Shown here piece after piece: positions 1-64,000 of a DNA stretch of 64,000 bases (the first letter of the stretch is position 1; each line of letters begins with the position of its first letter). Source of the DNA: an uncultured Aquimarina sp. GTDB taxonomy: Bacteria; Bacteroidota; Bacteroidia; Flavobacteriales; Flavobacteriaceae. The notes beneath the pieces are model-generated. The model made no database searches. It was not told where the DNA came from and was given only the letters and a program-made list of their open reading frames with translations. Location: the NCBI GenBank assembly GCA_938011245.1, contig CALLUJ010000033.1:1-64000 (forward strand), written 5' to 3'. Position numbers and translations under genes: made by a program.

Positions 1-2
1 TC

Positions 3-197
3 TTCTATAATCACGAATTAGACCAAGTTCGAACCGCTAGAGTAAATTCATTTTTCTCGCTAATCCCAGAAATGACGGGTAATATAGGAAATAAAAAAAG
101 CGGAAATTTTATCAAGTTTGATAAAATTTCCGCTTTAGTGAGCCCTGAAGGATTCGAACCTTCTTCCTTATCCCCTGTATTTACAAGGGTTTTCTAG
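3..197 (+). CDS. 3' end of an open frame entering from upstream; runs through the left hairpin and the tRNA fragment
   Basis: Frame 3 is open from the window edge: ...FYNHELDQVRTARVNSFFSLIPEMTGNIGNKKSGNFIKFDKISALVSPEGFEPSSLSPVFTRVF*. Coding status uncertain because it crosses a terminator-like hairpin and a tRNA remnant. Confidence 0.3.
   Translation, partial: FYNHELDQVRTARVNSFFSLIPEMTGNIGNKKSGNFIKFDKISALVSPEGFEPSSLSPVFTRVF
100..133. terminator. Perfect 16-bp hairpin just outside the left attachment repeat
   Basis: GCGGAAATTTTATCAA-GT-TTGATAAAATTTCCGC flanked by A-run and T-run. Confidence 0.8.
137..163. repeat. Left attachment repeat (attL-type), displaced tRNA-Arg 3' fragment
   Basis: 27 bp identical to 11627-11653. 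Confidence 0.9.
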
Positions 198-212
198 TTA
201 TTTAATAATTAA

Positions 213-232
213 GTATGCCTAAAAGTGTGCCT
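213..232 (+). promoter_or_regulatory. Left candidate integrase arm-type sites
   Basis: GTATGCCT(aaaa)GTGTGCCT, 12-bp register; same octamer family as 11465-11504. Confidence 0.6.
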
Positions 233-236
233 TTTG

Positions 237-244
237 TATATTTG
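237..244 (+). promoter_or_regulatory. Bacteroidota-type -7 element
   Basis: TTTTGTATATTTG; TATATTTG matches TAnnTTTG. Same string precedes the polymerase gene at 8605-8612. Confidence 0.5.
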
Positions 245-317
245 TCCACTATATAGTAATATGGACGTTGGACATCTAAATGATGTGTTCAATTGTTCTT
301 ATTTAATCTATTTGATA

Positions 318-1511
318 ATGGCTAAAAAAGACACTAATAGTTTGGATTCTGCATTTGGTGAAGTTATAACCCCAGATGATTCTGATTTTGATGAAAAACC
401 AAAAGCATTAAGTACTTCTTTTGGAGATGTAATAATACCATCTGAAGATGAAATTAGAGGAAACCTTAAATTCATTAAACCTGTAATAAAAGGAAATAAA
501 GCTAAAGCAGCAGATTTTAGTGATTCTGAATATTCTGCCTTTAATCTTTTTAAAACAGAATTTGAAGAAATACCTACTCTTCTAGAGCCTATATTCCCAA
601 AACAAGGTTTAGTTTCTTTAATTGGTTCTTCTGATACTGGTAAAAGTACTTTCCTTAGACAATTTGCTCTTTCTATAGCATTAGGATTAAATGAGTTTGT
701 TGGTTACAAGTTAAATACAGAAACACAGAATGTTATTTTTATTAGTACCGAAGATGACCCTAATTCTGTAAGTAGTTCTATAAAGAAACCTTTAAGAGCA
801 TTATTTAATCAACATAATGCAGATGAATCTTTATTAAATCATTTAAAATTTATATTTGATGTTGACCTTACTGAAAATAGTGAGAACAACATCATTAAAC
901 TTCTCAACAAAGATTTGTCTGAAAAAGGAGTTGATTTAATTATTGTAGATGCTTTTACTGATATTTTTAGTGGAGATATTAATTCAAGCACTAAAGTGAG
1001 AGAGTTTTTAAATCTCTTCAGTAAAATTTCTAAGGAGTATGAATGCCTTATCCTCTTCCTTCATCATACAGGTAAAAAAACAGATAAATTTTCTGCTTCT
1101 AAAAACAATGCTTTAGGCTCTCAAGCCTTTGAAGCTAAAATGAGGGTAATGCTTGAATTAAAGCACCACCCACATAATGACATGCAAAGAACTCTTACTA
1201 TTACTAAAGGAAACTACATTTCTACAGAAATTAAGAAGTACTCTAAAGTTTTAGATTTTAATGAGGAAAATTTATTGTTTACAGATACAGGTAACCCTTT
1301 ACTTTCTGAAAGCATATATGCCTTGAGTAAAACCAACCCTAAGAAGAATAGTTTACTACCAGTAATAGAAAAGCTCCACAAAGAAGGCAATTCCTATAGA
1401 ACCATAGAAACTATTCTTAGAAATAAAGGTCATAAAATTAGTAAATCAACTGTTGAAAATTATTTAAAAGAAATAAAAAACCAATCTGCTAACATAATAG
1501 GGAATAATTAA
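318..1511 (+). CDS. AAA ATPase, RepA/DnaB-like (AAA_25-type) helicase candidate
   Basis: Walker A GSSDTGKST, Walker B-like DLIIVDA, LILFLHHTGKK motif, C-terminal HTH-like segment. ORF opens at 225 (GTG) but MAKKDTN at 318 is the likelier start. Confidence 0.7.
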   Translation: MAKKDTNSLDSAFGEVITPDDSDFDEKPKALSTSFGDVIIPSEDEIRGNLKFIKPVIKGNKAKAADFSDSEYSAFNLFKTEFEEIPTLLEPIFPKQGLVSLIGSSDTGKSTFLRQFALSIALGLNEFVGYKLNTETQNVIFISTEDDPNSVSSSIKKPLRALFNQHNADESLLNHLKFIFDVDLTENSENNIIKLLNKDLSEKGVDLIIVDAFTDIFSGDINSSTKVREFLNLFSKISKEYECLILFLHHTGKKTDKFSASKNNALGSQAFEAKMRVMLELKHHPHNDMQRTLTITKGNYISTEIKKYSKVLDFNEENLLFTDTGNPLLSESIYALSKTNPKKNSLLPVIEKLHKEGNSYRTIETILRNKGHKISKSTVENYLKEIKNQSANIIGNN

Positions 1512-2002
1512 GAAAGTGAGGAATTATGATATTTAGTATTTCTTATTGAAATCCCTGTATTTTCATCTTTCTTAACTAATAACTCTAAAACTGTATTAGT
1601 ATCTAAATTGCAAGTTGCTCTATAAGCTATAAATGGGTTTATTACCATTCTTCTATTTTTTGGTAAATAGCTATTTATTTCATTTAATAAATATTCAAAA
1701 TGATTTCCTTGAAACCTGTAGTAAACAGCACTCAAAATATCTGCATTAAATAGTAATACAATTCCTCTTGAAATAGGTAAACCAAAAAGTGTTTTAAAGT
1801 CACCCTTTTCATATAGGTATATTTCATAACAGATACCATTAACTGTTTTCTCTCCTTTAGACTTTAAATCAAACTCATAATTTTCATATTGCTCACCAAT
1901 TGTAAACCTAAGTTGCTTTAAAAGGTTCTTTTTACTTTTAAAAATACCTGTAACTAAAAAAAGCCACCTTTTAAGATGGCTTTTGAAAATTTCCTTTAGC
2001 AT
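1508..2002 (-). CDS. Hypothetical protein, 164 aa
   Basis: Intact ORF; no family recognised; a terminator-like hairpin lies in its 5' end. Confidence 0.5.
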   Translation of the reverse strand: MLKEIFKSHLKRWLFLVTGIFKSKKNLLKQLRFTIGEQYENYEFDLKSKGEKTVNGICYEIYLYEKGDFKTLFGLPISRGIVLLFNADILSAVYYRFQGNHFEYLLNEINSYLPKNRRMVINPFIAYRATCNLDTNTVLELLVKKDENTGISIRNTKYHNSSLS

Positions 2003-2006
2003 AATA

Positions 2007-2789
2007 TTAATCTATTGAGTGAGTTGCTGTAGAAAAAGTATAGATAAATGTTTGTCCTATATTAATGGATAAATTATTATCATCAAAGACTACATTATTA
2101 CTTCCATCATATATTTCAACTCTATTTATAACTGTTTGGCTTGCACTTTCAGTTTGATATTTAAAACCAATCTTGTCAAAAGTAGCAAGTGTATTTACCA
2201 CAAAAATATCTGTATTAGTTGTAGTCATTATAGTTTCGGATTCCAAATTACCATTTAAATTACTTTTGTAAAAAGTAGCTGTAAGGGGATATTGTTGATT
2301 AGGTGTTGAAGAACCTGAAAATCTGATTCTGTATTCTCTAAGTTGAATAGAATCACTAGATTCTAGACAATCTCCATCTACAGTATTACCAACTCTTGAG
2401 TATTCAAAGCTATCCCCATCATTTTCAACTCTTAATTTTCTACCATTAACTTTACCAGTTAATATACAGTTGGAAAAAATAGAACCTCCATTACAAACTG
2501 TGTTAAGGGTTATTTCAAGATTCGATGAATTGTAACTATAAGTTCCTTCATATGCTTCTTCATCAACTAAATTGCCATTTCTAAACCCATCAAGAATAAG
2601 TTTTACATCATTGTCATTAAGAAAGTAAAGCAATAAGTCTTGCTGATAACCATCTACTACTGGACTTATGTAATTCCATTCTGTACCACATAAACTTAAT
2701 GGTGTTTCTTCTTGATTATTACCATTATCATCACTAGAACAGGATAGTAATGTAAAAAACGCTATTAGTATTAAATAAATCTGTTTCAT
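2007..2789 (-). CDS. Putative lipoprotein, 260 aa
   Basis: MKQIYLILIAFFTLLSCSSDD lipobox signal. Confidence 0.75.
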   Translation of the reverse strand: MKQIYLILIAFFTLLSCSSDDNGNNQEETPLSLCGTEWNYISPVVDGYQQDLLLYFLNDNDVKLILDGFRNGNLVDEEAYEGTYSYNSSNLEITLNTVCNGGSIFSNCILTGKVNGRKLRVENDGDSFEYSRVGNTVDGDCLESSDSIQLREYRIRFSGSSTPNQQYPLTATFYKSNLNGNLESETIMTTTNTDIFVVNTLATFDKIGFKYQTESASQTVINRVEIYDGSNNVVFDDNNLSINIGQTFIYTFSTATHSID

Positions 2790-2792
2790 AAG

Positions 2793-3233
2793 TTAGTTAT
2801 TAATGTTCTTAATAATATTTGTAATTTCATTTACCATGACATCAAAAGTCTGTAGTTCTTCGGTGTAACTCATTTTGTATTTATTAATTTTCACAACATC
2901 TAATGTTGTTAGTAAAGACTTTTTTATGGTATCAAAAACTACTATATATTTTGATTGCTGTTTTAGTTGCTCTGGTAGATTTATCATATTTAATTGACCT
3001 AACTGAACTGGTTTTTTACCTGCTTTAAGAAAAGCTAAATGATAAACTTTGTGAGACAGTTGGTTTATTTTTTCATCACTACTATTGTCAGGACTTTTAA
3101 ATAGTTCACTAAAATCTGTAAATACTTCATTTTTAAAGGAAATTACTTTAGTTGCATTTCTACTTTTAGTCCTAAAACTATCTATGATAAGCCCAACAAT
3201 TACAGCTATTACAATTGATACAATTATTCCCAT
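2793..3233 (-). CDS. Hypothetical protein with N-terminal transmembrane helix
   Basis: MGIIVSIVIAVIVGLIIDSF hydrophobic N-terminus. Confidence 0.6.
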   Translation of the reverse strand: MGIIVSIVIAVIVGLIIDSFRTKSRNATKVISFKNEVFTDFSELFKSPDNSSDEKINQLSHKVYHLAFLKAGKKPVQLGQLNMINLPEQLKQQSKYIVVFDTIKKSLLTTLDVVKINKYKMSYTEELQTFDVMVNEITNIIKNINN

Positions 3234-3427
3234 TATTTATGTTTTTTAAAAAACCATACATAGATAATTCCAAATACTAATATTGCACCTGGTATTAATC
3301 TAACTCCAGCAGAGTTTGAATTTCTAGTTTCTGAAATAAGAGCCATACTTACTGCTGCTACAACTATTACAGCTACAGTGAGTAATATTTTTATTCCCAA
3401 TAATTTTAACTTATTCATTTTTATCAT
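3233..3427 (-). CDS. Small membrane protein, 64 aa
   Basis: Two hydrophobic segments; overlaps the next gene. Confidence 0.55.
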   Translation of the reverse strand: MIKMNKLKLLGIKILLTVAVIVVAAVSMALISETRNSNSAGVRLIPGAILVFGIIYVWFFKKHK

Positions 3428-3484
3428 TTATGATAACTGTTCAAATATAATAAACTTCATCTTTGTATTTATCATAAAAGATAA
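3421..3484. promoter_or_regulatory. Paired operator-like palindromes in a divergent promoter
   Basis: TTATCATTTATGATAA (3421-3436) and TTATCATAAAAGATAA (3469-3484), 48 bp centre to centre, between a membrane-protein gene and an XRE regulator. Confidence 0.6.
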
Positions 3485-3488
3485 CTAA

Positions 3489-3719
3489 GTGTTTAAAATG
3501 ACAGATAAAGAAGAATTACAAAGAGCTGTTGGTAAACGTATTAAAGAATTAAGAGAGTCTAAAAACATTGCTCAACAAGACTTAGCTGCTGCTTGTAATT
3601 TTGAAAAATCTAATATGGCAAGATTAGAAGCTGGAAACACAAATGCTACTATTTATACCCTTAAAATTATTGCTAAAAACTTAAAAGTTGAGTTAGCAGA
3701 TTTAGTTAAAGATTTATAA
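3489..3719 (+). CDS. XRE-family HTH regulator
   Basis: VGKRIKELRESKNIAQQDLAAACNFEKSNMARLEAGNTNATIYTLKIIAKNL. GTG start at 3489 or ATG at 3498. Confidence 0.85.
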   Translation: MFKMTDKEELQRAVGKRIKELRESKNIAQQDLAAACNFEKSNMARLEAGNTNATIYTLKIIAKNLKVELADLVKDL

Positions 3720-3920
3720 AAACGCTATTAATACCTATCTTAAAATAATTACGGTTTTAAATTAATGCTTAAATAGTGGGAATTTACATAAGTTCACAAA
3801 TACATTTATTCAAAAATTACAGTTTTACTATATAAGATTTTTATAGTAAAATTCAGATAAGATTGATTTTAACCTATAGCAAAAAGTATGTATAAACAAT
3901 ACTTCACTTTTATACAGGTA

Positions 3921-4355
3921 CTACATAATTCCTTCATCATTAAAACTGTAAAAGCCATTTTTTGTAATAATTAAATGGTCTAATACAGCTATATCCAAAT
4001 ATTCTCCTGCTTTTTTAAGTTTGTTAGTCATTATTTTATCAGCTTCACTAATTTTTAGGCTACCACTTGGGTGGTTGTGTGCTACAATAATACCTTTTGC
4101 ATTACATTTTAAAGCTACTGAAAACACCAATTTAGCATCTACATTTACACTAGAACTTCCTCCTTTGGCTAATGGATAAATTCCTAATACTTGATTAGTA
4201 TTATTTAGTAACAATACTTTAAATTCTTCCTGTAATTCTATAGTATGTTTATTCCAACAAGCTAATAGTAAATCATAAGACATTTTACTGTTGGTTATTT
4301 TTAATCGTTTCTTGTTATTGTTGGTGTAAGAAACTTTAATTTCTGCTATTTCCAT
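3921..4355 (-). CDS. RadC-like JAB/JAMM-domain protein, mobile-element type lacking an HhH N-terminus
   Basis: AHNHPSGSLKISEADKIMTNKL...LDHLIIT JAMM motif. Confidence 0.85.
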   Translation of the reverse strand: MEIAEIKVSYTNNNKKRLKITNSKMSYDLLLACWNKHTIELQEEFKVLLLNNTNQVLGIYPLAKGGSSSVNVDAKLVFSVALKCNAKGIIVAHNHPSGSLKISEADKIMTNKLKKAGEYLDIAVLDHLIITKNGFYSFNDEGIM

Positions 4356-4373
4356 AAGGTTATAAAAATTAAA

Positions 4374-4402
4374 AAAGGCATCACTTTAGTAGTAATGCCT
4401 TT
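4374..4402 (-). terminator. Hairpin between the 4415-4813 gene and the radC-like gene
   Basis: AAAGGCATCACT...AGTAATGCCTTT. Confidence 0.5.
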
Positions 4403-4414
4403 GTTGTTGATTTG

Positions 4415-4813
4415 TTAAGAAGCATACTGTAAAGCTCCATTTTGGCTAAACTGCTCAATGTTTGGTTGTAGTGTTTCAGTCTCTAATGGAATACTTTTAG
4501 CTACAGGTTCTTTTACATCCTCTGGCATATAAGTCCATCTATGATGCATTATAATTTCTTCTCCTGTTTCTGTAACAACATACTCATAAGGCTCACATTC
4601 TTCTTTAATAATGCTACCCTGCATTTCTGTACCTGTTAAAGCAATACAAGTTTGCTCATCAAAAGTTGAAGGTATGTAAGCCTTTTTTGCAGTTGCATAA
4701 AAATTACCTGTAGATTTTGACCTAATCAATTCTACACCTCCTTGAAGTTCTAGAACATTAAATAGTTCTCCGTTTTCTTTTTGTCTTTGTTTGTAACCAA
4801 TAATTCTTACCAT
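4415..4813 (-). CDS. Hypothetical element protein
   Basis: ORF to 4867, likely start MVRIIGYKQRQ at 4813; no family named with certainty. Confidence 0.55.
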   Translation of the reverse strand: MVRIIGYKQRQKENGELFNVLELQGGVELIRSKSTGNFYATAKKAYIPSTFDEQTCIALTGTEMQGSIIKEECEPYEYVVTETGEEIIMHHRWTYMPEDVKEPVAKSIPLETETLQPNIEQFSQNGALQYAS

Positions 4814-5075
4814 GTTCTTTAAGTTTTTAAGTTGAAAATACCACCAAGAAAACAATACTTCTACCATAAAAAATTACAACTATCACCTTGAGTTTTTTAC
4901 TGGCTGAAAAAAAATGCTTTCACTATATAAGTGGTGGGGGAATCTTCATTCCTAAAGATGGGTGGGGGTTTTCTATGAGGTATTTCAAGCACTCACTATT
5001 CCTGTGTAATTTTTTTTTAACAAAAAAATATCTCATATATTGGACAATACTAAGATTCTAAATTGTTAAACGTTA

Positions 5076-5912
5076 ATGAAATTCATACAGCCATTAGAGA
5101 TAGCTTCTAAAATAATGACACTAATTGAAGAAGCAGAGAAAGAACTAATTATAATCTCCCCTTATGTTGAAATATCTAAATGGAACAAAATGAAAAGCTG
5201 TTTAAATAGAGCTGTTCTTCGAAATGTAAATATTCTTTTTGTAGCAAGAAAAAATGCAAAACAAGATTTGTCCTTTATAACTGAATTGGGAATCAAAGTT
5301 AAGCTAGTAGAAAACTTACATGCCAAATTATATATAAATGACAACTATGCAATAGTAACCTCTCAAAATATTACTTACTATTCAGATGTAAACTCTATTG
5401 ATATAGGCTATAAGACAGATGCAGAAGAAGAAAGAATTGAGCTTATTGAGTTTATTGATAAATATGTGATTAGTAATAGTTACAAAAAGCTAGATACTTC
5501 TAAATCTTTCAAATTTAACATAGTAAAAGAAAGTAACAAACCTCCAATGCTAAATGAATATAAAGTAAATAAGCTGTATGAATCATTCTCTGTTAAGTAC
5601 CCTAATGCTTATTTTTCTAAATCTTCTACTTATCTATATAGTGAAGGACTACTACCTTATGTAGTGATGCTTAGTTCTGATTTAACAGTTAGATTATCTA
5701 AAAAGAATGATGATTGTTTAAAGGTAATAAGTCATTATGAAGCGGTGAATTTCCCATTAATAGAAGATTATAATATTGAATTAAAAGAAGTAACTAATTA
5801 TTTCTATATAAATTTTGTTCCCAAAAATTTAAAAGGATATGGAATACAAAAATTAACCTCTGATTATCATGAAATGGTGAGAACATTTAAAGATAATCCT
5901 ACTAAATTTTAA
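5076..5912 (+). CDS. Phospholipase D-like (single HKD motif) nuclease
   Basis: IISPYV and HAKLYINDNYAIVTSQN, HxK(x)nD type motif. Confidence 0.75.
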   Translation: MKFIQPLEIASKIMTLIEEAEKELIIISPYVEISKWNKMKSCLNRAVLRNVNILFVARKNAKQDLSFITELGIKVKLVENLHAKLYINDNYAIVTSQNITYYSDVNSIDIGYKTDAEEERIELIEFIDKYVISNSYKKLDTSKSFKFNIVKESNKPPMLNEYKVNKLYESFSVKYPNAYFSKSSTYLYSEGLLPYVVMLSSDLTVRLSKKNDDCLKVISHYEAVNFPLIEDYNIELKEVTNYFYINFVPKNLKGYGIQKLTSDYHEMVRTFKDNPTKF

Positions 5913-5929
5913 TCGTTATTCAGAGTAAA

Positions 5930-6328
5930 ATGAAAAGATTAATATCATTAAAGACATTAATTCTAACATTTTTACTGTTATTTGTAGTTTCAGTAAACGA
6001 ATACTCAAGATTTAACAACTCAAATAAAGGCTTTGTTAGAAAAGGAATAACAGCTATTAATCCAAGTATAAAAACACCTGAAAAATGTAGTTGGTATTGC
6101 CACACTGATACTGGTTACTGTAAAAAACATCATACTCATTTACTAAAAAATCATACTTCTAAAATAGACCCTTTTTATTTTGGCATTATAAACTCACTAC
6201 ATAATGCAGGAGATTATGGTTTAGCCAATATTATTTTTTTAGTGATTTTATTTCCTGCATTAATCTATGTGCTTTTAATAAAAAGCATAAGCATTCAAAG
6301 AAAAATAAAAAGACTAAAAAATGGATAG
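5930..6328 (+). CDS. Membrane protein with Cys/His-rich loop
   Basis: Two TM segments flanking CSWYCHTDTGYCKKHHTH. Confidence 0.6.
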   Translation: MKRLISLKTLILTFLLLFVVSVNEYSRFNNSNKGFVRKGITAINPSIKTPEKCSWYCHTDTGYCKKHHTHLLKNHTSKIDPFYFGIINSLHNAGDYGLANIIFLVILFPALIYVLLIKSISIQRKIKRLKNG

Positions 6329-6536
6329 ATTGATGGATGTAGTGAATTTAGTCTATGCTTATTGTACAGATTTTATAATCAATATAGCTAACATCTTAGG
6401 GTTGTCATATTATGAAGTCAATACTTTCATTTTTGTTATTCTATACCCTTTATTATTAGTTGGTTTAACTTGCTTATTTATAATTCAAATTTTAAGGTTA
6501 AGGTACTGGAAAAAAGAAACCCAACCTCTAAAATAG
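6321..6536 (+). CDS. Small membrane protein, 71 aa
   Basis: Overlaps the upstream gene; hydrophobic. Confidence 0.55.
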   Translation: MDRLMDVVNLVYAYCTDFIINIANILGLSYYEVNTFIFVILYPLLLVGLTCLFIIQILRLRYWKKETQPLK

Positions 6537-6544
6537 AGATTGGG
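6520..6544. terminator. Bidirectional terminator-like hairpin between convergent genes
   Basis: CCCAACCTCTA-aaa-TAGAGATTGGG, one mismatch. Confidence 0.55.
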
Positions 6545-6550
6545 TAAACA

Positions 6551-7582
6551 TCAACTTAAAAACCAATGAAAAGAACCATCATTGATAGCTTTTGAAATAC
6601 TTTTTGTAAAATCAAATGCATTGATATTACGATTTAAAAAGCTATCAATATAGCTACTCTTATTGGCTGAGGTAAACAAGTTGTACATATCCCAAAGATT
6701 GATGTTTCCATCTTCATTTTTACAAAACCTTTCATCTTGGTAATAATCCTTAGCAATGGTAGAAATTTGTCCATCATTAATAAGTAATTGAGGTATTTCT
6801 AACTTCTCTTGCTTAGGTAAGAATTGATAAAGTTTAGCTCTGCCAACTAATTGGGCAAATTGTTTTTCTGGAAGTTGGTATTGGGTTAAATTTTGCATCG
6901 ACTTAAAATGATGCTCCATTTTGTAAGACTGTAATAACTCCATAATTTTGGCTTTCAATTCTCCATAGCTAGATACTTTTATTTCAGCAGAAAATCCATC
7001 TGTAGAAATACACAAATTACAGCATACCATATTTTGAAAACCTATAAACACTTGAAACTTTTCAAATGATTTTTTACTGTAAAGATTTTCTCTGTTATAG
7101 GCTCTAACTCCACCAACTATTAAGGATAATTTATTACCATTAATAGTTTCAGTAATACTTGGTATTCGGATAATAAAAGCCATTCTTTCAAAATATTGTG
7201 TCCTTTCATAGTCTAATAAATCTTTAGCCGATTTATGTATAGCCTCAGGAGTTCTACCTTTAATTTGGTGGCTAATTCTAATTTCAGGTTTACTAATATG
7301 ATGCCTATTAAACGTTGATGTTACACAGTCATTTGTAATATCAATAAACTCTTGATGTGCTATGGTTTTTTCGTTGTCTTTTGCGAATACAGGAATCACA
7401 CAATCCTGCTTTAAACAAGAAAGGCTAACCTCTTTTGTGTTAGCCTCTATAAAAGGATTTTGCTGAAATTGTAAAGGTTCATTTGATACCTGTATTAAAG
7501 AGGAACTATTGTTATTAACTCTTTTTACTACAGGTACTTTGTTTAGGATGGGTATATCCTTAGATACTGGTATAAGTTCCAT
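6551..7582 (-). CDS. DUF3871-like protein
   Basis: Recognised by overall sequence character (KGRTPEAIHKSAKDLLDYERTQYFERMAFIIRIPSI...); not searched. Confidence 0.6.
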   Translation of the reverse strand: MELIPVSKDIPILNKVPVVKRVNNNSSSLIQVSNEPLQFQQNPFIEANTKEVSLSCLKQDCVIPVFAKDNEKTIAHQEFIDITNDCVTSTFNRHHISKPEIRISHQIKGRTPEAIHKSAKDLLDYERTQYFERMAFIIRIPSITETINGNKLSLIVGGVRAYNRENLYSKKSFEKFQVFIGFQNMVCCNLCISTDGFSAEIKVSSYGELKAKIMELLQSYKMEHHFKSMQNLTQYQLPEKQFAQLVGRAKLYQFLPKQEKLEIPQLLINDGQISTIAKDYYQDERFCKNEDGNINLWDMYNLFTSANKSSYIDSFLNRNINAFDFTKSISKAINDGSFHWFLS

Positions 7583-7597
7583 AATAATTGATTTTAA

Positions 7598-8473
7598 TTA
7601 GTTAGTAGAAGGTCTATGCACTCCATTAGAACTGAAATTTTGAGGATTTATCAAACTTTCCAATTGTTGCTTTTTAGTTCTAAATTCTTCTTGATGTGAT
7701 TGCTGAAATTGTGGATTTTGCTTGTACAATTCCATGAGCTTATTTACTGAAAGACATTCTTTAATCCTATCTGATATAGGTTTGTTGTGTACAGGCTCAA
7801 TAGTACTCCATTGTAATAGTTTTTTACCTGTAGCAGAAGATATTATAAATTCAGGTTTTCCATTAAACAAGCCTGTCCTGTCTTTTGATGTTTTAACTAA
7901 ATGCTTATCATTAAGGAGTTCAAAGTTAACTGTCAGCTCATACTCAAAACCCTCCCTAGTGATTTCTTTAGTTCCATGTTTTACAACTTTAGTTCTACCA
8001 TTAGAACCTACATCTAAAGAGTAATCAATCTTTCTTCTAGTAGTGGTAATAATATGGCAATTTGACTGTAGTATTTTATCAATAAATGCTTGATGTCTTG
8101 GAGTAACCTTTGCCCAATCTTGAAACCTACCACCTAGTTGTTCTTGTATTTGTAAACAACCACCAGTACCAGACCATTCATGTGTAATGGAATCCAAAAT
8201 GCAGACTTCAATTCCTGCTTTTTCACAAACTTCTATAGCTTCAACATACCTTTCAGGAGAAAATGGAGCTTGTAAATCCAGTACATTATAATTACCTAAA
8301 TGGCTGTACAAACTAGCTGAACTGTTTTCTGTGTCAACAACTGCTATTTTAGACCAGTCATTGGTTAATCCATGTGCCAATAATAAGGCACTTGTTGTTT
8401 TTCCAAATCCACTTGGTCCAGAAATTCCTATGCGTAGTTTTACATTACTACGCTTACTTTGTTTTAATTGCAT
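7598..8473 (-). CDS. RecA-fold ATP-binding protein (phage/element type)
   Basis: Walker A GPSGFGKTTSA; Walker B VCILDSI. Confidence 0.75.
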   Translation of the reverse strand: MQLKQSKRSNVKLRIGISGPSGFGKTTSALLLAHGLTNDWSKIAVVDTENSSASLYSHLGNYNVLDLQAPFSPERYVEAIEVCEKAGIEVCILDSITHEWSGTGGCLQIQEQLGGRFQDWAKVTPRHQAFIDKILQSNCHIITTTRRKIDYSLDVGSNGRTKVVKHGTKEITREGFEYELTVNFELLNDKHLVKTSKDRTGLFNGKPEFIISSATGKKLLQWSTIEPVHNKPISDRIKECLSVNKLMELYKQNPQFQQSHQEEFRTKKQQLESLINPQNFSSNGVHRPSTN

Positions 8474-8604
8474 AATTTTTATGTTTAAAAAAGTTAATAT
8501 TTATTTGAAAATAAATTAAGGATATAATGAACTAAAAACCTGTAAAACAATATTTTAAAAACAAATATTCAGTCTTTATATTAGTGTTTACTATTCGTTT
8601 TTTG

Positions 8605-8612
8605 TATATTTG
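8605..8612 (+). promoter_or_regulatory. Bacteroidota-type -7 element for the polymerase gene
   Basis: TTTTTTGTATATTTGC. Confidence 0.5.
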
Positions 8613-8629
8613 CATTAGTCATTTAAAAC

Positions 8630-8720
8630 ATGAAACTCTAAAGGAGTACTAAATAATTGTGGTGTTTTATTTAGTTTAATACTTCTTAAGTCTGCTTTTG
8701 CAGCCCTCTTTTTTAGAGGG
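8630..8720 (+). promoter_or_regulatory. Structured leader: mini-ORF ATG-AAA-CTC-TAA followed by three hairpins
   Basis: H1 ACTAAATAA(8648-8656)/TTATTTAGT(8667-8675), extended by AGGAGT/ACTTCT; H2 CTGC-TTTT-GCAG (8692-8703); H3 CCCTCT-TTTTT-AGAGGG (8704-8720); start ATG at 8724. Confidence 0.6.
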
Positions 8721-8723
8721 ATT

Positions 8724-10238
8724 ATGTCTAACACCATTGACAAATCTCTTGCACCACAGAAATCTAGAGATATAACACCGCAAAACACACCTGTAAGTGC
8801 AAATCAGGAAAGTGTAGAGAATTGTCTTCCTAAAAGTTTAACTGCTTTCATTCCAAGTAATTTAGACCTTGATGAATTACTAAGGTTAATTCCGCCTACT
8901 TTTAAATATGATAAAGATGAATTTTTGTATTTAATAGATTTGATATACAAGTTAGCTTCAAAACAAATTAAAGATGAATCTTTTAGTTTTTTTATAAGAC
9001 CTCATTCTGCTTTAATGCAAAGAAGAGTAAGAGCATATAGAAATTGCCTTGATTACCTTGTTGAGAATAAAATTTTGATAGAGGATTCACAATATATAGT
9101 GAATAAACAATCTAGGGGTTTCATGTTTACACCCCAATATTGTACAGAGTTAAAGCAGACTAAAATAACAAATCAAAAACTCATCAAAAAAATTTTAAAA
9201 TTCTATAAAACAGAAACCAATCAACCTATACTAAATAATGATGGTTTAGATATTTTTCATCTATTAAAATGGTTTGAAAATGGAAAATTAAAAATTGATT
9301 ATCCTAAAGCAAAAGCATATCTAAAAGACCTGTACCATCAAGAAAATAAGAGTATAACAGAAGTAGAACAATATAAAAAAGTCTCTAAGGGCATAGATTA
9401 TAATTTTGAACAATACCAGAATATAAAAGCTATTCTTAGATATAATAGCAGATTAAGACCTCTTATATTATTCAACAATAGCACCTTTAATCCTACTGTA
9501 GATAAAACTGCAGGAAGATTACATTCAGTATTGACTCAATTAAAAAGTGATTTGAGACAATTTATAACCTATAATGGAGAACCATTAGTTTCAATTGATA
9601 TTGTAAATTCTCAACCATATTTAGCATCTGTTTTACTCAATGAAGAGAAATTTAAAGAAAATAAAATAACAAAATTAATACAACTCTACAATCCTAAATA
9701 CATATCTAATAATAATACTTCCATATCTTTCCCTATTATGTTAGCAAAATTAATTCAGCGCATAGAAACTAAAAATGACACTTTGAAATATATTGAATCT
9801 GTTGCCAATGGTCAATTCTATGAAGAGTTTGCTAAGCAGATGGGTGATAATAATTTGAGTAGAAATGCTATAAAAAAAGCAACATTTAGTTCAATATTTA
9901 GCCCCAATCAATTAGCAAAACAGCTTGAAGGTGTCAAATTATTTAAAGACGTTTATCCTAGTGTTTTTAAAGTTTTTTCAAAAGTAAAATCAGGTAAAGG
10001 CACTCATAGAACTTTGGCATGTGTACTACAAAATTTTGAAGCTAAGCTTATACTACATATTGCTTGTAAAAAAATAAGTAAACTCAATCCAGATATACCA
10101 TTATTCACACTTCATGATTCTATAATAACTACTCCAAGATATCAAACTCTTGTTGAGCATATAATGAATGAAACTCTATCTAACGGTGTTGGTTTTCCTC
10201 CAGTATTAAAAGTTGAAAGATGGGAACAGGTAGCTTAA
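8724..10238 (+). CDS. Family-A (PolI/T7-superfamily) polymerase-like protein, candidate TV-Pol / primase-polymerase
   Basis: Motif A VSIDIVNSQPYLASV; motif B RNAIKKATFSSIFSPNQLAKQL; LACVLQNFEAKLIL resembling the PolI INAPMQGTAADIIK helix; motif C LFTLHDSIITT. No exonuclease motifs seen; N-terminal winged-helix-like region. Confidence 0.75.
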   Translation: MSNTIDKSLAPQKSRDITPQNTPVSANQESVENCLPKSLTAFIPSNLDLDELLRLIPPTFKYDKDEFLYLIDLIYKLASKQIKDESFSFFIRPHSALMQRRVRAYRNCLDYLVENKILIEDSQYIVNKQSRGFMFTPQYCTELKQTKITNQKLIKKILKFYKTETNQPILNNDGLDIFHLLKWFENGKLKIDYPKAKAYLKDLYHQENKSITEVEQYKKVSKGIDYNFEQYQNIKAILRYNSRLRPLILFNNSTFNPTVDKTAGRLHSVLTQLKSDLRQFITYNGEPLVSIDIVNSQPYLASVLLNEEKFKENKITKLIQLYNPKYISNNNTSISFPIMLAKLIQRIETKNDTLKYIESVANGQFYEEFAKQMGDNNLSRNAIKKATFSSIFSPNQLAKQLEGVKLFKDVYPSVFKVFSKVKSGKGTHRTLACVLQNFEAKLILHIACKKISKLNPDIPLFTLHDSIITTPRYQTLVEHIMNETLSNGVGFPPVLKVERWEQVA

Positions 10239-10240
10239 AA

Positions 10241-11443
10241 CTACCTTTCCATCTTGGATTTCAATCTCTTTATTTCCTCACTCACTTTCTTTTGAACCAC
10301 TTCTCCATAGCTATCTTGTGTTACACTCATTTTAGAATGTCCCAATAGCTTAGATACAATTTCCATTGGCACATCATTATAAAGCAATACAGTAGTGGCA
10401 AAAGTCTTTCTAGCAATATGATGAGTGAGCTTCTTTTGAATGCCTAAAACTTCAGCTATTTCTTTCATATAAGAATTGAATTTTTGATTTGAGATTTTTG
10501 GTAAAAGTGATTCCTCAGGTTTATACTTATTTAGTATAATTTTTGCTTGCTCTAAAAGAGGAACTGAAATAAGTTCATTAGTCTTTTGCCTAGTCATTTT
10601 AATCCAGGTATTACCATCAAATTCTTTAACTAAGTGGCTAGAATTGAGGTTTGACATTTCAGTATATGCAAGTCCAGTATAACAACAAAACACAAATAAG
10701 TCCTTTACCTTTTGTAGCCTTTCTTGACTGAAATTATGGTTTTCAAGTAGTTTAAGTTCTTGAGTTGATAAATAAACAATTTTAGTTTTTTGCTTCTTAT
10801 TTTTATACAGGTTAAAAGGGTCTCGTTGCAAATAATTTTCAGCTATTGAAAACTGAATGATTTTCTTAAGCCTTTGCATACTTCTGTATATAGTAGCTTG
10901 CTTTAGCTTCTTTTCAGTTTTCCAATAATACTCTAAGTCCTTTATAAACTTCAAATCAAGTTGTTTTAATTTGATGTCAGATTTATTGTAGTTGTGCTTA
11001 ATAAACTCTGCTACCTTTCTTCTGCTTTCTACATATCTACTCCAAGAGAGTTCATTAAAATCTACCCCAATTAGCTTTTTAGTTTTATCATTATGCAAAT
11101 CATAAGCTCCCAAAAGGGTGATTTCCTCTTTAGAATCTTCTCCTTTAAACTTTCTGTAAATATCATCTACATCAAAGGTATTAGGTAGAATTTGAAGCAT
11201 TAAAAAAGCCTCATTAATCTTTTGACTAATAAGGCTCAGTTGAGTGTTTAAGTTTTTATACTTATTTGGTGGTTTAGCTAATTGTTTTAAACTATCCCAA
11301 TCCTCTGGATTGATAAATAGTCCAGTAGAGAATATTTTTCTCTTTTTTAAATATGTAACCCTACATCTTATGGGACACTTGTTTTGTTGATTCAACCTAT
11401 TCTTTTGTAAAAGAAATAAGATTGATATTTTATAATTATTCAT
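10241..11443 (-). CDS. Tyrosine recombinase / integrase, Bacteroidota type
   Basis: HHIARKTFATTVLL...LLGHSKMSVTQDSYGEVV, R-H-x-x-R-H-Y catalytic set, N-terminal arm-binding-type region. Confidence 0.95.
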   Translation of the reverse strand: MNNYKISILFLLQKNRLNQQNKCPIRCRVTYLKKRKIFSTGLFINPEDWDSLKQLAKPPNKYKNLNTQLSLISQKINEAFLMLQILPNTFDVDDIYRKFKGEDSKEEITLLGAYDLHNDKTKKLIGVDFNELSWSRYVESRRKVAEFIKHNYNKSDIKLKQLDLKFIKDLEYYWKTEKKLKQATIYRSMQRLKKIIQFSIAENYLQRDPFNLYKNKKQKTKIVYLSTQELKLLENHNFSQERLQKVKDLFVFCCYTGLAYTEMSNLNSSHLVKEFDGNTWIKMTRQKTNELISVPLLEQAKIILNKYKPEESLLPKISNQKFNSYMKEIAEVLGIQKKLTHHIARKTFATTVLLYNDVPMEIVSKLLGHSKMSVTQDSYGEVVQKKVSEEIKRLKSKMER

Positions 11444-11464
11444 AATTGTATGTGATTTTGGATG

Positions 11465-11504
11465 GTGTACCTTGAAGAAAAATGGTGTACCTAATTGTGT
11501 GCCT
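11465..11504 (+). promoter_or_regulatory. Right candidate integrase arm-type sites
   Basis: GTGTACCT 11465-11472, GTGTACCT 11485-11492, GTGTGCCT 11497-11504. Confidence 0.6.
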
Positions 11505-11594
11505 ATTTTAGTTTATTAGTAAGAAATAGTACAAGGCATAGAAAAGAGTAGAAGTAGGACTAAACCCTTATAAACACTAATATTTATAAAACAA

Positions 11595-11624
11595 AAAATC
11601 CTTACTAAATGAATAGTAAGGATT
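11595..11624. terminator. Hairpin immediately 3' of tRNA-Arg, supplied by the element
   Basis: AAATCCTTACTA-AATGAA-TAGTAAGGATTT. Confidence 0.75.
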
Positions 11625-11626
11625 TA

Positions 11627-11653
11627 AAGTGAGCCCTGAAGGATTCGAACCTT
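11627..11653. repeat. Right attachment repeat (attR-type) within the tRNA-Arg 3' end
   Basis: 27 bp identical to 137-163. Confidence 0.9.
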
Positions 11654-11702
11654 CGACCGCCTCCTTAGAAGGGAGGTGCTCTATCCAGCTGAGCTAAGAG
11701 CC
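11629..11702 (-). tRNA. tRNA-Arg (anticodon TCT)
   Basis: GGGCTCTTAGCTCAGCTGGATAGAGCACCTCCCTTCTAAGGAGGCGGTCGAAGGTTCGAATCCTTCAGGGCTCA folds as a cloverleaf; anticodon loop CTTCTAA. Confidence 0.95.
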
Positions 11703-11921
11703 CTTAGCATACGTTCTCTAAATAATTAATTTTAAAAAACTCAAGAAAAATATTGTTTCTTGAAGCGATGCAAATATACAATAGATATGCATTTAAAAAA
11801 GTATTATGCCTGTTTTTTTTAACAAAATTATCTATTTTTTCGAAATATGAAATTTTGTGTTTTTTATTCTTTTGAAATAAAGAATGTTAACTATTTGAAA
11901 TAATCTAAAAAATTATATTAA

Positions 11922-12620
11922 TTATTGTTTTTTAGCTTCTTCAAGTGCTTCTTTTTGCATTTTTTCATTTGCAACAATTCCAAGTTCTACCCTTCGGTTT
12001 TTCTTACGACCTTCAGGAGTTGTATTATCATATTTAGGTTTAGTTTCTCCAAACCATTGAACTGTAAAGCGATTAGGATCTAATCCATGGCTTTTTAAAT
12101 ATTCAGCTACTGACTTCGCTCTTTTCTCTGATAAAGCTAAATTATATTGGTCGTTACCACTACTATCGGTATGTCCTGTAACTGAAATATTTGTATCGGC
12201 ATAATCTGCTAAGATTAATTTAAGTCGTTCTAATGTTTGTTGCGATTTAGGGTTAATATCGGCTTTATTTGTATCAAAATAAATTCCGCTTTCCTCATCA
12301 AAAATAACATTGATGCTTTCTCCAACTCTATTTACAACTGCTCCAGGAATTTCTTCCTCGATACGCTCTGCTTGTTTATCCATCTTACGACCAATAATTC
12401 CCCCTGCAACGCCACCTACAACACCACCAATAACAGCACCTAATTCTGAATTTCCTCCATTACCTACATTATTTCCTAGTACGCCCCCTAAAATAGCGCC
12501 TCCTATAGCTCCAATACCAGCTCCTTTTTGAGTATTATTTGCATTTTGTAACGTACTGCAATTAGTTAATACAATTAAAGAAATACCTAGTACACTTATT
12601 TTATTTATAGAATTTTTCAT
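11922..12620 (-). CDS. OmpA-family lipoprotein with glycine-zipper N-terminal domain
   Basis: Lipobox ...LTNCS, GAIGGAILGGVLGN repeats, OmpA C-domain TGHTDSSGNDQYNLALSEKRAKSV. Confidence 0.9.
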   Translation of the reverse strand: MKNSINKISVLGISLIVLTNCSTLQNANNTQKGAGIGAIGGAILGGVLGNNVGNGGNSELGAVIGGVVGGVAGGIIGRKMDKQAERIEEEIPGAVVNRVGESINVIFDEESGIYFDTNKADINPKSQQTLERLKLILADYADTNISVTGHTDSSGNDQYNLALSEKRAKSVAEYLKSHGLDPNRFTVQWFGETKPKYDNTTPEGRKKNRRVELGIVANEKMQKEALEEAKKQ

Positions 12621-12623
12621 AAT

Positions 12624-13100
12624 TTATATACTTTTTATAAAGTTCATGGTTATTATAAAAGGTTTGTTTTCAAAATTGAGTTTTTGAGTCCAAACCATAT
12701 TGGTACTAGTTAAACTTTTTAATTGAGTTTTAAAGCCTCTGGTAATTTCTTTTGCTTTTTGGGTAAAGTTTAAAGGTTTCATTAAGAAGTTATAGGAATC
12801 TCCACTGGGTATAGGGATAGTCCATTTTACCTTTCGTATTGTAGTTTCACATTCAGAATTGCTAAATTGATAAGTTGCAGTGTTGTTATTGGGAATAAAC
12901 TTCCAATTACTGTTAATAAAACAATTAGCGCCCGAGTCATTGTATAAATTAACATTAAAACTACCTGGTCTACTATAACTTATGGATGTTAAAGTCCAAT
13001 TTCCTTTTAATGTTCTTTCTGCTAGTTTTACAGGTTTAGTTGCTTTACAAGCCACTAATAATAAAACTCCAAAAAGAAGTATTAACTTTTTACATTTCAT
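12624..13100 (-). CDS. Lipocalin-like lipoprotein
   Basis: Lipobox LLLVACKATK; LKGNWTLTSISY. Confidence 0.65.
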   Translation of the reverse strand: MKCKKLILLFGVLLLVACKATKPVKLAERTLKGNWTLTSISYSRPGSFNVNLYNDSGANCFINSNWKFIPNNNTATYQFSNSECETTIRKVKWTIPIPSGDSYNFLMKPLNFTQKAKEITRGFKTQLKSLTSTNMVWTQKLNFENKPFIITMNFIKSI

Positions 13101-13307
13101 GAAATATCATTTTAAAAATACTAAGTTAGCTTTTTAAAGGATAAAAATGAATTTGTTTTTCAACCTTATAAAAAATAAATACTTTATTGGAAAAGTAATA
13201 AATTTATTTAGTCATCCCCATTTTTTTAATCGAATACAAAACAGAGTCTTTTTTGATTTAAGAGAAGATATGTTGATTATTTTCCATCTAGCTCTCGTAG
13301 GTATCAG

Positions 13308-13466
13308 ATTAAACGCATTAAAAAAGGAACTTTTCAACCATCAATAAATAGTCTTAAATCATTGGTTTTTAAGCTTATATTAATTGTTTTTTTAAAACTA
13401 AAACTAAAAATTAATATATTATATTGACTATCAATACAATATAAATTTTGAAAGTTACTAGTAAAA
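13308..13466 (+). repeat. Copy A of a diverged repeat (IS-tail relic), inverted relative to ~21150-21292
   Basis: ATTAAAAAAGGAACTTTTCAACCATCAATAAATAGTCTTAAATCATTGG...TATTATATTGACTATCAATACAATATAAATTTTGAAAGTTACT matches the reverse complement of the second copy. Confidence 0.7.
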
Positions 13467-13469
13467 AAC

Positions 13470-13887
13470 CTCCGTTAGAAACGGAAGCTTTGATTTTCAG
13501 ATTAGCCCCCATAGGGGCAACACGTAAAAGACTATTGGTGCGATTGATATTTGACATACCTTTTTATTGCTATTTTTCCTTTTAGCGTATCCATGAATTC
13601 TGATACAGATAGTTTGGAGGAATTGAATCCAAGAAATGAATGTGATCCAATTGAATATTGACTTACTGAATCTCAACATTTTTCCAATCACATATAGTTT
13701 ACATATCGTGTTCTACTAAAGATTTTATCATCCCTTCTAGAATACGAAATCGATACTTTGGCGTGAAAACAATGTGATAATCGCATTTGTAATAGCCATG
13801 TGTCAATTTTCGATATTTACTCATCTTAAAAAGTTTTAAGAGGTAAAGCAAAGCCTTTAAAACATGACCACCGTCTTTGACGGTGGT
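13470..13887 (-). mobile_element. Degraded IS200/IS605-family insertion with both subterminal hairpins
   Basis: Hairpins TCCGTT-AGA-AACGGA (13471-13485) and CCACCGTC-TTT-GACGGTGG (13868-13886) bracket a broken TnpA reading. Confidence 0.75.
13500..13824 (-). pseudogene. TnpA (IS200/IS605 Y1 transposase) remnant
   Basis: MSKYRKLTHGYYKCDYHIVFTPKYRFRILEGMIKSLVEHDM* then, in shifted frames, DHIHFLGFNSSKLSVSEFMDTLKGKIAIK fused to RYVKYQ. Confidence 0.8.
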
Positions 13888-13938
13888 TTTATATATTCAA
13901 ATAAAAATCATATTATACCCGAAAATAGTGTTAAACTT

Positions 13939-15051
13939 CTATTTTAAAGAAAAACCTTCTATTTGTTGTAATACTTGAAACTCATTATCACAGAGTGATA
14001 ATAATAAATTAGCATACTTCTCCTCCCCTACTAGCTTTTCTATTAAGGGATAAATAGGATATTTTTTAGTCCAGTATTCAGAATTTAGAAATACCATAGG
14101 ACTAGCCACATCGAAACTTAAATAATGATTTTGAGTTGCATCCTGAAAAATTTCTTGAATAGTTCCAGCACTACCAGGCGTAAATACTATTCCTCCTTTA
14201 GCAATGGCTAAAAGGCCATCTTCCCTTACACTATTAGCAAAGTATTTAGCAATTTTTGATGCAAAAGGAGTTGGAGGTTCGTGCCCATACAACCAAGTAG
14301 GAATTCCAAGGCTTTCATAATTAGAACTTGGATATTTATTTAACACTTCAAAACTCTTATCTAACCATAAAGAGTCTTTGTACAATGGTGCTTCAGATAA
14401 TATAGAAATAGCATCAGATAATTCATTTTCTGGTTTTCCTGCAAACCAAGCTCCTACATGAGTCGCTTCCATAGCCCCTGGACCTCCACCAGAAAGCATT
14501 AAATATCCTTTTTCAGTAAGTATTTTACTTATTTTTGCAACCATCATAAATCCTTTATCTTTTCTAGATAAACTATGTCCTCCCATAATTGCCACTTTTT
14601 TATCATCTGGATAGCAATCTAAGAAATCATACAAAGCATCTGTAATCGAATGGTCGTGTAAACGCCTAGCTAATGTTTCTTTAATATCCTTTGCCTCTTT
14701 CCCTGTGGCTATAAAATGATTATAAACTTGTTTGTCTAAACAAGACTCATAAGATGTAGAAATTCCTAACTGGTAATTATTATACAAATCCTCTCTTGTA
14801 TATAATCTATTCATATAAGGATTATATGGCATTTCTATTTTAGGAAAAATATAATTATTCGGATAAATTTCACATATTAATGAATTTGGTAAATCACAAC
14901 CTAAAAACAAGCAATCTTTAATACTTTTTTGATATAATTGCAATTCAAACATCTTAAAATCTAAATTTTGAAAAGCATATTTTGTGATTGTAGATTCTTT
15001 TTCTAAAATTAAACGCAAATCTTCTTGAGTTTCAATTTCTCTATAATTCAT
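13939..15051 (-). CDS. LOG/TIGR00730-like Rossmann-fold protein
   Basis: AIMGGHSLSR, SGGGPGAMEATHVGAW, TPGSAGTIQEIFQ. Confidence 0.75.
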   Translation of the reverse strand: MNYREIETQEDLRLILEKESTITKYAFQNLDFKMFELQLYQKSIKDCLFLGCDLPNSLICEIYPNNYIFPKIEMPYNPYMNRLYTREDLYNNYQLGISTSYESCLDKQVYNHFIATGKEAKDIKETLARRLHDHSITDALYDFLDCYPDDKKVAIMGGHSLSRKDKGFMMVAKISKILTEKGYLMLSGGGPGAMEATHVGAWFAGKPENELSDAISILSEAPLYKDSLWLDKSFEVLNKYPSSNYESLGIPTWLYGHEPPTPFASKIAKYFANSVREDGLLAIAKGGIVFTPGSAGTIQEIFQDATQNHYLSFDVASPMVFLNSEYWTKKYPIYPLIEKLVGEEKYANLLLSLCDNEFQVLQQIEGFSLK

Positions 15052-15207
15052 TATAAATTTATTTATAACTATAAAGAAAAGAGTTTTCTTTACAAATCAT
15101 ATTATTTCCTCTATAAATATTTACAGAAACTTATAACTAAAAAGCTATTTGCATAGTTTCATTTATTATTTTTGGTGTCCAAAAAAATAACTCACAATAC
15201 AATCAAA

Positions 15208-16605
15208 ATGGAATATAGAATAGAAAAGGATACCATGGGAGAGGTTAAGGTACCTGCAGACAAATTATGGGGTGCTCAAACAGAACGCTCTAGAAATAAT
15301 TTTAAAATAGGTAGACCTGCATCTATGCCTTTAGAAATTGTATATGGTTTTGCTTACTTAAAAAAAGCAGCAGCCTATACCAATTGTGAATTAGGTGTAC
15401 TTCCTATAGAAAAGAGAGATTTAATTGCTAAGGCTTGCGATGAAGTTTTGGAAGGCAAACACGACAATCAATTTCCTTTGGTTATTTGGCAAACAGGTTC
15501 TGGAACGCAAAGCAATATGAACCTTAATGAAGTAATTGCTAATCGTGCACATCAAATTGCTGGTAATGTTATTGGCAAAGGAGAAAAAACAATTCAACCA
15601 AACGATGATGTAAATAAATCGCAATCTTCAAACGATACTTTCCCTACTGGAATGCATATTGCTATTTATAAAAAGATTGTAGAAAACACGATTCCTGGCG
15701 TTACTAAACTAAGGGATACTCTCGAAAAGAAAGCTATTCAATTTAAAGACATTGTAAAAATTGGTCGCACACATTTTATGGATGCTACACCATTAACTAT
15801 TGGTCAAGAACTTTCTGGATATGTATCGCAATTAAACCATGGGTTAATTGCCTTAGAAAATACATTGCCCCATATGGCCGAATTAGCTTTAGGCGGAACA
15901 GCAGTAGGTACTGGACTTAATACCCCTAATGGCTATGCTAAGCGTGTTGCAGAATATATTGCCGAATTTACTAAACTGCCTTTTATATCTGCTAAAAACA
16001 AATTTGAAGCACTAGCAGCTCATGATGCACTAGTAGAAACACATGGAGCTTTAAAGCAATTAGCTGTTTCGTTAAACAAAATAGGAAACGATATAAGAAT
16101 GTTAGCTTCTGGACCTCGAAGTGGATTAGGCGAACTTATTATTCCTGCAAATGAGCCTGGAAGTTCTATTATGCCTGGAAAAGTAAATCCTACTCAATGT
16201 GAAGCATTAACTATGGTGTGTGCACAAGTTATAGGAAATGATGTTGCCGTAAATGTAGGAGGAATGCAAGGGCATTTCGAACTAAATGTATTTAAACCTG
16301 TAATGGCTGCAAACGTATTAGAAAGCGCACAACTTATTGGGGACGCTTGTATATCTTTCGAAGATAACTGTGCTAGTGGTATTGAGCCTAACCATTCTAG
16401 AATTACAGAATTACTAAACAATTCTTTAATGTTGGTTACTGCCTTAAATACCAAAATAGGATATTACAAAGCTGCCGAAATTGCTAATACAGCACATAAG
16501 AATGGAACTACTTTAAAAACAGAAGCTGTACGATTAGGCTATGTTACCGAAGCCGAATTTGATAAATGGGTAAAACCTGAAGATATGATTGGAGCTTTAA
16601 AATAA
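15208..16605 (+). CDS. fumC: Fumarate hydratase class II
   Basis: [49 protein letters not shown]. Confidence 0.97.
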
Positions 16606-16628
16606 GTATTCTTAAAAGAGTTTTAAAA

Positions 16629-16648
16629 GCGATACTTGTTAGTATCGC
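16629..16648 (+). terminator. Rho-independent terminator after fumC
   Basis: GCGATACT-TGTT-AGTATCGC then T-run. Confidence 0.85.
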
Positions 16649-16677
16649 TTTTTTTATTTTTATAGAAATTATTAGCT

Positions 16678-17691
16678 ATGAAAATTAACGATAAATCAAA
16701 TTATCAAATATACACCCCATCAAACACTAGGTATAACAATTTAAAATACAATAGATGTGGTAAAAGCGGAGTATTACTTCCCTCAATTTCCTTAGGTTTA
16801 TGGCACAATTTTGGAAAATACGATATGCTAGCCAATGCCGAAGCTATTTTAAGGACTGCTTTTGATAACGGAATTACACATTTTGATTTAGCTAATAACT
16901 ATGGGCCTCCATATGGAAGTGCTGAAATTAATTTTGGAATACTATATCAACAAAATTTTAAAGCATACAGAGACGAACTTTTTATAGCTACTAAAGCTGG
17001 GTACGATATGTGGACTGGTCCTTATGGGAATTATGGTTCTAGAAAGCATTTAATGGCAAGCATAAATCAAAGTCTTCAACGTATGAATTTAGATTATGTA
17101 GATTTATTTTACCACCATAGACCTGACCCTGAAACCCCTTTGGAGGAAACAGCGGTAGCCCTACGTGATATTGTATTACAAGGGAAGGCTTTATATATAG
17201 GTCTTTCTAACTATAAAGCTCCACAAATAGAAGAAATGACTATGTTGTTAAAAGAAATGAAGGTTCCTTTTATTATAGATCAAGCAAGATATTCTATGCT
17301 GGATCGTAGTATTGAAAATGATATTTTGCCTTGCCTTATAAAACAAAACATAGGTTGCATTGCTTTTTCGCCTTTAGCACAAGGAATGTTAACCGATAAA
17401 TATATTAATGGAGTACCTTCAAATTCACGTGCCGCAAAAAATAAAACATACTTAGATTCAAAAACCGTTCAAGAAAAGCTTCCTATAATTAGAGAATTAC
17501 ATAATATTGCTCAAAAAAGAGGTCAAAAATTGCATGAAATGGCTATATCTTGGTTACTTTTCCAAAAAGGCATAACTTCTGTTTTAATAGGGGCTAGCTC
17601 TCCTAATCAATTAATCGAAAATTTGAAAGCTTCAGAAAATACTATATTCTCTATCGAAGAGTTAAATTCTATAAATAAACTTACCAAATAG
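16678..17691 (+). CDS. Aldo/keto reductase
   Basis: DLANNYGPPYGSAE, DLFYHHRPDP, GLSNYKA, VLIGASSPNQL. Confidence 0.93.
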   Translation: MKINDKSNYQIYTPSNTRYNNLKYNRCGKSGVLLPSISLGLWHNFGKYDMLANAEAILRTAFDNGITHFDLANNYGPPYGSAEINFGILYQQNFKAYRDELFIATKAGYDMWTGPYGNYGSRKHLMASINQSLQRMNLDYVDLFYHHRPDPETPLEETAVALRDIVLQGKALYIGLSNYKAPQIEEMTMLLKEMKVPFIIDQARYSMLDRSIENDILPCLIKQNIGCIAFSPLAQGMLTDKYINGVPSNSRAAKNKTYLDSKTVQEKLPIIRELHNIAQKRGQKLHEMAISWLLFQKGITSVLIGASSPNQLIENLKASENTIFSIEELNSINKLTK

Positions 17692-17832
17692 TTTATAATA
17701 AAAAAATCAAAAAATATACTATAATAATCTTTTATGGATAAATACAATTAAAATATTACTTTTGTTGTAATATTTCATATTTTAAGCTGTAATTTATAAA
17801 TGCTTTAAAATATAAATTTAGAACAATATTAT

Positions 17833-18582
17833 ATGAGGTTTGCTTTAATCTTTTTACTTTCATTACTAGCTTTTAAAGGGTTTTCCCAAAATAATGAAGT
17901 CCCTCTAAATTTACCATCTGAAGATTTTCGTTTTTTTTCCGATGCTATTGCAAATAATATTAGGTTATATAAAGTAAATAGTCAAGTAGCTACAGAAAAA
18001 AAAGATTTAGAACGCATTAAATTTTTATACGATTCACTAGTATCTAAGGTTCTTAAAGGAACACATTTTGATAACTTTTTAGTTACTGATTACAAATCTA
18101 ATAAACCTATTTATCTAGAAAACTTTACTAAACCTATATATTTAAAAACCACCTCTAATTGGTGCGAACCAAACGAATCCGAAATACAAGCATTAAATGA
18201 TATTGCTGAAGAGTTTGGAGACGTTATAGACTTTGTAGTATTGTACTGGGATACTAGAACTACACTCGAAACGGTTAAAAAACCTTATACCGATAATGTT
18301 CATGTAATTTATGTGGACGAATTAGAAAATTACAATTCAACTATAGTGCATGTTGTTAAACATTCTTTAGGAATTCCCTCGATTTTTTTAATGGATAATA
18401 AACGTACTATTATAGATATTAAAAAAGGGGTTTCGCCTTCATTCACCTCTCAACCTACAACCGAATACAAAGGATTTGGAAATTTCAATCCTCCAACTTC
18501 CAAGGAACACTTCATTAACTCTTACACTACCTACTTTGAAGCATTAGCGAAAGATGTGAATACTATTCTTCAAAATATATAG
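17833..18582 (+). CDS. Secreted thioredoxin-fold-like protein
   Basis: Signal peptide; KTTSNWCEPNESEIQALNDIAEEFGDVIDFVVLYWD resembles a thioredoxin core with one Cys. Confidence 0.55.
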   Translation: MRFALIFLLSLLAFKGFSQNNEVPLNLPSEDFRFFSDAIANNIRLYKVNSQVATEKKDLERIKFLYDSLVSKVLKGTHFDNFLVTDYKSNKPIYLENFTKPIYLKTTSNWCEPNESEIQALNDIAEEFGDVIDFVVLYWDTRTTLETVKKPYTDNVHVIYVDELENYNSTIVHVVKHSLGIPSIFLMDNKRTIIDIKKGVSPSFTSQPTTEYKGFGNFNPPTSKEHFINSYTTYFEALAKDVNTILQNI

Positions 18583-18639
18583 TATCCTATTAGGGTATCC
18601 CCTATTTTTGCATTTCTACATTTAACATTATTAATAGTT

Positions 18640-19698
18640 ATGCTAAATTTATATAATACTCAAATAGAATCTTTATCGGTTCATCGTATAGGAAACAAAA
18701 GTAGAAATGAAAACTTATTTCTATCGGAAAACCCTTATCAATTTAATGATGAATTAAATGCTTTACTTAAAGAGTATTTTTTTAAACCTTTTAGAGAAAA
18801 AGAAGAGAATTATTTTCAGTTTAGTAATGAAACAGATTTAGAATTTCATCCTTTATTTAAAATTGTAAACACCATTTTTGAAAACCCTAACACAATCCAT
18901 GAACAATCTAAACACATAGGAAATCTACTTTTTGAGCAATCTCAACACCCACATATTAAAAACGGGGAACTATATATTACTTATTTAGAAAATTGTCTTT
19001 TAGATAATAAAAAGGTAAACGCTATTGGTATTTTTAAATCTGAAATTAAAAATGATTTTCTTCAATTTGAAGAACAAGCTACTGACTTAAATCTTTTATT
19101 ACAACAAGGGGTTTCCTTAAATAAATTAGATAAAGGTTGCTTAATTTTTAATAGTGAAAAAGAAACAGGATATCGCATACTATCAGTAGATTCTAATCGA
19201 TATGACACTAAATACTGGTTAGAACATTTTTTAGGTGTAGAAGCTTTTGCCGATAGTAATTTCCACACAAAAAAATACATCAAATTCTGTCAGGACTTTG
19301 CTAAAGATGTTATTTTACCTGCCGAAGATAAAAAAGAAGAAGTGATGTTTATGAATAGAGCTGTAAATCATTTTGCAAAAAATGACACTTTTGAAGAATC
19401 GAGCTTTTTAAACGATGTTATAGAAAACCCTGAATTAATTCCCGAGTTTAAACATTATAAAGTAGAAAAAGCCCCTAAATATCATATTGAAGATCTTACC
19501 GAATTTCCTATTGCAAATACTGCGGTATCTGCCGCCCGTAAAAAAATAAAAAACGTAATTAATCTTGACACTAATGTTCAAATTAAAATGGATTTTATTA
19601 ATCCCGAGTCTGCAGAGAAGTTTGTAGAAAAAGGGTGGGATGAAGAAAAACAAATGTATTATTATTTAGTATATTTTAACAAAGAGCAAAAGGATTAA
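18640..19698 (+). CDS. Nucleoid-associated protein (YejK/NdpA-like)
   Basis: Overall family character: YITYLENCLLDNKKVNAIGIFKSE, DKGCLIFNSEKETGYRILSVDSNRYDTKYWLEHFL. Confidence 0.75.
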   Translation: MLNLYNTQIESLSVHRIGNKSRNENLFLSENPYQFNDELNALLKEYFFKPFREKEENYFQFSNETDLEFHPLFKIVNTIFENPNTIHEQSKHIGNLLFEQSQHPHIKNGELYITYLENCLLDNKKVNAIGIFKSEIKNDFLQFEEQATDLNLLLQQGVSLNKLDKGCLIFNSEKETGYRILSVDSNRYDTKYWLEHFLGVEAFADSNFHTKKYIKFCQDFAKDVILPAEDKKEEVMFMNRAVNHFAKNDTFEESSFLNDVIENPELIPEFKHYKVEKAPKYHIEDLTEFPIANTAVSAARKKIKNVINLDTNVQIKMDFINPESAEKFVEKGWDEEKQMYYYLVYFNKEQKD

Positions 19699-19765
19699 TC
19701 CTTGTTTACATAACCATTCATTATACAACTCTATAATTAAAATTATAGTTAGCCTTATATATTAT

Positions 19766-20875
19766 ATGACATTTCAGCAATTAGGTATTTCCGAAGATTT
19801 AAATAAAGGTTTAAAAGAATTAGGAATTAAAGTCCCTACTAAAATTCAAGAACAAGCCATTCCTATATTACTGGAAGGTAATAACGATTTTATAGGAAAA
19901 GCACAAACAGGAACTGGAAAAACAGCCGCTTTTGGGCTACCTATGTTAATGCATATAGAACCTTCTAAAAAAGTTACACAAGGACTTATTTTAGCCCCTA
20001 CTCGCGAATTAGCACAACAAATAGCTAAACAGCTCTTTAAATTCACAAAATACAGTGATAAAGTATTTAGTGAATCTGTTTATGGTGGAGAAAAAATAGA
20101 TCGTCAAATACAACGCTTACAACGTCCAACGCATATTGTAGTAGCTACACCTGGACGTTTAGTTGATCTTATAAAGCGTAAAGCCGTAGATATACGTTTT
20201 ATAACAACTATTGTTTTAGATGAAGCTGATGAGATGCTTAGCATGGGGTTTAAAAAGGATTTAGAATTTATATTACAAACCATTAATGAGCGCCGCAATG
20301 TATGGATGTTTTCTGCTACTTTACCTAAAGAGCTTCAGCATATTATACATAAATACGTATCCCCTAAAGCTATTACCATAGAAATTGATAATGCAAATGC
20401 TACTAACAAAAATATTAATCATCAATTTGTAGTTGGAGACGAAGGTAATAAAGTTGATACGATGACGTATTTTCTAAAATCTAATAAACATAAACGGGGT
20501 ATTATTTTTTGCCGAACTAAAGTAGCTGCTCGAAAACTTACGGAACAATTAAAGCAAAGAAACTTTACCTTAGATGTGCTTGAAGGAGATATGCAACAGA
20601 AAAATCGGGACAAAGTAATGCGTGCTTTTAAAAATAAAAAATTAAATTTTTTAGTAGCTACAGATGTTGCTGCCCGTGGTATTGATGTAGATAATCTAGC
20701 TTTTGTTCTTCATTATCAACTACCCGACCAGGCTGAATATTATATACATAGAAGTGGACGTACTGCTAGAGGAGGAAAATCGGGACAATCAATAGCCTTT
20801 TTGGATCATTCCGAAGTAAAATATTTAAGAATTTTAGAAAAACAAATACAACTAAAATTTACTCAAATTCGATAA
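19766..20875 (+). CDS. DEAD/DEAH-box RNA helicase
   Basis: AQTGTGKT, PTRELAQQ, DEAD, SAT, HRSGRTAR. Confidence 0.95.
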   Translation: MTFQQLGISEDLNKGLKELGIKVPTKIQEQAIPILLEGNNDFIGKAQTGTGKTAAFGLPMLMHIEPSKKVTQGLILAPTRELAQQIAKQLFKFTKYSDKVFSESVYGGEKIDRQIQRLQRPTHIVVATPGRLVDLIKRKAVDIRFITTIVLDEADEMLSMGFKKDLEFILQTINERRNVWMFSATLPKELQHIIHKYVSPKAITIEIDNANATNKNINHQFVVGDEGNKVDTMTYFLKSNKHKRGIIFCRTKVAARKLTEQLKQRNFTLDVLEGDMQQKNRDKVMRAFKNKKLNFLVATDVAARGIDVDNLAFVLHYQLPDQAEYYIHRSGRTARGGKSGQSIAFLDHSEVKYLRILEKQIQLKFTQIR

Positions 20876-21149
20876 TTAATTCTTGAATTCAAGATTTGTT
20901 TAATCGCTCGTTTTCGTATTTCATTTCTACTTGACGAATCTACTGATCTAAAATCCATATCCTTTATAAGAAAAAGATACGAATAATATCTTATTTAATA
21001 TAATTATATTACCGCTAGTCCATTTCATTCCACGATTCTACTCCACAAATCACTGAAATAATTCCAATAACAGGATACTTTCTAAATCATAAAGTTGTTT
21101 GTAAGAGCGTCTAAAGTCGGGTATCTGACCGGGTATAGTCTTTAATTTA

Positions 21150-21292
21150 TTGGTAGCTTCCAAAGTTTATATTGTATTAATTATCAATATAATACACGAA
21201 CCTTTAGTCTAAAAAGCAATCAATATAAGTTTAATAATCAACGATTTAAGATTATTTACTGATGGTTAAAAAGTTCTTTTTTAATGAGTTTG
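21150..21292 (-). repeat. Copy B of the diverged repeat (inverted relative to 13308-13466)
   Basis: Reverse complement ATTAAAAAAGAACTTTTTAACCATCAGTAAATAATCTTAAATCGTTG...TATTATATTGATAATTAATACAATATAAACTTTGGAAGCTACC. Confidence 0.7.
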
Positions 21293-21341
21293 ACCTGTCT
21301 TAATGCATAATTCAGATTGAAGAGATATTATTGCACATTAT

Positions 21342-23237
21342 TTAACCCAACCAAGACTTCTTAGTTTGTAATTGTAATGGTGTTAAATTTTTACTTGGCA
21401 CCTCCTTAAGTACCTTTTGCAAACTAGTAACCCCTTCTTTAATTGTTGTTTCTAAATAAAGTTCTTTTCCATTTCTATTAACAACCATTATTACAGGAGT
21501 TCCTTTAACCCATTTTTTTGATAGTTCAAATAATAAATAACCGTTATTTAAATCAAATTTTTTACCATTAACAGCTACCAATACATCTCCTTTTTGAATT
21601 TCAAGCTCTTTAAAAAAGCTGCTTTTAACAACATTACTTCTAAAAATAATTTGATTTTTCTCTTTATTAACATCTATATATGAAACGTCTTCGTTTTCCA
21701 TAAAATAAGAAGTGGGTATTGTAGAAACTTCATACTTTAAACCAACGTCTTGGAAAAAATTTGCATAATTAATGGGCTCTGTACCTATTACGTATTTTCT
21801 TAAAAAATTACCTACTTCTGGAAATGTCATATTAGTTACCTCTTCTACTAATACCTCGTCCATGAAAGGCTGTTTGGTTCCATATTTTTTAGATAAAGAC
21901 TTCATTAAATCTAAAATTCCTTTTTCTCCCTTACTTTGTTTTCTAATAATAATATCTATACACATAGAAATTAATGCTCCTTTATAATACACATTATTGT
22001 AATTTCTTTTATAAGGTTCTTCTAAAATATTTTTACTCATTTTAGTAAAAGACAAATAATCATTATAGGTATATGAAATTTCTATTTTTTCAACTATTCT
22101 TCTAAAAAATTCATTTTTAGATATCATGTTTTCTCTTACTTGAAATAGTTGAGCAAAGTACTCCGTTGTACCCTCATACATCCATAAATGTTGTGACATT
22201 TTAGGATTGTTAAAGTCAAAATTGTGAATTTCTTTAGAATGAATTGTTAAAGGAGTAATGATATGAAAAAACTCATGCGCTACAATATCTATTAACGATT
22301 GTTCTAATGCCTCTTTAGAGTATGCTTCTGGCATTACTACTACCGTGGAGTTACTATGTTCTAAAGCTCCGAAACCTTGTGCATCTACTTTGTTGTACTC
22401 CGATAAATATAAAATAATACTATATTTTTTGGTAGAATTAATACTCCCCATAAAATCTTTTTGAGCTTTCATCATTCGCTTCATACTTGGCAATAAACTC
22501 TTTGCTGTATGTACTTTGTTGGGAGAATATACACTAAGTAATATTTCAATATCATTTACTTTAAACGATTCTTGATCTTGTTTAGCATACAGAATAGGAT
22601 CGTCTACCACTTGCGAATATCTATTGTAACGAAAAACATCCACACTCTCTAAATTACTCTTTACTAATTTAGAATTCTCTTCTAAAACGATTTCGTGAGA
22701 AGTGGCACTAGTAATGTTTTTAGGACGTAGTATGGATATCGTATAAGGTTTTTCTTTGGTTTCGTTAAAATATCCTACAAAACCATGTAAGTTCAATAAA
22801 TAATTTTTTTCTTGTAAAATATTGGTGCCAGAAGGCGAAAAAATATCATGTTCTATTTCATTATCAAATGTATCATTAACATAATAAGTAAGTTTATGTA
22901 ATTTTTTAACCTCTTTAATTTCCCAACTATTAACGTCCAATTGTTGTATTGGTAATACTTGTCCATCTCTAGTATAAGCTTTTACATTTTGTATAAAAGC
23001 CCCATAATTATCGTTACTATAAGTTCCTGGAACAATCTTAGGAAAATAAAATATCGCTGTTTCTGAAATAATTTTAGCTGGCAGAAGTTCTACTTTTACT
23101 CGATCCTGCTCTACATTTACTAAATCAATTACTACATCGTTTACGGTATAATTTTCTTTGCTGCTTACTATTGTTTGTTTTGGTTTACAACTAAAAATTA
23201 ATAGGAACGAAACGTAAATTATATATAAGTATTTCAT
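21342..23237 (-). CDS. M61-family (glycyl aminopeptidase-like) metallopeptidase with PDZ domain
   Basis: HEFFHIITPLTIHSKEI, LWMYEGTTEYFAQL, C-terminal KGDVLVAVNGKKF. Confidence 0.9.
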   Translation of the reverse strand: MKYLYIIYVSFLLIFSCKPKQTIVSSKENYTVNDVVIDLVNVEQDRVKVELLPAKIISETAIFYFPKIVPGTYSNDNYGAFIQNVKAYTRDGQVLPIQQLDVNSWEIKEVKKLHKLTYYVNDTFDNEIEHDIFSPSGTNILQEKNYLLNLHGFVGYFNETKEKPYTISILRPKNITSATSHEIVLEENSKLVKSNLESVDVFRYNRYSQVVDDPILYAKQDQESFKVNDIEILLSVYSPNKVHTAKSLLPSMKRMMKAQKDFMGSINSTKKYSIILYLSEYNKVDAQGFGALEHSNSTVVVMPEAYSKEALEQSLIDIVAHEFFHIITPLTIHSKEIHNFDFNNPKMSQHLWMYEGTTEYFAQLFQVRENMISKNEFFRRIVEKIEISYTYNDYLSFTKMSKNILEEPYKRNYNNVYYKGALISMCIDIIIRKQSKGEKGILDLMKSLSKKYGTKQPFMDEVLVEEVTNMTFPEVGNFLRKYVIGTEPINYANFFQDVGLKYEVSTIPTSYFMENEDVSYIDVNKEKNQIIFRSNVVKSSFFKELEIQKGDVLVAVNGKKFDLNNGYLLFELSKKWVKGTPVIMVVNRNGKELYLETTIKEGVTSLQKVLKEVPSKNLTPLQLQTKKSWLG

Positions 23238-24061
23238 TAATTATTAAAGTCTATATATTTTTTTATAAAATTAGCAACTCCATCCTCCGAACCAGCATTA
23301 GTAACATATTTAGCTATTTCTTTTACCTGAGATTTTGCATTAGCCACAGCAACACCAAAGCCTACAGCTTTTAACATTTCAATATCATTAAAGTTATCTC
23401 CAAATGCTACTGCTTCTAAAAAAGAATATTCTAAATAGTAATTTTCTAATAGAAAGTTTATAGCTGTTTTTTTTGAAACAGCTATTGGCGAAATTTCTAT
23501 ATAAGTACTTTTAGAACGATAAATATGTAAGTGTTCCTTATAATGCTTTTCTAAAAAATCGGATAAAGCATCTATATCATCTATATTCCCCATACACATG
23601 ATTTTATGAGCTCCTTTATTTTCCTTTTGCCATTGGGTAATTACTTGTTTATTGGTCTTTACAATAGGCTCTACTTTTGTATTATTAAACTCTCTTTTTG
23701 CCCAATAGTCCATGGTTGGAACATACCAATCGTCATTGTTATAAAGACTAAAATGTATTTTCTGTTGACTATTATACTTCATTAACGCTTGAATAACAGT
23801 TGTATCTATTTCTAGTGAATAGACTATTTTATTATCTATTTTAATCAACGCTCCATTATAGGCTATAAAAGGAAAACGTGCAATATTCCCCATTTCCTGT
23901 AAATATACCATAGCTTTAGGCATCCTTGCCGAAATAAGGATTATAGGAACTTGATTTTTTATTCTATTAAATTCTTTAATGGTATTTTTAGATAGCACAC
24001 GGTTATTATTTAACAATGTACCATCTATATCCGAAAAAAGAATTTTAGGAGAGTCACTCAT
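23237..24061 (-). CDS. Cof-type HAD-IIB phosphatase
   Basis: FSDIDGTLLNNN; VAFGDNFNDIEMLKAVGFGVAVANA. Confidence 0.93.
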   Translation of the reverse strand: MSDSPKILFSDIDGTLLNNNRVLSKNTIKEFNRIKNQVPIILISARMPKAMVYLQEMGNIARFPFIAYNGALIKIDNKIVYSLEIDTTVIQALMKYNSQQKIHFSLYNNDDWYVPTMDYWAKREFNNTKVEPIVKTNKQVITQWQKENKGAHKIMCMGNIDDIDALSDFLEKHYKEHLHIYRSKSTYIEISPIAVSKKTAINFLLENYYLEYSFLEAVAFGDNFNDIEMLKAVGFGVAVANAKSQVKEIAKYVTNAGSEDGVANFIKKYIDFNN

Positions 24062-24475
24062 TAATCATGTATTTTTTGAAATTTCTCTCTTCAATTAGAG
24101 GAAGGTTTATGGATATCAATAATTTATTGAATTTATAACTATAATTTTTTATGTGTTATACTTTTAATTAAAAACACTACTAATTCCGTTTCTTATAATT
24201 CAACCTCGCAAATATAATAATTCCACAAAGTTTTAATAATAATCTTTACTAGTTTTAAAGTCTTTAAATATATAAAAACTAACAATATTTTTTACAAAAA
24301 AGTAAATCACCACAATCTTAAAATGTATAATTTTCTTCACAATCTGAAAGTCATCCTACTACAAAATAATTTCTACTATAATCAATTGCACAAAAAGCTT
24401 CATCTATATGAACATTGTCTTAATTATTTTTAAGACTTATAATATAAACTTCAAAACTTATAAAATCCATATAAA

Positions 24476-24511
24476 AATAAAGAAGGTCACTTATAGGTGA
24501 CCTTCTTTATT
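24476..24511. terminator. Terminator hairpin
   Basis: AATAAAGAAGGTCAC-TTATAG-GTGACCTTCTTTATT. Confidence 0.85.
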
Positions 24512-24530
24512 TTTATATGGATTAATAAAC

Positions 24531-25635
24531 TTACATCATATTACTCCCATTCATAATTGGAGCTGTAGGTTGGGCTTTAACATTTAGTGTTATTGCTCCT
24601 GCTGTACCTAACCCTTCCACAATACTAACAACTTCTATAATTCCTCGAATTCCAGAAGTGTCTAAAAACTCTATTACATTGCCTTCCTCTAACATTGTTA
24701 CTCTTTGTGGAGATGTATTTGAAACGGTAAAAGAATTGTCTATTACTGCATTCAACTGCGATAAGTTAGTTACACTATCAAAGTCTATTGAATTATTTAC
24801 CTGAAAATAAACGCTTTTTAAGTCTTCTGCCATAACCATTGGTTCATCTACTGCTATATTTGCATTAGCTATAGATACAATATCTACTATATTTGTTGGA
24901 TAGTTATTAGCCGAAACTATTGATGCTCTACTACTATTTCCAAAGAAATATCCAAAATCCCAAAAAGTAGACGATTCTGCTCCTTCATTAATTCTGTAAG
25001 TTCTATTCAAATCAAAAAATGATACAAATGTCTCTGAACTACCGTCTTGTAACGGAGCCCTTAATTCTATATTAGTCCCTTCTACAATTCTATTAGCTAC
25101 AGGTTCTCCTATTTTTACTACAATAGTACCTACTCCAATTAATAAACGTTTGTTTGCATCTCTAAAATCTCCTCTGCCCGTTGTTGACCAAAAGTTATAT
25201 ACAATTTCCCCTTCGTCCATCGTATTTGGTACTAATAAATCAAATGTAAAATCAAAACTTTGTTTATTAGAGTCATCTAAGTCAATAGAACCATCTGGCT
25301 TAGTTAATCTTCTTTGTACTCTTGTATCTGTAGGTATTACAAAAGGTTCTGGTGTTCCTCCTGGCAATGTTTGCGTTACATAAAGTCTTCTTTGTGTTCC
25401 ATTTGTAGTAGTAAAAATAACTCTTCCTCTTGCTGTTTCTCCTGCTTCTCCTAATACTTCTGCTACAAACATATCGTCGGGAGAGCCTCCTTCTGTTAGC
25501 CTTATGGTAGCTGTTTCATCTATAATTTCATCAGGATTTGTTTGCACTACGTCAGTATTGTCACTACTACAGCTAGTAATAAAAAGCCCTAAGGACAACG
25601 CTAGTAAACTAATATTTTAAAAAATTCTTTATCAT
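24531..25635 (-). CDS. Lipoprotein whose natural start appears separated from the body by a frameshift
   Basis: ORF (TTG at 25598) SLGLFITSCSSDNTD has a truncated signal peptide; an out-of-frame ATG at 25635 gives MIKNFLK, restored by removing one A in an A4 run (about 25615-25618). Confidence 0.6.
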
Positions 25636-25709
25636 TACATTGATTATTAATTAGTTACATTATTTTTTTCTAAGATAATTAGAATATTTTACAATATAAC
25701 TAAAGACAA

Positions 25710-25736
25710 AAAAAACCGCTAAAATTAGCGGTTTTT
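25710..25736. terminator. Terminator after fabI
   Basis: AACCGCTAA-AA-TTAGCGGTT with A/T tails. Confidence 0.85.
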
Positions 25737-25761
25737 TAAAAATAATATTCGATTAAGTGCT

Positions 25762-26577
25762 TTACTTTTCCACAAAACGTTCCATTACTTCTTGGCTTAC
25801 TCCTACATTAGAAAAACCTCCGTCGTTGTATAAGTTTTGAAGTGTAACTCGCTTGGTTAAATCGCTAAATAACGTTACGGTATAGTTAGCACAGTCTAGA
25901 GCTGTAGCGTTTCCTAATGGAGACATTTTATCTGCATAGGCTATAAAACCATCAAAACCTTTTACTCCTTGCCCTGCAGTTGTTGGCGTTGGAGATTGTG
26001 AAATAGTATTTACACGAACTTTTTTATCTTTTCCAAAGAAATATCCAAAGCTACGCGCTATAGATTCCAAATATGCTTTATTATCTGCCATATCGTTATA
26101 ATCTGGAAAAACACGCTGTGCTGCCATATATGTTAAAGCAACAATACTTCCCCATTCAGACATAGCATCTTTTTTGTATAAGGTTTGCATTACTTTATGA
26201 AACGATAATGCAGATACATCCCAACCTTTTTCACTAAAAGAATAATTCAAATCTGTATAATGGCGTCCTTTTCTAACATTTACAGACATTCCTATAGAAT
26301 GCAAAACGAAATCAATTTTACCACCTAAAATTTCTTGCGATTGTTCTATTAAATTTTCTAAGTCGTCTGTAGATGTAGCATCTGCAGGAATTACTTTAGA
26401 ATTTGTTTTTTCTGCTAGTTCATTAATCTTTCCCATTCTCATAGCTACTGGTGCATTGGTAAGCACAAAAGAACCTCCTTCTTCAAAAACACGTTCTGCA
26501 GTTTTCCAAGCAATGGAGTTTTCATCTAAAGCTCCAAAAATAATTCCTCTTTTTCCTTTTAATAGATTATATGACAT
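25762..26577 (-). CDS. fabI: Enoyl-[acyl-carrier-protein] reductase (NADH)
   Basis: GKRGIIFGALDENSIAWKTAE, LTYMAAQRVFPDYNDMADNKAYLESIAR. Confidence 0.93.
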   Translation of the reverse strand: MSYNLLKGKRGIIFGALDENSIAWKTAERVFEEGGSFVLTNAPVAMRMGKINELAEKTNSKVIPADATSTDDLENLIEQSQEILGGKIDFVLHSIGMSVNVRKGRHYTDLNYSFSEKGWDVSALSFHKVMQTLYKKDAMSEWGSIVALTYMAAQRVFPDYNDMADNKAYLESIARSFGYFFGKDKKVRVNTISQSPTPTTAGQGVKGFDGFIAYADKMSPLGNATALDCANYTVTLFSDLTKRVTLQNLYNDGGFSNVGVSQEVMERFVEK

Positions 26578-26634
26578 GATTAAGTATATGTTTTATTTTT
26601 GAGCGGTAAATATAGTAAAATTACCCGCTATGTA

Positions 26635-28290
26635 TTAGTTTAATAATAAGGATTCTGCATGGGCTTTAGCGGCATCGGTAAGTTGCTTACCTCCTATCAT
26701 TTCTGCTATTTCTAAAATACGTTCTTCTTTTGTTAATCGCTTTAAATTTGTATGTGTAATATTATTTATATCTTCTTTAAATACCTTATACTGTATTTTT
26801 CCTTTTGCAGCAATTTGAGGTAAATGAGTAATACTAAATACTTGTTGTTTTATACCCATTTCTTGTAATAGGTTTGCCATTTTTTGAGCTACTTCTCCTG
26901 ATACTCCTGTGTCTATTTCATCAAAAATTAAGGTAGGTAACTTAATGTGTTGCGATAAAAGCATTTTAATAGCTAATACAATACGAGAAAGTTCACCACC
27001 AGAAGCTACTGCTTTTAAAGCTCCATATTGTCCTCCTTTATTGGCAGAAAACAATAATTGAAATTCATTACCTCCATAGATATTAAATTCATTTATTCTA
27101 TCTAATACAGGGCTAAAACTAGCGTTCTTCATTCCTAATTCTACTAATATCTGTTCTATTTTTTGAGTAAATTTAGGAAGTACTTTTTCTCTCTTAGCAT
27201 GTATTTTATCTGCAACAATATTCAGTTTTAAATTAATATCATGGATTTTATTTTCTGCATTATTAATAGCATTATCAATATTTTCTGTGTCCGAAACTTG
27301 TTCTTCTAGCGTGTTTTTAATTGTCAACAATTCTTTATTTGAACTTACTCCATGCTTTTTATGTAGTGTATATAACAGCTGTAATCGGTCGCTAACCAAC
27401 TGTAATTTATTAGGATCTGCCTCTAAATTTTCAATTTCTTCTTCTATGCTAGCTCTTATATCATCTAGTTCAATACAAACGCTAGATATTCGTTTTTGCA
27501 ATTCATTATAAGAATCTCCGTAAGAAATTATTTTATTAATACTATTTTTTGCTTCTGTAAGTCGGTCAAAGGCTCCATGATTCTCTATCGCTATACTTCC
27601 AAAACTAAAAGCTAAACGTTCTTGGATTTCTTCTGTATTTGCTAGCTGGTTTTGAAGTTCTTCTAATTCTTGTAATTCTTCGGACTTTATTTTAGCTTCT
27701 TCTAGTTCGTGTAGTAAATGAGAATTATAACTATACTCGTCTTTGTATCGTTGTTGATTTTCTTTAAGAGTATCTAACTCTTTTTTAGCTATTTTTAATT
27801 GTTTTAATCCTCTTCTAAAAGATTCTAATTCTTTTTGATTTTTAGCTAATGTATCTAAAATATAAAATTGAAATTCGTTTGTGGTAACTTCTAAAGTTTG
27901 ATGTTGACTATGAATATCTATTAATTTACCCCCTAAGTCTTGTAAAACACTTAGATTTACAGGAGAATCGTTTACAAAAGCTCTAGATTTTCCGGACGGT
28001 AAAATTTCTCTTCTAATAAAAGTTTGATTCTCAAAGTCCAAGTCTTTATCCTTGAATACTTTTTCTAATTGGTGTTCTGAAATATCAAAGGTGGCTTCTA
28101 CAACACACTTTTTTTCTGTGTTTTTTATTACAGAAGTATTTGTTCTTTTTCCTATAATTAATCCTAAAGCTCCTAAAATTAATGATTTTCCTGCTCCCGT
28201 CTCTCCTGTAATGGTACTTAATCCATTTTCAAAATCAACATTAAGAGTTTCTATTAAAGCAAAGTTTTGGACCGTTAATTTTTGTAGCAA
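26635..28290 (-). CDS. recN: DNA repair protein RecN
   Basis: GETGAGKSLILGALGL, ASGGELSRIVLAIK, DEIDTGVSG. Confidence 0.96.
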   Translation of the reverse strand: MLQKLTVQNFALIETLNVDFENGLSTITGETGAGKSLILGALGLIIGKRTNTSVIKNTEKKCVVEATFDISEHQLEKVFKDKDLDFENQTFIRREILPSGKSRAFVNDSPVNLSVLQDLGGKLIDIHSQHQTLEVTTNEFQFYILDTLAKNQKELESFRRGLKQLKIAKKELDTLKENQQRYKDEYSYNSHLLHELEEAKIKSEELQELEELQNQLANTEEIQERLAFSFGSIAIENHGAFDRLTEAKNSINKIISYGDSYNELQKRISSVCIELDDIRASIEEEIENLEADPNKLQLVSDRLQLLYTLHKKHGVSSNKELLTIKNTLEEQVSDTENIDNAINNAENKIHDINLKLNIVADKIHAKREKVLPKFTQKIEQILVELGMKNASFSPVLDRINEFNIYGGNEFQLLFSANKGGQYGALKAVASGGELSRIVLAIKMLLSQHIKLPTLIFDEIDTGVSGEVAQKMANLLQEMGIKQQVFSITHLPQIAAKGKIQYKVFKEDINNITHTNLKRLTKEERILEIAEMIGGKQLTDAAKAHAESLLLN

Positions 28291-28361
28291 TTTCTAATAA
28301 TTTAGGCTATAAAGATACTACTCTATTTGTCTAACTAAAAAAAAGTAAACATTATTATTTA

Positions 28362-29252
28362 CTAGTAGGTAATGGCATCCCAGTCTTTAGAATATAAAGG
28401 AGCTAGCGTACGTAATAATTCTATTGTTTTTGCTGAATCTACCTTAGGTCCTCCCGATAAGACTTTAGAAATTTCATTTGATTTAGCATCAAAGAATGTT
28501 CTAAAAACATAAGAGTTAGGACGCTTATTATTTACTTCCTTAAACATTTTTATAGATTCTATTATCGATTTTTTAGCTTGTTTTTGATCTTCTGACATCT
28601 GATCCAAACCTTCAAAATGATACACATATAATGCTTTTCTATAATTGGTGAAAATTCCCGAAATCATATCATCGTTCCAACGAAAGCGCGATTGGGTACC
28701 CGAAGAGGAGCTCCATCCTGCGGCTCCCGAAGATTGCCCAATATTTACTATTTGTTTCGCTTTTTTGTAAAACTCTGTACCTCCTAATTCTTTAAACGTG
28801 TCTGCTTCTGTGGCTAAAACAGTAAATAAATAATAGGAAATTACCGAAATTAAATTTCCTCCATCAGAGTTTTCATTATACACCAACGGTTCATATTCTT
28901 GATATCTAAAATTAAATTCTTTATCGTTAAAATTAGCAATAGTAGTACTATAACCCGAATTAAAAACAGGCCTAGAAGCTTGTACTTGTAATGAAGCTTC
29001 AAAAGAATTGTTATTATCGTATGCAAGTACGTTTATAAAAAAGGAACAACTAATACGTTCCTGAAGTTTATACTCTGTATTAGTCCATTTAGTATTATTA
29101 ATAAACTCCTGTAAAGATGTTTCTAAGGTTCTAAAAACAGATAAGTTAGGTTGCCCTGTTTGTTCTGCATTTACTTTTACTGTACTTATAAACTCCTGCG
29201 CACTAAGCACATTAACAATAATAAGAAAAAAAATACAGCAAAATTTATGCAT
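28362..29252 (-). CDS. DUF4835-type exported protein
   Basis: Position beside coaBC and sequence character; signal peptide MHKFCCIFFLIIVNVLSAQ. Confidence 0.75.
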   Translation of the reverse strand: MHKFCCIFFLIIVNVLSAQEFISTVKVNAEQTGQPNLSVFRTLETSLQEFINNTKWTNTEYKLQERISCSFFINVLAYDNNNSFEASLQVQASRPVFNSGYSTTIANFNDKEFNFRYQEYEPLVYNENSDGGNLISVISYYLFTVLATEADTFKELGGTEFYKKAKQIVNIGQSSGAAGWSSSSGTQSRFRWNDDMISGIFTNYRKALYVYHFEGLDQMSEDQKQAKKSIIESIKMFKEVNNKRPNSYVFRTFFDAKSNEISKVLSGGPKVDSAKTIELLRTLAPLYSKDWDAITY

Positions 29253-30456
29253 GTTGTAATAATTGTATTTCGTTAAGTATATCTTTAGCTACTTCCACTT
29301 TAGACTTTAAATCAAACGTTTTAATTTCTTGTTTATGATTTATTAAGGTTACTTTATTTGTTTTGGCTTTAAAACCTGCTCCCTTATCGTTTAACGAATT
29401 TAAAACAATTAAATCTAAATTTTTACGCTCTAGTTTACCTTGTGCATTTTCTAGTTCATTCTGAGTTTCTAAAGCAAAACCTACTAAAATTTGATTCTCT
29501 TTATGATTTCCCATCCATTTAAGAATATCGGCAGTACGTTCTAATTGTATAGATAAATCTCCTTCTTTCTTCTTAATTTTTTGATTTGAAAAATTCGCTG
29601 GTCTGTAATCGGCAACAGCTGCAGATGCAATAGCCATATCAGATTGGATGTAGGATTCTTTTACTGCATCAAACATCGATTGTGCACTAGTTACTCTGGT
29701 TACAGTTACTCTACTATGCTTACAGCTTAAGGTAGATGGACCTAAAATTAATGTTACTTCTGCTCCTAAATTAGCAGCTTCTGTAGCAATACTAATTCCC
29801 ATGCGACCTGTAGAATGGTTTCCTATAAACCGAACAGGGTCTATAGATTCGTAAGTTGGACCTGCAGTTACTAGCACTTTTTTCCCCTTTAAAGGAAGCT
29901 TGTTTAATATATCTGCTTCTATAAACGTTACAATATCTTCTGGTTCTGCCATACGCCCTTGACCTACTAATCCGCTTGCTAATTCGCCTGAAGTCGCAGG
30001 AATCATAATATTTCCAAATGAAGCAAGTTTTTTAAACGTTTCTGCTGTAGATGGATGTTTATACATATCTAAGTCCATTGCTGGTGCAAAATATACAGGA
30101 CATTTTGCAGAGGTATATGTTGCTAAAAGCAAATTATCGCTTTTACCATATGCCATTTTAGATAATGTATTGGCTGTTGCTGGAGCTATTATAAAATAAT
30201 CTGCCCATAAACCTAAATCTACATGGTTATTCCATAGCTCATTCTCTGCTTCTTTTTCGTAAAAAGTACTATGGACTGGATTTTTTGATAAAGTAGAAAG
30301 CGTTAAAGGGGTAACAAAATCCTTTGCCGCTGGAGTCATCACTACTTTTACTTGGGCTCCCTGCTTTATAAAAGCACGAACAAGCATTGCTGATTTGTAA
30401 GCAGCAATGCCTGCACTAACTCCAAGGAGTATTTTTTTTCCTTGTAATAAAGACAT
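29245..30456 (-). CDS. coaBC: Bifunctional phosphopantothenoylcysteine decarboxylase/phosphopantothenate-cysteine ligase
   Basis: LGVSAGIAAYKSAMLVR, TAGPTYESIDPVRFIGNHSTGRMG. Confidence 0.95.
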   Translation of the reverse strand: MSLLQGKKILLGVSAGIAAYKSAMLVRAFIKQGAQVKVVMTPAAKDFVTPLTLSTLSKNPVHSTFYEKEAENELWNNHVDLGLWADYFIIAPATANTLSKMAYGKSDNLLLATYTSAKCPVYFAPAMDLDMYKHPSTAETFKKLASFGNIMIPATSGELASGLVGQGRMAEPEDIVTFIEADILNKLPLKGKKVLVTAGPTYESIDPVRFIGNHSTGRMGISIATEAANLGAEVTLILGPSTLSCKHSRVTVTRVTSAQSMFDAVKESYIQSDMAIASAAVADYRPANFSNQKIKKKEGDLSIQLERTADILKWMGNHKENQILVGFALETQNELENAQGKLERKNLDLIVLNSLNDKGAGFKAKTNKVTLINHKQEIKTFDLKSKVEVAKDILNEIQLLQHA

Positions 30457-30464
30457 ATATCAGA

Positions 30465-30803
30465 TTATAGTTCTTCTGAAATATCGTCTCTTGTATTTCT
30501 ATGGTATATTTTACCTCCAAGCCACTCTTCCACTGCTAAAGCATGTGGTTTCGGTAATTTTTCATAAAACTTAGAAACTTCAATTTGTTCTTTATTTTCG
30601 AATACCTCTTCTAAACTATCATTAAATGTAGCAAACTCATCTAACTTCTCAATCAATTCAGTTTTTATATCTGTATTAATTTGTGTTGCTCTTTTAGCAA
30701 TTATAGAAATAGCTTCATAAATATTATCTGTAGGAGCATCTATAAGGTTTTTATCTATTGTAGTTGTTGCTACAGGAGCATTACTGTTTTTTAAATCCAT
30801 CAT
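30465..30803 (-). CDS. rpoZ: DNA-directed RNA polymerase omega subunit (Bacteroidota type)
   Basis: DNIYEAISIIAKRATQINTDIK; position in the coaBC-bamD cluster. Confidence 0.8.
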   Translation of the reverse strand: MMDLKNSNAPVATTTIDKNLIDAPTDNIYEAISIIAKRATQINTDIKTELIEKLDEFATFNDSLEEVFENKEQIEVSKFYEKLPKPHALAVEEWLGGKIYHRNTRDDISEEL

Positions 30804-31615
30804 GATTGTATATTAAATGCTTGTTTTCTTTTATTAATATCAGCAGCAATTTCATCTGCTTTTTTCTTAAAGTCTTCACTTACACTACGAGTTATATAGG
30901 TCTCGTAATATTCTTGTGCTTTATCTAAACGTTCTGGTATTAAATCTTCAAAACTATTAATTGCTAGTTTGTATGCCGATTCTAAACGATAATACAATAC
31001 TCTCTCCGAGAATTTAGATCCTGGATAATCAACTAAATAATTAGAAAATGCTTTTATTGCTGGTTTGTATAAATCTCTGTGATGATATTGCTTCGCTATT
31101 TTATAAAACTTTTCTTCTAATTTATTACGCAATTTAGAAGTATGTTCGTTAGCACTTTCTAAAAAAGAACTTTCAGGAAAATCATTTATAAATTTTTGGA
31201 ATTTTTCTAATCCAACAAATGTTTGTTTTTGATCTAAAGAATATCTATTCGTTAATTCGTATATACTTTTAGCTTCTTTATATCTAGCTTCTTCTATTTT
31301 TTTACTTTTAGGATACGCTTTTGCAAAACGCTCAAATTTATATTGAGAAATGTAAAAATCCTCTAAATTATAATATGTATCTGCTTCATGAAATAAAATG
31401 CGTTCTGCTTGAGGTTTGCCTCTGTACGCTGGAACAATTAATTCATACAACCTAAAAGCTTTTTTATAATCCCCTTCATTATAATAAGCATCTGCTGCCT
31501 TAACCTTATCTGCTAAACTCCCCTTACGAAGTAACTGCTGGTATTCGCTACAAGAACCCAGCGTAATAATAGCTACGAGTATATAAAGATATTTTTTTAC
31601 TTGGGATAAACACAT
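30800..31615 (-). CDS. bamD: Outer membrane assembly lipoprotein BamD
   Basis: Lipobox GSCSEYQQLLRKGSL; TPR-like repeats. Confidence 0.9.
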   Translation of the reverse strand: MCLSQVKKYLYILVAIITLGSCSEYQQLLRKGSLADKVKAADAYYNEGDYKKAFRLYELIVPAYRGKPQAERILFHEADTYYNLEDFYISQYKFERFAKAYPKSKKIEEARYKEAKSIYELTNRYSLDQKQTFVGLEKFQKFINDFPESSFLESANEHTSKLRNKLEEKFYKIAKQYHHRDLYKPAIKAFSNYLVDYPGSKFSERVLYYRLESAYKLAINSFEDLIPERLDKAQEYYETYITRSVSEDFKKKADEIAADINKRKQAFNIQS

Positions 31616-31911
31616 TTTGCAAAAGTAGTTTTTTTTGAAATACTTTAAAACTTTTTTTAAGTTGCAAAAAAATTAATTCATTATAATCTTATTTCTCTAA
31701 ATATCGTAATGTAAAATAACAACTCTGTATTAATTTCATAAAATACTTTTTTCATAATTGTGTTCTAAAAATTTTAGCTCTTTAAGTTCGTTTATTTTTT
31801 CAATCAATCTTCAATATCAAAAAAATGAACTTTCACCTTGCTCTAAAATTCCCAAAACACAACGTATTTTATATTCTTATTCGTACTTTTGCGCTTTGAT
31901 TTTTTTTATAA

Positions 31912-33543
<1,632 letters not shown>

Positions 33544-33559
33544 TACGATATTATAATAT

Positions 33560-33586
33560 AAAACATCACAACTATTGTGATGTTTT
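33560..33586. terminator. Hairpin between pyrG and yidC
   Basis: AAAACATCACAA-CTA-TTGTGATGTTTT. Confidence 0.65.
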
Positions 33587-33613
33587 ATGGTTTATTCACA
33601 ATAGATAAAACTT

Positions 33614-35479
33614 ATGGAAGAAAAACAGTTTGATGCTAAATCGATTATAGGTTATGTATTACTTTTAGGGATTGCCATTTGGTATTTTTATGCCAATAAA
33701 CCCAATATAGACGAATTAAAAGCACAAAAAGAAGCTAAAGCCAAAACAGAGGCTCAGCAACAAATTAAAAATTCCAATATTCCTACTCCTGCTATTACAA
33801 ATTCTGCGGTTACAGATTCTATTGGTAAAATTAAAGCCTATCAAGAATTAGGTGCTTTTGGCTATTCACAAACATTAACCGCTGCTAATGGAGGTGAAAC
33901 AACTTTAGAAAATGAAGTATTATTTTTAAAAATTAATAACCATGGTGGGTATATTTCTGAAGCAAAATTAAAAGATTTTAAAACTTTTAAAGGAGAAGAT
34001 TTATACTTAATAAAAGATGGTGCTAATGCTTCATTTGGAATTGACTTTTCCACTACCGATAATAGAACTTTAAATACCAAAAATTTATTTTTTACACCTA
34101 CTCTTAGTACTGTTGGCAATAACAAGCAACTAAGTATGAAGTTAAAAATATCAGAAGATAAATATTTAGAATATATTTATGTAATTAAGCCTAATGAATA
34201 TATGATGGATTTTGTAATTCGTTCTCAAGGTTTAGAAAACACATTAAACATATCAAAACCTATAAACCTTAATTGGGAATTAGAAGCTTTTAGACATGCC
34301 AAAAGTAATAGCTACGAGAATCGTTACACCAAGTTAATATATGAGTATGAAGATGGACGAGATGATAGCGTAGGACAGCGTGAACTATCCGAAGACGATG
34401 CCGAGGATGTAAATTATGCCGCTTACAAGCAACACTTCTTTTCTTCAATACTAGTTACTAATACTGCTTTCAAAACCGCAAAATTAACAGCTCAAAATTT
34501 AATTAAAGACGAAGATCTAGACACTTTAAAACTTCGCAAATTTACAACGCAAGCTCCATTAGCTTTAACCGCTGGGAATTTAAATTACCAAATGCAATGG
34601 TACTATGGTCCTACCGATTACAAAATCTTAAAAAATTACGACCACAACCTGGGAGAAGTAGTTGATTTTGGATGGGGGATTTTTGGAACAATTAACAAAT
34701 ATGTTTTTACGCCACTATTTGACATTTTAAGTGGTTTTTTACCATACGGAATTGCTATTATTATAATGACCATTTTAGTACGTCTATTAATGTCGCCTGT
34801 AACTTATAAATCCTACGTTTCTCAAGCGCGTATGAAGGTGCTAAAACCAGAGATTACAGAAATTAATGAAAAGCATGCAGACAATCCTATGAAAAAGCAA
34901 CAAGAGACTATGGCACTCTATGGCAAAGCAGGCGTAAACCCTATGAGTGGTTGTATCCCTGCATTACTGCAAATGCCCATTTTTTATGCATTGTTTAGCT
35001 TTTTTCCAACGGCTATTTTATTACGCCAAAAAAGTTTTTTATGGGCAGAAGATTTATCTAGTTACGATGTAGTGGCAGAGTTACCTTTTAAAATCCCTTT
35101 CTATGGAGATCATATTAGTTTATTTCCAATATTAGCCTCTATAGCTATTTTCTTTTATATGCAGATGACTACTGGACAAAATATGCCTACGCAGTCACAA
35201 CCAGGAATGCCTAACATGAAATTTATTATGTATTTATCTCCTGTATTTATGTTAATTTTCTTTAATAATTATGCTTCAGGATTATCGTTATACTATTTTG
35301 TATCTAACTTAATTACTATTGGTATTATGTTAGTAATTAAAAAGTTTATTATTGACGAAAAGAAAATACACGCTAAAATTCAGGAAAACAAAAAGAAACC
35401 TAAAAAGCAAAGTAAATTTAAACAGCGTTTACAACAAGCCATGGAACAGGCAGAAAAACAACAAAAAAATAAAAAATAA
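33614..35479 (+). CDS. yidC: Membrane protein insertase YidC
   Basis: GYVLLLGIAIWYFY; C-domain MSGCIPALLQMPIFYALFSFF. Confidence 0.96.
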   Translation: MEEKQFDAKSIIGYVLLLGIAIWYFYANKPNIDELKAQKEAKAKTEAQQQIKNSNIPTPAITNSAVTDSIGKIKAYQELGAFGYSQTLTAANGGETTLENEVLFLKINNHGGYISEAKLKDFKTFKGEDLYLIKDGANASFGIDFSTTDNRTLNTKNLFFTPTLSTVGNNKQLSMKLKISEDKYLEYIYVIKPNEYMMDFVIRSQGLENTLNISKPINLNWELEAFRHAKSNSYENRYTKLIYEYEDGRDDSVGQRELSEDDAEDVNYAAYKQHFFSSILVTNTAFKTAKLTAQNLIKDEDLDTLKLRKFTTQAPLALTAGNLNYQMQWYYGPTDYKILKNYDHNLGEVVDFGWGIFGTINKYVFTPLFDILSGFLPYGIAIIIMTILVRLLMSPVTYKSYVSQARMKVLKPEITEINEKHADNPMKKQQETMALYGKAGVNPMSGCIPALLQMPIFYALFSFFPTAILLRQKSFLWAEDLSSYDVVAELPFKIPFYGDHISLFPILASIAIFFYMQMTTGQNMPTQSQPGMPNMKFIMYLSPVFMLIFFNNYASGLSLYYFVSNLITIGIMLVIKKFIIDEKKIHAKIQENKKKPKKQSKFKQRLQQAMEQAEKQQKNKK

Positions 35480-35537
35480 ATCTTTAATTTGAGTTCTGCA
35501 TAATAATTCAAACTTAAGATAATCTTACTAAGACTTC

Positions 35538-35583
35538 AAAAAAACCCAATATTTAAAATCATCAAATATTGAGGTTTTTTTTT
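35538..35583. terminator. Terminator hairpin after yidC
   Basis: AAAAACCCAATATTTAAAATCATCAAATATTGAGGTTTTT. Confidence 0.75.
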
Positions 35584-35736
35584 GACTATCTGGTTTTTAT
35601 AGATGCTTTCAAAAATTAATTTATTTACATCAAAAAGTGTTTTAATAGAAAGAATGCATTATTATTTTTAACGACGAAAGCAAAACCAAAAAGGTTTCCT
35701 AAATTTGCAACAAATTCATAAAAAACAAATCTTAGA

Positions 35737-36651
35737 ATGTCAATAAAAATTTTCGGACATAAATCTCCAGATACAGATGCCACAGCATCTGCTTTAGTTT
35801 GGTCTTGGTATTTAAATTTTAAAGGACAAAAAGCAAATGCATATATTTTAGGAACTCCAAATACAGAAACTTTATTTGTACTAAAATATTGGGGTTTCGA
35901 AGTTCCTAAGCAACTTACTTCTGTTTCTTCAGAAGATAAGGTAGTAATTGTAGACACTAATAACCCCAACGAACTTTTTGATAATATTAATGATACTCAA
36001 ATTATTCAAATTATAGATCATCATAAATTAGTTGGAGGAATACAAACTACTAATCCTATAGATATTTGTATAAAACCGTTAGCTTCAAGCGCATCTGTAA
36101 TGTACACTTTAATGTCCGACTCTGATATTAAAAGTATGCCTAAGAATATTAAAGGTTTAATGCTCTCCTGTGTGTTATCCGATACGTTAGAGTTTAGGAG
36201 TCCAACAACAACAGATTTAGATAAGGACATTGCTACTATATTAGCTAATCAATTAAAAATAGACATTAACGAATATGCATCAAAAATGTTTGAAGCAAAA
36301 TCAGACGTGTCTCATTTTTCTGATGAAGATTTAATTAAATTAGATAGTAAGAAATACGAAGTTAGTGGTAAAAAATACCGCGTATCGGTATTAGAAACTA
36401 CGGCTCCAAATATAGTTTTAGATAGAAAGGATAGTATTTTAAAAACTATTGAAACTATTAAAAAAGACGAATCCCTAGATGAAGTTCTTTTATTTGTAAT
36501 TGATATTTTAAAAGAAGAAGCTACTTTTTTTATTCCTAACAATGCAGTAAAAAATATTGCCAAAAATTCGTTTAAAACAGAAGCTACTTCTGAATTAGTT
36601 ATACTACCTGGTATTGTATCTCGCAAAAAACAAATTATCCCAGTACTATAA
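35737..36651 (+). CDS. ppaC: Manganese-dependent inorganic pyrophosphatase (DHH family)
   Basis: IFGHKSPDTDATASALVW; DHHKLVGG; SDTLEFRSPTTT. Confidence 0.93.
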   Translation: MSIKIFGHKSPDTDATASALVWSWYLNFKGQKANAYILGTPNTETLFVLKYWGFEVPKQLTSVSSEDKVVIVDTNNPNELFDNINDTQIIQIIDHHKLVGGIQTTNPIDICIKPLASSASVMYTLMSDSDIKSMPKNIKGLMLSCVLSDTLEFRSPTTTDLDKDIATILANQLKIDINEYASKMFEAKSDVSHFSDEDLIKLDSKKYEVSGKKYRVSVLETTAPNIVLDRKDSILKTIETIKKDESLDEVLLFVIDILKEEATFFIPNNAVKNIAKNSFKTEATSELVILPGIVSRKKQIIPVL

Positions 36652-36683
36652 TTAGGTTTTTAAGTTTAAAAATTTACATTTAT

Positions 36684-36722
36684 AAAAAAGCCAAAATTTG
36701 ATAATTTCAAATCTTGGCTTTT
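36684..36722. terminator. Terminator hairpin between convergent genes
   Basis: AAAAGCCAAAATTTGA-TAATT-TCAAATCTTGGCTTTT. Confidence 0.75.
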
Positions 36723-36737
36723 CTTCTTTCTTTATTA

Positions 36738-37550
36738 TTATTTCCCTAAAATAAGCGGTAAACCGTCTTTTGAAGACCCCACCACTACTACTTTAGCGTT
36801 TGGAGATTGTGCTAACATTAGTGTGGCTTCTATTCCTTTTTCTTGAAGAATCTTATCGGTTAGCGAAGCACTTAGTATTCTATTAGCTTCTGCTTTACCT
36901 TCGGCATCAATTTTTTGACGTTGAGCTTCCTTTGCTGCTTTTGTTAAACGAAATTCGTATTCTAAAGATTCTTGTTCCTGTTTCAATTTACGTTCTATTG
37001 CATCTTTAATTGTAGGAGGAAGTGTAACATCTCGTACCAATATTTGCTCAAGGTCTATGTATTGGTTAGAAATAATTTTTTTAGTTTCTGCAAAAATCTC
37101 TTGCTGAATAACATCTCGTTTACTGGAATATAATTGTTCTGGTGTATAACGTCCTACTACACTTCGTGCCGCAGATCTAATTGCTGGTTGAATAATTCGT
37201 TGTAAGTAATTTTTTCCCTTTTCTTTATGCAATGCTCCCAAACTCTCGTATTTAGGTTTATACCATGCCGAAGCTTCTAATTCTATCTCTAATCCATTAG
37301 ACGATAGTACTTGCATTTTTTCAAAAACTTCTTGCTGGCGCACTTCGTACACAATTACATTATTCCAAGGAGCTATAAAATGAAATCCTTCGTCTAAAGG
37401 TGGGTTTTCTGCAGACACTCCTCCTCCAAAAGTTTCATATAACACGCCTGCTTTACCAGACTCTATGGTTATTGTAGATTTAGCAACAAAAATAAGTCCA
37501 AGCACTAATGCTATAATAATAGGTACACCAATTTTTGGTAATTTTTCCAT
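36738..37550 (-). CDS. Prohibitin-like SPFH-domain protein
   Basis: SGKAGVLYETFGGG...; ILVRDVTLPPTIKDAIERKLKQEQE. Confidence 0.92.
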   Translation of the reverse strand: MEKLPKIGVPIIIALVLGLIFVAKSTITIESGKAGVLYETFGGGVSAENPPLDEGFHFIAPWNNVIVYEVRQQEVFEKMQVLSSNGLEIELEASAWYKPKYESLGALHKEKGKNYLQRIIQPAIRSAARSVVGRYTPEQLYSSKRDVIQQEIFAETKKIISNQYIDLEQILVRDVTLPPTIKDAIERKLKQEQESLEYEFRLTKAAKEAQRQKIDAEGKAEANRILSASLTDKILQEKGIEATLMLAQSPNAKVVVVGSSKDGLPLILGK

Positions 37551-37630
37551 AATATGTTTATTAATTAGATTATCTTTTTAAGAGTATCGAAGTTATTATT
37601 TTAATTTGTAGAGCTCTTGTTTTTCTTATA

Positions 37631-39661
37631 TTATATCAATCCATGGTATTTTCTTAAAAACCACTCCATACTAAACAGTATTGCAAGTAAGCCTAATAAA
37701 ATTTTCCAATTTATAAGCGGTTTTTGTTCTTTACTATAGGTTATAGTTGATTTATAATTTTCGGAATTCACTAACTCATCAACTAAATTATTCACTTGAT
37801 TGGGATAAATTAATTTTCCATTATTTCTTAACGTCAATTGCTCTAAAGCATCAATATTAGGGGTTTGAAATTGTTTCTCAATATCGAAATTCTGTATTAC
37901 AAAACTCCCATTAGATTTCAATTTACTTCCTTTTACTTCTACTAAAAAATTATAATTTCCTGCTTCCAAATTTTTAATATCTGCTTCATAAAAAGAACCT
38001 TTTAAAAGCATTGGAATTTTTTGATTACTCGTTTCTCCTTCTTTTTGTATAGAAATTACTAATTGTGCTTTTACATCAAATTCATAATTTTTATTAAAAT
38101 ATGAAGCTGAAATTACAATTGGACTATTTGTAAAATATTCGTTATTATAATTTACAATAAGGCGTTTTCTAGCCTTTTTATTCGATAAATATTGAATAAT
38201 TTTACCAAAAAAGTCATCAAATTTTTCAAAATTACCATCCCGTTTGTAATTCATTAAACGCCATTTCCATATGCCTTCCCCAAATAAAAGTGCTTCATTA
38301 GTATTAGACGAATTTAAAAAAGCTAATAGCGGTTGGGCAGTTATTACTCCTGCAACTTTTTTATACATAAGAATTTCATAATCGCTTGTAATTTGTATAT
38401 CTCCAAAAGCACTCTCTAAAGGAGGGTATTTTTCTAATACAAATTGGTTGGTATTAAAAATTCCGAAATTAGAATTCAATACTGGTAATACTTCTTCTAC
38501 TTGAGTGCGATTCGCCTTCGTATAATTTCGTTGTAATGCGTTTAAAAAATTCCAATCTGTTTGCTTCCCTGTAATGGTAAGTAAAGGCATTTTTACTTTT
38601 GTACACAGTTCGTAAACTTTTTTAAAACTATTATTAGGTTGATAAAGAATTACTAGTGCAATGTTATCTAAAGAATTAATTTCTGTAGGCTTTACAACCT
38701 TTAAACGTCTTCTTTTGTTACTTTCTATATTTCGCTTTAATGCCCCTATATCGGGATGGGTAACTGTTGATACTAATAGTACCGATGCTTTTTCGTCTAT
38801 CGTTTCTATAAGTATATTTTTACTATTATTGGTTTTGTTTTTTTCTTCTGTAAAGGAATTTAATACTATTTTATAATTTTGTAATCCTGCTATAGAAGCT
38901 TTTAATTTGGGGGTAATAAAGTAAGACCGTTTTTCTGCATTAAAGCTTATTTTTTCATTGTATATTTTTTGTTTTCCTCTATAAATAGTTAAATCCGTAT
39001 TACAAGTATCTTTCCCTGAATAATTAACTAAGATTTCTATAGGGAATTCGTTATCTAAATACACATATTTATTAGCATTAACAGTAGTTACTTGTAAATC
39101 GGCTACACGAGTGGTATCTCCTACCGCAATAGCATAAATAGGCTGTTGGTGCTTACTTTTGTAATAGGTATAATCTTTACCATAAGTTTGGTTTCCATCG
39201 GTAAGTAATATTATAGGATTATTAGAGCCTTTGTGTATTTTTTGAATATTTAAAATAGATTGCTGTATTATGGTTTGTGTTTCCTTAAAATTAAAAGTTA
39301 CACTATCTGTAATTTGCTCTCCAAAACCATATGTAAAAACTTCAAACTTCTTTTGTATTTCAGTATTATTAGCAATTTTCGGCACAATATTTTTTAATTG
39401 CTCCTGTTGTTTTAAGTGTTTAATAGATTGGGATTGATCTACTAAAATTTTTAATTCGGGCTTTTGCTCGTTACTTTTTATAATAGTTATTTCTGGATTT
39501 ACTAAAAGTAATAGTATAATAAACACACTTAAAAAACGTAAAAAAGCGAAAAGAATCGTCTTTTTAGACCTTCTTTTCGCTTTAAAAAAGTATTGAAATA
39601 TAGCCACTAATAATGCTATTATGCTAATAGCTATAATCCAAAGTATATTTTCTGTAGTCAA
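37631..39661 (-). CDS. VWA-like membrane protein
   Basis: N- and C-terminal TMs; LKILVDQSQSIK and NPIILLTDGNQTYG. Confidence 0.75.
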   Translation of the reverse strand: MTTENILWIIAISIIALLVAIFQYFFKAKRRSKKTILFAFLRFLSVFIILLLLVNPEITIIKSNEQKPELKILVDQSQSIKHLKQQEQLKNIVPKIANNTEIQKKFEVFTYGFGEQITDSVTFNFKETQTIIQQSILNIQKIHKGSNNPIILLTDGNQTYGKDYTYYKSKHQQPIYAIAVGDTTRVADLQVTTVNANKYVYLDNEFPIEILVNYSGKDTCNTDLTIYRGKQKIYNEKISFNAEKRSYFITPKLKASIAGLQNYKIVLNSFTEEKNKTNNSKNILIETIDEKASVLLVSTVTHPDIGALKRNIESNKRRRLKVVKPTEINSLDNIALVILYQPNNSFKKVYELCTKVKMPLLTITGKQTDWNFLNALQRNYTKANRTQVEEVLPVLNSNFGIFNTNQFVLEKYPPLESAFGDIQITSDYEILMYKKVAGVITAQPLLAFLNSSNTNEALLFGEGIWKWRLMNYKRDGNFEKFDDFFGKIIQYLSNKKARKRLIVNYNNEYFTNSPIVISASYFNKNYEFDVKAQLVISIQKEGETSNQKIPMLLKGSFYEADIKNLEAGNYNFLVEVKGSKLKSNGSFVIQNFDIEKQFQTPNIDALEQLTLRNNGKLIYPNQVNNLVDELVNSENYKSTITYSKEQKPLINWKILLGLLAILFSMEWFLRKYHGLI

Positions 39662-39673
39662 ATTTTGCGTTTC

Positions 39674-40423
39674 TTAGGTCAACATTCCTCCATCAACATT
39701 AAGTACCTGTCCTGTAACATAAGTACTTAAGTCGCTACCCAAATATACACAAGCATTTGCAATATCTTCTGGGGATCCTCCTCTTTTTAATGGAATTCCA
39801 GCTCTCCACCCTTCAACTACCTTCTCATCTAACTTTGCAGTCATTTCTGTTTCTATAAAACCAGGAGCTACTACATTACATCGAATATTACGCGATCCTA
39901 ATTCTAAAGCTACAGACTTAGAAAAACCAATAATTCCTGCTTTTGAAGCGGCATAGTTAGTTTGTCCTGCATTTCCTTTTACACCAACTACAGAACTCAT
40001 GTTAATTATAGATCCTTGTCTCTGTTTTAACATAGTACGTTGTACTGCTTTGGTCATATTAAATACCGACTTTAAATTAACTTCTATAACCGTATCAAAA
40101 TCTTCTTCGCTAATACGCATTAATAAATTATCTTTAGTAATACCTGCATTATTAATTAAAATATCAATTTTTCCGTTAAAATCTTTTAATATCTCTGCAA
40201 CTAAATCTTGTGCTGCTTGGAAATTTGCAGCATTACTTTGGTATGCTTTAGCTTTCACTCCTAAAGCTGTTAATTCTGTTGCTAATTCTTCTGCTGCTGC
40301 AGAAGAAGAACTGTAGGTAAATGCTACATTTGCTCCGTGCTGTGCAAATACTTGTGCTATTCCTTTACCTATTCCACGACTTCCACCTGTAATAATTGCT
40401 GTTTTGCCTTCTAATAATTTCAT
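39674..40423 (-). CDS. fabG: 3-oxoacyl-[ACP] reductase
   Basis: TGGSRGIGKGIAQ, NNAGITKDNLLMR, YAASKAGIIGFSKS. Confidence 0.95.
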   Translation of the reverse strand: MKLLEGKTAIITGGSRGIGKGIAQVFAQHGANVAFTYSSSSAAAEELATELTALGVKAKAYQSNAANFQAAQDLVAEILKDFNGKIDILINNAGITKDNLLMRISEEDFDTVIEVNLKSVFNMTKAVQRTMLKQRQGSIINMSSVVGVKGNAGQTNYAASKAGIIGFSKSVALELGSRNIRCNVVAPGFIETEMTAKLDEKVVEGWRAGIPLKRGGSPEDIANACVYLGSDLSTYVTGQVLNVDGGMLT

Positions 40424-40517
40424 AGTTAATTATGCTGAAAATGTTTTCGAGTATTCAAATATAACAAATACGATACGTGTTCTTCCGTTTTTAAAATAAA
40501 AAGTAAAAACACCTACA

Positions 40518-41198
40518 TTATTTCAATAACGATTCTCCATTTAAATCGGTCGTTAAAATATCACTCATCAAGTCAAAATAAGGTCGTAATAACTTAAAAT
40601 GTGCTATTACTTTATCTGAGAAATATGGATCTAACACTTCTTTATCTGTATAAAAGTGTTGAAAAAAGAAAGACTTGTTTTTAATTAAATCTATAGCTGG
40701 ATGTGTTTTTTCAAAACCTTTAGGAGCCGTTTTTAATTGATTATACGGTACAAATTCATTTCCATATACTTTAGAAAACTCTTTATTATTCATAATCTCT
40801 CGCATCTCACTATCGTCCATTTCAAACTCTTTACGAATACGCAACAAATCTGCTGGATTAGGTGCAAAAAAACCTCCTCCCACAAATGAGTTTCCCGATT
40901 CAATACTTAAAAAATAACTCCCCCTTCTAGCTTCTCCTTCTCTTTTAAACAGCATTGACCGATTCGTTTTATATGGAGTTTTATCTTTACTAAATCGTAT
41001 ATCTCTGTAAATGCGATATACTTTCATTTTCTCTATTTGATCTGTTTCTTCTAACCCTTTTAAAGTTTTTGCTCCAAAAGATTTAAAATCGGTTTCTTCT
41101 TTTTTAAATCGAGCTTTTTGAGAATCAAACCACTCTCTGTTATTATTGTTTTTAAGTTCTTCTAAAAAAACTAATAAACTTTTAGGAATTCCTGCCAT
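40518..41198 (-). CDS. DUF2461-type protein
   Basis: NNREWFDSQKARFKKEE; YRIYRDIRFSKDKTPYKTN. Confidence 0.9.
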   Translation of the reverse strand: MAGIPKSLLVFLEELKNNNNREWFDSQKARFKKEETDFKSFGAKTLKGLEETDQIEKMKVYRIYRDIRFSKDKTPYKTNRSMLFKREGEARRGSYFLSIESGNSFVGGGFFAPNPADLLRIRKEFEMDDSEMREIMNNKEFSKVYGNEFVPYNQLKTAPKGFEKTHPAIDLIKNKSFFFQHFYTDKEVLDPYFSDKVIAHFKLLRPYFDLMSDILTTDLNGESLLK

Positions 41199-41326
41199 TT
41201 TTATGAAAGTTATATGCTGCTATACGTCGAAAGATAAAACTACAATTATTTTTTACGATTAGAAATGGGTTTTATTAAAATACATCTATAAATAAGTATA
41301 TTTACCTACAAAGTTTATTTTAAATA

Positions 41327-42130
41327 ATGAATAATCCCAAGCAACATACTATTACCGCTATAGAATCTCAAAAAAAGAATCTCAATTTACCTATTAGATT
41401 AAAGGAACGTACCGAATTTTTCACGTCGCTTCTTTTCGAAACATTGTTTGATATGGAAGCCGATGTTCCTAAAAACATTGATTTATTAGCTTCTATTTTT
41501 AGTGATTTATCCGATTTAGCTTGTTGGAAGCACGATGAATCTTGCAGTGAAATATGGGACGATTACTTAACGCGTTTTCCTACTATTTTAGAGAAATTAC
41601 AATTAGATGCTAAAGCCTTTTTAGATAGCGACCCAGCAGCAAACTCTATAGAAGAAGTATATTTAGCTTATCCTGGTTTTTTTGCCATTGCAGTGTATAG
41701 ATTTAGTCACGAACTATACCTAATGGGATTCCCTTTAGTACCTCGTTTAATGACAGAATATGCTCATCGTTTAACAGGAACCGAAATTAATGCTGGTGCT
41801 CAAATTGGTGATTCCTTTTTTATAGACCATGCCACTGGAACCATTATTGGGGAGACTGTTATTATAAAAAATAATGTAAAAATATACCAAGGAGTTACTT
41901 TAGGTGCTAAATATGTTACTCGCGATTTAAAAGGAACTAAACGTCATCCAACAGTAGAAGATAATGTGATTATCTATGCCAACGCAACTATACTTGGTGG
42001 AGATACTATAATAGGTAAAAATAGTGTTATTGGAGGAAATGTATGGCTAACTAAATCTGTCCCTAAAAATTCAGTAATTTCTATAAATCGTCAGTTAAAT
42101 ATTAAAACACAAGATATTTATGATAAATAA
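41327..42130 (+). CDS. cysE: Serine O-acetyltransferase
   Basis: IDHATGTIIGETVIIKNNVKIYQGVTLG; hexapeptide repeats. Confidence 0.92.
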   Translation: MNNPKQHTITAIESQKKNLNLPIRLKERTEFFTSLLFETLFDMEADVPKNIDLLASIFSDLSDLACWKHDESCSEIWDDYLTRFPTILEKLQLDAKAFLDSDPAANSIEEVYLAYPGFFAIAVYRFSHELYLMGFPLVPRLMTEYAHRLTGTEINAGAQIGDSFFIDHATGTIIGETVIIKNNVKIYQGVTLGAKYVTRDLKGTKRHPTVEDNVIIYANATILGGDTIIGKNSVIGGNVWLTKSVPKNSVISINRQLNIKTQDIYDK

Positions 42131-43007
42131 AAACATTTTAAATCTTATTGGAAATACGCCTTTAGTAAAGGCTAAAAATATTATCGATAATCCTAACATT
42201 ACGTTATTCTTAAAGCTAGAAGGAGATAATCCAGGAGGAAGTGTTAAAGATCGTGCTGCCTATAATATGATTAAATCAGCCTTAGACAGAGGTGAAATTA
42301 ATACTCAAACCAACTTAATAGAAGCTACTAGTGGAAATACAGGGATTGCTTTAGCTATGATTGCAGGCTTGTTTAAATTGAATATTGAATTGGTTATGCC
42401 GGAAAACGCAACGAAAGAACGTGTACAAACAATGCGCGCTTATGGAGCAAAGGTAACACTAACTTCTAAAGATATAGGAATTGAAGGGGCCAGAGACTAT
42501 GCCGAAAACAAGGTTAAAAACGAGGGGTTTGTAATGTTAAATCAATTTGGAAACGATGATAATTGGAAAGCTCATTATAAAACTACCGGACCCGAAATTT
42601 GGAAAGATACTTGTGGAAAAATAACTCATTTTGTTTCTGCCATGGGAACTACAGGAACAATTATGGGAACTTCTACCTTTTTAAAAGAAAAAAATAACGA
42701 AATTCAAATTGTAGGAGCCCAGCCTACCGATGGTTCTAGTATTCCTGGTATTAGAAAATGGCCTAAAGAATACCTCCCTACTATTTTTGATGCTAAAAAA
42801 GTAGATCAAGTTATAGAAGTAAGTCAAGTAGAAGCTACTGTAATGGCAAAACGCTTAGCCAAAGAAGAAGGTGTTTTTTCTGGTATGAGTAGTGGTGGTT
42901 CTGTTTGCGCTGCATTAAAATTAGCTTCTACTTTAAAAGAAGGTATAATAGTTGCCATTATTTGCGATCGAGGTGATCGTTATCTTTCTTCAGATTTATT
43001 CTTATAA
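42120..43007 (+). CDS. cysM: Cysteine synthase
   Basis: GNTPLVKAKNI, GGSVKDRAAYNMI, EATSGNTGIALA. Confidence 0.93.
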   Translation: MINKNILNLIGNTPLVKAKNIIDNPNITLFLKLEGDNPGGSVKDRAAYNMIKSALDRGEINTQTNLIEATSGNTGIALAMIAGLFKLNIELVMPENATKERVQTMRAYGAKVTLTSKDIGIEGARDYAENKVKNEGFVMLNQFGNDDNWKAHYKTTGPEIWKDTCGKITHFVSAMGTTGTIMGTSTFLKEKNNEIQIVGAQPTDGSSIPGIRKWPKEYLPTIFDAKKVDQVIEVSQVEATVMAKRLAKEEGVFSGMSSGGSVCAALKLASTLKEGIIVAIICDRGDRYLSSDLFL

Positions 43008-43132
43008 ATTGCAATAACTGCTTTGCAAAACCCACATATTAATAATACAGAGACTACTAAACATATTTATTAAAAAAAATATAATTAATTTGTATTAAAA
43101 TGTTTTTTTTATAAGTTTGAACTGTAATAAAA

Positions 43133-43150
43133 AAAATTACCGTTAAAATA
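43133..43150. promoter_or_regulatory. Candidate Rrf2 operator upstream of the rrf2 gene
   Basis: TGTAATAAAAAAAATTAC, preceded by AAC as at 43585. Confidence 0.45.
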
Positions 43151-43158
43151 GAATCAAA

Positions 43159-43569
43159 TTGGTAAAAAGTAAATTTTCCATATCACTACATATAATGTCT
43201 CTTTTAGCCTATTACCCTAAAGAATGGCATTCCTCTTCTAAAATAGCTGTTAGCCTTAACATAAACCCTGTTTTAGTTAGAAAAGAAATTAAAACATTAA
43301 AAGAAAACGGTCTTATAGAAAGTAAAGAAGGAAAAAACGGAGGTATAAAGCTTGGTAAATCGGCTAAAAGTATTACACTAGCAGATATTTTTAGAGCAGC
43401 AAAGGGTAGTAATCATGTACTAAATCTTGCCCGTAATTTGCCCGATGCTACTTGCAAAATTGGTGGACAAATTAATGAAAAGCTCATAGCCATGTTTCAT
43501 GACATTGACCGTGCTATAGTAGAAGCTCTAGAAAATCAGACTTTAGAAGCGTTTAAAAATCAATTTTAG
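43159..43569 (+). CDS. Rrf2-family transcriptional regulator
   Basis: SISLHIMSLLAYYP...VLVRKEIKTLKENGLIESKEGKNGGIKLGKSAKSITLADIFRA; TTG start. Confidence 0.88.
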   Translation: MVKSKFSISLHIMSLLAYYPKEWHSSSKIAVSLNINPVLVRKEIKTLKENGLIESKEGKNGGIKLGKSAKSITLADIFRAAKGSNHVLNLARNLPDATCKIGGQINEKLIAMFHDIDRAIVEALENQTLEAFKNQF

Positions 43570-43584
43570 TTTTTTAACAAAAAC

Positions 43585-43603
43585 TGTAATAAAAATTATT
43601 ACA
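43585..43603. promoter_or_regulatory. Candidate Rrf2 operator (perfect palindrome)
   Basis: TGTAATAA-AAA-TTATTACA. Confidence 0.55.
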
Positions 43604-43815
43604 ATAAATATTACAACAGCAAAACAAGAAACATGAATAACCTATACTTTTAAAAAAGATAGAAAACAAAATATGAAACCCCTCAATAGGTATTATTAAT
43701 ACATACTTTTGAGTATAAGTATGGTTTAATCGTTCTAAGCAACGAATGCTTCTTAATAAAAGAGCATCAAGATTAATTAAAAAATTCATATAATAAATAA
43801 ATAAATAAAAAAGAA

Positions 43816-44700
43816 ATGAAAGTATTTGTAACAGGCGCTACTGGATTTCAAGGTGGAAACATAGCAGGAGCATTATTAAAAGAGAATCATCAAATCACAA
43901 CTCTTAAACGAGACCCAAACGCAGGCATGCCTGCAATGAATGGTATAGAGGTTATACAAGGAGGGCTGGAGAGTACAGAAGCATTAGCTAAAGCCATGAG
44001 TGGTACACAAGTTGCTGTTTACTCTTTCCCTCTTATTTTTGATATGGAGCTTGCAAAAGCATATACCGAAAACTTTGTAGTAGCAGCAAAACAAGAAAAC
44101 GTTTCGTTAGTAATTTTCAATACCACATTTCACCTTGCTAAAGAAGAGACTGGCTTTTTAGCGTTAGATATGAAAATTGCTATGAAAAAAATATTCGATA
44201 ATTCTGGTTTAAACGTGATTACATTGGTTCCTGATATTTATTTAGATAATATTGCTGCTCCATGGTCTATACCCGTAATGCTAGAACACAAAATTGTTCC
44301 TTACCCACTAGCATCAAATAAAAAAAATCCATGGATTAGTCATTCCGATTTAGGAAAATACGTAGCTAAAGCTTTAACAAAACCCGAGTTAGCAGGACAA
44401 ACATTACCAATCGGTGGTAATCTTTTAACAGGAAATGAAATTACAGCAACTATAGCTTCTAAAATAGATCAAGAACTAAATTTTGTTTCTGTTCCTGTAA
44501 ATGAGTTTGAGCAACAATTAACACCAGGATTTGGTGAATTGGCGGCAAAAGAGATTTCTAATCTTTATCGTTATGTAGAACAAAACTACAATGATTTTAT
44601 AAATAAAGACTTTGACAATACAAACAAATTGTTGGATATAAAGCCACAATCTCTTAACGAATGGTCTAACTCTGTTAATTGGAGTTTATCTCCAGTATAA
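43816..44700 (+). CDS. NmrA-like NAD(P)-binding protein
   Basis: VFVTGATGFQGGNIAGALLKENHQITTLKRDP. Confidence 0.88.
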   Translation: MKVFVTGATGFQGGNIAGALLKENHQITTLKRDPNAGMPAMNGIEVIQGGLESTEALAKAMSGTQVAVYSFPLIFDMELAKAYTENFVVAAKQENVSLVIFNTTFHLAKEETGFLALDMKIAMKKIFDNSGLNVITLVPDIYLDNIAAPWSIPVMLEHKIVPYPLASNKKNPWISHSDLGKYVAKALTKPELAGQTLPIGGNLLTGNEITATIASKIDQELNFVSVPVNEFEQQLTPGFGELAAKEISNLYRYVEQNYNDFINKDFDNTNKLLDIKPQSLNEWSNSVNWSLSPV

Positions 44701-44746
44701 CATCTTTTAAATAAATTCTTAAAAATTCTTATTTAAATGTATATCG

Positions 44747-45682
44747 ATGAAAAACACACACTTCCATCAAGGCGAATTAGAAATTCAAAATAAATACAAT
44801 ATCTGGCATGATCCTGCATTAGCAGAGCGATTACTAAAAGATCATATTGTAGAGCAATTAATCCCCTTTATCGAAAAACAATCTACAATAATTTTAAGTT
44901 CTTTGGACTTAGACGGAAACATTTGGACATCTATGCTTCTTGGGAATGAAGAATTTGTTAAAGTAAAAACACGTAAAAAAATTGAAATCTATTTAGATCA
45001 ATTAAAAAGCACTCAATCAGAAATTTTGTTCACTAATTTAAGACCTAAATCTAAAATTGGAGTTTTATTTATAGATACCGCTAGCAGAACAAGGTACCGA
45101 TTAAATGGTTATGCTACTCTACTTTCTAATAAAATAGAAATAACAGTATCTGAAGCTTATCCTAATTGCCCTAAATATATTCAACAACGAATACCTGTAT
45201 TCTCAAAAGAACCTTCTGAACTAGGTATAAAGGAATCTAAAGGACAAGCACTTAACAGTTTTCATAAAACATGGATTAAAAGTGCCGATACTTTTTTTAT
45301 GAGTAGTATGAATAAAGCAGGTGATATGGATGCTTCACATAGAGGAGGCGCTCCCGGCTTTATCGAAATTTTAGAAGACGGTACCTTAAAAATTCCTGAT
45401 TATATTGGAAATAATCTCTTTAACACATTAGGTAACTTATTAAAAGTGCCTAAAGCAGGTTTATTATTTCTCGATTTTAAAGAAGGACATTCACTTCAAC
45501 TTACAGGGAAAACAGAACTTATTTTTGATCAAGAAGAAAATACAGATTTTGAAAAAACAATGGGAACAGGGCGGTATTGGATATTCAAAACAACTCAATG
45601 GATACAAACTAAAGTCCATCATAAAATAGATTGGAAGTTAATTAGCTTTTCCCCCTTTAATCCCAAAATAAAACAATTATAA
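44747..45682 (+). CDS. Pyridoxamine-5'-phosphate-oxidase-like flavin-binding protein
   Basis: PFIEKQSTIILSSLDLDGNIWTSMLLG; GAPGFIEILEDGTLKIPDYIGNNLFNTLGNLL. Confidence 0.82.
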   Translation: MKNTHFHQGELEIQNKYNIWHDPALAERLLKDHIVEQLIPFIEKQSTIILSSLDLDGNIWTSMLLGNEEFVKVKTRKKIEIYLDQLKSTQSEILFTNLRPKSKIGVLFIDTASRTRYRLNGYATLLSNKIEITVSEAYPNCPKYIQQRIPVFSKEPSELGIKESKGQALNSFHKTWIKSADTFFMSSMNKAGDMDASHRGGAPGFIEILEDGTLKIPDYIGNNLFNTLGNLLKVPKAGLLFLDFKEGHSLQLTGKTELIFDQEENTDFEKTMGTGRYWIFKTTQWIQTKVHHKIDWKLISFSPFNPKIKQL

Positions 45683-45695
45683 ATAATAAAAAACA

Positions 45696-46094
45696 ATGAA
45701 TAAAAATTTAATAGAAGAAGTCAGAAATGCACTTAATCGTTGGCTAAAAGCATTTAATGATAACGACATTGAAGCATTAATGGCCATATACGACCCAGAA
45801 ATTGTTTATGCCAATAGTGCCAAACCTATAGAAATTGGAATTCCTGCAGTAAAAGCAGGTTTTATAAATAGTTTTGCAATTAAACCAAAAGTGTTTTTTA
45901 AAGAAGAACAAGCTATTGCAGTAGATGGCTTAGGCTATCTTGCGGGACAGTTTAGAGTTGCTGGCACACATCCTGAAGATGGTAGTAACGTAGGTGAAGT
46001 TGGCCGTGTTGTTGTTATTTTTCGAAAAAATGATGCTGGAGAATGGAAATTAGTGTTTGATATGGATAATCGTCCACCAGATGTAACTATTTAA
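45696..46094 (+). CDS. NTF2/SnoaL-like protein, paralog 1
   Basis: RNALNRWLKAFNDNDIEALMAIYDPEIVYAN...WKLVFDMDNRPPDVTI. Confidence 0.85.
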   Translation: MNKNLIEEVRNALNRWLKAFNDNDIEALMAIYDPEIVYANSAKPIEIGIPAVKAGFINSFAIKPKVFFKEEQAIAVDGLGYLAGQFRVAGTHPEDGSNVGEVGRVVVIFRKNDAGEWKLVFDMDNRPPDVTI

Positions 46095-46098
46095 AAAA

Positions 46099-46497
46099 AT
46101 GAACAAAGACCTAACACAAGAAATAAGAATTGCTCTAAACCAATGGTTAGAAGCATTTAACAGCAATAACATAGAATCTGTAATAGCACTTTACGATCCA
46201 GAAATTGTTTTCGCCAATCAGTCAAACCCTATAGCTATAGGAATACCCGCAGTAAAAGAAGGATTAATAAAAAGTTTTGCTGTTAAACCAAAACTATCGT
46301 TTAAGGAAGAGCAAATAATTGCTACAGACGGTCTTGGTTATGCTACAGGACAGTATAAAATGACTGGAATACACCCTCAAGATGGAAGCTCTATAAAAGG
46401 AACCGGTCGTGTCGTGGCTATTTTTCGAAAAGATAGTACCGGAAAATGGAAATTAGTATTTGATATGGACAACTGTCCACCAGATGTAACTTTATAA
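46099..46497 (+). CDS. NTF2/SnoaL-like protein, paralog 2
   Basis: Clear paralog of 45696-46094: ...WKLVFDMDNCPPDVTL. Confidence 0.85.
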   Translation: MNKDLTQEIRIALNQWLEAFNSNNIESVIALYDPEIVFANQSNPIAIGIPAVKEGLIKSFAVKPKLSFKEEQIIATDGLGYATGQYKMTGIHPQDGSSIKGTGRVVAIFRKDSTGKWKLVFDMDNCPPDVTL

Positions 46498-46508
46498 ATA
46501 TAACAAAA

Positions 46509-46895
46509 ATGATAACTAGAAAAGCAATGCGACCTAGAGATGTCGCCGATCAAATTAGCGAATGTATATTAGAAGGAAATATAGAAAATATTTTAGATTT
46601 TTTTCATCCAGATTATATTATGTCCTTCCCCCCTTCCGAACCTCTTAAATCTGGCTTAGAAACCATACGAGAAAGCTTTAAACCTTTTATAGAAACAAAA
46701 GCTAGACTTATAAGCAACGTTACTGGAGAATTAATAAATGGAGATACTGCTCTGGTACAAGCAAACTGGAGTATAATTGATGGTTCTAAAAATAAATTAG
46801 CTGAAGGTTCTTCTACAGAAGTACTTAAAAAACGTAAAGATGGCTCTTGGCAATATTTTATAGATTGTCCTTTAGGTTTACCTCCTGTAAAATAA
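46509..46895 (+). CDS. NTF2/SnoaL-like protein, paralog 3 (more diverged)
   Basis: ISECILEGNIENILDFFHPDYIMSFPPSEPLKSGLETIRESFKPFIE. Confidence 0.75.
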   Translation: MITRKAMRPRDVADQISECILEGNIENILDFFHPDYIMSFPPSEPLKSGLETIRESFKPFIETKARLISNVTGELINGDTALVQANWSIIDGSKNKLAEGSSTEVLKKRKDGSWQYFIDCPLGLPPVK

Positions 46896-46938
46896 GACTG
46901 TATTCAGTTTTAAAACTAAAATAAGTTAGAATACATCT

Positions 46939-46980
46939 AGTTAATTGCATCTAAATAAATTTGTTTAAGTGCAATTAACT
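46939..46980. repeat. Inverted repeat downstream of the NTF2 cluster
   Basis: AGTTAATTGCA...TGCAATTAACT, perfect 11-bp arms, 20-nt loop. Confidence 0.6.
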
Positions 46981-47149
46981 TAGATTTATTTTGAGTAAAA
47001 ATGGACATTAAATTCTTTATGAGTCATTTATTAATTAATTCTAAAAAAATTACCTCTTTAAAATAGAAAAACAGCAATTTAAGTTTTCACTCAAATTACT
47101 GTTTTCACAAGGGGGCAATTGAAATTATTAAACAGACGTTTACTAAATA

Positions 47150-47518
47150 TTACGCTACCTCTGTTCCTTCTACTGCTTCTGCTTTATGTAAGCTTACTAC
47201 TGTTAAAACAGCTATTCCATTAATCCAATAGTAATATGCATCTATTCCTTTAAATGAAAGAATAAAAGGAGCAACAATAAACACTACTGCAACTAAAAAG
47301 TCTACTATTAAATGTACTTTATACGAAATAACACGGATTACTCCTAAATGATGATTTGTTAATATTGTTAAAATGAAAGCAGCTATTCCCGTTGCAACCG
47401 AAAGCTGTAAAGCTAAAGGGTTGGAGCTTCCTAGCCCAAAAATGAAAGGAAGTACTATTAAAGCAATAGCAACAGGATAGTCTAAAAAGGCGTGTATTCT
47501 TTTGGTTACAAACTTCAT
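47150..47518 (-). CDS. SPW-repeat-like small integral membrane protein
   Basis: FLDYPVAIALIVLPFIFGLGSSNPLALQLSVATGIAAFILTILTNH. Confidence 0.75.
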   Translation of the reverse strand: MKFVTKRIHAFLDYPVAIALIVLPFIFGLGSSNPLALQLSVATGIAAFILTILTNHHLGVIRVISYKVHLIVDFLVAVVFIVAPFILSFKGIDAYYYWINGIAVLTVVSLHKAEAVEGTEVA

Positions 47519-47538
47519 AATCTTAGGATTTATAATTA

Positions 47539-48009
47539 TTAATTGTGGGTTTTACTGAGCTTTTCCCAGTTTTTATCGGCTACGTTTTTCAATTTTTTAT
47601 GATTATTTTCTGCTAACCATAATTGTTTTGCATCAAGCTCTACGTTTTCTAAGTATAAGTAGTATTTTCCGTCTTCTACTATAAATTTATTTGGATTAAC
47701 TCTAAATTTAGCTCCGGCGTAACATCCAAATGCACAAAATCCACCATATTGAGGAAGGTACTTTTCAGGATTTTTATCGAACGTAGACTTTTGCTCTGCC
47801 GATGTAAAATAATATACTATTTTCTTATGTTCTGATTTAAAACTTTTATTTCCTCTTTGCGCTAATCCTAAATCTAAATAAGAAACAGGGCTATAACCTT
47901 CTAAGGCTATATTGCTATTATCAATATTATTTGCTTTATTATCTTGCGCAAATAATGATGTTGCAAATAAAAACGTCATTAATACAATTGCTTTTTTTAA
48001 AATTTTCAT
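47539..48009 (-). CDS. YHS-domain exported protein, copy 1
   Basis: Signal peptide; ALEGYSPVSYLDLGLAQRGNKSFKSEHKKIVYYF...YGGFCAFGCYAG. Confidence 0.85.
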   Translation of the reverse strand: MKILKKAIVLMTFLFATSLFAQDNKANNIDNSNIALEGYSPVSYLDLGLAQRGNKSFKSEHKKIVYYFTSAEQKSTFDKNPEKYLPQYGGFCAFGCYAGAKFRVNPNKFIVEDGKYYLYLENVELDAKQLWLAENNHKKLKNVADKNWEKLSKTHN

Positions 48010-48245
48010 TCTTTATTGTTTAAGTCTTCTTAATCCATTCTCAATTTTATCTGACTTTTGGGGGAATAAGTAGAAGTAATTTTTTAATTTTAGGCTAAAT
48101 ATAATTTAAATTACTTATTATCAGCAGTTTAACTGTGATTTATTGTGTTGTATAATATAAAAGTCTAAACTAAATAGCATTTAAATACTACAAAGAAAGA
48201 TTGGAAACTAGATTTCTCTGTAGTATTCAAAATTCTTACGGTATA

Positions 48246-48716
48246 TTAATTGTGAGTTTTACTAAGTTTATCCCAATTTTTATCAGCTACACTTTTCAAT
48301 TTTTTATGATTATTCTCTGCTAACCATAATTGTTTTGCATCAAGCTCTACGTTTTCTAAGTATAAGTAGTATTTTCCGTCTTCTACTATAAATTTATTTG
48401 GGTTAACTCTAAATTTAGCTCCAGCGTAACACCCAAATGCACAAAATCCACCATATTGAGGAAGGTACTTTTCAGGATTTTTATCGAACGTAGACTTTTG
48501 CTCTGCCGATGTAAAATAATATACTATTTTCTTATGTTCTGATTTAAAACTTTTATTTCCTCTTTGTGCTAATCCTAAATCTAAATAAGAAACAGGGCTA
48601 TAACCTTCTAAGGCTATATTACTGTTATCAATATTATTTGCTTTATTGTCTTGTGCGAACAATGATGTCGCAAATAAAAGTGTTACTAATACGATTGCTT
48701 TTTTTAAAATTTTCAT
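48246..48716 (-). CDS. YHS-domain exported protein, copy 2
   Basis: Differs from copy 1 at 4 of 156 residues by direct comparison. Confidence 0.85.
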   Translation of the reverse strand: MKILKKAIVLVTLLFATSLFAQDNKANNIDNSNIALEGYSPVSYLDLGLAQRGNKSFKSEHKKIVYYFTSAEQKSTFDKNPEKYLPQYGGFCAFGCYAGAKFRVNPNKFIVEDGKYYLYLENVELDAKQLWLAENNHKKLKSVADKNWDKLSKTHN

Positions 48717-48921
48717 TTTTTTGTTTTTTAATAATTATATTGTTTTGTTGATTTTTTATTGTTAGTTTTTTTAAAAACTCTTTCACGACATTAACAATAA
48801 GCTCTAAAAGAACTATTGATTGCACTCTGTAAATTTTTTAGTTCTCCATTTTTGATTGTTTTTATAATTATACAATGCAAAGATGTGAGTAATGTGAAGT
48901 TTAAATACTACAAAAAAAGGA

Positions 48922-49980
48922 CTAAGAATTGTACTTTTTTAATTTGAATTCGGTAGGACTTAATTTTGAATAATGCTTAAAGAATCTTGAAAAATGATTA
49001 GGCTCTTCAAATCCTAATTGTCTAGATATAGAAGTAATAGATTGATCTTCTAAAATCATCAATTTAGCAGAATTAATTAATTCTAAACGTATAAGTTGTC
49101 CTAAAGAAGTATTCATTTTAGCACTTACTTTACTAGACAATGCTTTTATGGAAAGATTCATTTTATTAGCATAAAACTCAAGAGATCTTTCTTGCGTGTG
49201 GTACCTCTGTATAAGGTCTATAATATCTTGCGAAAATAAATTTCGATTTTCAAAATCAAAATTTTCTCTAAATTGTTTTGGTGTTTGACCTGTAGAGTTT
49301 TTAAAAACTCTATTGAAATATGCATCGTCTTTATAGCCTAAATTATAAGAAATTTCTTGAATATTTCTATTTGTAAATGCAACTTCTTTAAGGCTTTCTT
49401 TAAGTCTTTTTGAAGTCATTAAATTTTTTACAGATAATCCTATTTTATTTTTAATTAAGGCTTGGGCATTATACCCTCTATCATTAATCAAATTTACTAA
49501 GTCGGTACTCGTTAACTTATTTGAGTATTCTTGATCTATAATTTCTTTTGTATCAAAAATAACTTGGTATTCTTCTTTATTGGCATTAAAGGGGTTTTGC
49601 CAAAACCACTGTTTAGACGATACATCAAGTATATTAGTGGAATTATCTGCTAAGGTAGTTTCAGAAAGAAAGTTATTACATTCTTTACACTCTAGAAGAT
49701 CTATATAACCTAAAGAAATTAAATGTTTAAACAGCACTCTAACATCTGTATTATAAAACTTACTTTCATTTAAAAATTCAATTTTTCTTACTATAAAATC
49801 ATTCGATAAAAATTTAATATACTGTCCTTTTTCTAAAAAAATCGCTTTTTCTTGCCAATCAAAGTAGTTCTTAAAATCCACCTGAATCCCCCCTTTTCCT
49901 GAAAGAACATGAATAAGAACATAACCTTCTATAAAATACACTTTATTAATTTCAGGAGAAAATTTTTCTACTTTTTGCAT
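48922..49980 (-). CDS. AraC-family regulator with two AraC-type DNA-binding domains
   Basis: IQEISYNLGYKDDAYFNRVFKNSTGQTPKQFRE and ITSISRQLGFEEPNHFSRFFKHYSKLSPTEFK. Confidence 0.88.
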   Translation of the reverse strand: MQKVEKFSPEINKVYFIEGYVLIHVLSGKGGIQVDFKNYFDWQEKAIFLEKGQYIKFLSNDFIVRKIEFLNESKFYNTDVRVLFKHLISLGYIDLLECKECNNFLSETTLADNSTNILDVSSKQWFWQNPFNANKEEYQVIFDTKEIIDQEYSNKLTSTDLVNLINDRGYNAQALIKNKIGLSVKNLMTSKRLKESLKEVAFTNRNIQEISYNLGYKDDAYFNRVFKNSTGQTPKQFRENFDFENRNLFSQDIIDLIQRYHTQERSLEFYANKMNLSIKALSSKVSAKMNTSLGQLIRLELINSAKLMILEDQSITSISRQLGFEEPNHFSRFFKHYSKLSPTEFKLKKYNS

Positions 49981-50275
49981 TGTAATTATTATACCAATAA
50001 AAAACTTTTACTTAATTACAAATTTAAGATTTTCAAAGTATTTATTTATTTGTATTTCTATAATTATCTATTTTATCATTAATATTTAACGACTCTATAT
50101 AATATTTCTTTTTTAAACAAAAACAACTACATTTTGCCTTTTAAGGCTCCTCTTTAAAACCAAATTAACATATAATAGCTTCATTCTTTTATGTTGTTAA
50201 AATCTTTGTTTTAAAGTACCTTTGTTGTCCATTATACTTAGGTAATTTACGATTTCCTAAAACAACTATAGTAGC

Positions 50276-51265
50276 ATGAAAAAAGTTCAGGACATATTAA
50301 AAGACCGTATATTAATTCTAGACGGAGCAATGGGTACCATGATTCAGCGTCATAAATTTACGGAAGAAGATTATCGTGGAGAACGCTTTAAAGATTGGCA
50401 ACAACCATTACAAGGAAACAACGATTTGCTAAGCATAACACAACCTGAAGCTATTAAGGAAATTCATGCTTTATATTTTGAAGCAGGAGCAGATATTGCA
50501 GAAACTAACACTTTCTCTGGTACTACTATTGCTATGGAAGACTATGGGATGGAAGAGTTAGTTTACGAACTTAATTATGAATCGGCAAAAATAGCTCGTG
50601 AAGTTGCCGATAAATTTACAGCAAAAAACCCTAAAAAACCTCGTTTTGTAGCAGGTTCTATAGGTCCTACTAATAGGACAGCAAGCATGTCGCCAGATGT
50701 TAACGATCCTGGATACAGAGCTGTAACATTTAATCAGTTACGTATCGCATACAAACAACAAGTGGAAGCCCTTTTAGATGGTGGTGCAGACATTTTGTTA
50801 GTAGAAACCATATTTGATACTCTTAATGCTAAAGCTGCCTTATTTGCAATACAAGAAGTAAATGATGAGCGAAATTTAGATACACCTATAATGATTAGTG
50901 GAACTATAACCGATGCCAGTGGACGCACATTATCCGGCCAAACAGCAGAAGCTTTCTTAGTATCCGTATCACATATTCCCATGTTAAGTATTGGTTTTAA
51001 TTGCGCTTTAGGTGCTAATCAATTAACTCCGCATTTAGAAATATTAGCTAATAAAGGGAATTTTAATGTGTCTGCACATCCAAACGCTGGTTTACCAAAC
51101 GCTTTTGGAGAATACGACGAAACACCAGAGCAAATGGCTAGCCAAATAAAAGAATTTTTAGATAAAAGTTTAATAAACATAATAGGAGGTTGTTGCGGAA
51201 CCACACCAGAGCACATTAAAGCTATTGCCGATATGGCCGCAAAATACAATCCACGAAAAATTTAA
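50276..51265 (+). CDS. metH: Methionine synthase, homocysteine-binding module (split MetH)
   Basis: [24 protein letters not shown]; zinc motif [11 protein letters not shown]. Confidence 0.95.
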
Positions 51266-51415
51266 CTTTATCCTTAAAATTAATTGTAATTTATATTTAC
51301 AAATAAATGAAGCAATTACTAAAACGGGGTTCTTTTATTTTGAAATAAAAAAGATATAAAGCATTATTTACAACAACTTAATTAGCGTTATTTATCGCCA
51401 AAAATCGAACATAAA

Positions 51416-54121
51416 TTGAGCAAAAACATAGAAAACCAACCAACAACTTATAAAAAATATCTCAAACTATCTGGGTTAGAACCTATGATTGTAAATGAAA
51501 ATATGAATTTTATAAATGTTGGGGAACGTACTAATGTAGCAGGATCAAAAAAGTTTCTTCGATTAGTGAAAGAGGAAAAATTTGATGAAGCTTTAGATGT
51601 GGCTCGCCATCAAGTAGAAGGAGGTGCTCAAGTTATCGATATTAATATGGACGACGGGCTTATCGATGGCAAAGAAGCCATGGTACGTTTTCTTAACTTA
51701 ATAATGGCAGAGCCCGATATTGCGCGTGTTCCTATTATGGTAGATAGCTCCAAATGGGATATTATAGAAGCTGGACTCCAAGTAGTACAAGGAAAATGTG
51801 TTGTAAATTCTATTAGTTTAAAAGAAGGAGAAGAGCAATTTATCCACCACGCAAAATTAATTAAGCGCTATGGTGCCGCTGTAATTGTAATGGCATTTGA
51901 TGAAGTTGGGCAAGCCGATACTTATGACCGTAGAATTGAAATAGCAGAGCGTTCTTACAGAGTTTTGGTCGATCAGCTAAATTTTCCTCCAGAAGATATC
52001 ATATTCGATTTAAATATATTCCCTGTCGCAACAGGAATGGACGAGCATAAACTTAATGCAATCGATTTTATTGAAGCCACCCGTTGGGTACGTACTAATC
52101 TTCCTCATTGCAGCGTTAGTGGTGGTGTTAGTAATGTTTCTTTCTCTTTTAGAGGGAATAATCCCGTTAGAGAAGCTATGCATTCCGTATTTTTATTTCA
52201 TGCTATTAAAGCTGGAATGAATATGGGAATTGTTAATCCTGCGATGTTAGAAGTCTATGACGATATTCCAAAAGATTTATTAGAGCACGTAGAGGATGTA
52301 ATACTTAATAGACGTGACGACGCTACTGAACGTTTATTGGACTTTGCTGAAACTGTTAAAGGAACTGGCAAAAAAGATACTGGACAGGATTTATCTTGGC
52401 GAGAAGACCCTTTACAAGATCGAATAACTCGAGCTCTAGTAAAAGGGATTGACCAATTTATAGTAGAAGACGTTGAAGAGGCTAGATTAACTAAAGAAAG
52501 ACCTATCCAAGTTATAGAAGATAATTTAATGACAGGTATGAATGTCGTAGGAGATCTTTTTGGAGATGGAAAAATGTTCCTTCCACAAGTAGTAAAATCG
52601 GCACGTGTAATGAAAAAAGCCGTAGCCTACCTCCTACCTTATATTGAAGCCGAAAAATCGGGTAAACAAGAAGCCGCTGGAAAAGTTCTTATGGCAACTG
52701 TAAAAGGGGATGTACACGATATAGGAAAAAATATTGTTTCGGTAGTATTAGCCTGTAACAACTACGAAATTGTAGATTTAGGAGTTATGGTTCCCCCAGA
52801 AAAAATTATAGAAACCGCTATTGCAGAAAATGTAGATGCTATAGGCTTAAGTGGTTTAATTACTCCTTCTTTGGACGAAATGGTATACATCGCTAAAGAA
52901 ATGAAGCGCAAAAACTTCACAATACCCTTACTTATTGGTGGGGCAACCACTAGTAAAGCACATACCGCTGTAAAAATAGATCCCGAATATAACGGATCTG
53001 TAGTACATGTAAATGATGCTTCTAGGGCAGTAACCGTAGTTGGGGATTTATTAAAACCCGATACACGTGAAGCTTACGTAAAAAGCATAAAAGAAGATTA
53101 CGATGTTTTTAGAGAAAACTTCTTAAAGCGAACTAAAAAGAAAGATTATTTAAGTTTAGCCGATGCCCGAAAAAATAGGTACCAAATAGATTGGGAAACC
53201 ACTTCCATTATCAAACCTAATCAATTAGGAATTCAAATTATAGAGGAGCAAGATTTTTACGAATTAGTAGCATTTATAGATTGGACCCCTTTCTTTAGAT
53301 CTTGGGATTTACATGGAAAATACCCTGCAATATTAACCGACGATATTGTTGGAGAACAAGCTACCGAACTCTTTAAAGATGCTCAAGAAATGCTTAAGCA
53401 AATACTTGAAGAAAAATGGCTATCGGGAAAAGCTATTTATGGTTTATTTGAAGCTAATACTTTAGATAATGCAGATGACATTGAAATTTCATTAGATAAC
53501 GAACAAAAAGCTATTTTTAGAACACTACGCCAACAACTTAAAAAACATGCGGGAAAACCTAATTTTGCATTATCTGATTATATAGCTCCCCAAAGCACTG
53601 GCAAAAAAGACTATATGGGATGCTTTTGCGTAACTACAGGTTTTGGTACAGAAGAAAAGGCTAAAGAGTTTCAAGATAACTTAGACGATTATAATTCTAT
53701 TATGATTAAAGCTCTCGCCGATCGTTTTGCTGAAGCGTATGCCGAATTTTTACATAAAAAAGTACGAACTCAAGATTGGGGTTACGCTAGTAATGAAGGC
53801 TTATCTAATGAAGATCTAATTAAAGAATCGTATAAAGGAATTCGACCTGCCCCAGGCTACCCTGCTTGCCCAGATCATTTAGAAAAGTTAACCATTTGGG
53901 AATTACTACAAGTTGAAGAAAAAATTGGAGTGTCTCTTACCGAAGGTTTAGCCATGTGGCCTGCATCTTCCGTTTCTGGCTATTATTTTGGAAATGAAGA
54001 GGCTCGTTATTTTGGTCTCGGAAAAATAAAAATGGATCAAGTAACCGATTTTGCCGAACGCAAAGAAATTTCAATAGAAAAAGCAGAAAAGTGGTTAAAT
54101 CCTAATATCGCAAACAATTAA
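51416..54121 (+). CDS. metH: Methionine synthase, folate/cobalamin/activation modules (split MetH)
   Basis: [17 protein letters not shown]; cobalamin motif [14 protein letters not shown] start. Confidence 0.95.
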
Positions 54122-54202
54122 ACAAAAATTGAAGTTTTTTAGAGATACAACTAATAATACACTTCAAAAAAACATTATTTTTTTGAATATTATAAGGAAA
54201 TC

Positions 54203-55522
54203 TTATTTTAAAACTACTTGTGAATTAGTTACATTCATTTGAATTTCTTTTTGAGAATTTTTAGCCTTAAAAAAACCATGAAGCATTAGATTTTTACGAT
54301 CTCCTAAAGATTTCAAATTTAGTATGCCTTGTGGCATTTTAATTTGACTCATCTCGCCAGAATACACAAAACTAAAAGGTTTATTAGGAATAGAAAGTAC
54401 TACGTCACTATTCGTACTAAAAAAACTAAGCTCTGAAAAATTAGACGATACACTATCTAGACCTAACTGACTAAAACTAGTAGTAAACATTCCTCTTCCT
54501 GATAATGAATGAATTAAAAATCTACTAGAATTAATATTTAAATCAATTTGCCTAGCTTCTTTTATTTCTCCACTTTTTACATATTGCAATTGTAATTTAC
54601 CCATATCCCAAGAGTCTATTTGCACAGGAGCGGACATCACTTTAATATTGGTAAATCTTCCATTAATATGAGATGCTTTAAAAGGAGTGTACTTTAATTT
54701 TGCCTGAAGATTTGTAATTGTATTATTTAATGTTATGCTTCCATAGCGAGTATTTAAATAGGAAAGAGTTGTTTTTGGGATTTTTATTTCAATTACTTTA
54801 TTTACTAATATCTCTGGAGTTGTAACCTTACCTTTATAAAATTGATAAATAATCGTATTCCTATTAACGTTAGTATTGTTAAACCGATTATTCTCAGATA
54901 CTTTTTTAGCTAATTTAGTAGAAACTAATTTAGACCAATTATGAATTCCCTGAGCCGCAGGTTGTCCATAATTTTTCACTAAATTTTCTTCCCAGTTTTT
55001 TAAATAAGCCTCTCCCTCTCTATTATAAGCTTCAAAATCGAATTGTAATTGAGCTAACTTACTCTGAATAATTGACGACATCGATGTATTTTGAAAATTA
55101 GTGAGCATCGGATTCAACAACGATTTTAACAATACATTTAATTGATTGTTAGGAAGTGTATTTGTACTTGTAATTACCTTAATAGGCATTTGTTTACTAG
55201 CATCTGTATTCAATATTAAAATAGAATCTGAACTTTGAATTTGAATCTCCCACAAATCGTTCACATTTTTTAAATACTCTTTATCTACATCTCCAATAGC
55301 ATACGCATTAATTCCTATAGTGTTTTTATCCCAAGGAGTAAATATTAATTGGGTGTGAGAAGCATTTAATTTAAAAAGAGGTATTTGAGAAAAGGAAAAT
55401 TCTTTTTCTAATTTTAATAATTTATTTTGGGCTAAGAACAAATTAACACCCAAAAAAACTAACGTAATAAAAAGAGTATTACGTTTTAAGGTTTTGGTAT
55501 GCTTTACTGGAAGAGTATTCAT
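54203..55522 (-). CDS. Hypothetical exported protein in sigma-factor operon
   Basis: Signal-like N-terminus; adhesin-like repeated beta content; overlaps the upstream gene. Confidence 0.6.
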   Translation of the reverse strand: MNTLPVKHTKTLKRNTLFITLVFLGVNLFLAQNKLLKLEKEFSFSQIPLFKLNASHTQLIFTPWDKNTIGINAYAIGDVDKEYLKNVNDLWEIQIQSSDSILILNTDASKQMPIKVITSTNTLPNNQLNVLLKSLLNPMLTNFQNTSMSSIIQSKLAQLQFDFEAYNREGEAYLKNWEENLVKNYGQPAAQGIHNWSKLVSTKLAKKVSENNRFNNTNVNRNTIIYQFYKGKVTTPEILVNKVIEIKIPKTTLSYLNTRYGSITLNNTITNLQAKLKYTPFKASHINGRFTNIKVMSAPVQIDSWDMGKLQLQYVKSGEIKEARQIDLNINSSRFLIHSLSGRGMFTTSFSQLGLDSVSSNFSELSFFSTNSDVVLSIPNKPFSFVYSGEMSQIKMPQGILNLKSLGDRKNLMLHGFFKAKNSQKEIQMNVTNSQVVLK

Positions 55523-56126
55523 TAAAATTTTTAACCTTTTGTTTTAATTGTTCTAAAAGCGCTAGTTGCATTTGCAAATTTTCTACTAACACCTCTACTG
55601 CTTGTGGGGTAATCTTATTTACTTGAAACTCTGATTGGATATCTTGATACTCTTTCTTTAAATATTCAAGCTGTTTAATGTAGCCTTTAACCATAGATCG
55701 ATTAGTGTCATTTACTCGGAGTTCCGCCAGTCCAACATTAATAGTGGCAAGCGACATTTCTTCAAAACGCTTAAATTCTGGGGACACATTAGCTAATGAT
55801 ATTATCTCGTTCTTTTGCTTTTTTATATGAACTATCTTTCTGGGAGGTTGTTGCAGTGTTTTAGTTTCTGTAAATAAATACCAACCTAATCCTACACTAA
55901 TTATTAAAGAAGCTGCCACAGAAAACCCTTTTTTATAAACATTTATTTTTGCAGGATTTTTATTTTTTTCATATCCTGTAAGCAACAAATTAGAGTCTTT
56001 TTCTTTAGCACTAGAAAAAGCACAATCTAACTTATCTAAAAACCGTAATTCATGATCTTTAGATAGTTCTGTAGGGTTTAATTCTAAAGAATCATCCTTA
56101 AAAAGCTCTCTAAGATCCTGTCCCAT
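55479..56126 (-). CDS. Single-pass membrane protein, candidate anti-sigma/sensor
   Basis: Overlaps the sigma factor gene; central TM AASLIISVGLGWYLF. Confidence 0.65.
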   Translation of the reverse strand: MGQDLRELFKDDSLELNPTELSKDHELRFLDKLDCAFSSAKEKDSNLLLTGYEKNKNPAKINVYKKGFSVAASLIISVGLGWYLFTETKTLQQPPRKIVHIKKQKNEIISLANVSPEFKRFEEMSLATINVGLAELRVNDTNRSMVKGYIKQLEYLKKEYQDIQSEFQVNKITPQAVEVLVENLQMQLALLEQLKQKVKNFNEYSSSKAYQNLKT

Positions 56127-56661
56127 AACGCAAATGTTTTAACTGCTGTTGTAATCGTTTTTTACCACGATGTACTAATGTCCTAGAAGATACAGGAGTT
56201 ATGTTTAAAACCTCTGAAATTTCATTATGATCGTACCCTTCTAACAAAAATAAATGGATAGGAAATTTATATTTTTCCGGAAGAGTATCAATCGCCGCTT
56301 TTACTTCATCAATAGTCGTGCTTTCTTCTACATCCCAATTATTAAACTCTTCTGGAGTCCCCATTATTTGTTCGTTAAGGGCAATAGTTTCTAACTTACG
56401 AGCCTTCAACATATCAATACTTTTATTAATTACAATACGCTTTAACCAAGCTCCAAAAGTAACATCTCCTGTAAACTGATCTAATTTAGTAAACGCTTTT
56501 ATAAACGATTCCTGCATAGCTTCTTCTGCTAAAAAAGAATCTTTAAAAAATCGTAACGCTACAAAATACATCCCTCGTGAGTATTTTTTATAAAGCTCCA
56601 TCTGAGCTTTACGATCATTTTGTCTACATTTTTCTATTAAAATTTTATTATCTAAACTCAT
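56110..56661 (-). CDS. ECF-type RNA polymerase sigma factor
   Basis: MYFVALRFFKDSFLAEEAMQESFIKAF; LLEGYDHNEISEVLNITPVSSRTLVHRGKKRLQ. Confidence 0.93.
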   Translation of the reverse strand: MSLDNKILIEKCRQNDRKAQMELYKKYSRGMYFVALRFFKDSFLAEEAMQESFIKAFTKLDQFTGDVTFGAWLKRIVINKSIDMLKARKLETIALNEQIMGTPEEFNNWDVEESTTIDEVKAAIDTLPEKYKFPIHLFLLEGYDHNEISEVLNITPVSSRTLVHRGKKRLQQQLKHLRYGTGS

Positions 56662-56932
56662 CTTCAGTGTTCTCTATATTAAAAACGTCTCATCACTATT
56701 TGTGTTGCAGAAATATACAAACTTTCGTGGTATTTACGAAACCTCTGTTTATTTAACTTTGAATAACAGTAGTTCATATCCCTCTCTTAAAATTAAATTC
56801 ATTTATAGACAACTATTAAAGCATCCATTATACAGTATATTTAAGACAAAAAAGGTAAAATATATTAATCAAAAACATCCTTTGAAGCCTGTAAAATAGT
56901 GTCTATATTTGCCGTCTAAGTTTATAAGGTAT

Positions 56933-58882
56933 ATGATTAATATTACTTTGCCAGATGGCTCCGTAAGAAACTACGAAAGTGGAATAACAGCAATGGATAT
57001 TGCTAAAGATATTAGCGAAGGTTTTGCCAGAAATGTAATTTCTGCAAGCTTTAATGGGATTATTATAGAAACCAAAACAACGCTAACTACAGATGGAAAT
57101 TTAACTCTATATACTTGGAATGACGATGAAGGTAAATTGGCTTTTCGTCATTCTTCTGCCCACGTATTAGCCCAAGCATTGGAAGAACTATACCCTGGCG
57201 TTAAATTAAGTATAGGCCCTGCAATCGAAAATGGATTTTATTACGATGTAGATTTAGGAAATCAATCTATATCAGATAAAGACTTTAAAAACATAGAAGA
57301 CAAAATGTTAGAAATTGCTCGTGGTAAGCATGAATTTGAACTAACACCTATTACCAAAGCAGAGGCTTTACAAAAATACAAAGAACAAGGAAATGAATAT
57401 AAGGTTGAATTAATAGAAAACCTTGAAGACGGTACTATTACTTTTGTGCAACACGATACATTTACCGATTTATGTAGAGGCGGACATTTACCACATACAG
57501 GATATATAAAAGCCGTAAAGTTAATGAGTATTGCTGGAGCCTATTGGCGGGGCGATGAAAACAATAAACAGTTAACTCGTGTATATGGTACTTCCTTTCC
57601 TAAACAAAAAGATCTTAAAGCTTATTTAAACCTTTTAGAAGAAGCTAAACGCAGAGATCACAGAAAATTAGGAAAAGAGTTAGAGTTATTTACTTTTTCT
57701 AAAAAGGTAGGGCAAGGATTACCCTTATGGCTCCCCAAAGGAGCTGCCTTACGTGAACGCTTAGAAAATTTCCTAAAAAAAGCTCAAAAGAAAGCTGGTT
57801 ATGAGATGGTAGTTACCCCCCATATTGGTCAAAAAGAGTTATACGAAACCTCTGGACATTATGCTAAATATGGTGAAGACAGTTTTCAGCCTATTACTAC
57901 TCCTGCCGAGGGTGAAGAATTTTTATTAAAACCTATGAACTGCCCCCATCATTGTGAAATTTTTAATAGCGGTCCTTGGTCATATAGGGATTTACCCAAA
58001 CGCTATGCCGAGTTTGGAACTGTATATCGTTATGAACAAAGTGGAGAGCTTCATGGATTAACAAGAGTAAGAGGGTTTACTCAAGACGATGCTCATATTT
58101 TTTGCACCTCAGAACAATTAGACAACGAATTTAAAAAAGTTATAGACCTTGTACTTTATGTTTTTGGTTCTCTAGGTTTTGAGAATTTCACAGCGCAAGT
58201 TTCTGTACGTGATTTAACTAAACCAGAAAAATATATAGGTAGTGTCGAAAATTGGGAAAAAGCAGAAAATGCCATAATTAATGCTGCTAAAGAAAAAGGA
58301 CTAGAGTATATTGTAGAAAGTGGAGAAGCTGCTTTTTACGGCCCTAAGTTAGATTTTATGGTGAAAGATGCTTTAGGTCGTAGTTGGCAGTTGGGTACTA
58401 TTCAAGTAGATTACAACTTACCCGAACGTTTTGATTTGAATTATAAAGGTGCTGATAATGAAATGCATCGTCCAGTAATGATACACCGTGCTCCATTTGG
58501 AAGTTTAGAACGTTTTATTGCTATTTTATTAGAACATACTGGAGGAAATTTCCCACTTTGGCTAATGCCTGAACAAGTTATTATCTTATCTTTAAGTGAG
58601 AAATATGAAAAATATGCAGAAAAAGTTTTAAATCTATTAGAAAATCACGAGATTCGCGCACTGGTAGACAATAGAAACGAAACTATTGGAAAAAAAATTC
58701 GTGAAGCAGAGATGAATAAATATCCATTTATGCTAATTATTGGAGAAAACGAAGAAAAAGAAGAAACTGTTTCAGTAAGAAAACACGGAAACAAAGAAGA
58801 CATTGGAAGTATTAATGTACAGTCTTTTATAGAAATAATACAAAAAGAAGTTTCAAAAACACTAACCGTTTTTAACGGATAA
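56933..58882 (+). CDS. thrS: Threonyl-tRNA synthetase
   Basis: [37 protein letters not shown]; likely ATG 56933. Confidence 0.97.
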
Positions 58883-58911
58883 AATAATAAATTAATTAAA
58901 AATATTTAGTC

Positions 58912-59466
58912 ATAGCAATTCGAAGAAAAAGATCCAGAAGACCCCTTAGGGAAATTAAGGAAGATCCACACAAAATCAATAGATTTATTCGTGCTGAAGA
59001 AGTACGTCTTGTTGGAGAAAATGTAGAAATAGGTGTTTACAAGACAAGGGAAGCTTTGCGCTTAGCCGAGGAACAAGAATTAGATTTGGTAGAAATATCG
59101 CCTAAAGCTGTCCCTCCTGTATGTAAAATTATAGACTACAAAAAATTTCTATACGAGCAGAAAAAACGCGAAAAAGCTTTAAAATCTAAAGCTACTAAAG
59201 TTATCGTAAAAGAAATTAGATTTGGACCTAACACAGATGAGCATGATTATGAATTCAAGAAAAAGCACGCCATCAAATTTTTAGAAGAAGGTGCTAAATT
59301 AAAAGCCTATGTATTCTTTAAAGGTCGTTCCATTATTTATAAAGATCAAGGACAAATTTTATTATTAAAATTAGCCCAAGAACTAGAGGAATTAGGTAAA
59401 GTAGAACAAATGCCTAAATTAGAAGGTAAACGTATGATTATGTTTATTGCTCCAAAAAAGAAATAA
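58912..59466 (+). CDS. infC: Translation initiation factor IF-3, apparent AUA start
   Basis: Frame extends upstream of the 59056 call: (ATA)[72 protein letters not shown]. Confidence 0.88.
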
Positions 59467-59539
59467 AACACACAACTCTACTAAACATTTTTAGAGTTTA
59501 TTAGTAAAATAGCGGGATTTTTAAATAAAACAGGATATT

Positions 59540-59737
59540 ATGCCTAAAATGAAGACAAAATCTAGTGCTAAAAAGCGTTTTAAGCTTACAGGTACTGGAA
59601 AAATTAAAAGAAAACATGCGTTTAAAAGCCACATCTTAACAAAGAAGTCTAAGAAACGTAAGTTAGCATTAACCCATTCCGGGTTAGTGGACAAAAGTGA
59701 TGAAGCTAATATTTTAACACAATTACGTTTAAAGTAA
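59540..59737 (+). CDS. rpmI: 50S ribosomal protein L35
   Basis: [42 protein letters not shown]. Confidence 0.97.
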
Positions 59738-59787
59738 TTCTGTTTTAAATAAGCCCCATCTGGTTAAAATTAGTTATCAACCCAGGA

Positions 59788-59830
59788 GTTAGGCTAGTTA
59801 CAAGAATTCAAAATAATTGAATCGCCTACT
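59788..59830 (+). promoter_or_regulatory. Candidate structured leader between rpmI and rplT
   Basis: AGT(T)AGGC ... GCCTACT basal stem enclosing GA(A)TTCA/TGAATC. Confidence 0.35.
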
Positions 59831-59847
59831 ACTAAAAAATTTAAATT

Positions 59848-60192
59848 ATGCCTAGATCAGTAAATTCCGTTGCCAAAAGAGCACGTAGAAAAAAAGTATT
59901 AAAGCAAGCAAAAGGTTACTTCGGTCGTCGTAAAAACGTATGGACAGTAGCAAAAAATGCGGTAGACAAAGCAATGTCTTATGCTTATAGAGACCGTAGA
60001 AATAAAAAGAGAACTTTCCGTGCTTTATGGATTACTCGTATTAATGCAGGAGCAAGACAAGAAGGATTATCTTATTCTCAATTTATGGGAAAATTAAAAG
60101 CCAATAACATCGAGTTAAACCGTAAGGTGTTAGCTGACTTAGCAATGAACAACCCAGAGGCGTTCAAAGCTATTGTTAATCAAGTAAAATAA
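59848..60192 (+). CDS. rplT: 50S ribosomal protein L20
   Basis: [32 protein letters not shown]. Confidence 0.97.
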
Positions 60193-60228
60193 TTTATTTC
60201 TAAACCTTAGAAATCCCGCCATATAAAA

Positions 60229-60256
60229 AAAGACCATCAAAAAGATGGTCTTTTTT
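60229..60256 (+). terminator. Terminator after rplT
   Basis: AGACCATC-AAAAA-GATGGTCT followed by T-run. Confidence 0.9.
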
Positions 60257-60452
60257 TACGCTTTACTTTGAACTACTTTTATTTTTAACCCAAAATTATT
60301 TCATAATTGAATTTAAACTCTCTTAATTTTTACTAGATATTTTTTTAACTCTTATTCAAGCAACTGCTTTTTGATTGAGCATAAAATTTTTAGTTTTACA
60401 ACCTACCTGTTCCTAACTATTCATTATAACTTTAAACCCACTCATTCTCCTC

Positions 60453-61214
60453 CTATCTGCTCAATACCTTATGCTCTTCATAACATTCACTTATAGCATC
60501 TAATATTTGTAAGTCATTAGCCGTTTTAATAAAGCTCTTAGAATAATTACATTTTCTTAATATTTGATCTATATCTACTTTATCTAATTGAAGTAGCGTA
60601 GTTAATGTTTCCCGATCAAATTTATCTTGAAGTAAATTTCTTATTTCTTCGTCTTTTTTAATTTTTCTTAATTTCTTTAATTGATTTTTCTTCTTATTGA
60701 ATAAACTAGCTAAAGGGTTTATAGGGTTTAAAATATTAGTTAAAGCTCTGTTTATTTTTGTAGCAGCATCATCGCCTTCGTAAGTCACCTCTAATCCTGG
60801 GATAGCATATCTTAATCTACTTTCAAATACAGGTATATTATGAGCATCGACATCTAAAAAACCCGTTAGCCCATGGCTAGATATTACTAGTTCTTCTAAA
60901 GCTATTCCTACTTTTGTCAATTTTATATTAATATTACCATAATTTAACCAATCATTAGTAACTGTTGCTTTTAAAGATTTATATCCAATAAAAGAAAAAT
61001 ATAAAGTATCATTAACTTCTGCCGAAATTTCAAAATTACCATTTCTATCAGAAATTACCCCTTTTACAGAATTTACATTTATAATATGAACATTAGACAT
61101 TGGATTATCATTAGCTGCATCTTGAACTTTTCCATTAATAGCCATACGTTGATTTTGTCCACACAAAAATCCAATAGAAAAAACACTTAACATAAAAAAT
61201 AAAAGTTGCTTCAT
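60453..61214 (-). CDS. Carboxypeptidase-regulatory-like domain exported protein
   Basis: INGKVQDAANDNPMSNVHIINVNSVKGVISDRNGNFEISAEVNDTLYFSFIGYKS. Confidence 0.85.
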   Translation of the reverse strand: MKQLLFFMLSVFSIGFLCGQNQRMAINGKVQDAANDNPMSNVHIINVNSVKGVISDRNGNFEISAEVNDTLYFSFIGYKSLKATVTNDWLNYGNINIKLTKVGIALEELVISSHGLTGFLDVDAHNIPVFESRLRYAIPGLEVTYEGDDAATKINRALTNILNPINPLASLFNKKKNQLKKLRKIKKDEEIRNLLQDKFDRETLTTLLQLDKVDIDQILRKCNYSKSFIKTANDLQILDAISECYEEHKVLSR

Positions 61215-61307
61215 AAATGATATTAAAATTAAATATATGTAAATCTATAAATAATATATTCTAGTGACTCCTATTTTTATAAACTATTACCAATTTAGTA
61301 CAATAAA

Positions 61308-61340
61308 AAAATCCTTACATAAATTAATAGTAAGGATTTT
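61308..61340. terminator. Terminator hairpin, similar to the element hairpin at 11595
   Basis: AAAATCCTTAC...GTAAGGATTTT. Confidence 0.75.
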
Positions 61341-61366
61341 TAATCTATTTTAATTCGTTGGTCGGA

Positions 61367-63130
61367 CTATCTATCTCTTCTTCTTCGACGATCTCTACCC
61401 CCATTACCTTCTTTATTTCCTTTATAATTATCTTTCCCTCTACCACCTTCACTTCGACGACCTCCTTTAAAGCCTCCTCCGTTACGGTTTCCTCCTCTAC
61501 CACGATTACGTCCTCCTCCTCTATTTTCAGAAATCTCGATATTTATACTTCTTCCTTCCAAAGAAAAATCTTCAAATGCCGCTAAAACGGCTTCTTTATG
61601 CTCTGTTTCTGTATTAAAAAACGCAAAATTATCTTTTACATCAACTCGGCTAACCGCATCTCTACCTAAATTTAAAGTATCTTTTAAGAAGTCTTTCAGA
61701 GTCATCCAATTGTAACCATCCTTTTCTCCCACGTTAATAAAGTATCGTGTACCGCGACCACCATTTCGCGCCCCTCCTTCTCTATCTCCTCCTCTACTAT
61801 TAGGATCTATAGGTTGAATGTCTCTCGACTTTTTGTAATAATTATGAAAACGAGTAAACTCAACCGTAACTAATTTTTTAATTAACTCTTCTTTAGATAA
61901 ATGTTCTAAATGAGAATTAATTTCTGGTAAGTACTGCTCTATTTCGTTGTTAATTTCTGTTTTCTCAATATTTTCCGCAAGATTAAACAACTGAGTCTTG
62001 CAGATTTCTTGCCCTGTAGGAACTGTTTTTAACTCAAAAGTAGTTTGAAGCGTACGCTCTAAACTTTTAATTTTACGAACATCACTCTTTGTTGTAATTA
62101 CAATAGATGTTCCTTCTTTACCTGCTCTACCTGTACGTCCACTTCGGTGGTTATATGTTTCATTCTCGTCTGGCAATTGATAATTAATTACGTGCGTAAT
62201 ATCATTTACATCAATACCTCGAGCGGCTACATCGGTAGCTACTAGCATTTGAATTTGACGATTTCGGAAACTTTTCATTACCAAATCACGCTGATTCTGA
62301 CTTAAATCACCATGCAATGCTGCTGCACTATAGCCATCTTCAATTAGCTTTTCTGCTACAGATTGTGTATCTCTTTTAGTTCTACAGAAAATTACTGAAA
62401 AGATATTAGGATTCGCATCTGCTAAACGCTTTAGTGCAGGATAACGATCTCGGGCGCTAACTACATAATATTCGTGAGATACATTTTTATTCGAAGAATT
62501 TTTAGAACCTACAGTAATTTCTACTGGGCTACTCATAAACTTTTTTGCTATAGTAGCTACTTCTCTTGGCATGGTTGCCGAAAACAACCAAGTAGATTTT
62601 TCGTTTGGTGTATGGGATAAAATATTAGTAATATCTTCATAAAATCCCATATTAAGCATTTCATCTGCTTCATCTAGCACACAGTAACCAATTTGAGAAA
62701 TATCTACTAACCGCCTATTAATCATATCCTGCATACGTCCTGGTGTAGCTACAATAATTTGTGCACCACGCTTAATATCTCTAGCTTGATCATGAATACT
62801 TGCTCCACCATACACTGCCACAGAATTTAATTTAGGAATAAACTTACTGTAGTTTTTAATTTCTTGAGCTATTTGCAAACACAGTTCTCTTGTTGGTGAA
62901 AGAATTAAACCTTGTGTTTTTTTACTATTAGGGTCTATTTTTTCTATTAGAGGAAAACCAAATGCCGCAGTTTTTCCAGTACCTGTTTGTGCTAATGCTA
63001 CAATATCAGTATCTTTTTCTAATAGAATTGGAATTGCTTTTGCCTGAACTTCTGAGGGTTCTACGAAGCCCATAGCGTCTACCGCCTGTAGCAATGCTTC
63101 TCCTAACCCTAACGTTTTAAATGTACTCAT
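61367..63130 (-). CDS. DEAD-box RNA helicase with DbpA-type RNA-binding domain and RGG-rich tail
   Basis: AQTGTGKTAAFGFP, DEADEMLNMGF, HRSGRTGRAG; GGGRNRGRGGNRNGGG tail. Confidence 0.95.
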   Translation of the reverse strand: MSTFKTLGLGEALLQAVDAMGFVEPSEVQAKAIPILLEKDTDIVALAQTGTGKTAAFGFPLIEKIDPNSKKTQGLILSPTRELCLQIAQEIKNYSKFIPKLNSVAVYGGASIHDQARDIKRGAQIIVATPGRMQDMINRRLVDISQIGYCVLDEADEMLNMGFYEDITNILSHTPNEKSTWLFSATMPREVATIAKKFMSSPVEITVGSKNSSNKNVSHEYYVVSARDRYPALKRLADANPNIFSVIFCRTKRDTQSVAEKLIEDGYSAAALHGDLSQNQRDLVMKSFRNRQIQMLVATDVAARGIDVNDITHVINYQLPDENETYNHRSGRTGRAGKEGTSIVITTKSDVRKIKSLERTLQTTFELKTVPTGQEICKTQLFNLAENIEKTEINNEIEQYLPEINSHLEHLSKEELIKKLVTVEFTRFHNYYKKSRDIQPIDPNSRGGDREGGARNGGRGTRYFINVGEKDGYNWMTLKDFLKDTLNLGRDAVSRVDVKDNFAFFNTETEHKEAVLAAFEDFSLEGRSINIEISENRGGGRNRGRGGNRNGGGFKGGRRSEGGRGKDNYKGNKEGNGGRDRRRRRDR

Positions 63131-63307
63131 ATATAATTTTAAATAAGTTGCAAAAGTACGATTAAAATTTGGGTTAATACCTGTTCTTACAATATGGTTA
63201 ATATTATTATTACAACTATTTATCTTTTTTATTATCTATTCTAACTTATAAACATATTACAAAGTCAAAAATTATTTTCTTAATTATAATAAATTACCTT
63301 TGTTATT

Positions 63308-63724
63308 ATGCCACAAATAATAGCCATAGATTACGGAAGTAAACGTACTGGATTAGCAACTACAGATGATATGCAAATTATCGCCAGTCCTTTAGATACT
63401 GTTGCTACTAAAGATTTAATTTCTTTTTTAAAAAACTATACAATACTCAATAAAGTAGAGACTTTTGTTATTGGCGAACCAAAGAGACTCCATGGAGAGT
63501 CTTCCGAAATAGAAGTACAAATTAAAAAGTTTATAACTAAAATAGAAGACACATTTCCCTTAATTACAATTCACCGTATTGACGAACGTTTTACTTCTAA
63601 AATAGCTTTTAATACTATGATTGCTTCGGGTATTTCTAAAAAAAAACGCCAAGACAAAGGAATTATTGATAAAATTAGCGCTACAATAATCCTTCAAGAT
63701 TTCCTTCAAACAAAAAGTTCTTAG
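63308..63724 (+). CDS. ruvX: Putative pre-16S rRNA nuclease / Holliday junction resolvase-like YqgF
   Basis: IIAIDYGSKRTGLATTD; IDERFTSKIAF. Confidence 0.93.
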   Translation: MPQIIAIDYGSKRTGLATTDDMQIIASPLDTVATKDLISFLKNYTILNKVETFVIGEPKRLHGESSEIEVQIKKFITKIEDTFPLITIHRIDERFTSKIAFNTMIASGISKKKRQDKGIIDKISATIILQDFLQTKSS

Positions 63725-63815
63725 ATAAATACACTTTAAGATATACGAAATCCTATTTCTTCTTACTATTTTTGCACTTGCAAAATAAAAGTCCAAACCG
63801 AGAAATCGTAACCAA

Positions 63816-64000
63816 ATGATATTACCAGTTGTTGCCTACGGGGATCCCGTATTAAAGAAAATTGCTAAAGAAGTTACTGTTGAGTATCCTGACTTCGATA
63901 AATTTATATCTGATATGTGGGAAACAATGTATAATGCCCAAGGTGTTGGTTTGGCTGCTCCACAAGTAGGACGTTCCATAAGAGTCTTTTTAGTAGATGC
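63816..64000 (+). CDS. def: Peptide deformylase, truncated by window end
   Basis: MILPVVAYGDPVLKKIAKEV...MWETMYNAQGVGLAAPQVG. Confidence 0.95.
   Translation, partial: MILPVVAYGDPVLKKIAKEVTVEYPDFDKFISDMWETMYNAQGVGLAAPQVGRSIRVFLVD

Follow-up and report, generated by a model that had tools for sequence, protein, structure and literature searches.

The integrative element and its polymerase gene

The window, by which we mean the whole 64,000-nucleotide stretch of DNA analyzed here, wholly contains an 11.5-kb integrative element whose ends are 27-bp direct repeats at 137 to 163 and 11628 to 11654, the right copy lying within the 3′ end of a tRNA-Arg gene. The order integrase, polymerase, AAA_24 ATPase, DUF3871 protein is common to 12 of the 13 related loci that were fetched (the exception being L062), sometimes with an extra gene inserted among the core genes; a tRNA gene adjoins the integrase in most of these loci, and the cargo is variable. 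Related elements lie beside tRNA-Met, -Asn, or -Val, and the starts of their cargo open reading frames (ORFs) appear to resemble restriction-modification and ATPase genes. A published 10-kb tRNA-Arg island in Riemerella (PMC6764341) may be similar to the 11.5-kb element. The features of the element, and of the leader that precedes its polymerase gene, are as follows.

137 to 163: att repeat, second 27-bp copy, left end of the 11.5-kb element
6551 to 7582, minus strand: DUF3871 protein, core gene
7598 to 8473, minus strand: AAA_24/Sak4-like ATPase, divergently oriented, core gene
8605 to 8612, plus strand: −7 promoter element TATATTTG, TAHHTTTG type, predicted transcript start at ~8617
8628 to 8633, plus strand: P1 5′ strand ACATGA, tentative partner of 8722 to 8727
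8630 to 8641, plus strand: mini-ORF ATG-AAA-CTC-TAA, codons not kept in homologs
8641 to 8687, plus strand: H1 hairpin, 8-bp outer stem and 8-bp inner stem
8657 to 8666, plus strand: H1 apical loop TTGTGGTGTT, putative pseudoknot 5′ strand
8692 to 8703, plus strand: H2 hairpin CTGC-TTTT-GCAG, pair probability 0.96
8704 to 8720, plus strand: H3 hairpin CCCTCT-TTTTT-AGAGGG, directly 3′ of H2, pair probability 0.98
8722 to 8727, plus strand: P1 3′ strand TTATGT, start codon inside, tentative
8724 to 10238, plus strand: compact DNA polymerase, predicted family A, 504 amino acids, ~33 N-terminal residues predicted disordered
8725 to 8742, plus strand: H4 start-codon hairpin TGTC...GACA
8751 to 8759, plus strand: GCACCACAG, coding segment that could pair with the H1 loop instead
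8774 to 8783, plus strand: coding partner AACACCGCAA of the H1 loop, codons 17 to 20, nine Watson-Crick pairs and one GU
10241 to 11443, minus strand: tyrosine integrase, core gene
11628 to 11654: att repeat, right copy, within the 3′ end of tRNA-Arg
11629 to 11703, minus strand: tRNA-Arg

The polymerase ORF (8724 to 10238) returned no significant sequence match in Pfam, PHROGs, NCBIfam, PADLOC, or PDB. A Foldseek search with an AlphaFold2 model built from 18 homologs (pLDDT, 81) returned the Klenow and apicoplast family-A polymerases (E, ~1e-6; probability, 1.0) at TM-scores of only ~0.4, while short phage proteins were better matches (TM up to 0.74), one of them named "Putative DNA polymerase I." The candidate catalytic aspartates D292 and D465, of which D465 belongs to an HD(S/A) motif, are unchanged in all 18 homologs. 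Residues 1 to 33 are predicted to form a disordered N-terminal tail. By its palm fold, the gene product is predicted to be a compact family-A DNA polymerase. Apparent distant relatives (24 to 32% identity) are encoded by megaphages of 595 to 735 kb (LR756501 to LR756504, LR756511, and LR745206), and a 686-amino-acid homolog in L015 (ORF 1495 to 3552) carries a C-terminal extension of ~200 residues.

Architecture of the polymerase leader

Rereading the sequence placed the promoter element TATATTTG, the mini-ORF, H2, H3, and ATG 8724 exactly where a preliminary description of this DNA had put them; H1 was also present as described there, except that it is one pair longer (8641 to 8687 rather than 8642 to 8686). 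The helix between H1 loop and coding sequence, hairpin H4, and the boundaries of the element are additions to that first reading. The −7 element follows the TAHHTTTG promoter consensus taken from PMC6847099, and 13 of 19 leaders have TAnnTTTG no farther than 200 nt upstream. In H1, AAGGAGTA (8641 to 8648) pairs with TACTTCTT (8680 to 8687) to form the outer stem and CTAAATAA (8649 to 8656) with TTATTTAG (8667 to 8674) to form the inner one. Only 3 nt separate the end of H3 from ATG 8724, and H4, which begins within the start codon, has counterparts in close homologs as TGTTGA/TCAACA or TGTTGT/ACAACA. The stability of the 8619-to-8740 fold (z = −2.45; 2 of 200 shuffles equally stable) would, taken alone, be unremarkable for AT-rich DNA. 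When the window leader alone was shuffled, 6 of 100 shuffles gave a hairpin of H3 quality within the 8 nt preceding the start; for 16 of the 19 leaders compared, the number was 0 to 7 of 100.

A further stem, P1, would enclose the start codon. By-eye pairs of this stem were GCCA/TGGC, TTCCA/TGGAA, and ATTCAT/ATGAAT, a swap permutation gave a p value of 0.019, and a Fisher test gave one of 0.07; since the stem is suggestive rather than firm in these objective tests, we do not claim it.

The preliminary description proposed that the mini-ORF might act in translational attenuation. The short upstream ORF has three codons in the window and 2, 7, and 14 in L003, L010, and L040, respectively; none was found in L038, and no counterpart was found in clade B. 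Because its codons are not conserved among homologs, attenuation through the mini-ORF is unsupported. The comparison with the tetQ leader of CTnDOT, a Bacteroidota mobile element in which that leader acts as a translational attenuator (PMC5418344), is an analogy only: tetQ is a resistance gene whose leader responds to tetracycline, whereas the polymerase leader has no conserved mini-ORF.

Conservation and covariation of the leader

Leader homologs were gathered from the Flavobacteriaceae and Weeksellaceae, with family names deduced from L001 (Chryseobacterium) and from the kinship table. Despite different sequences, the H1-H2-H3 arrangement lies directly before the start codon (ATG or GTG) in 18 homologs. 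H3 is clear in 16 of the 18, a weak A/T-rich stem taking its place in L013 and L078, and in all leaders, window included, the best hairpin ends 0 to 5 nt upstream of the start codon. On a covariance-model alignment of H1 to H3, 94.6% of cells are paired and double changes occur in 13 of 18 pairs, giving a covariation score of 0.466 versus 0.208 for shuffled alignments; none of 500 shuffles reached the observed score. Compensatory changes were also well above shuffled and slid controls in repeated alignments, including those of clade B. The preliminary description had named conservation and covariation upstream of homologous polymerase genes as the point on which its leader would stand or fall, and both were found, in 18 homologous leaders. 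We regard this conservation as decisive evidence that the leader structure is real; a helix test on hand-picked pairs is biased and carries no weight here.

A covariance model built from four homologs without the window ranked the window leader as its top match in 64 kb, with a modest score (22.9 bits, E = 0.012; runner-up, 12.9 bits, E = 2), and also recovered the corresponding position in L011, L046, and L047. Across 175 Chryseobacterium-group genomes, a clade-B model found polymerase leaders only, plus one weak match; this match, from an unrelated part of G507, was set aside, and it is the one exception to an occurrence solely before the polymerase gene. The H2-plus-H3 motif was also considered as a dispersed repeat and rejected, being found once in 143 genomes. 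No Rfam family scored at or near its gathering score in a search of the leader, and PADLOC, PHROGs, Pfam, NCBIfam, and Rfam yielded no convincing family for either the leader or the polymerase. Within the helices, GU mispairs outnumber AC mispairs (16 versus 7; p = 0.047), which is weak evidence in favor of RNA over single-stranded DNA; this and the other p values for the leader are approximate because the sequences are few and related by descent.

Predicted helix between the H1 loop and early codons

The H1 loop (8657 to 8666) is complementary to codons 17 to 20 of the polymerase gene (8774 to 8783), TTGTGGTGTT facing AACACCGCAA at +51 to +60, in a pairing that spans the start codon. Matching, covarying loop partners are present in all six clade-A leaders, window included, and lie at +35 to +48 in five of the six. 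The loop AGGTGGCTCT has the coding partner AGAGCCATCT in L003, and GGTGGTTCT has AGAACCATC in L040; L010 and L038 share the loop TTTGTTGTGATTC, with coding partners GAATCACAATAGA and GAATCACAATGGA; and in L011, the weakest case (own p value, 0.06 to 0.14), CATGATTT faces GAATCATG. Measured against codon shuffles, the combined Fisher p value for the six clade-A loops is 9e-7, or 1.4e-5 without the near-duplicate L010. The best-scoring partner was the leader's own coding region for four of the six loops, and the regions of other members mostly fit worse. With the register set by Watson-Crick pairs alone, the mispairs between loop and coding strand comprised five GU, no AC, and two others. A consistent, covarying coding partner of the H1 loop was looked for in clade B and not found, so the pairing is established for clade A only. 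Codons 1 to 34 of the polymerase gene are under excess synonymous conservation, with identical codons at 62 of 75 identical residues versus 557 of 1,018 later in the gene (p = 8e-7).

In a nested fold of 8619 to 8790, the loop-coding helix forms with a probability of 0.93 and H1 is displaced; in the shorter fold of 8619 to 8745, H1 has a probability of ~0.76. These folding models leave two arrangements for H1 and the loop-coding helix, simultaneous formation as a pseudoknot or alternation.

Start-site accessibility and relatives without a leader

Opening the region from −12 to +14 is predicted to cost 14.7 kcal/mol on average in leader-bearing polymerase genes (13.7 in the window) and 9.0 kcal/mol on average in leader-less polymerase homologs, compared with 2.7 kcal/mol for AAA_24 starts and 4.3 kcal/mol for integrase starts (Mann-Whitney p = 6e-9). 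In Flavobacterium johnsoniae, where mRNAs are without Shine-Dalgarno sequences, start-proximal structure reduces initiation (PMC6847099).

Instead of the leader, L039, L082, and L085 have a simple hairpin enclosing the start codon, and these same homologs are without the N-terminal tail of ~35 residues. Leader and disordered tail are gained or lost together across homologs, which the presence of the loop partner in the tail codons of clade A would explain. The close polymerase relative in L059/L039, a natural deletion of the leader where leader and tail are both absent and an additional 296-amino-acid ORF lies between polymerase and AAA_24, indicates that the leader is dispensable for the polymerase gene.

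Proposed control of the polymerase and alternative readings

We consider it probable that translation of the replicative polymerase of this element is repressed by a pseudoknotted mRNA leader. The leader (~8617 to 8723) and the first ~20 polymerase codons would form a single RNA control domain, in which the tandem H1 to H3, H4, and a helix between the H1 loop and codons 17 to 20 would place the start codon inside a closed, pseudoknotted structure. Such a structure would block ribosomes at the start and keep polymerase synthesis low, leaving the integrated element quiet or its copy number limited; the enzyme is probably kept scarce until needed. The conserved and covarying structure, the loop-coding pairing, the buried start, and the synonymous constraint are computational findings; repression of translation by this leader-plus-coding domain, and whatever relieves it, are inferred. 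A two-state switch is possible, as the loop-coding helix excludes H1 in the nested fold (unless both coexist), and a trans-acting signal might open the domain, perhaps the polymerase itself, by analogy with gp43 of phage T4. Leader-mediated translational control, as suggested in the preliminary description, is supported by the conserved and covarying helices, their fixed distance from the start, the loop-coding pairing, the buried start, and the synonymous constraint, though not in its mini-ORF part.

A more ambitious version, which we put forward tentatively and with less expectation of its being right, is that the domain is a ligand-operated switch of a new RNA family, with H1 and the loop-coding helix as its two states, by which a satellite-like element would sense its own polymerase, a helper, or the host, turning translation on at excision. 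If the main reading, repression by the leader, is true, it would provide a compact and testable switch for a widespread family of integrative elements that carry cargo and encode a compact family-A polymerase not described before, and exact mutations and compensations can be predicted. For Bacteroidota mRNAs, which are without Shine-Dalgarno sequences, start-site structure is among the few handles on initiation. Phage T4 and enterobacterial plasmids provide well-known cases of replication controlled by structured leaders; a limited literature search found no Bacteroidota integrative elements with such control.

The nearest working analogues of the proposed repression by a pseudoknotted leader would be T4 gp43 and gp32, together with the repZ pseudoknot. 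We assign the leader to none of these systems: gp43 is a family-B polymerase, so the polymerase families differ, and the window leader combines three or four hairpins with a pairing between loop and codons. The operator of T4 and RB69 gp43 is a single 16- to 18-nt hairpin with a conserved loop, located in the polymerase mRNA leader near the translation start, and it resembles the window leader as a structured mRNA element at the start of a replicative DNA polymerase gene; in the phages, the enzyme is under translational control (PMC3014915). The T4 gene 32 operator is an mRNA pseudoknot at a replication gene, where it nucleates cooperative binding and leads to translational repression, but it lies ~67 nt upstream of the start (PMC3014915), whereas in the window one strand of the helix lies within the polymerase codons, on the far side of the start.

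The leader might instead hold translation at a constant low level, in which case no switch, ligand, or trans factor would be involved. Selection may act on low expression alone, since the leader-less L039, L082, and L085 reach a similar end by simple start-codon hairpins. However, such tuning would need less than the observed combination of three hairpins in tandem, conservation of the H1 loop, and covariation in the loop-coding helix, and we think this explanation unlikely.

The preliminary description also allowed that the segment might act as DNA, as an origin or primer site; in that case the hairpins would act as single-stranded DNA. Hairpin-rich DNA does adjoin a replication polymerase gene here, and iteron-like repeats occupy the same place in L084 and L085. 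Nevertheless, the fixed spacing to the start codon, the pairing into the reading frame, and the synonymous constraint all fit poorly with a DNA-level element, as do a promoter that would transcribe the leader, the mild GU excess, and the existence of L039 without a leader; we therefore regard this as improbable.

Control of the kind found at plasmid rep genes, by antisense RNA or leader peptide, would have a pseudoknot activate translation rather than repress it, with blocking by an antisense RNA directed at the H1 loop. At repZ of ColIb-P9 and IncB plasmids, an upstream pseudoknot activates translation, and an antisense RNA and a leader peptide exert control. The resemblance lies in long-range pairing within one mRNA between a loop in the leader of a replication gene and a segment far from it, and the window has a mini-ORF; the repZ pseudoknot literature is cited in PMC10724649. 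Yet the mini-ORF is no conserved leader peptide, the loop-coding helix spans the start codon rather than lying upstream of it, and a search from −200 to +250 for antisense promoters of the Bacteroidota CAAAnnTA type alone found none in 18 of 19 leaders. This is weak evidence against the antisense copy-number control envisaged in the preliminary description, and control of the rep type as a whole seems to us decidedly improbable.

Far less credible is a retron-like arrangement, with the leader RNA as structured template or cofactor for the enzyme encoded right after it. The gene of a palm-type polymerase does have a structured RNA immediately upstream, one whose occurrence follows that of the N-terminal tail; retrons, however, join structured RNA to a reverse transcriptase, and here the gene resembles family-A DNA polymerases, PADLOC gave no relevant match, no template-like conserved segment is present, and close homologs retain the polymerase gene without the leader. 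We give least credence of all to transcription attenuation or chance hairpins: H3 fits a loose terminator pattern, but the U-tract is missing (ATTATGTC follows H3 in the window, and the homologs are likewise without a T run), so that an intrinsic terminator at H3 was rejected as unlikely, and covariation and conserved position speak against chance.

Other elements upstream of polymerase relatives

Several other loci carry different elements upstream of the polymerase gene. In L084 and L085, iteron-like GGTAAAGCTA/GGTAAAGCCA repeats stand in place of the leader ~40 to 120 nt upstream of the polymerase start and are a possible replication origin. The viral contigs L063 and L064 have a strong, A/T-flanked, terminator-like hairpin, AAAACAGCTCCAGGGGAAACTCTGGGGCTTTTT, directly upstream of the polymerase start. 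Finally, a catagtaaaa...ctatgtacag...gctatg element recurs upstream of the distant homologs in L025, L027, L029, L030, L035, L092, and L093, and is possibly another conserved RNA or DNA structure.
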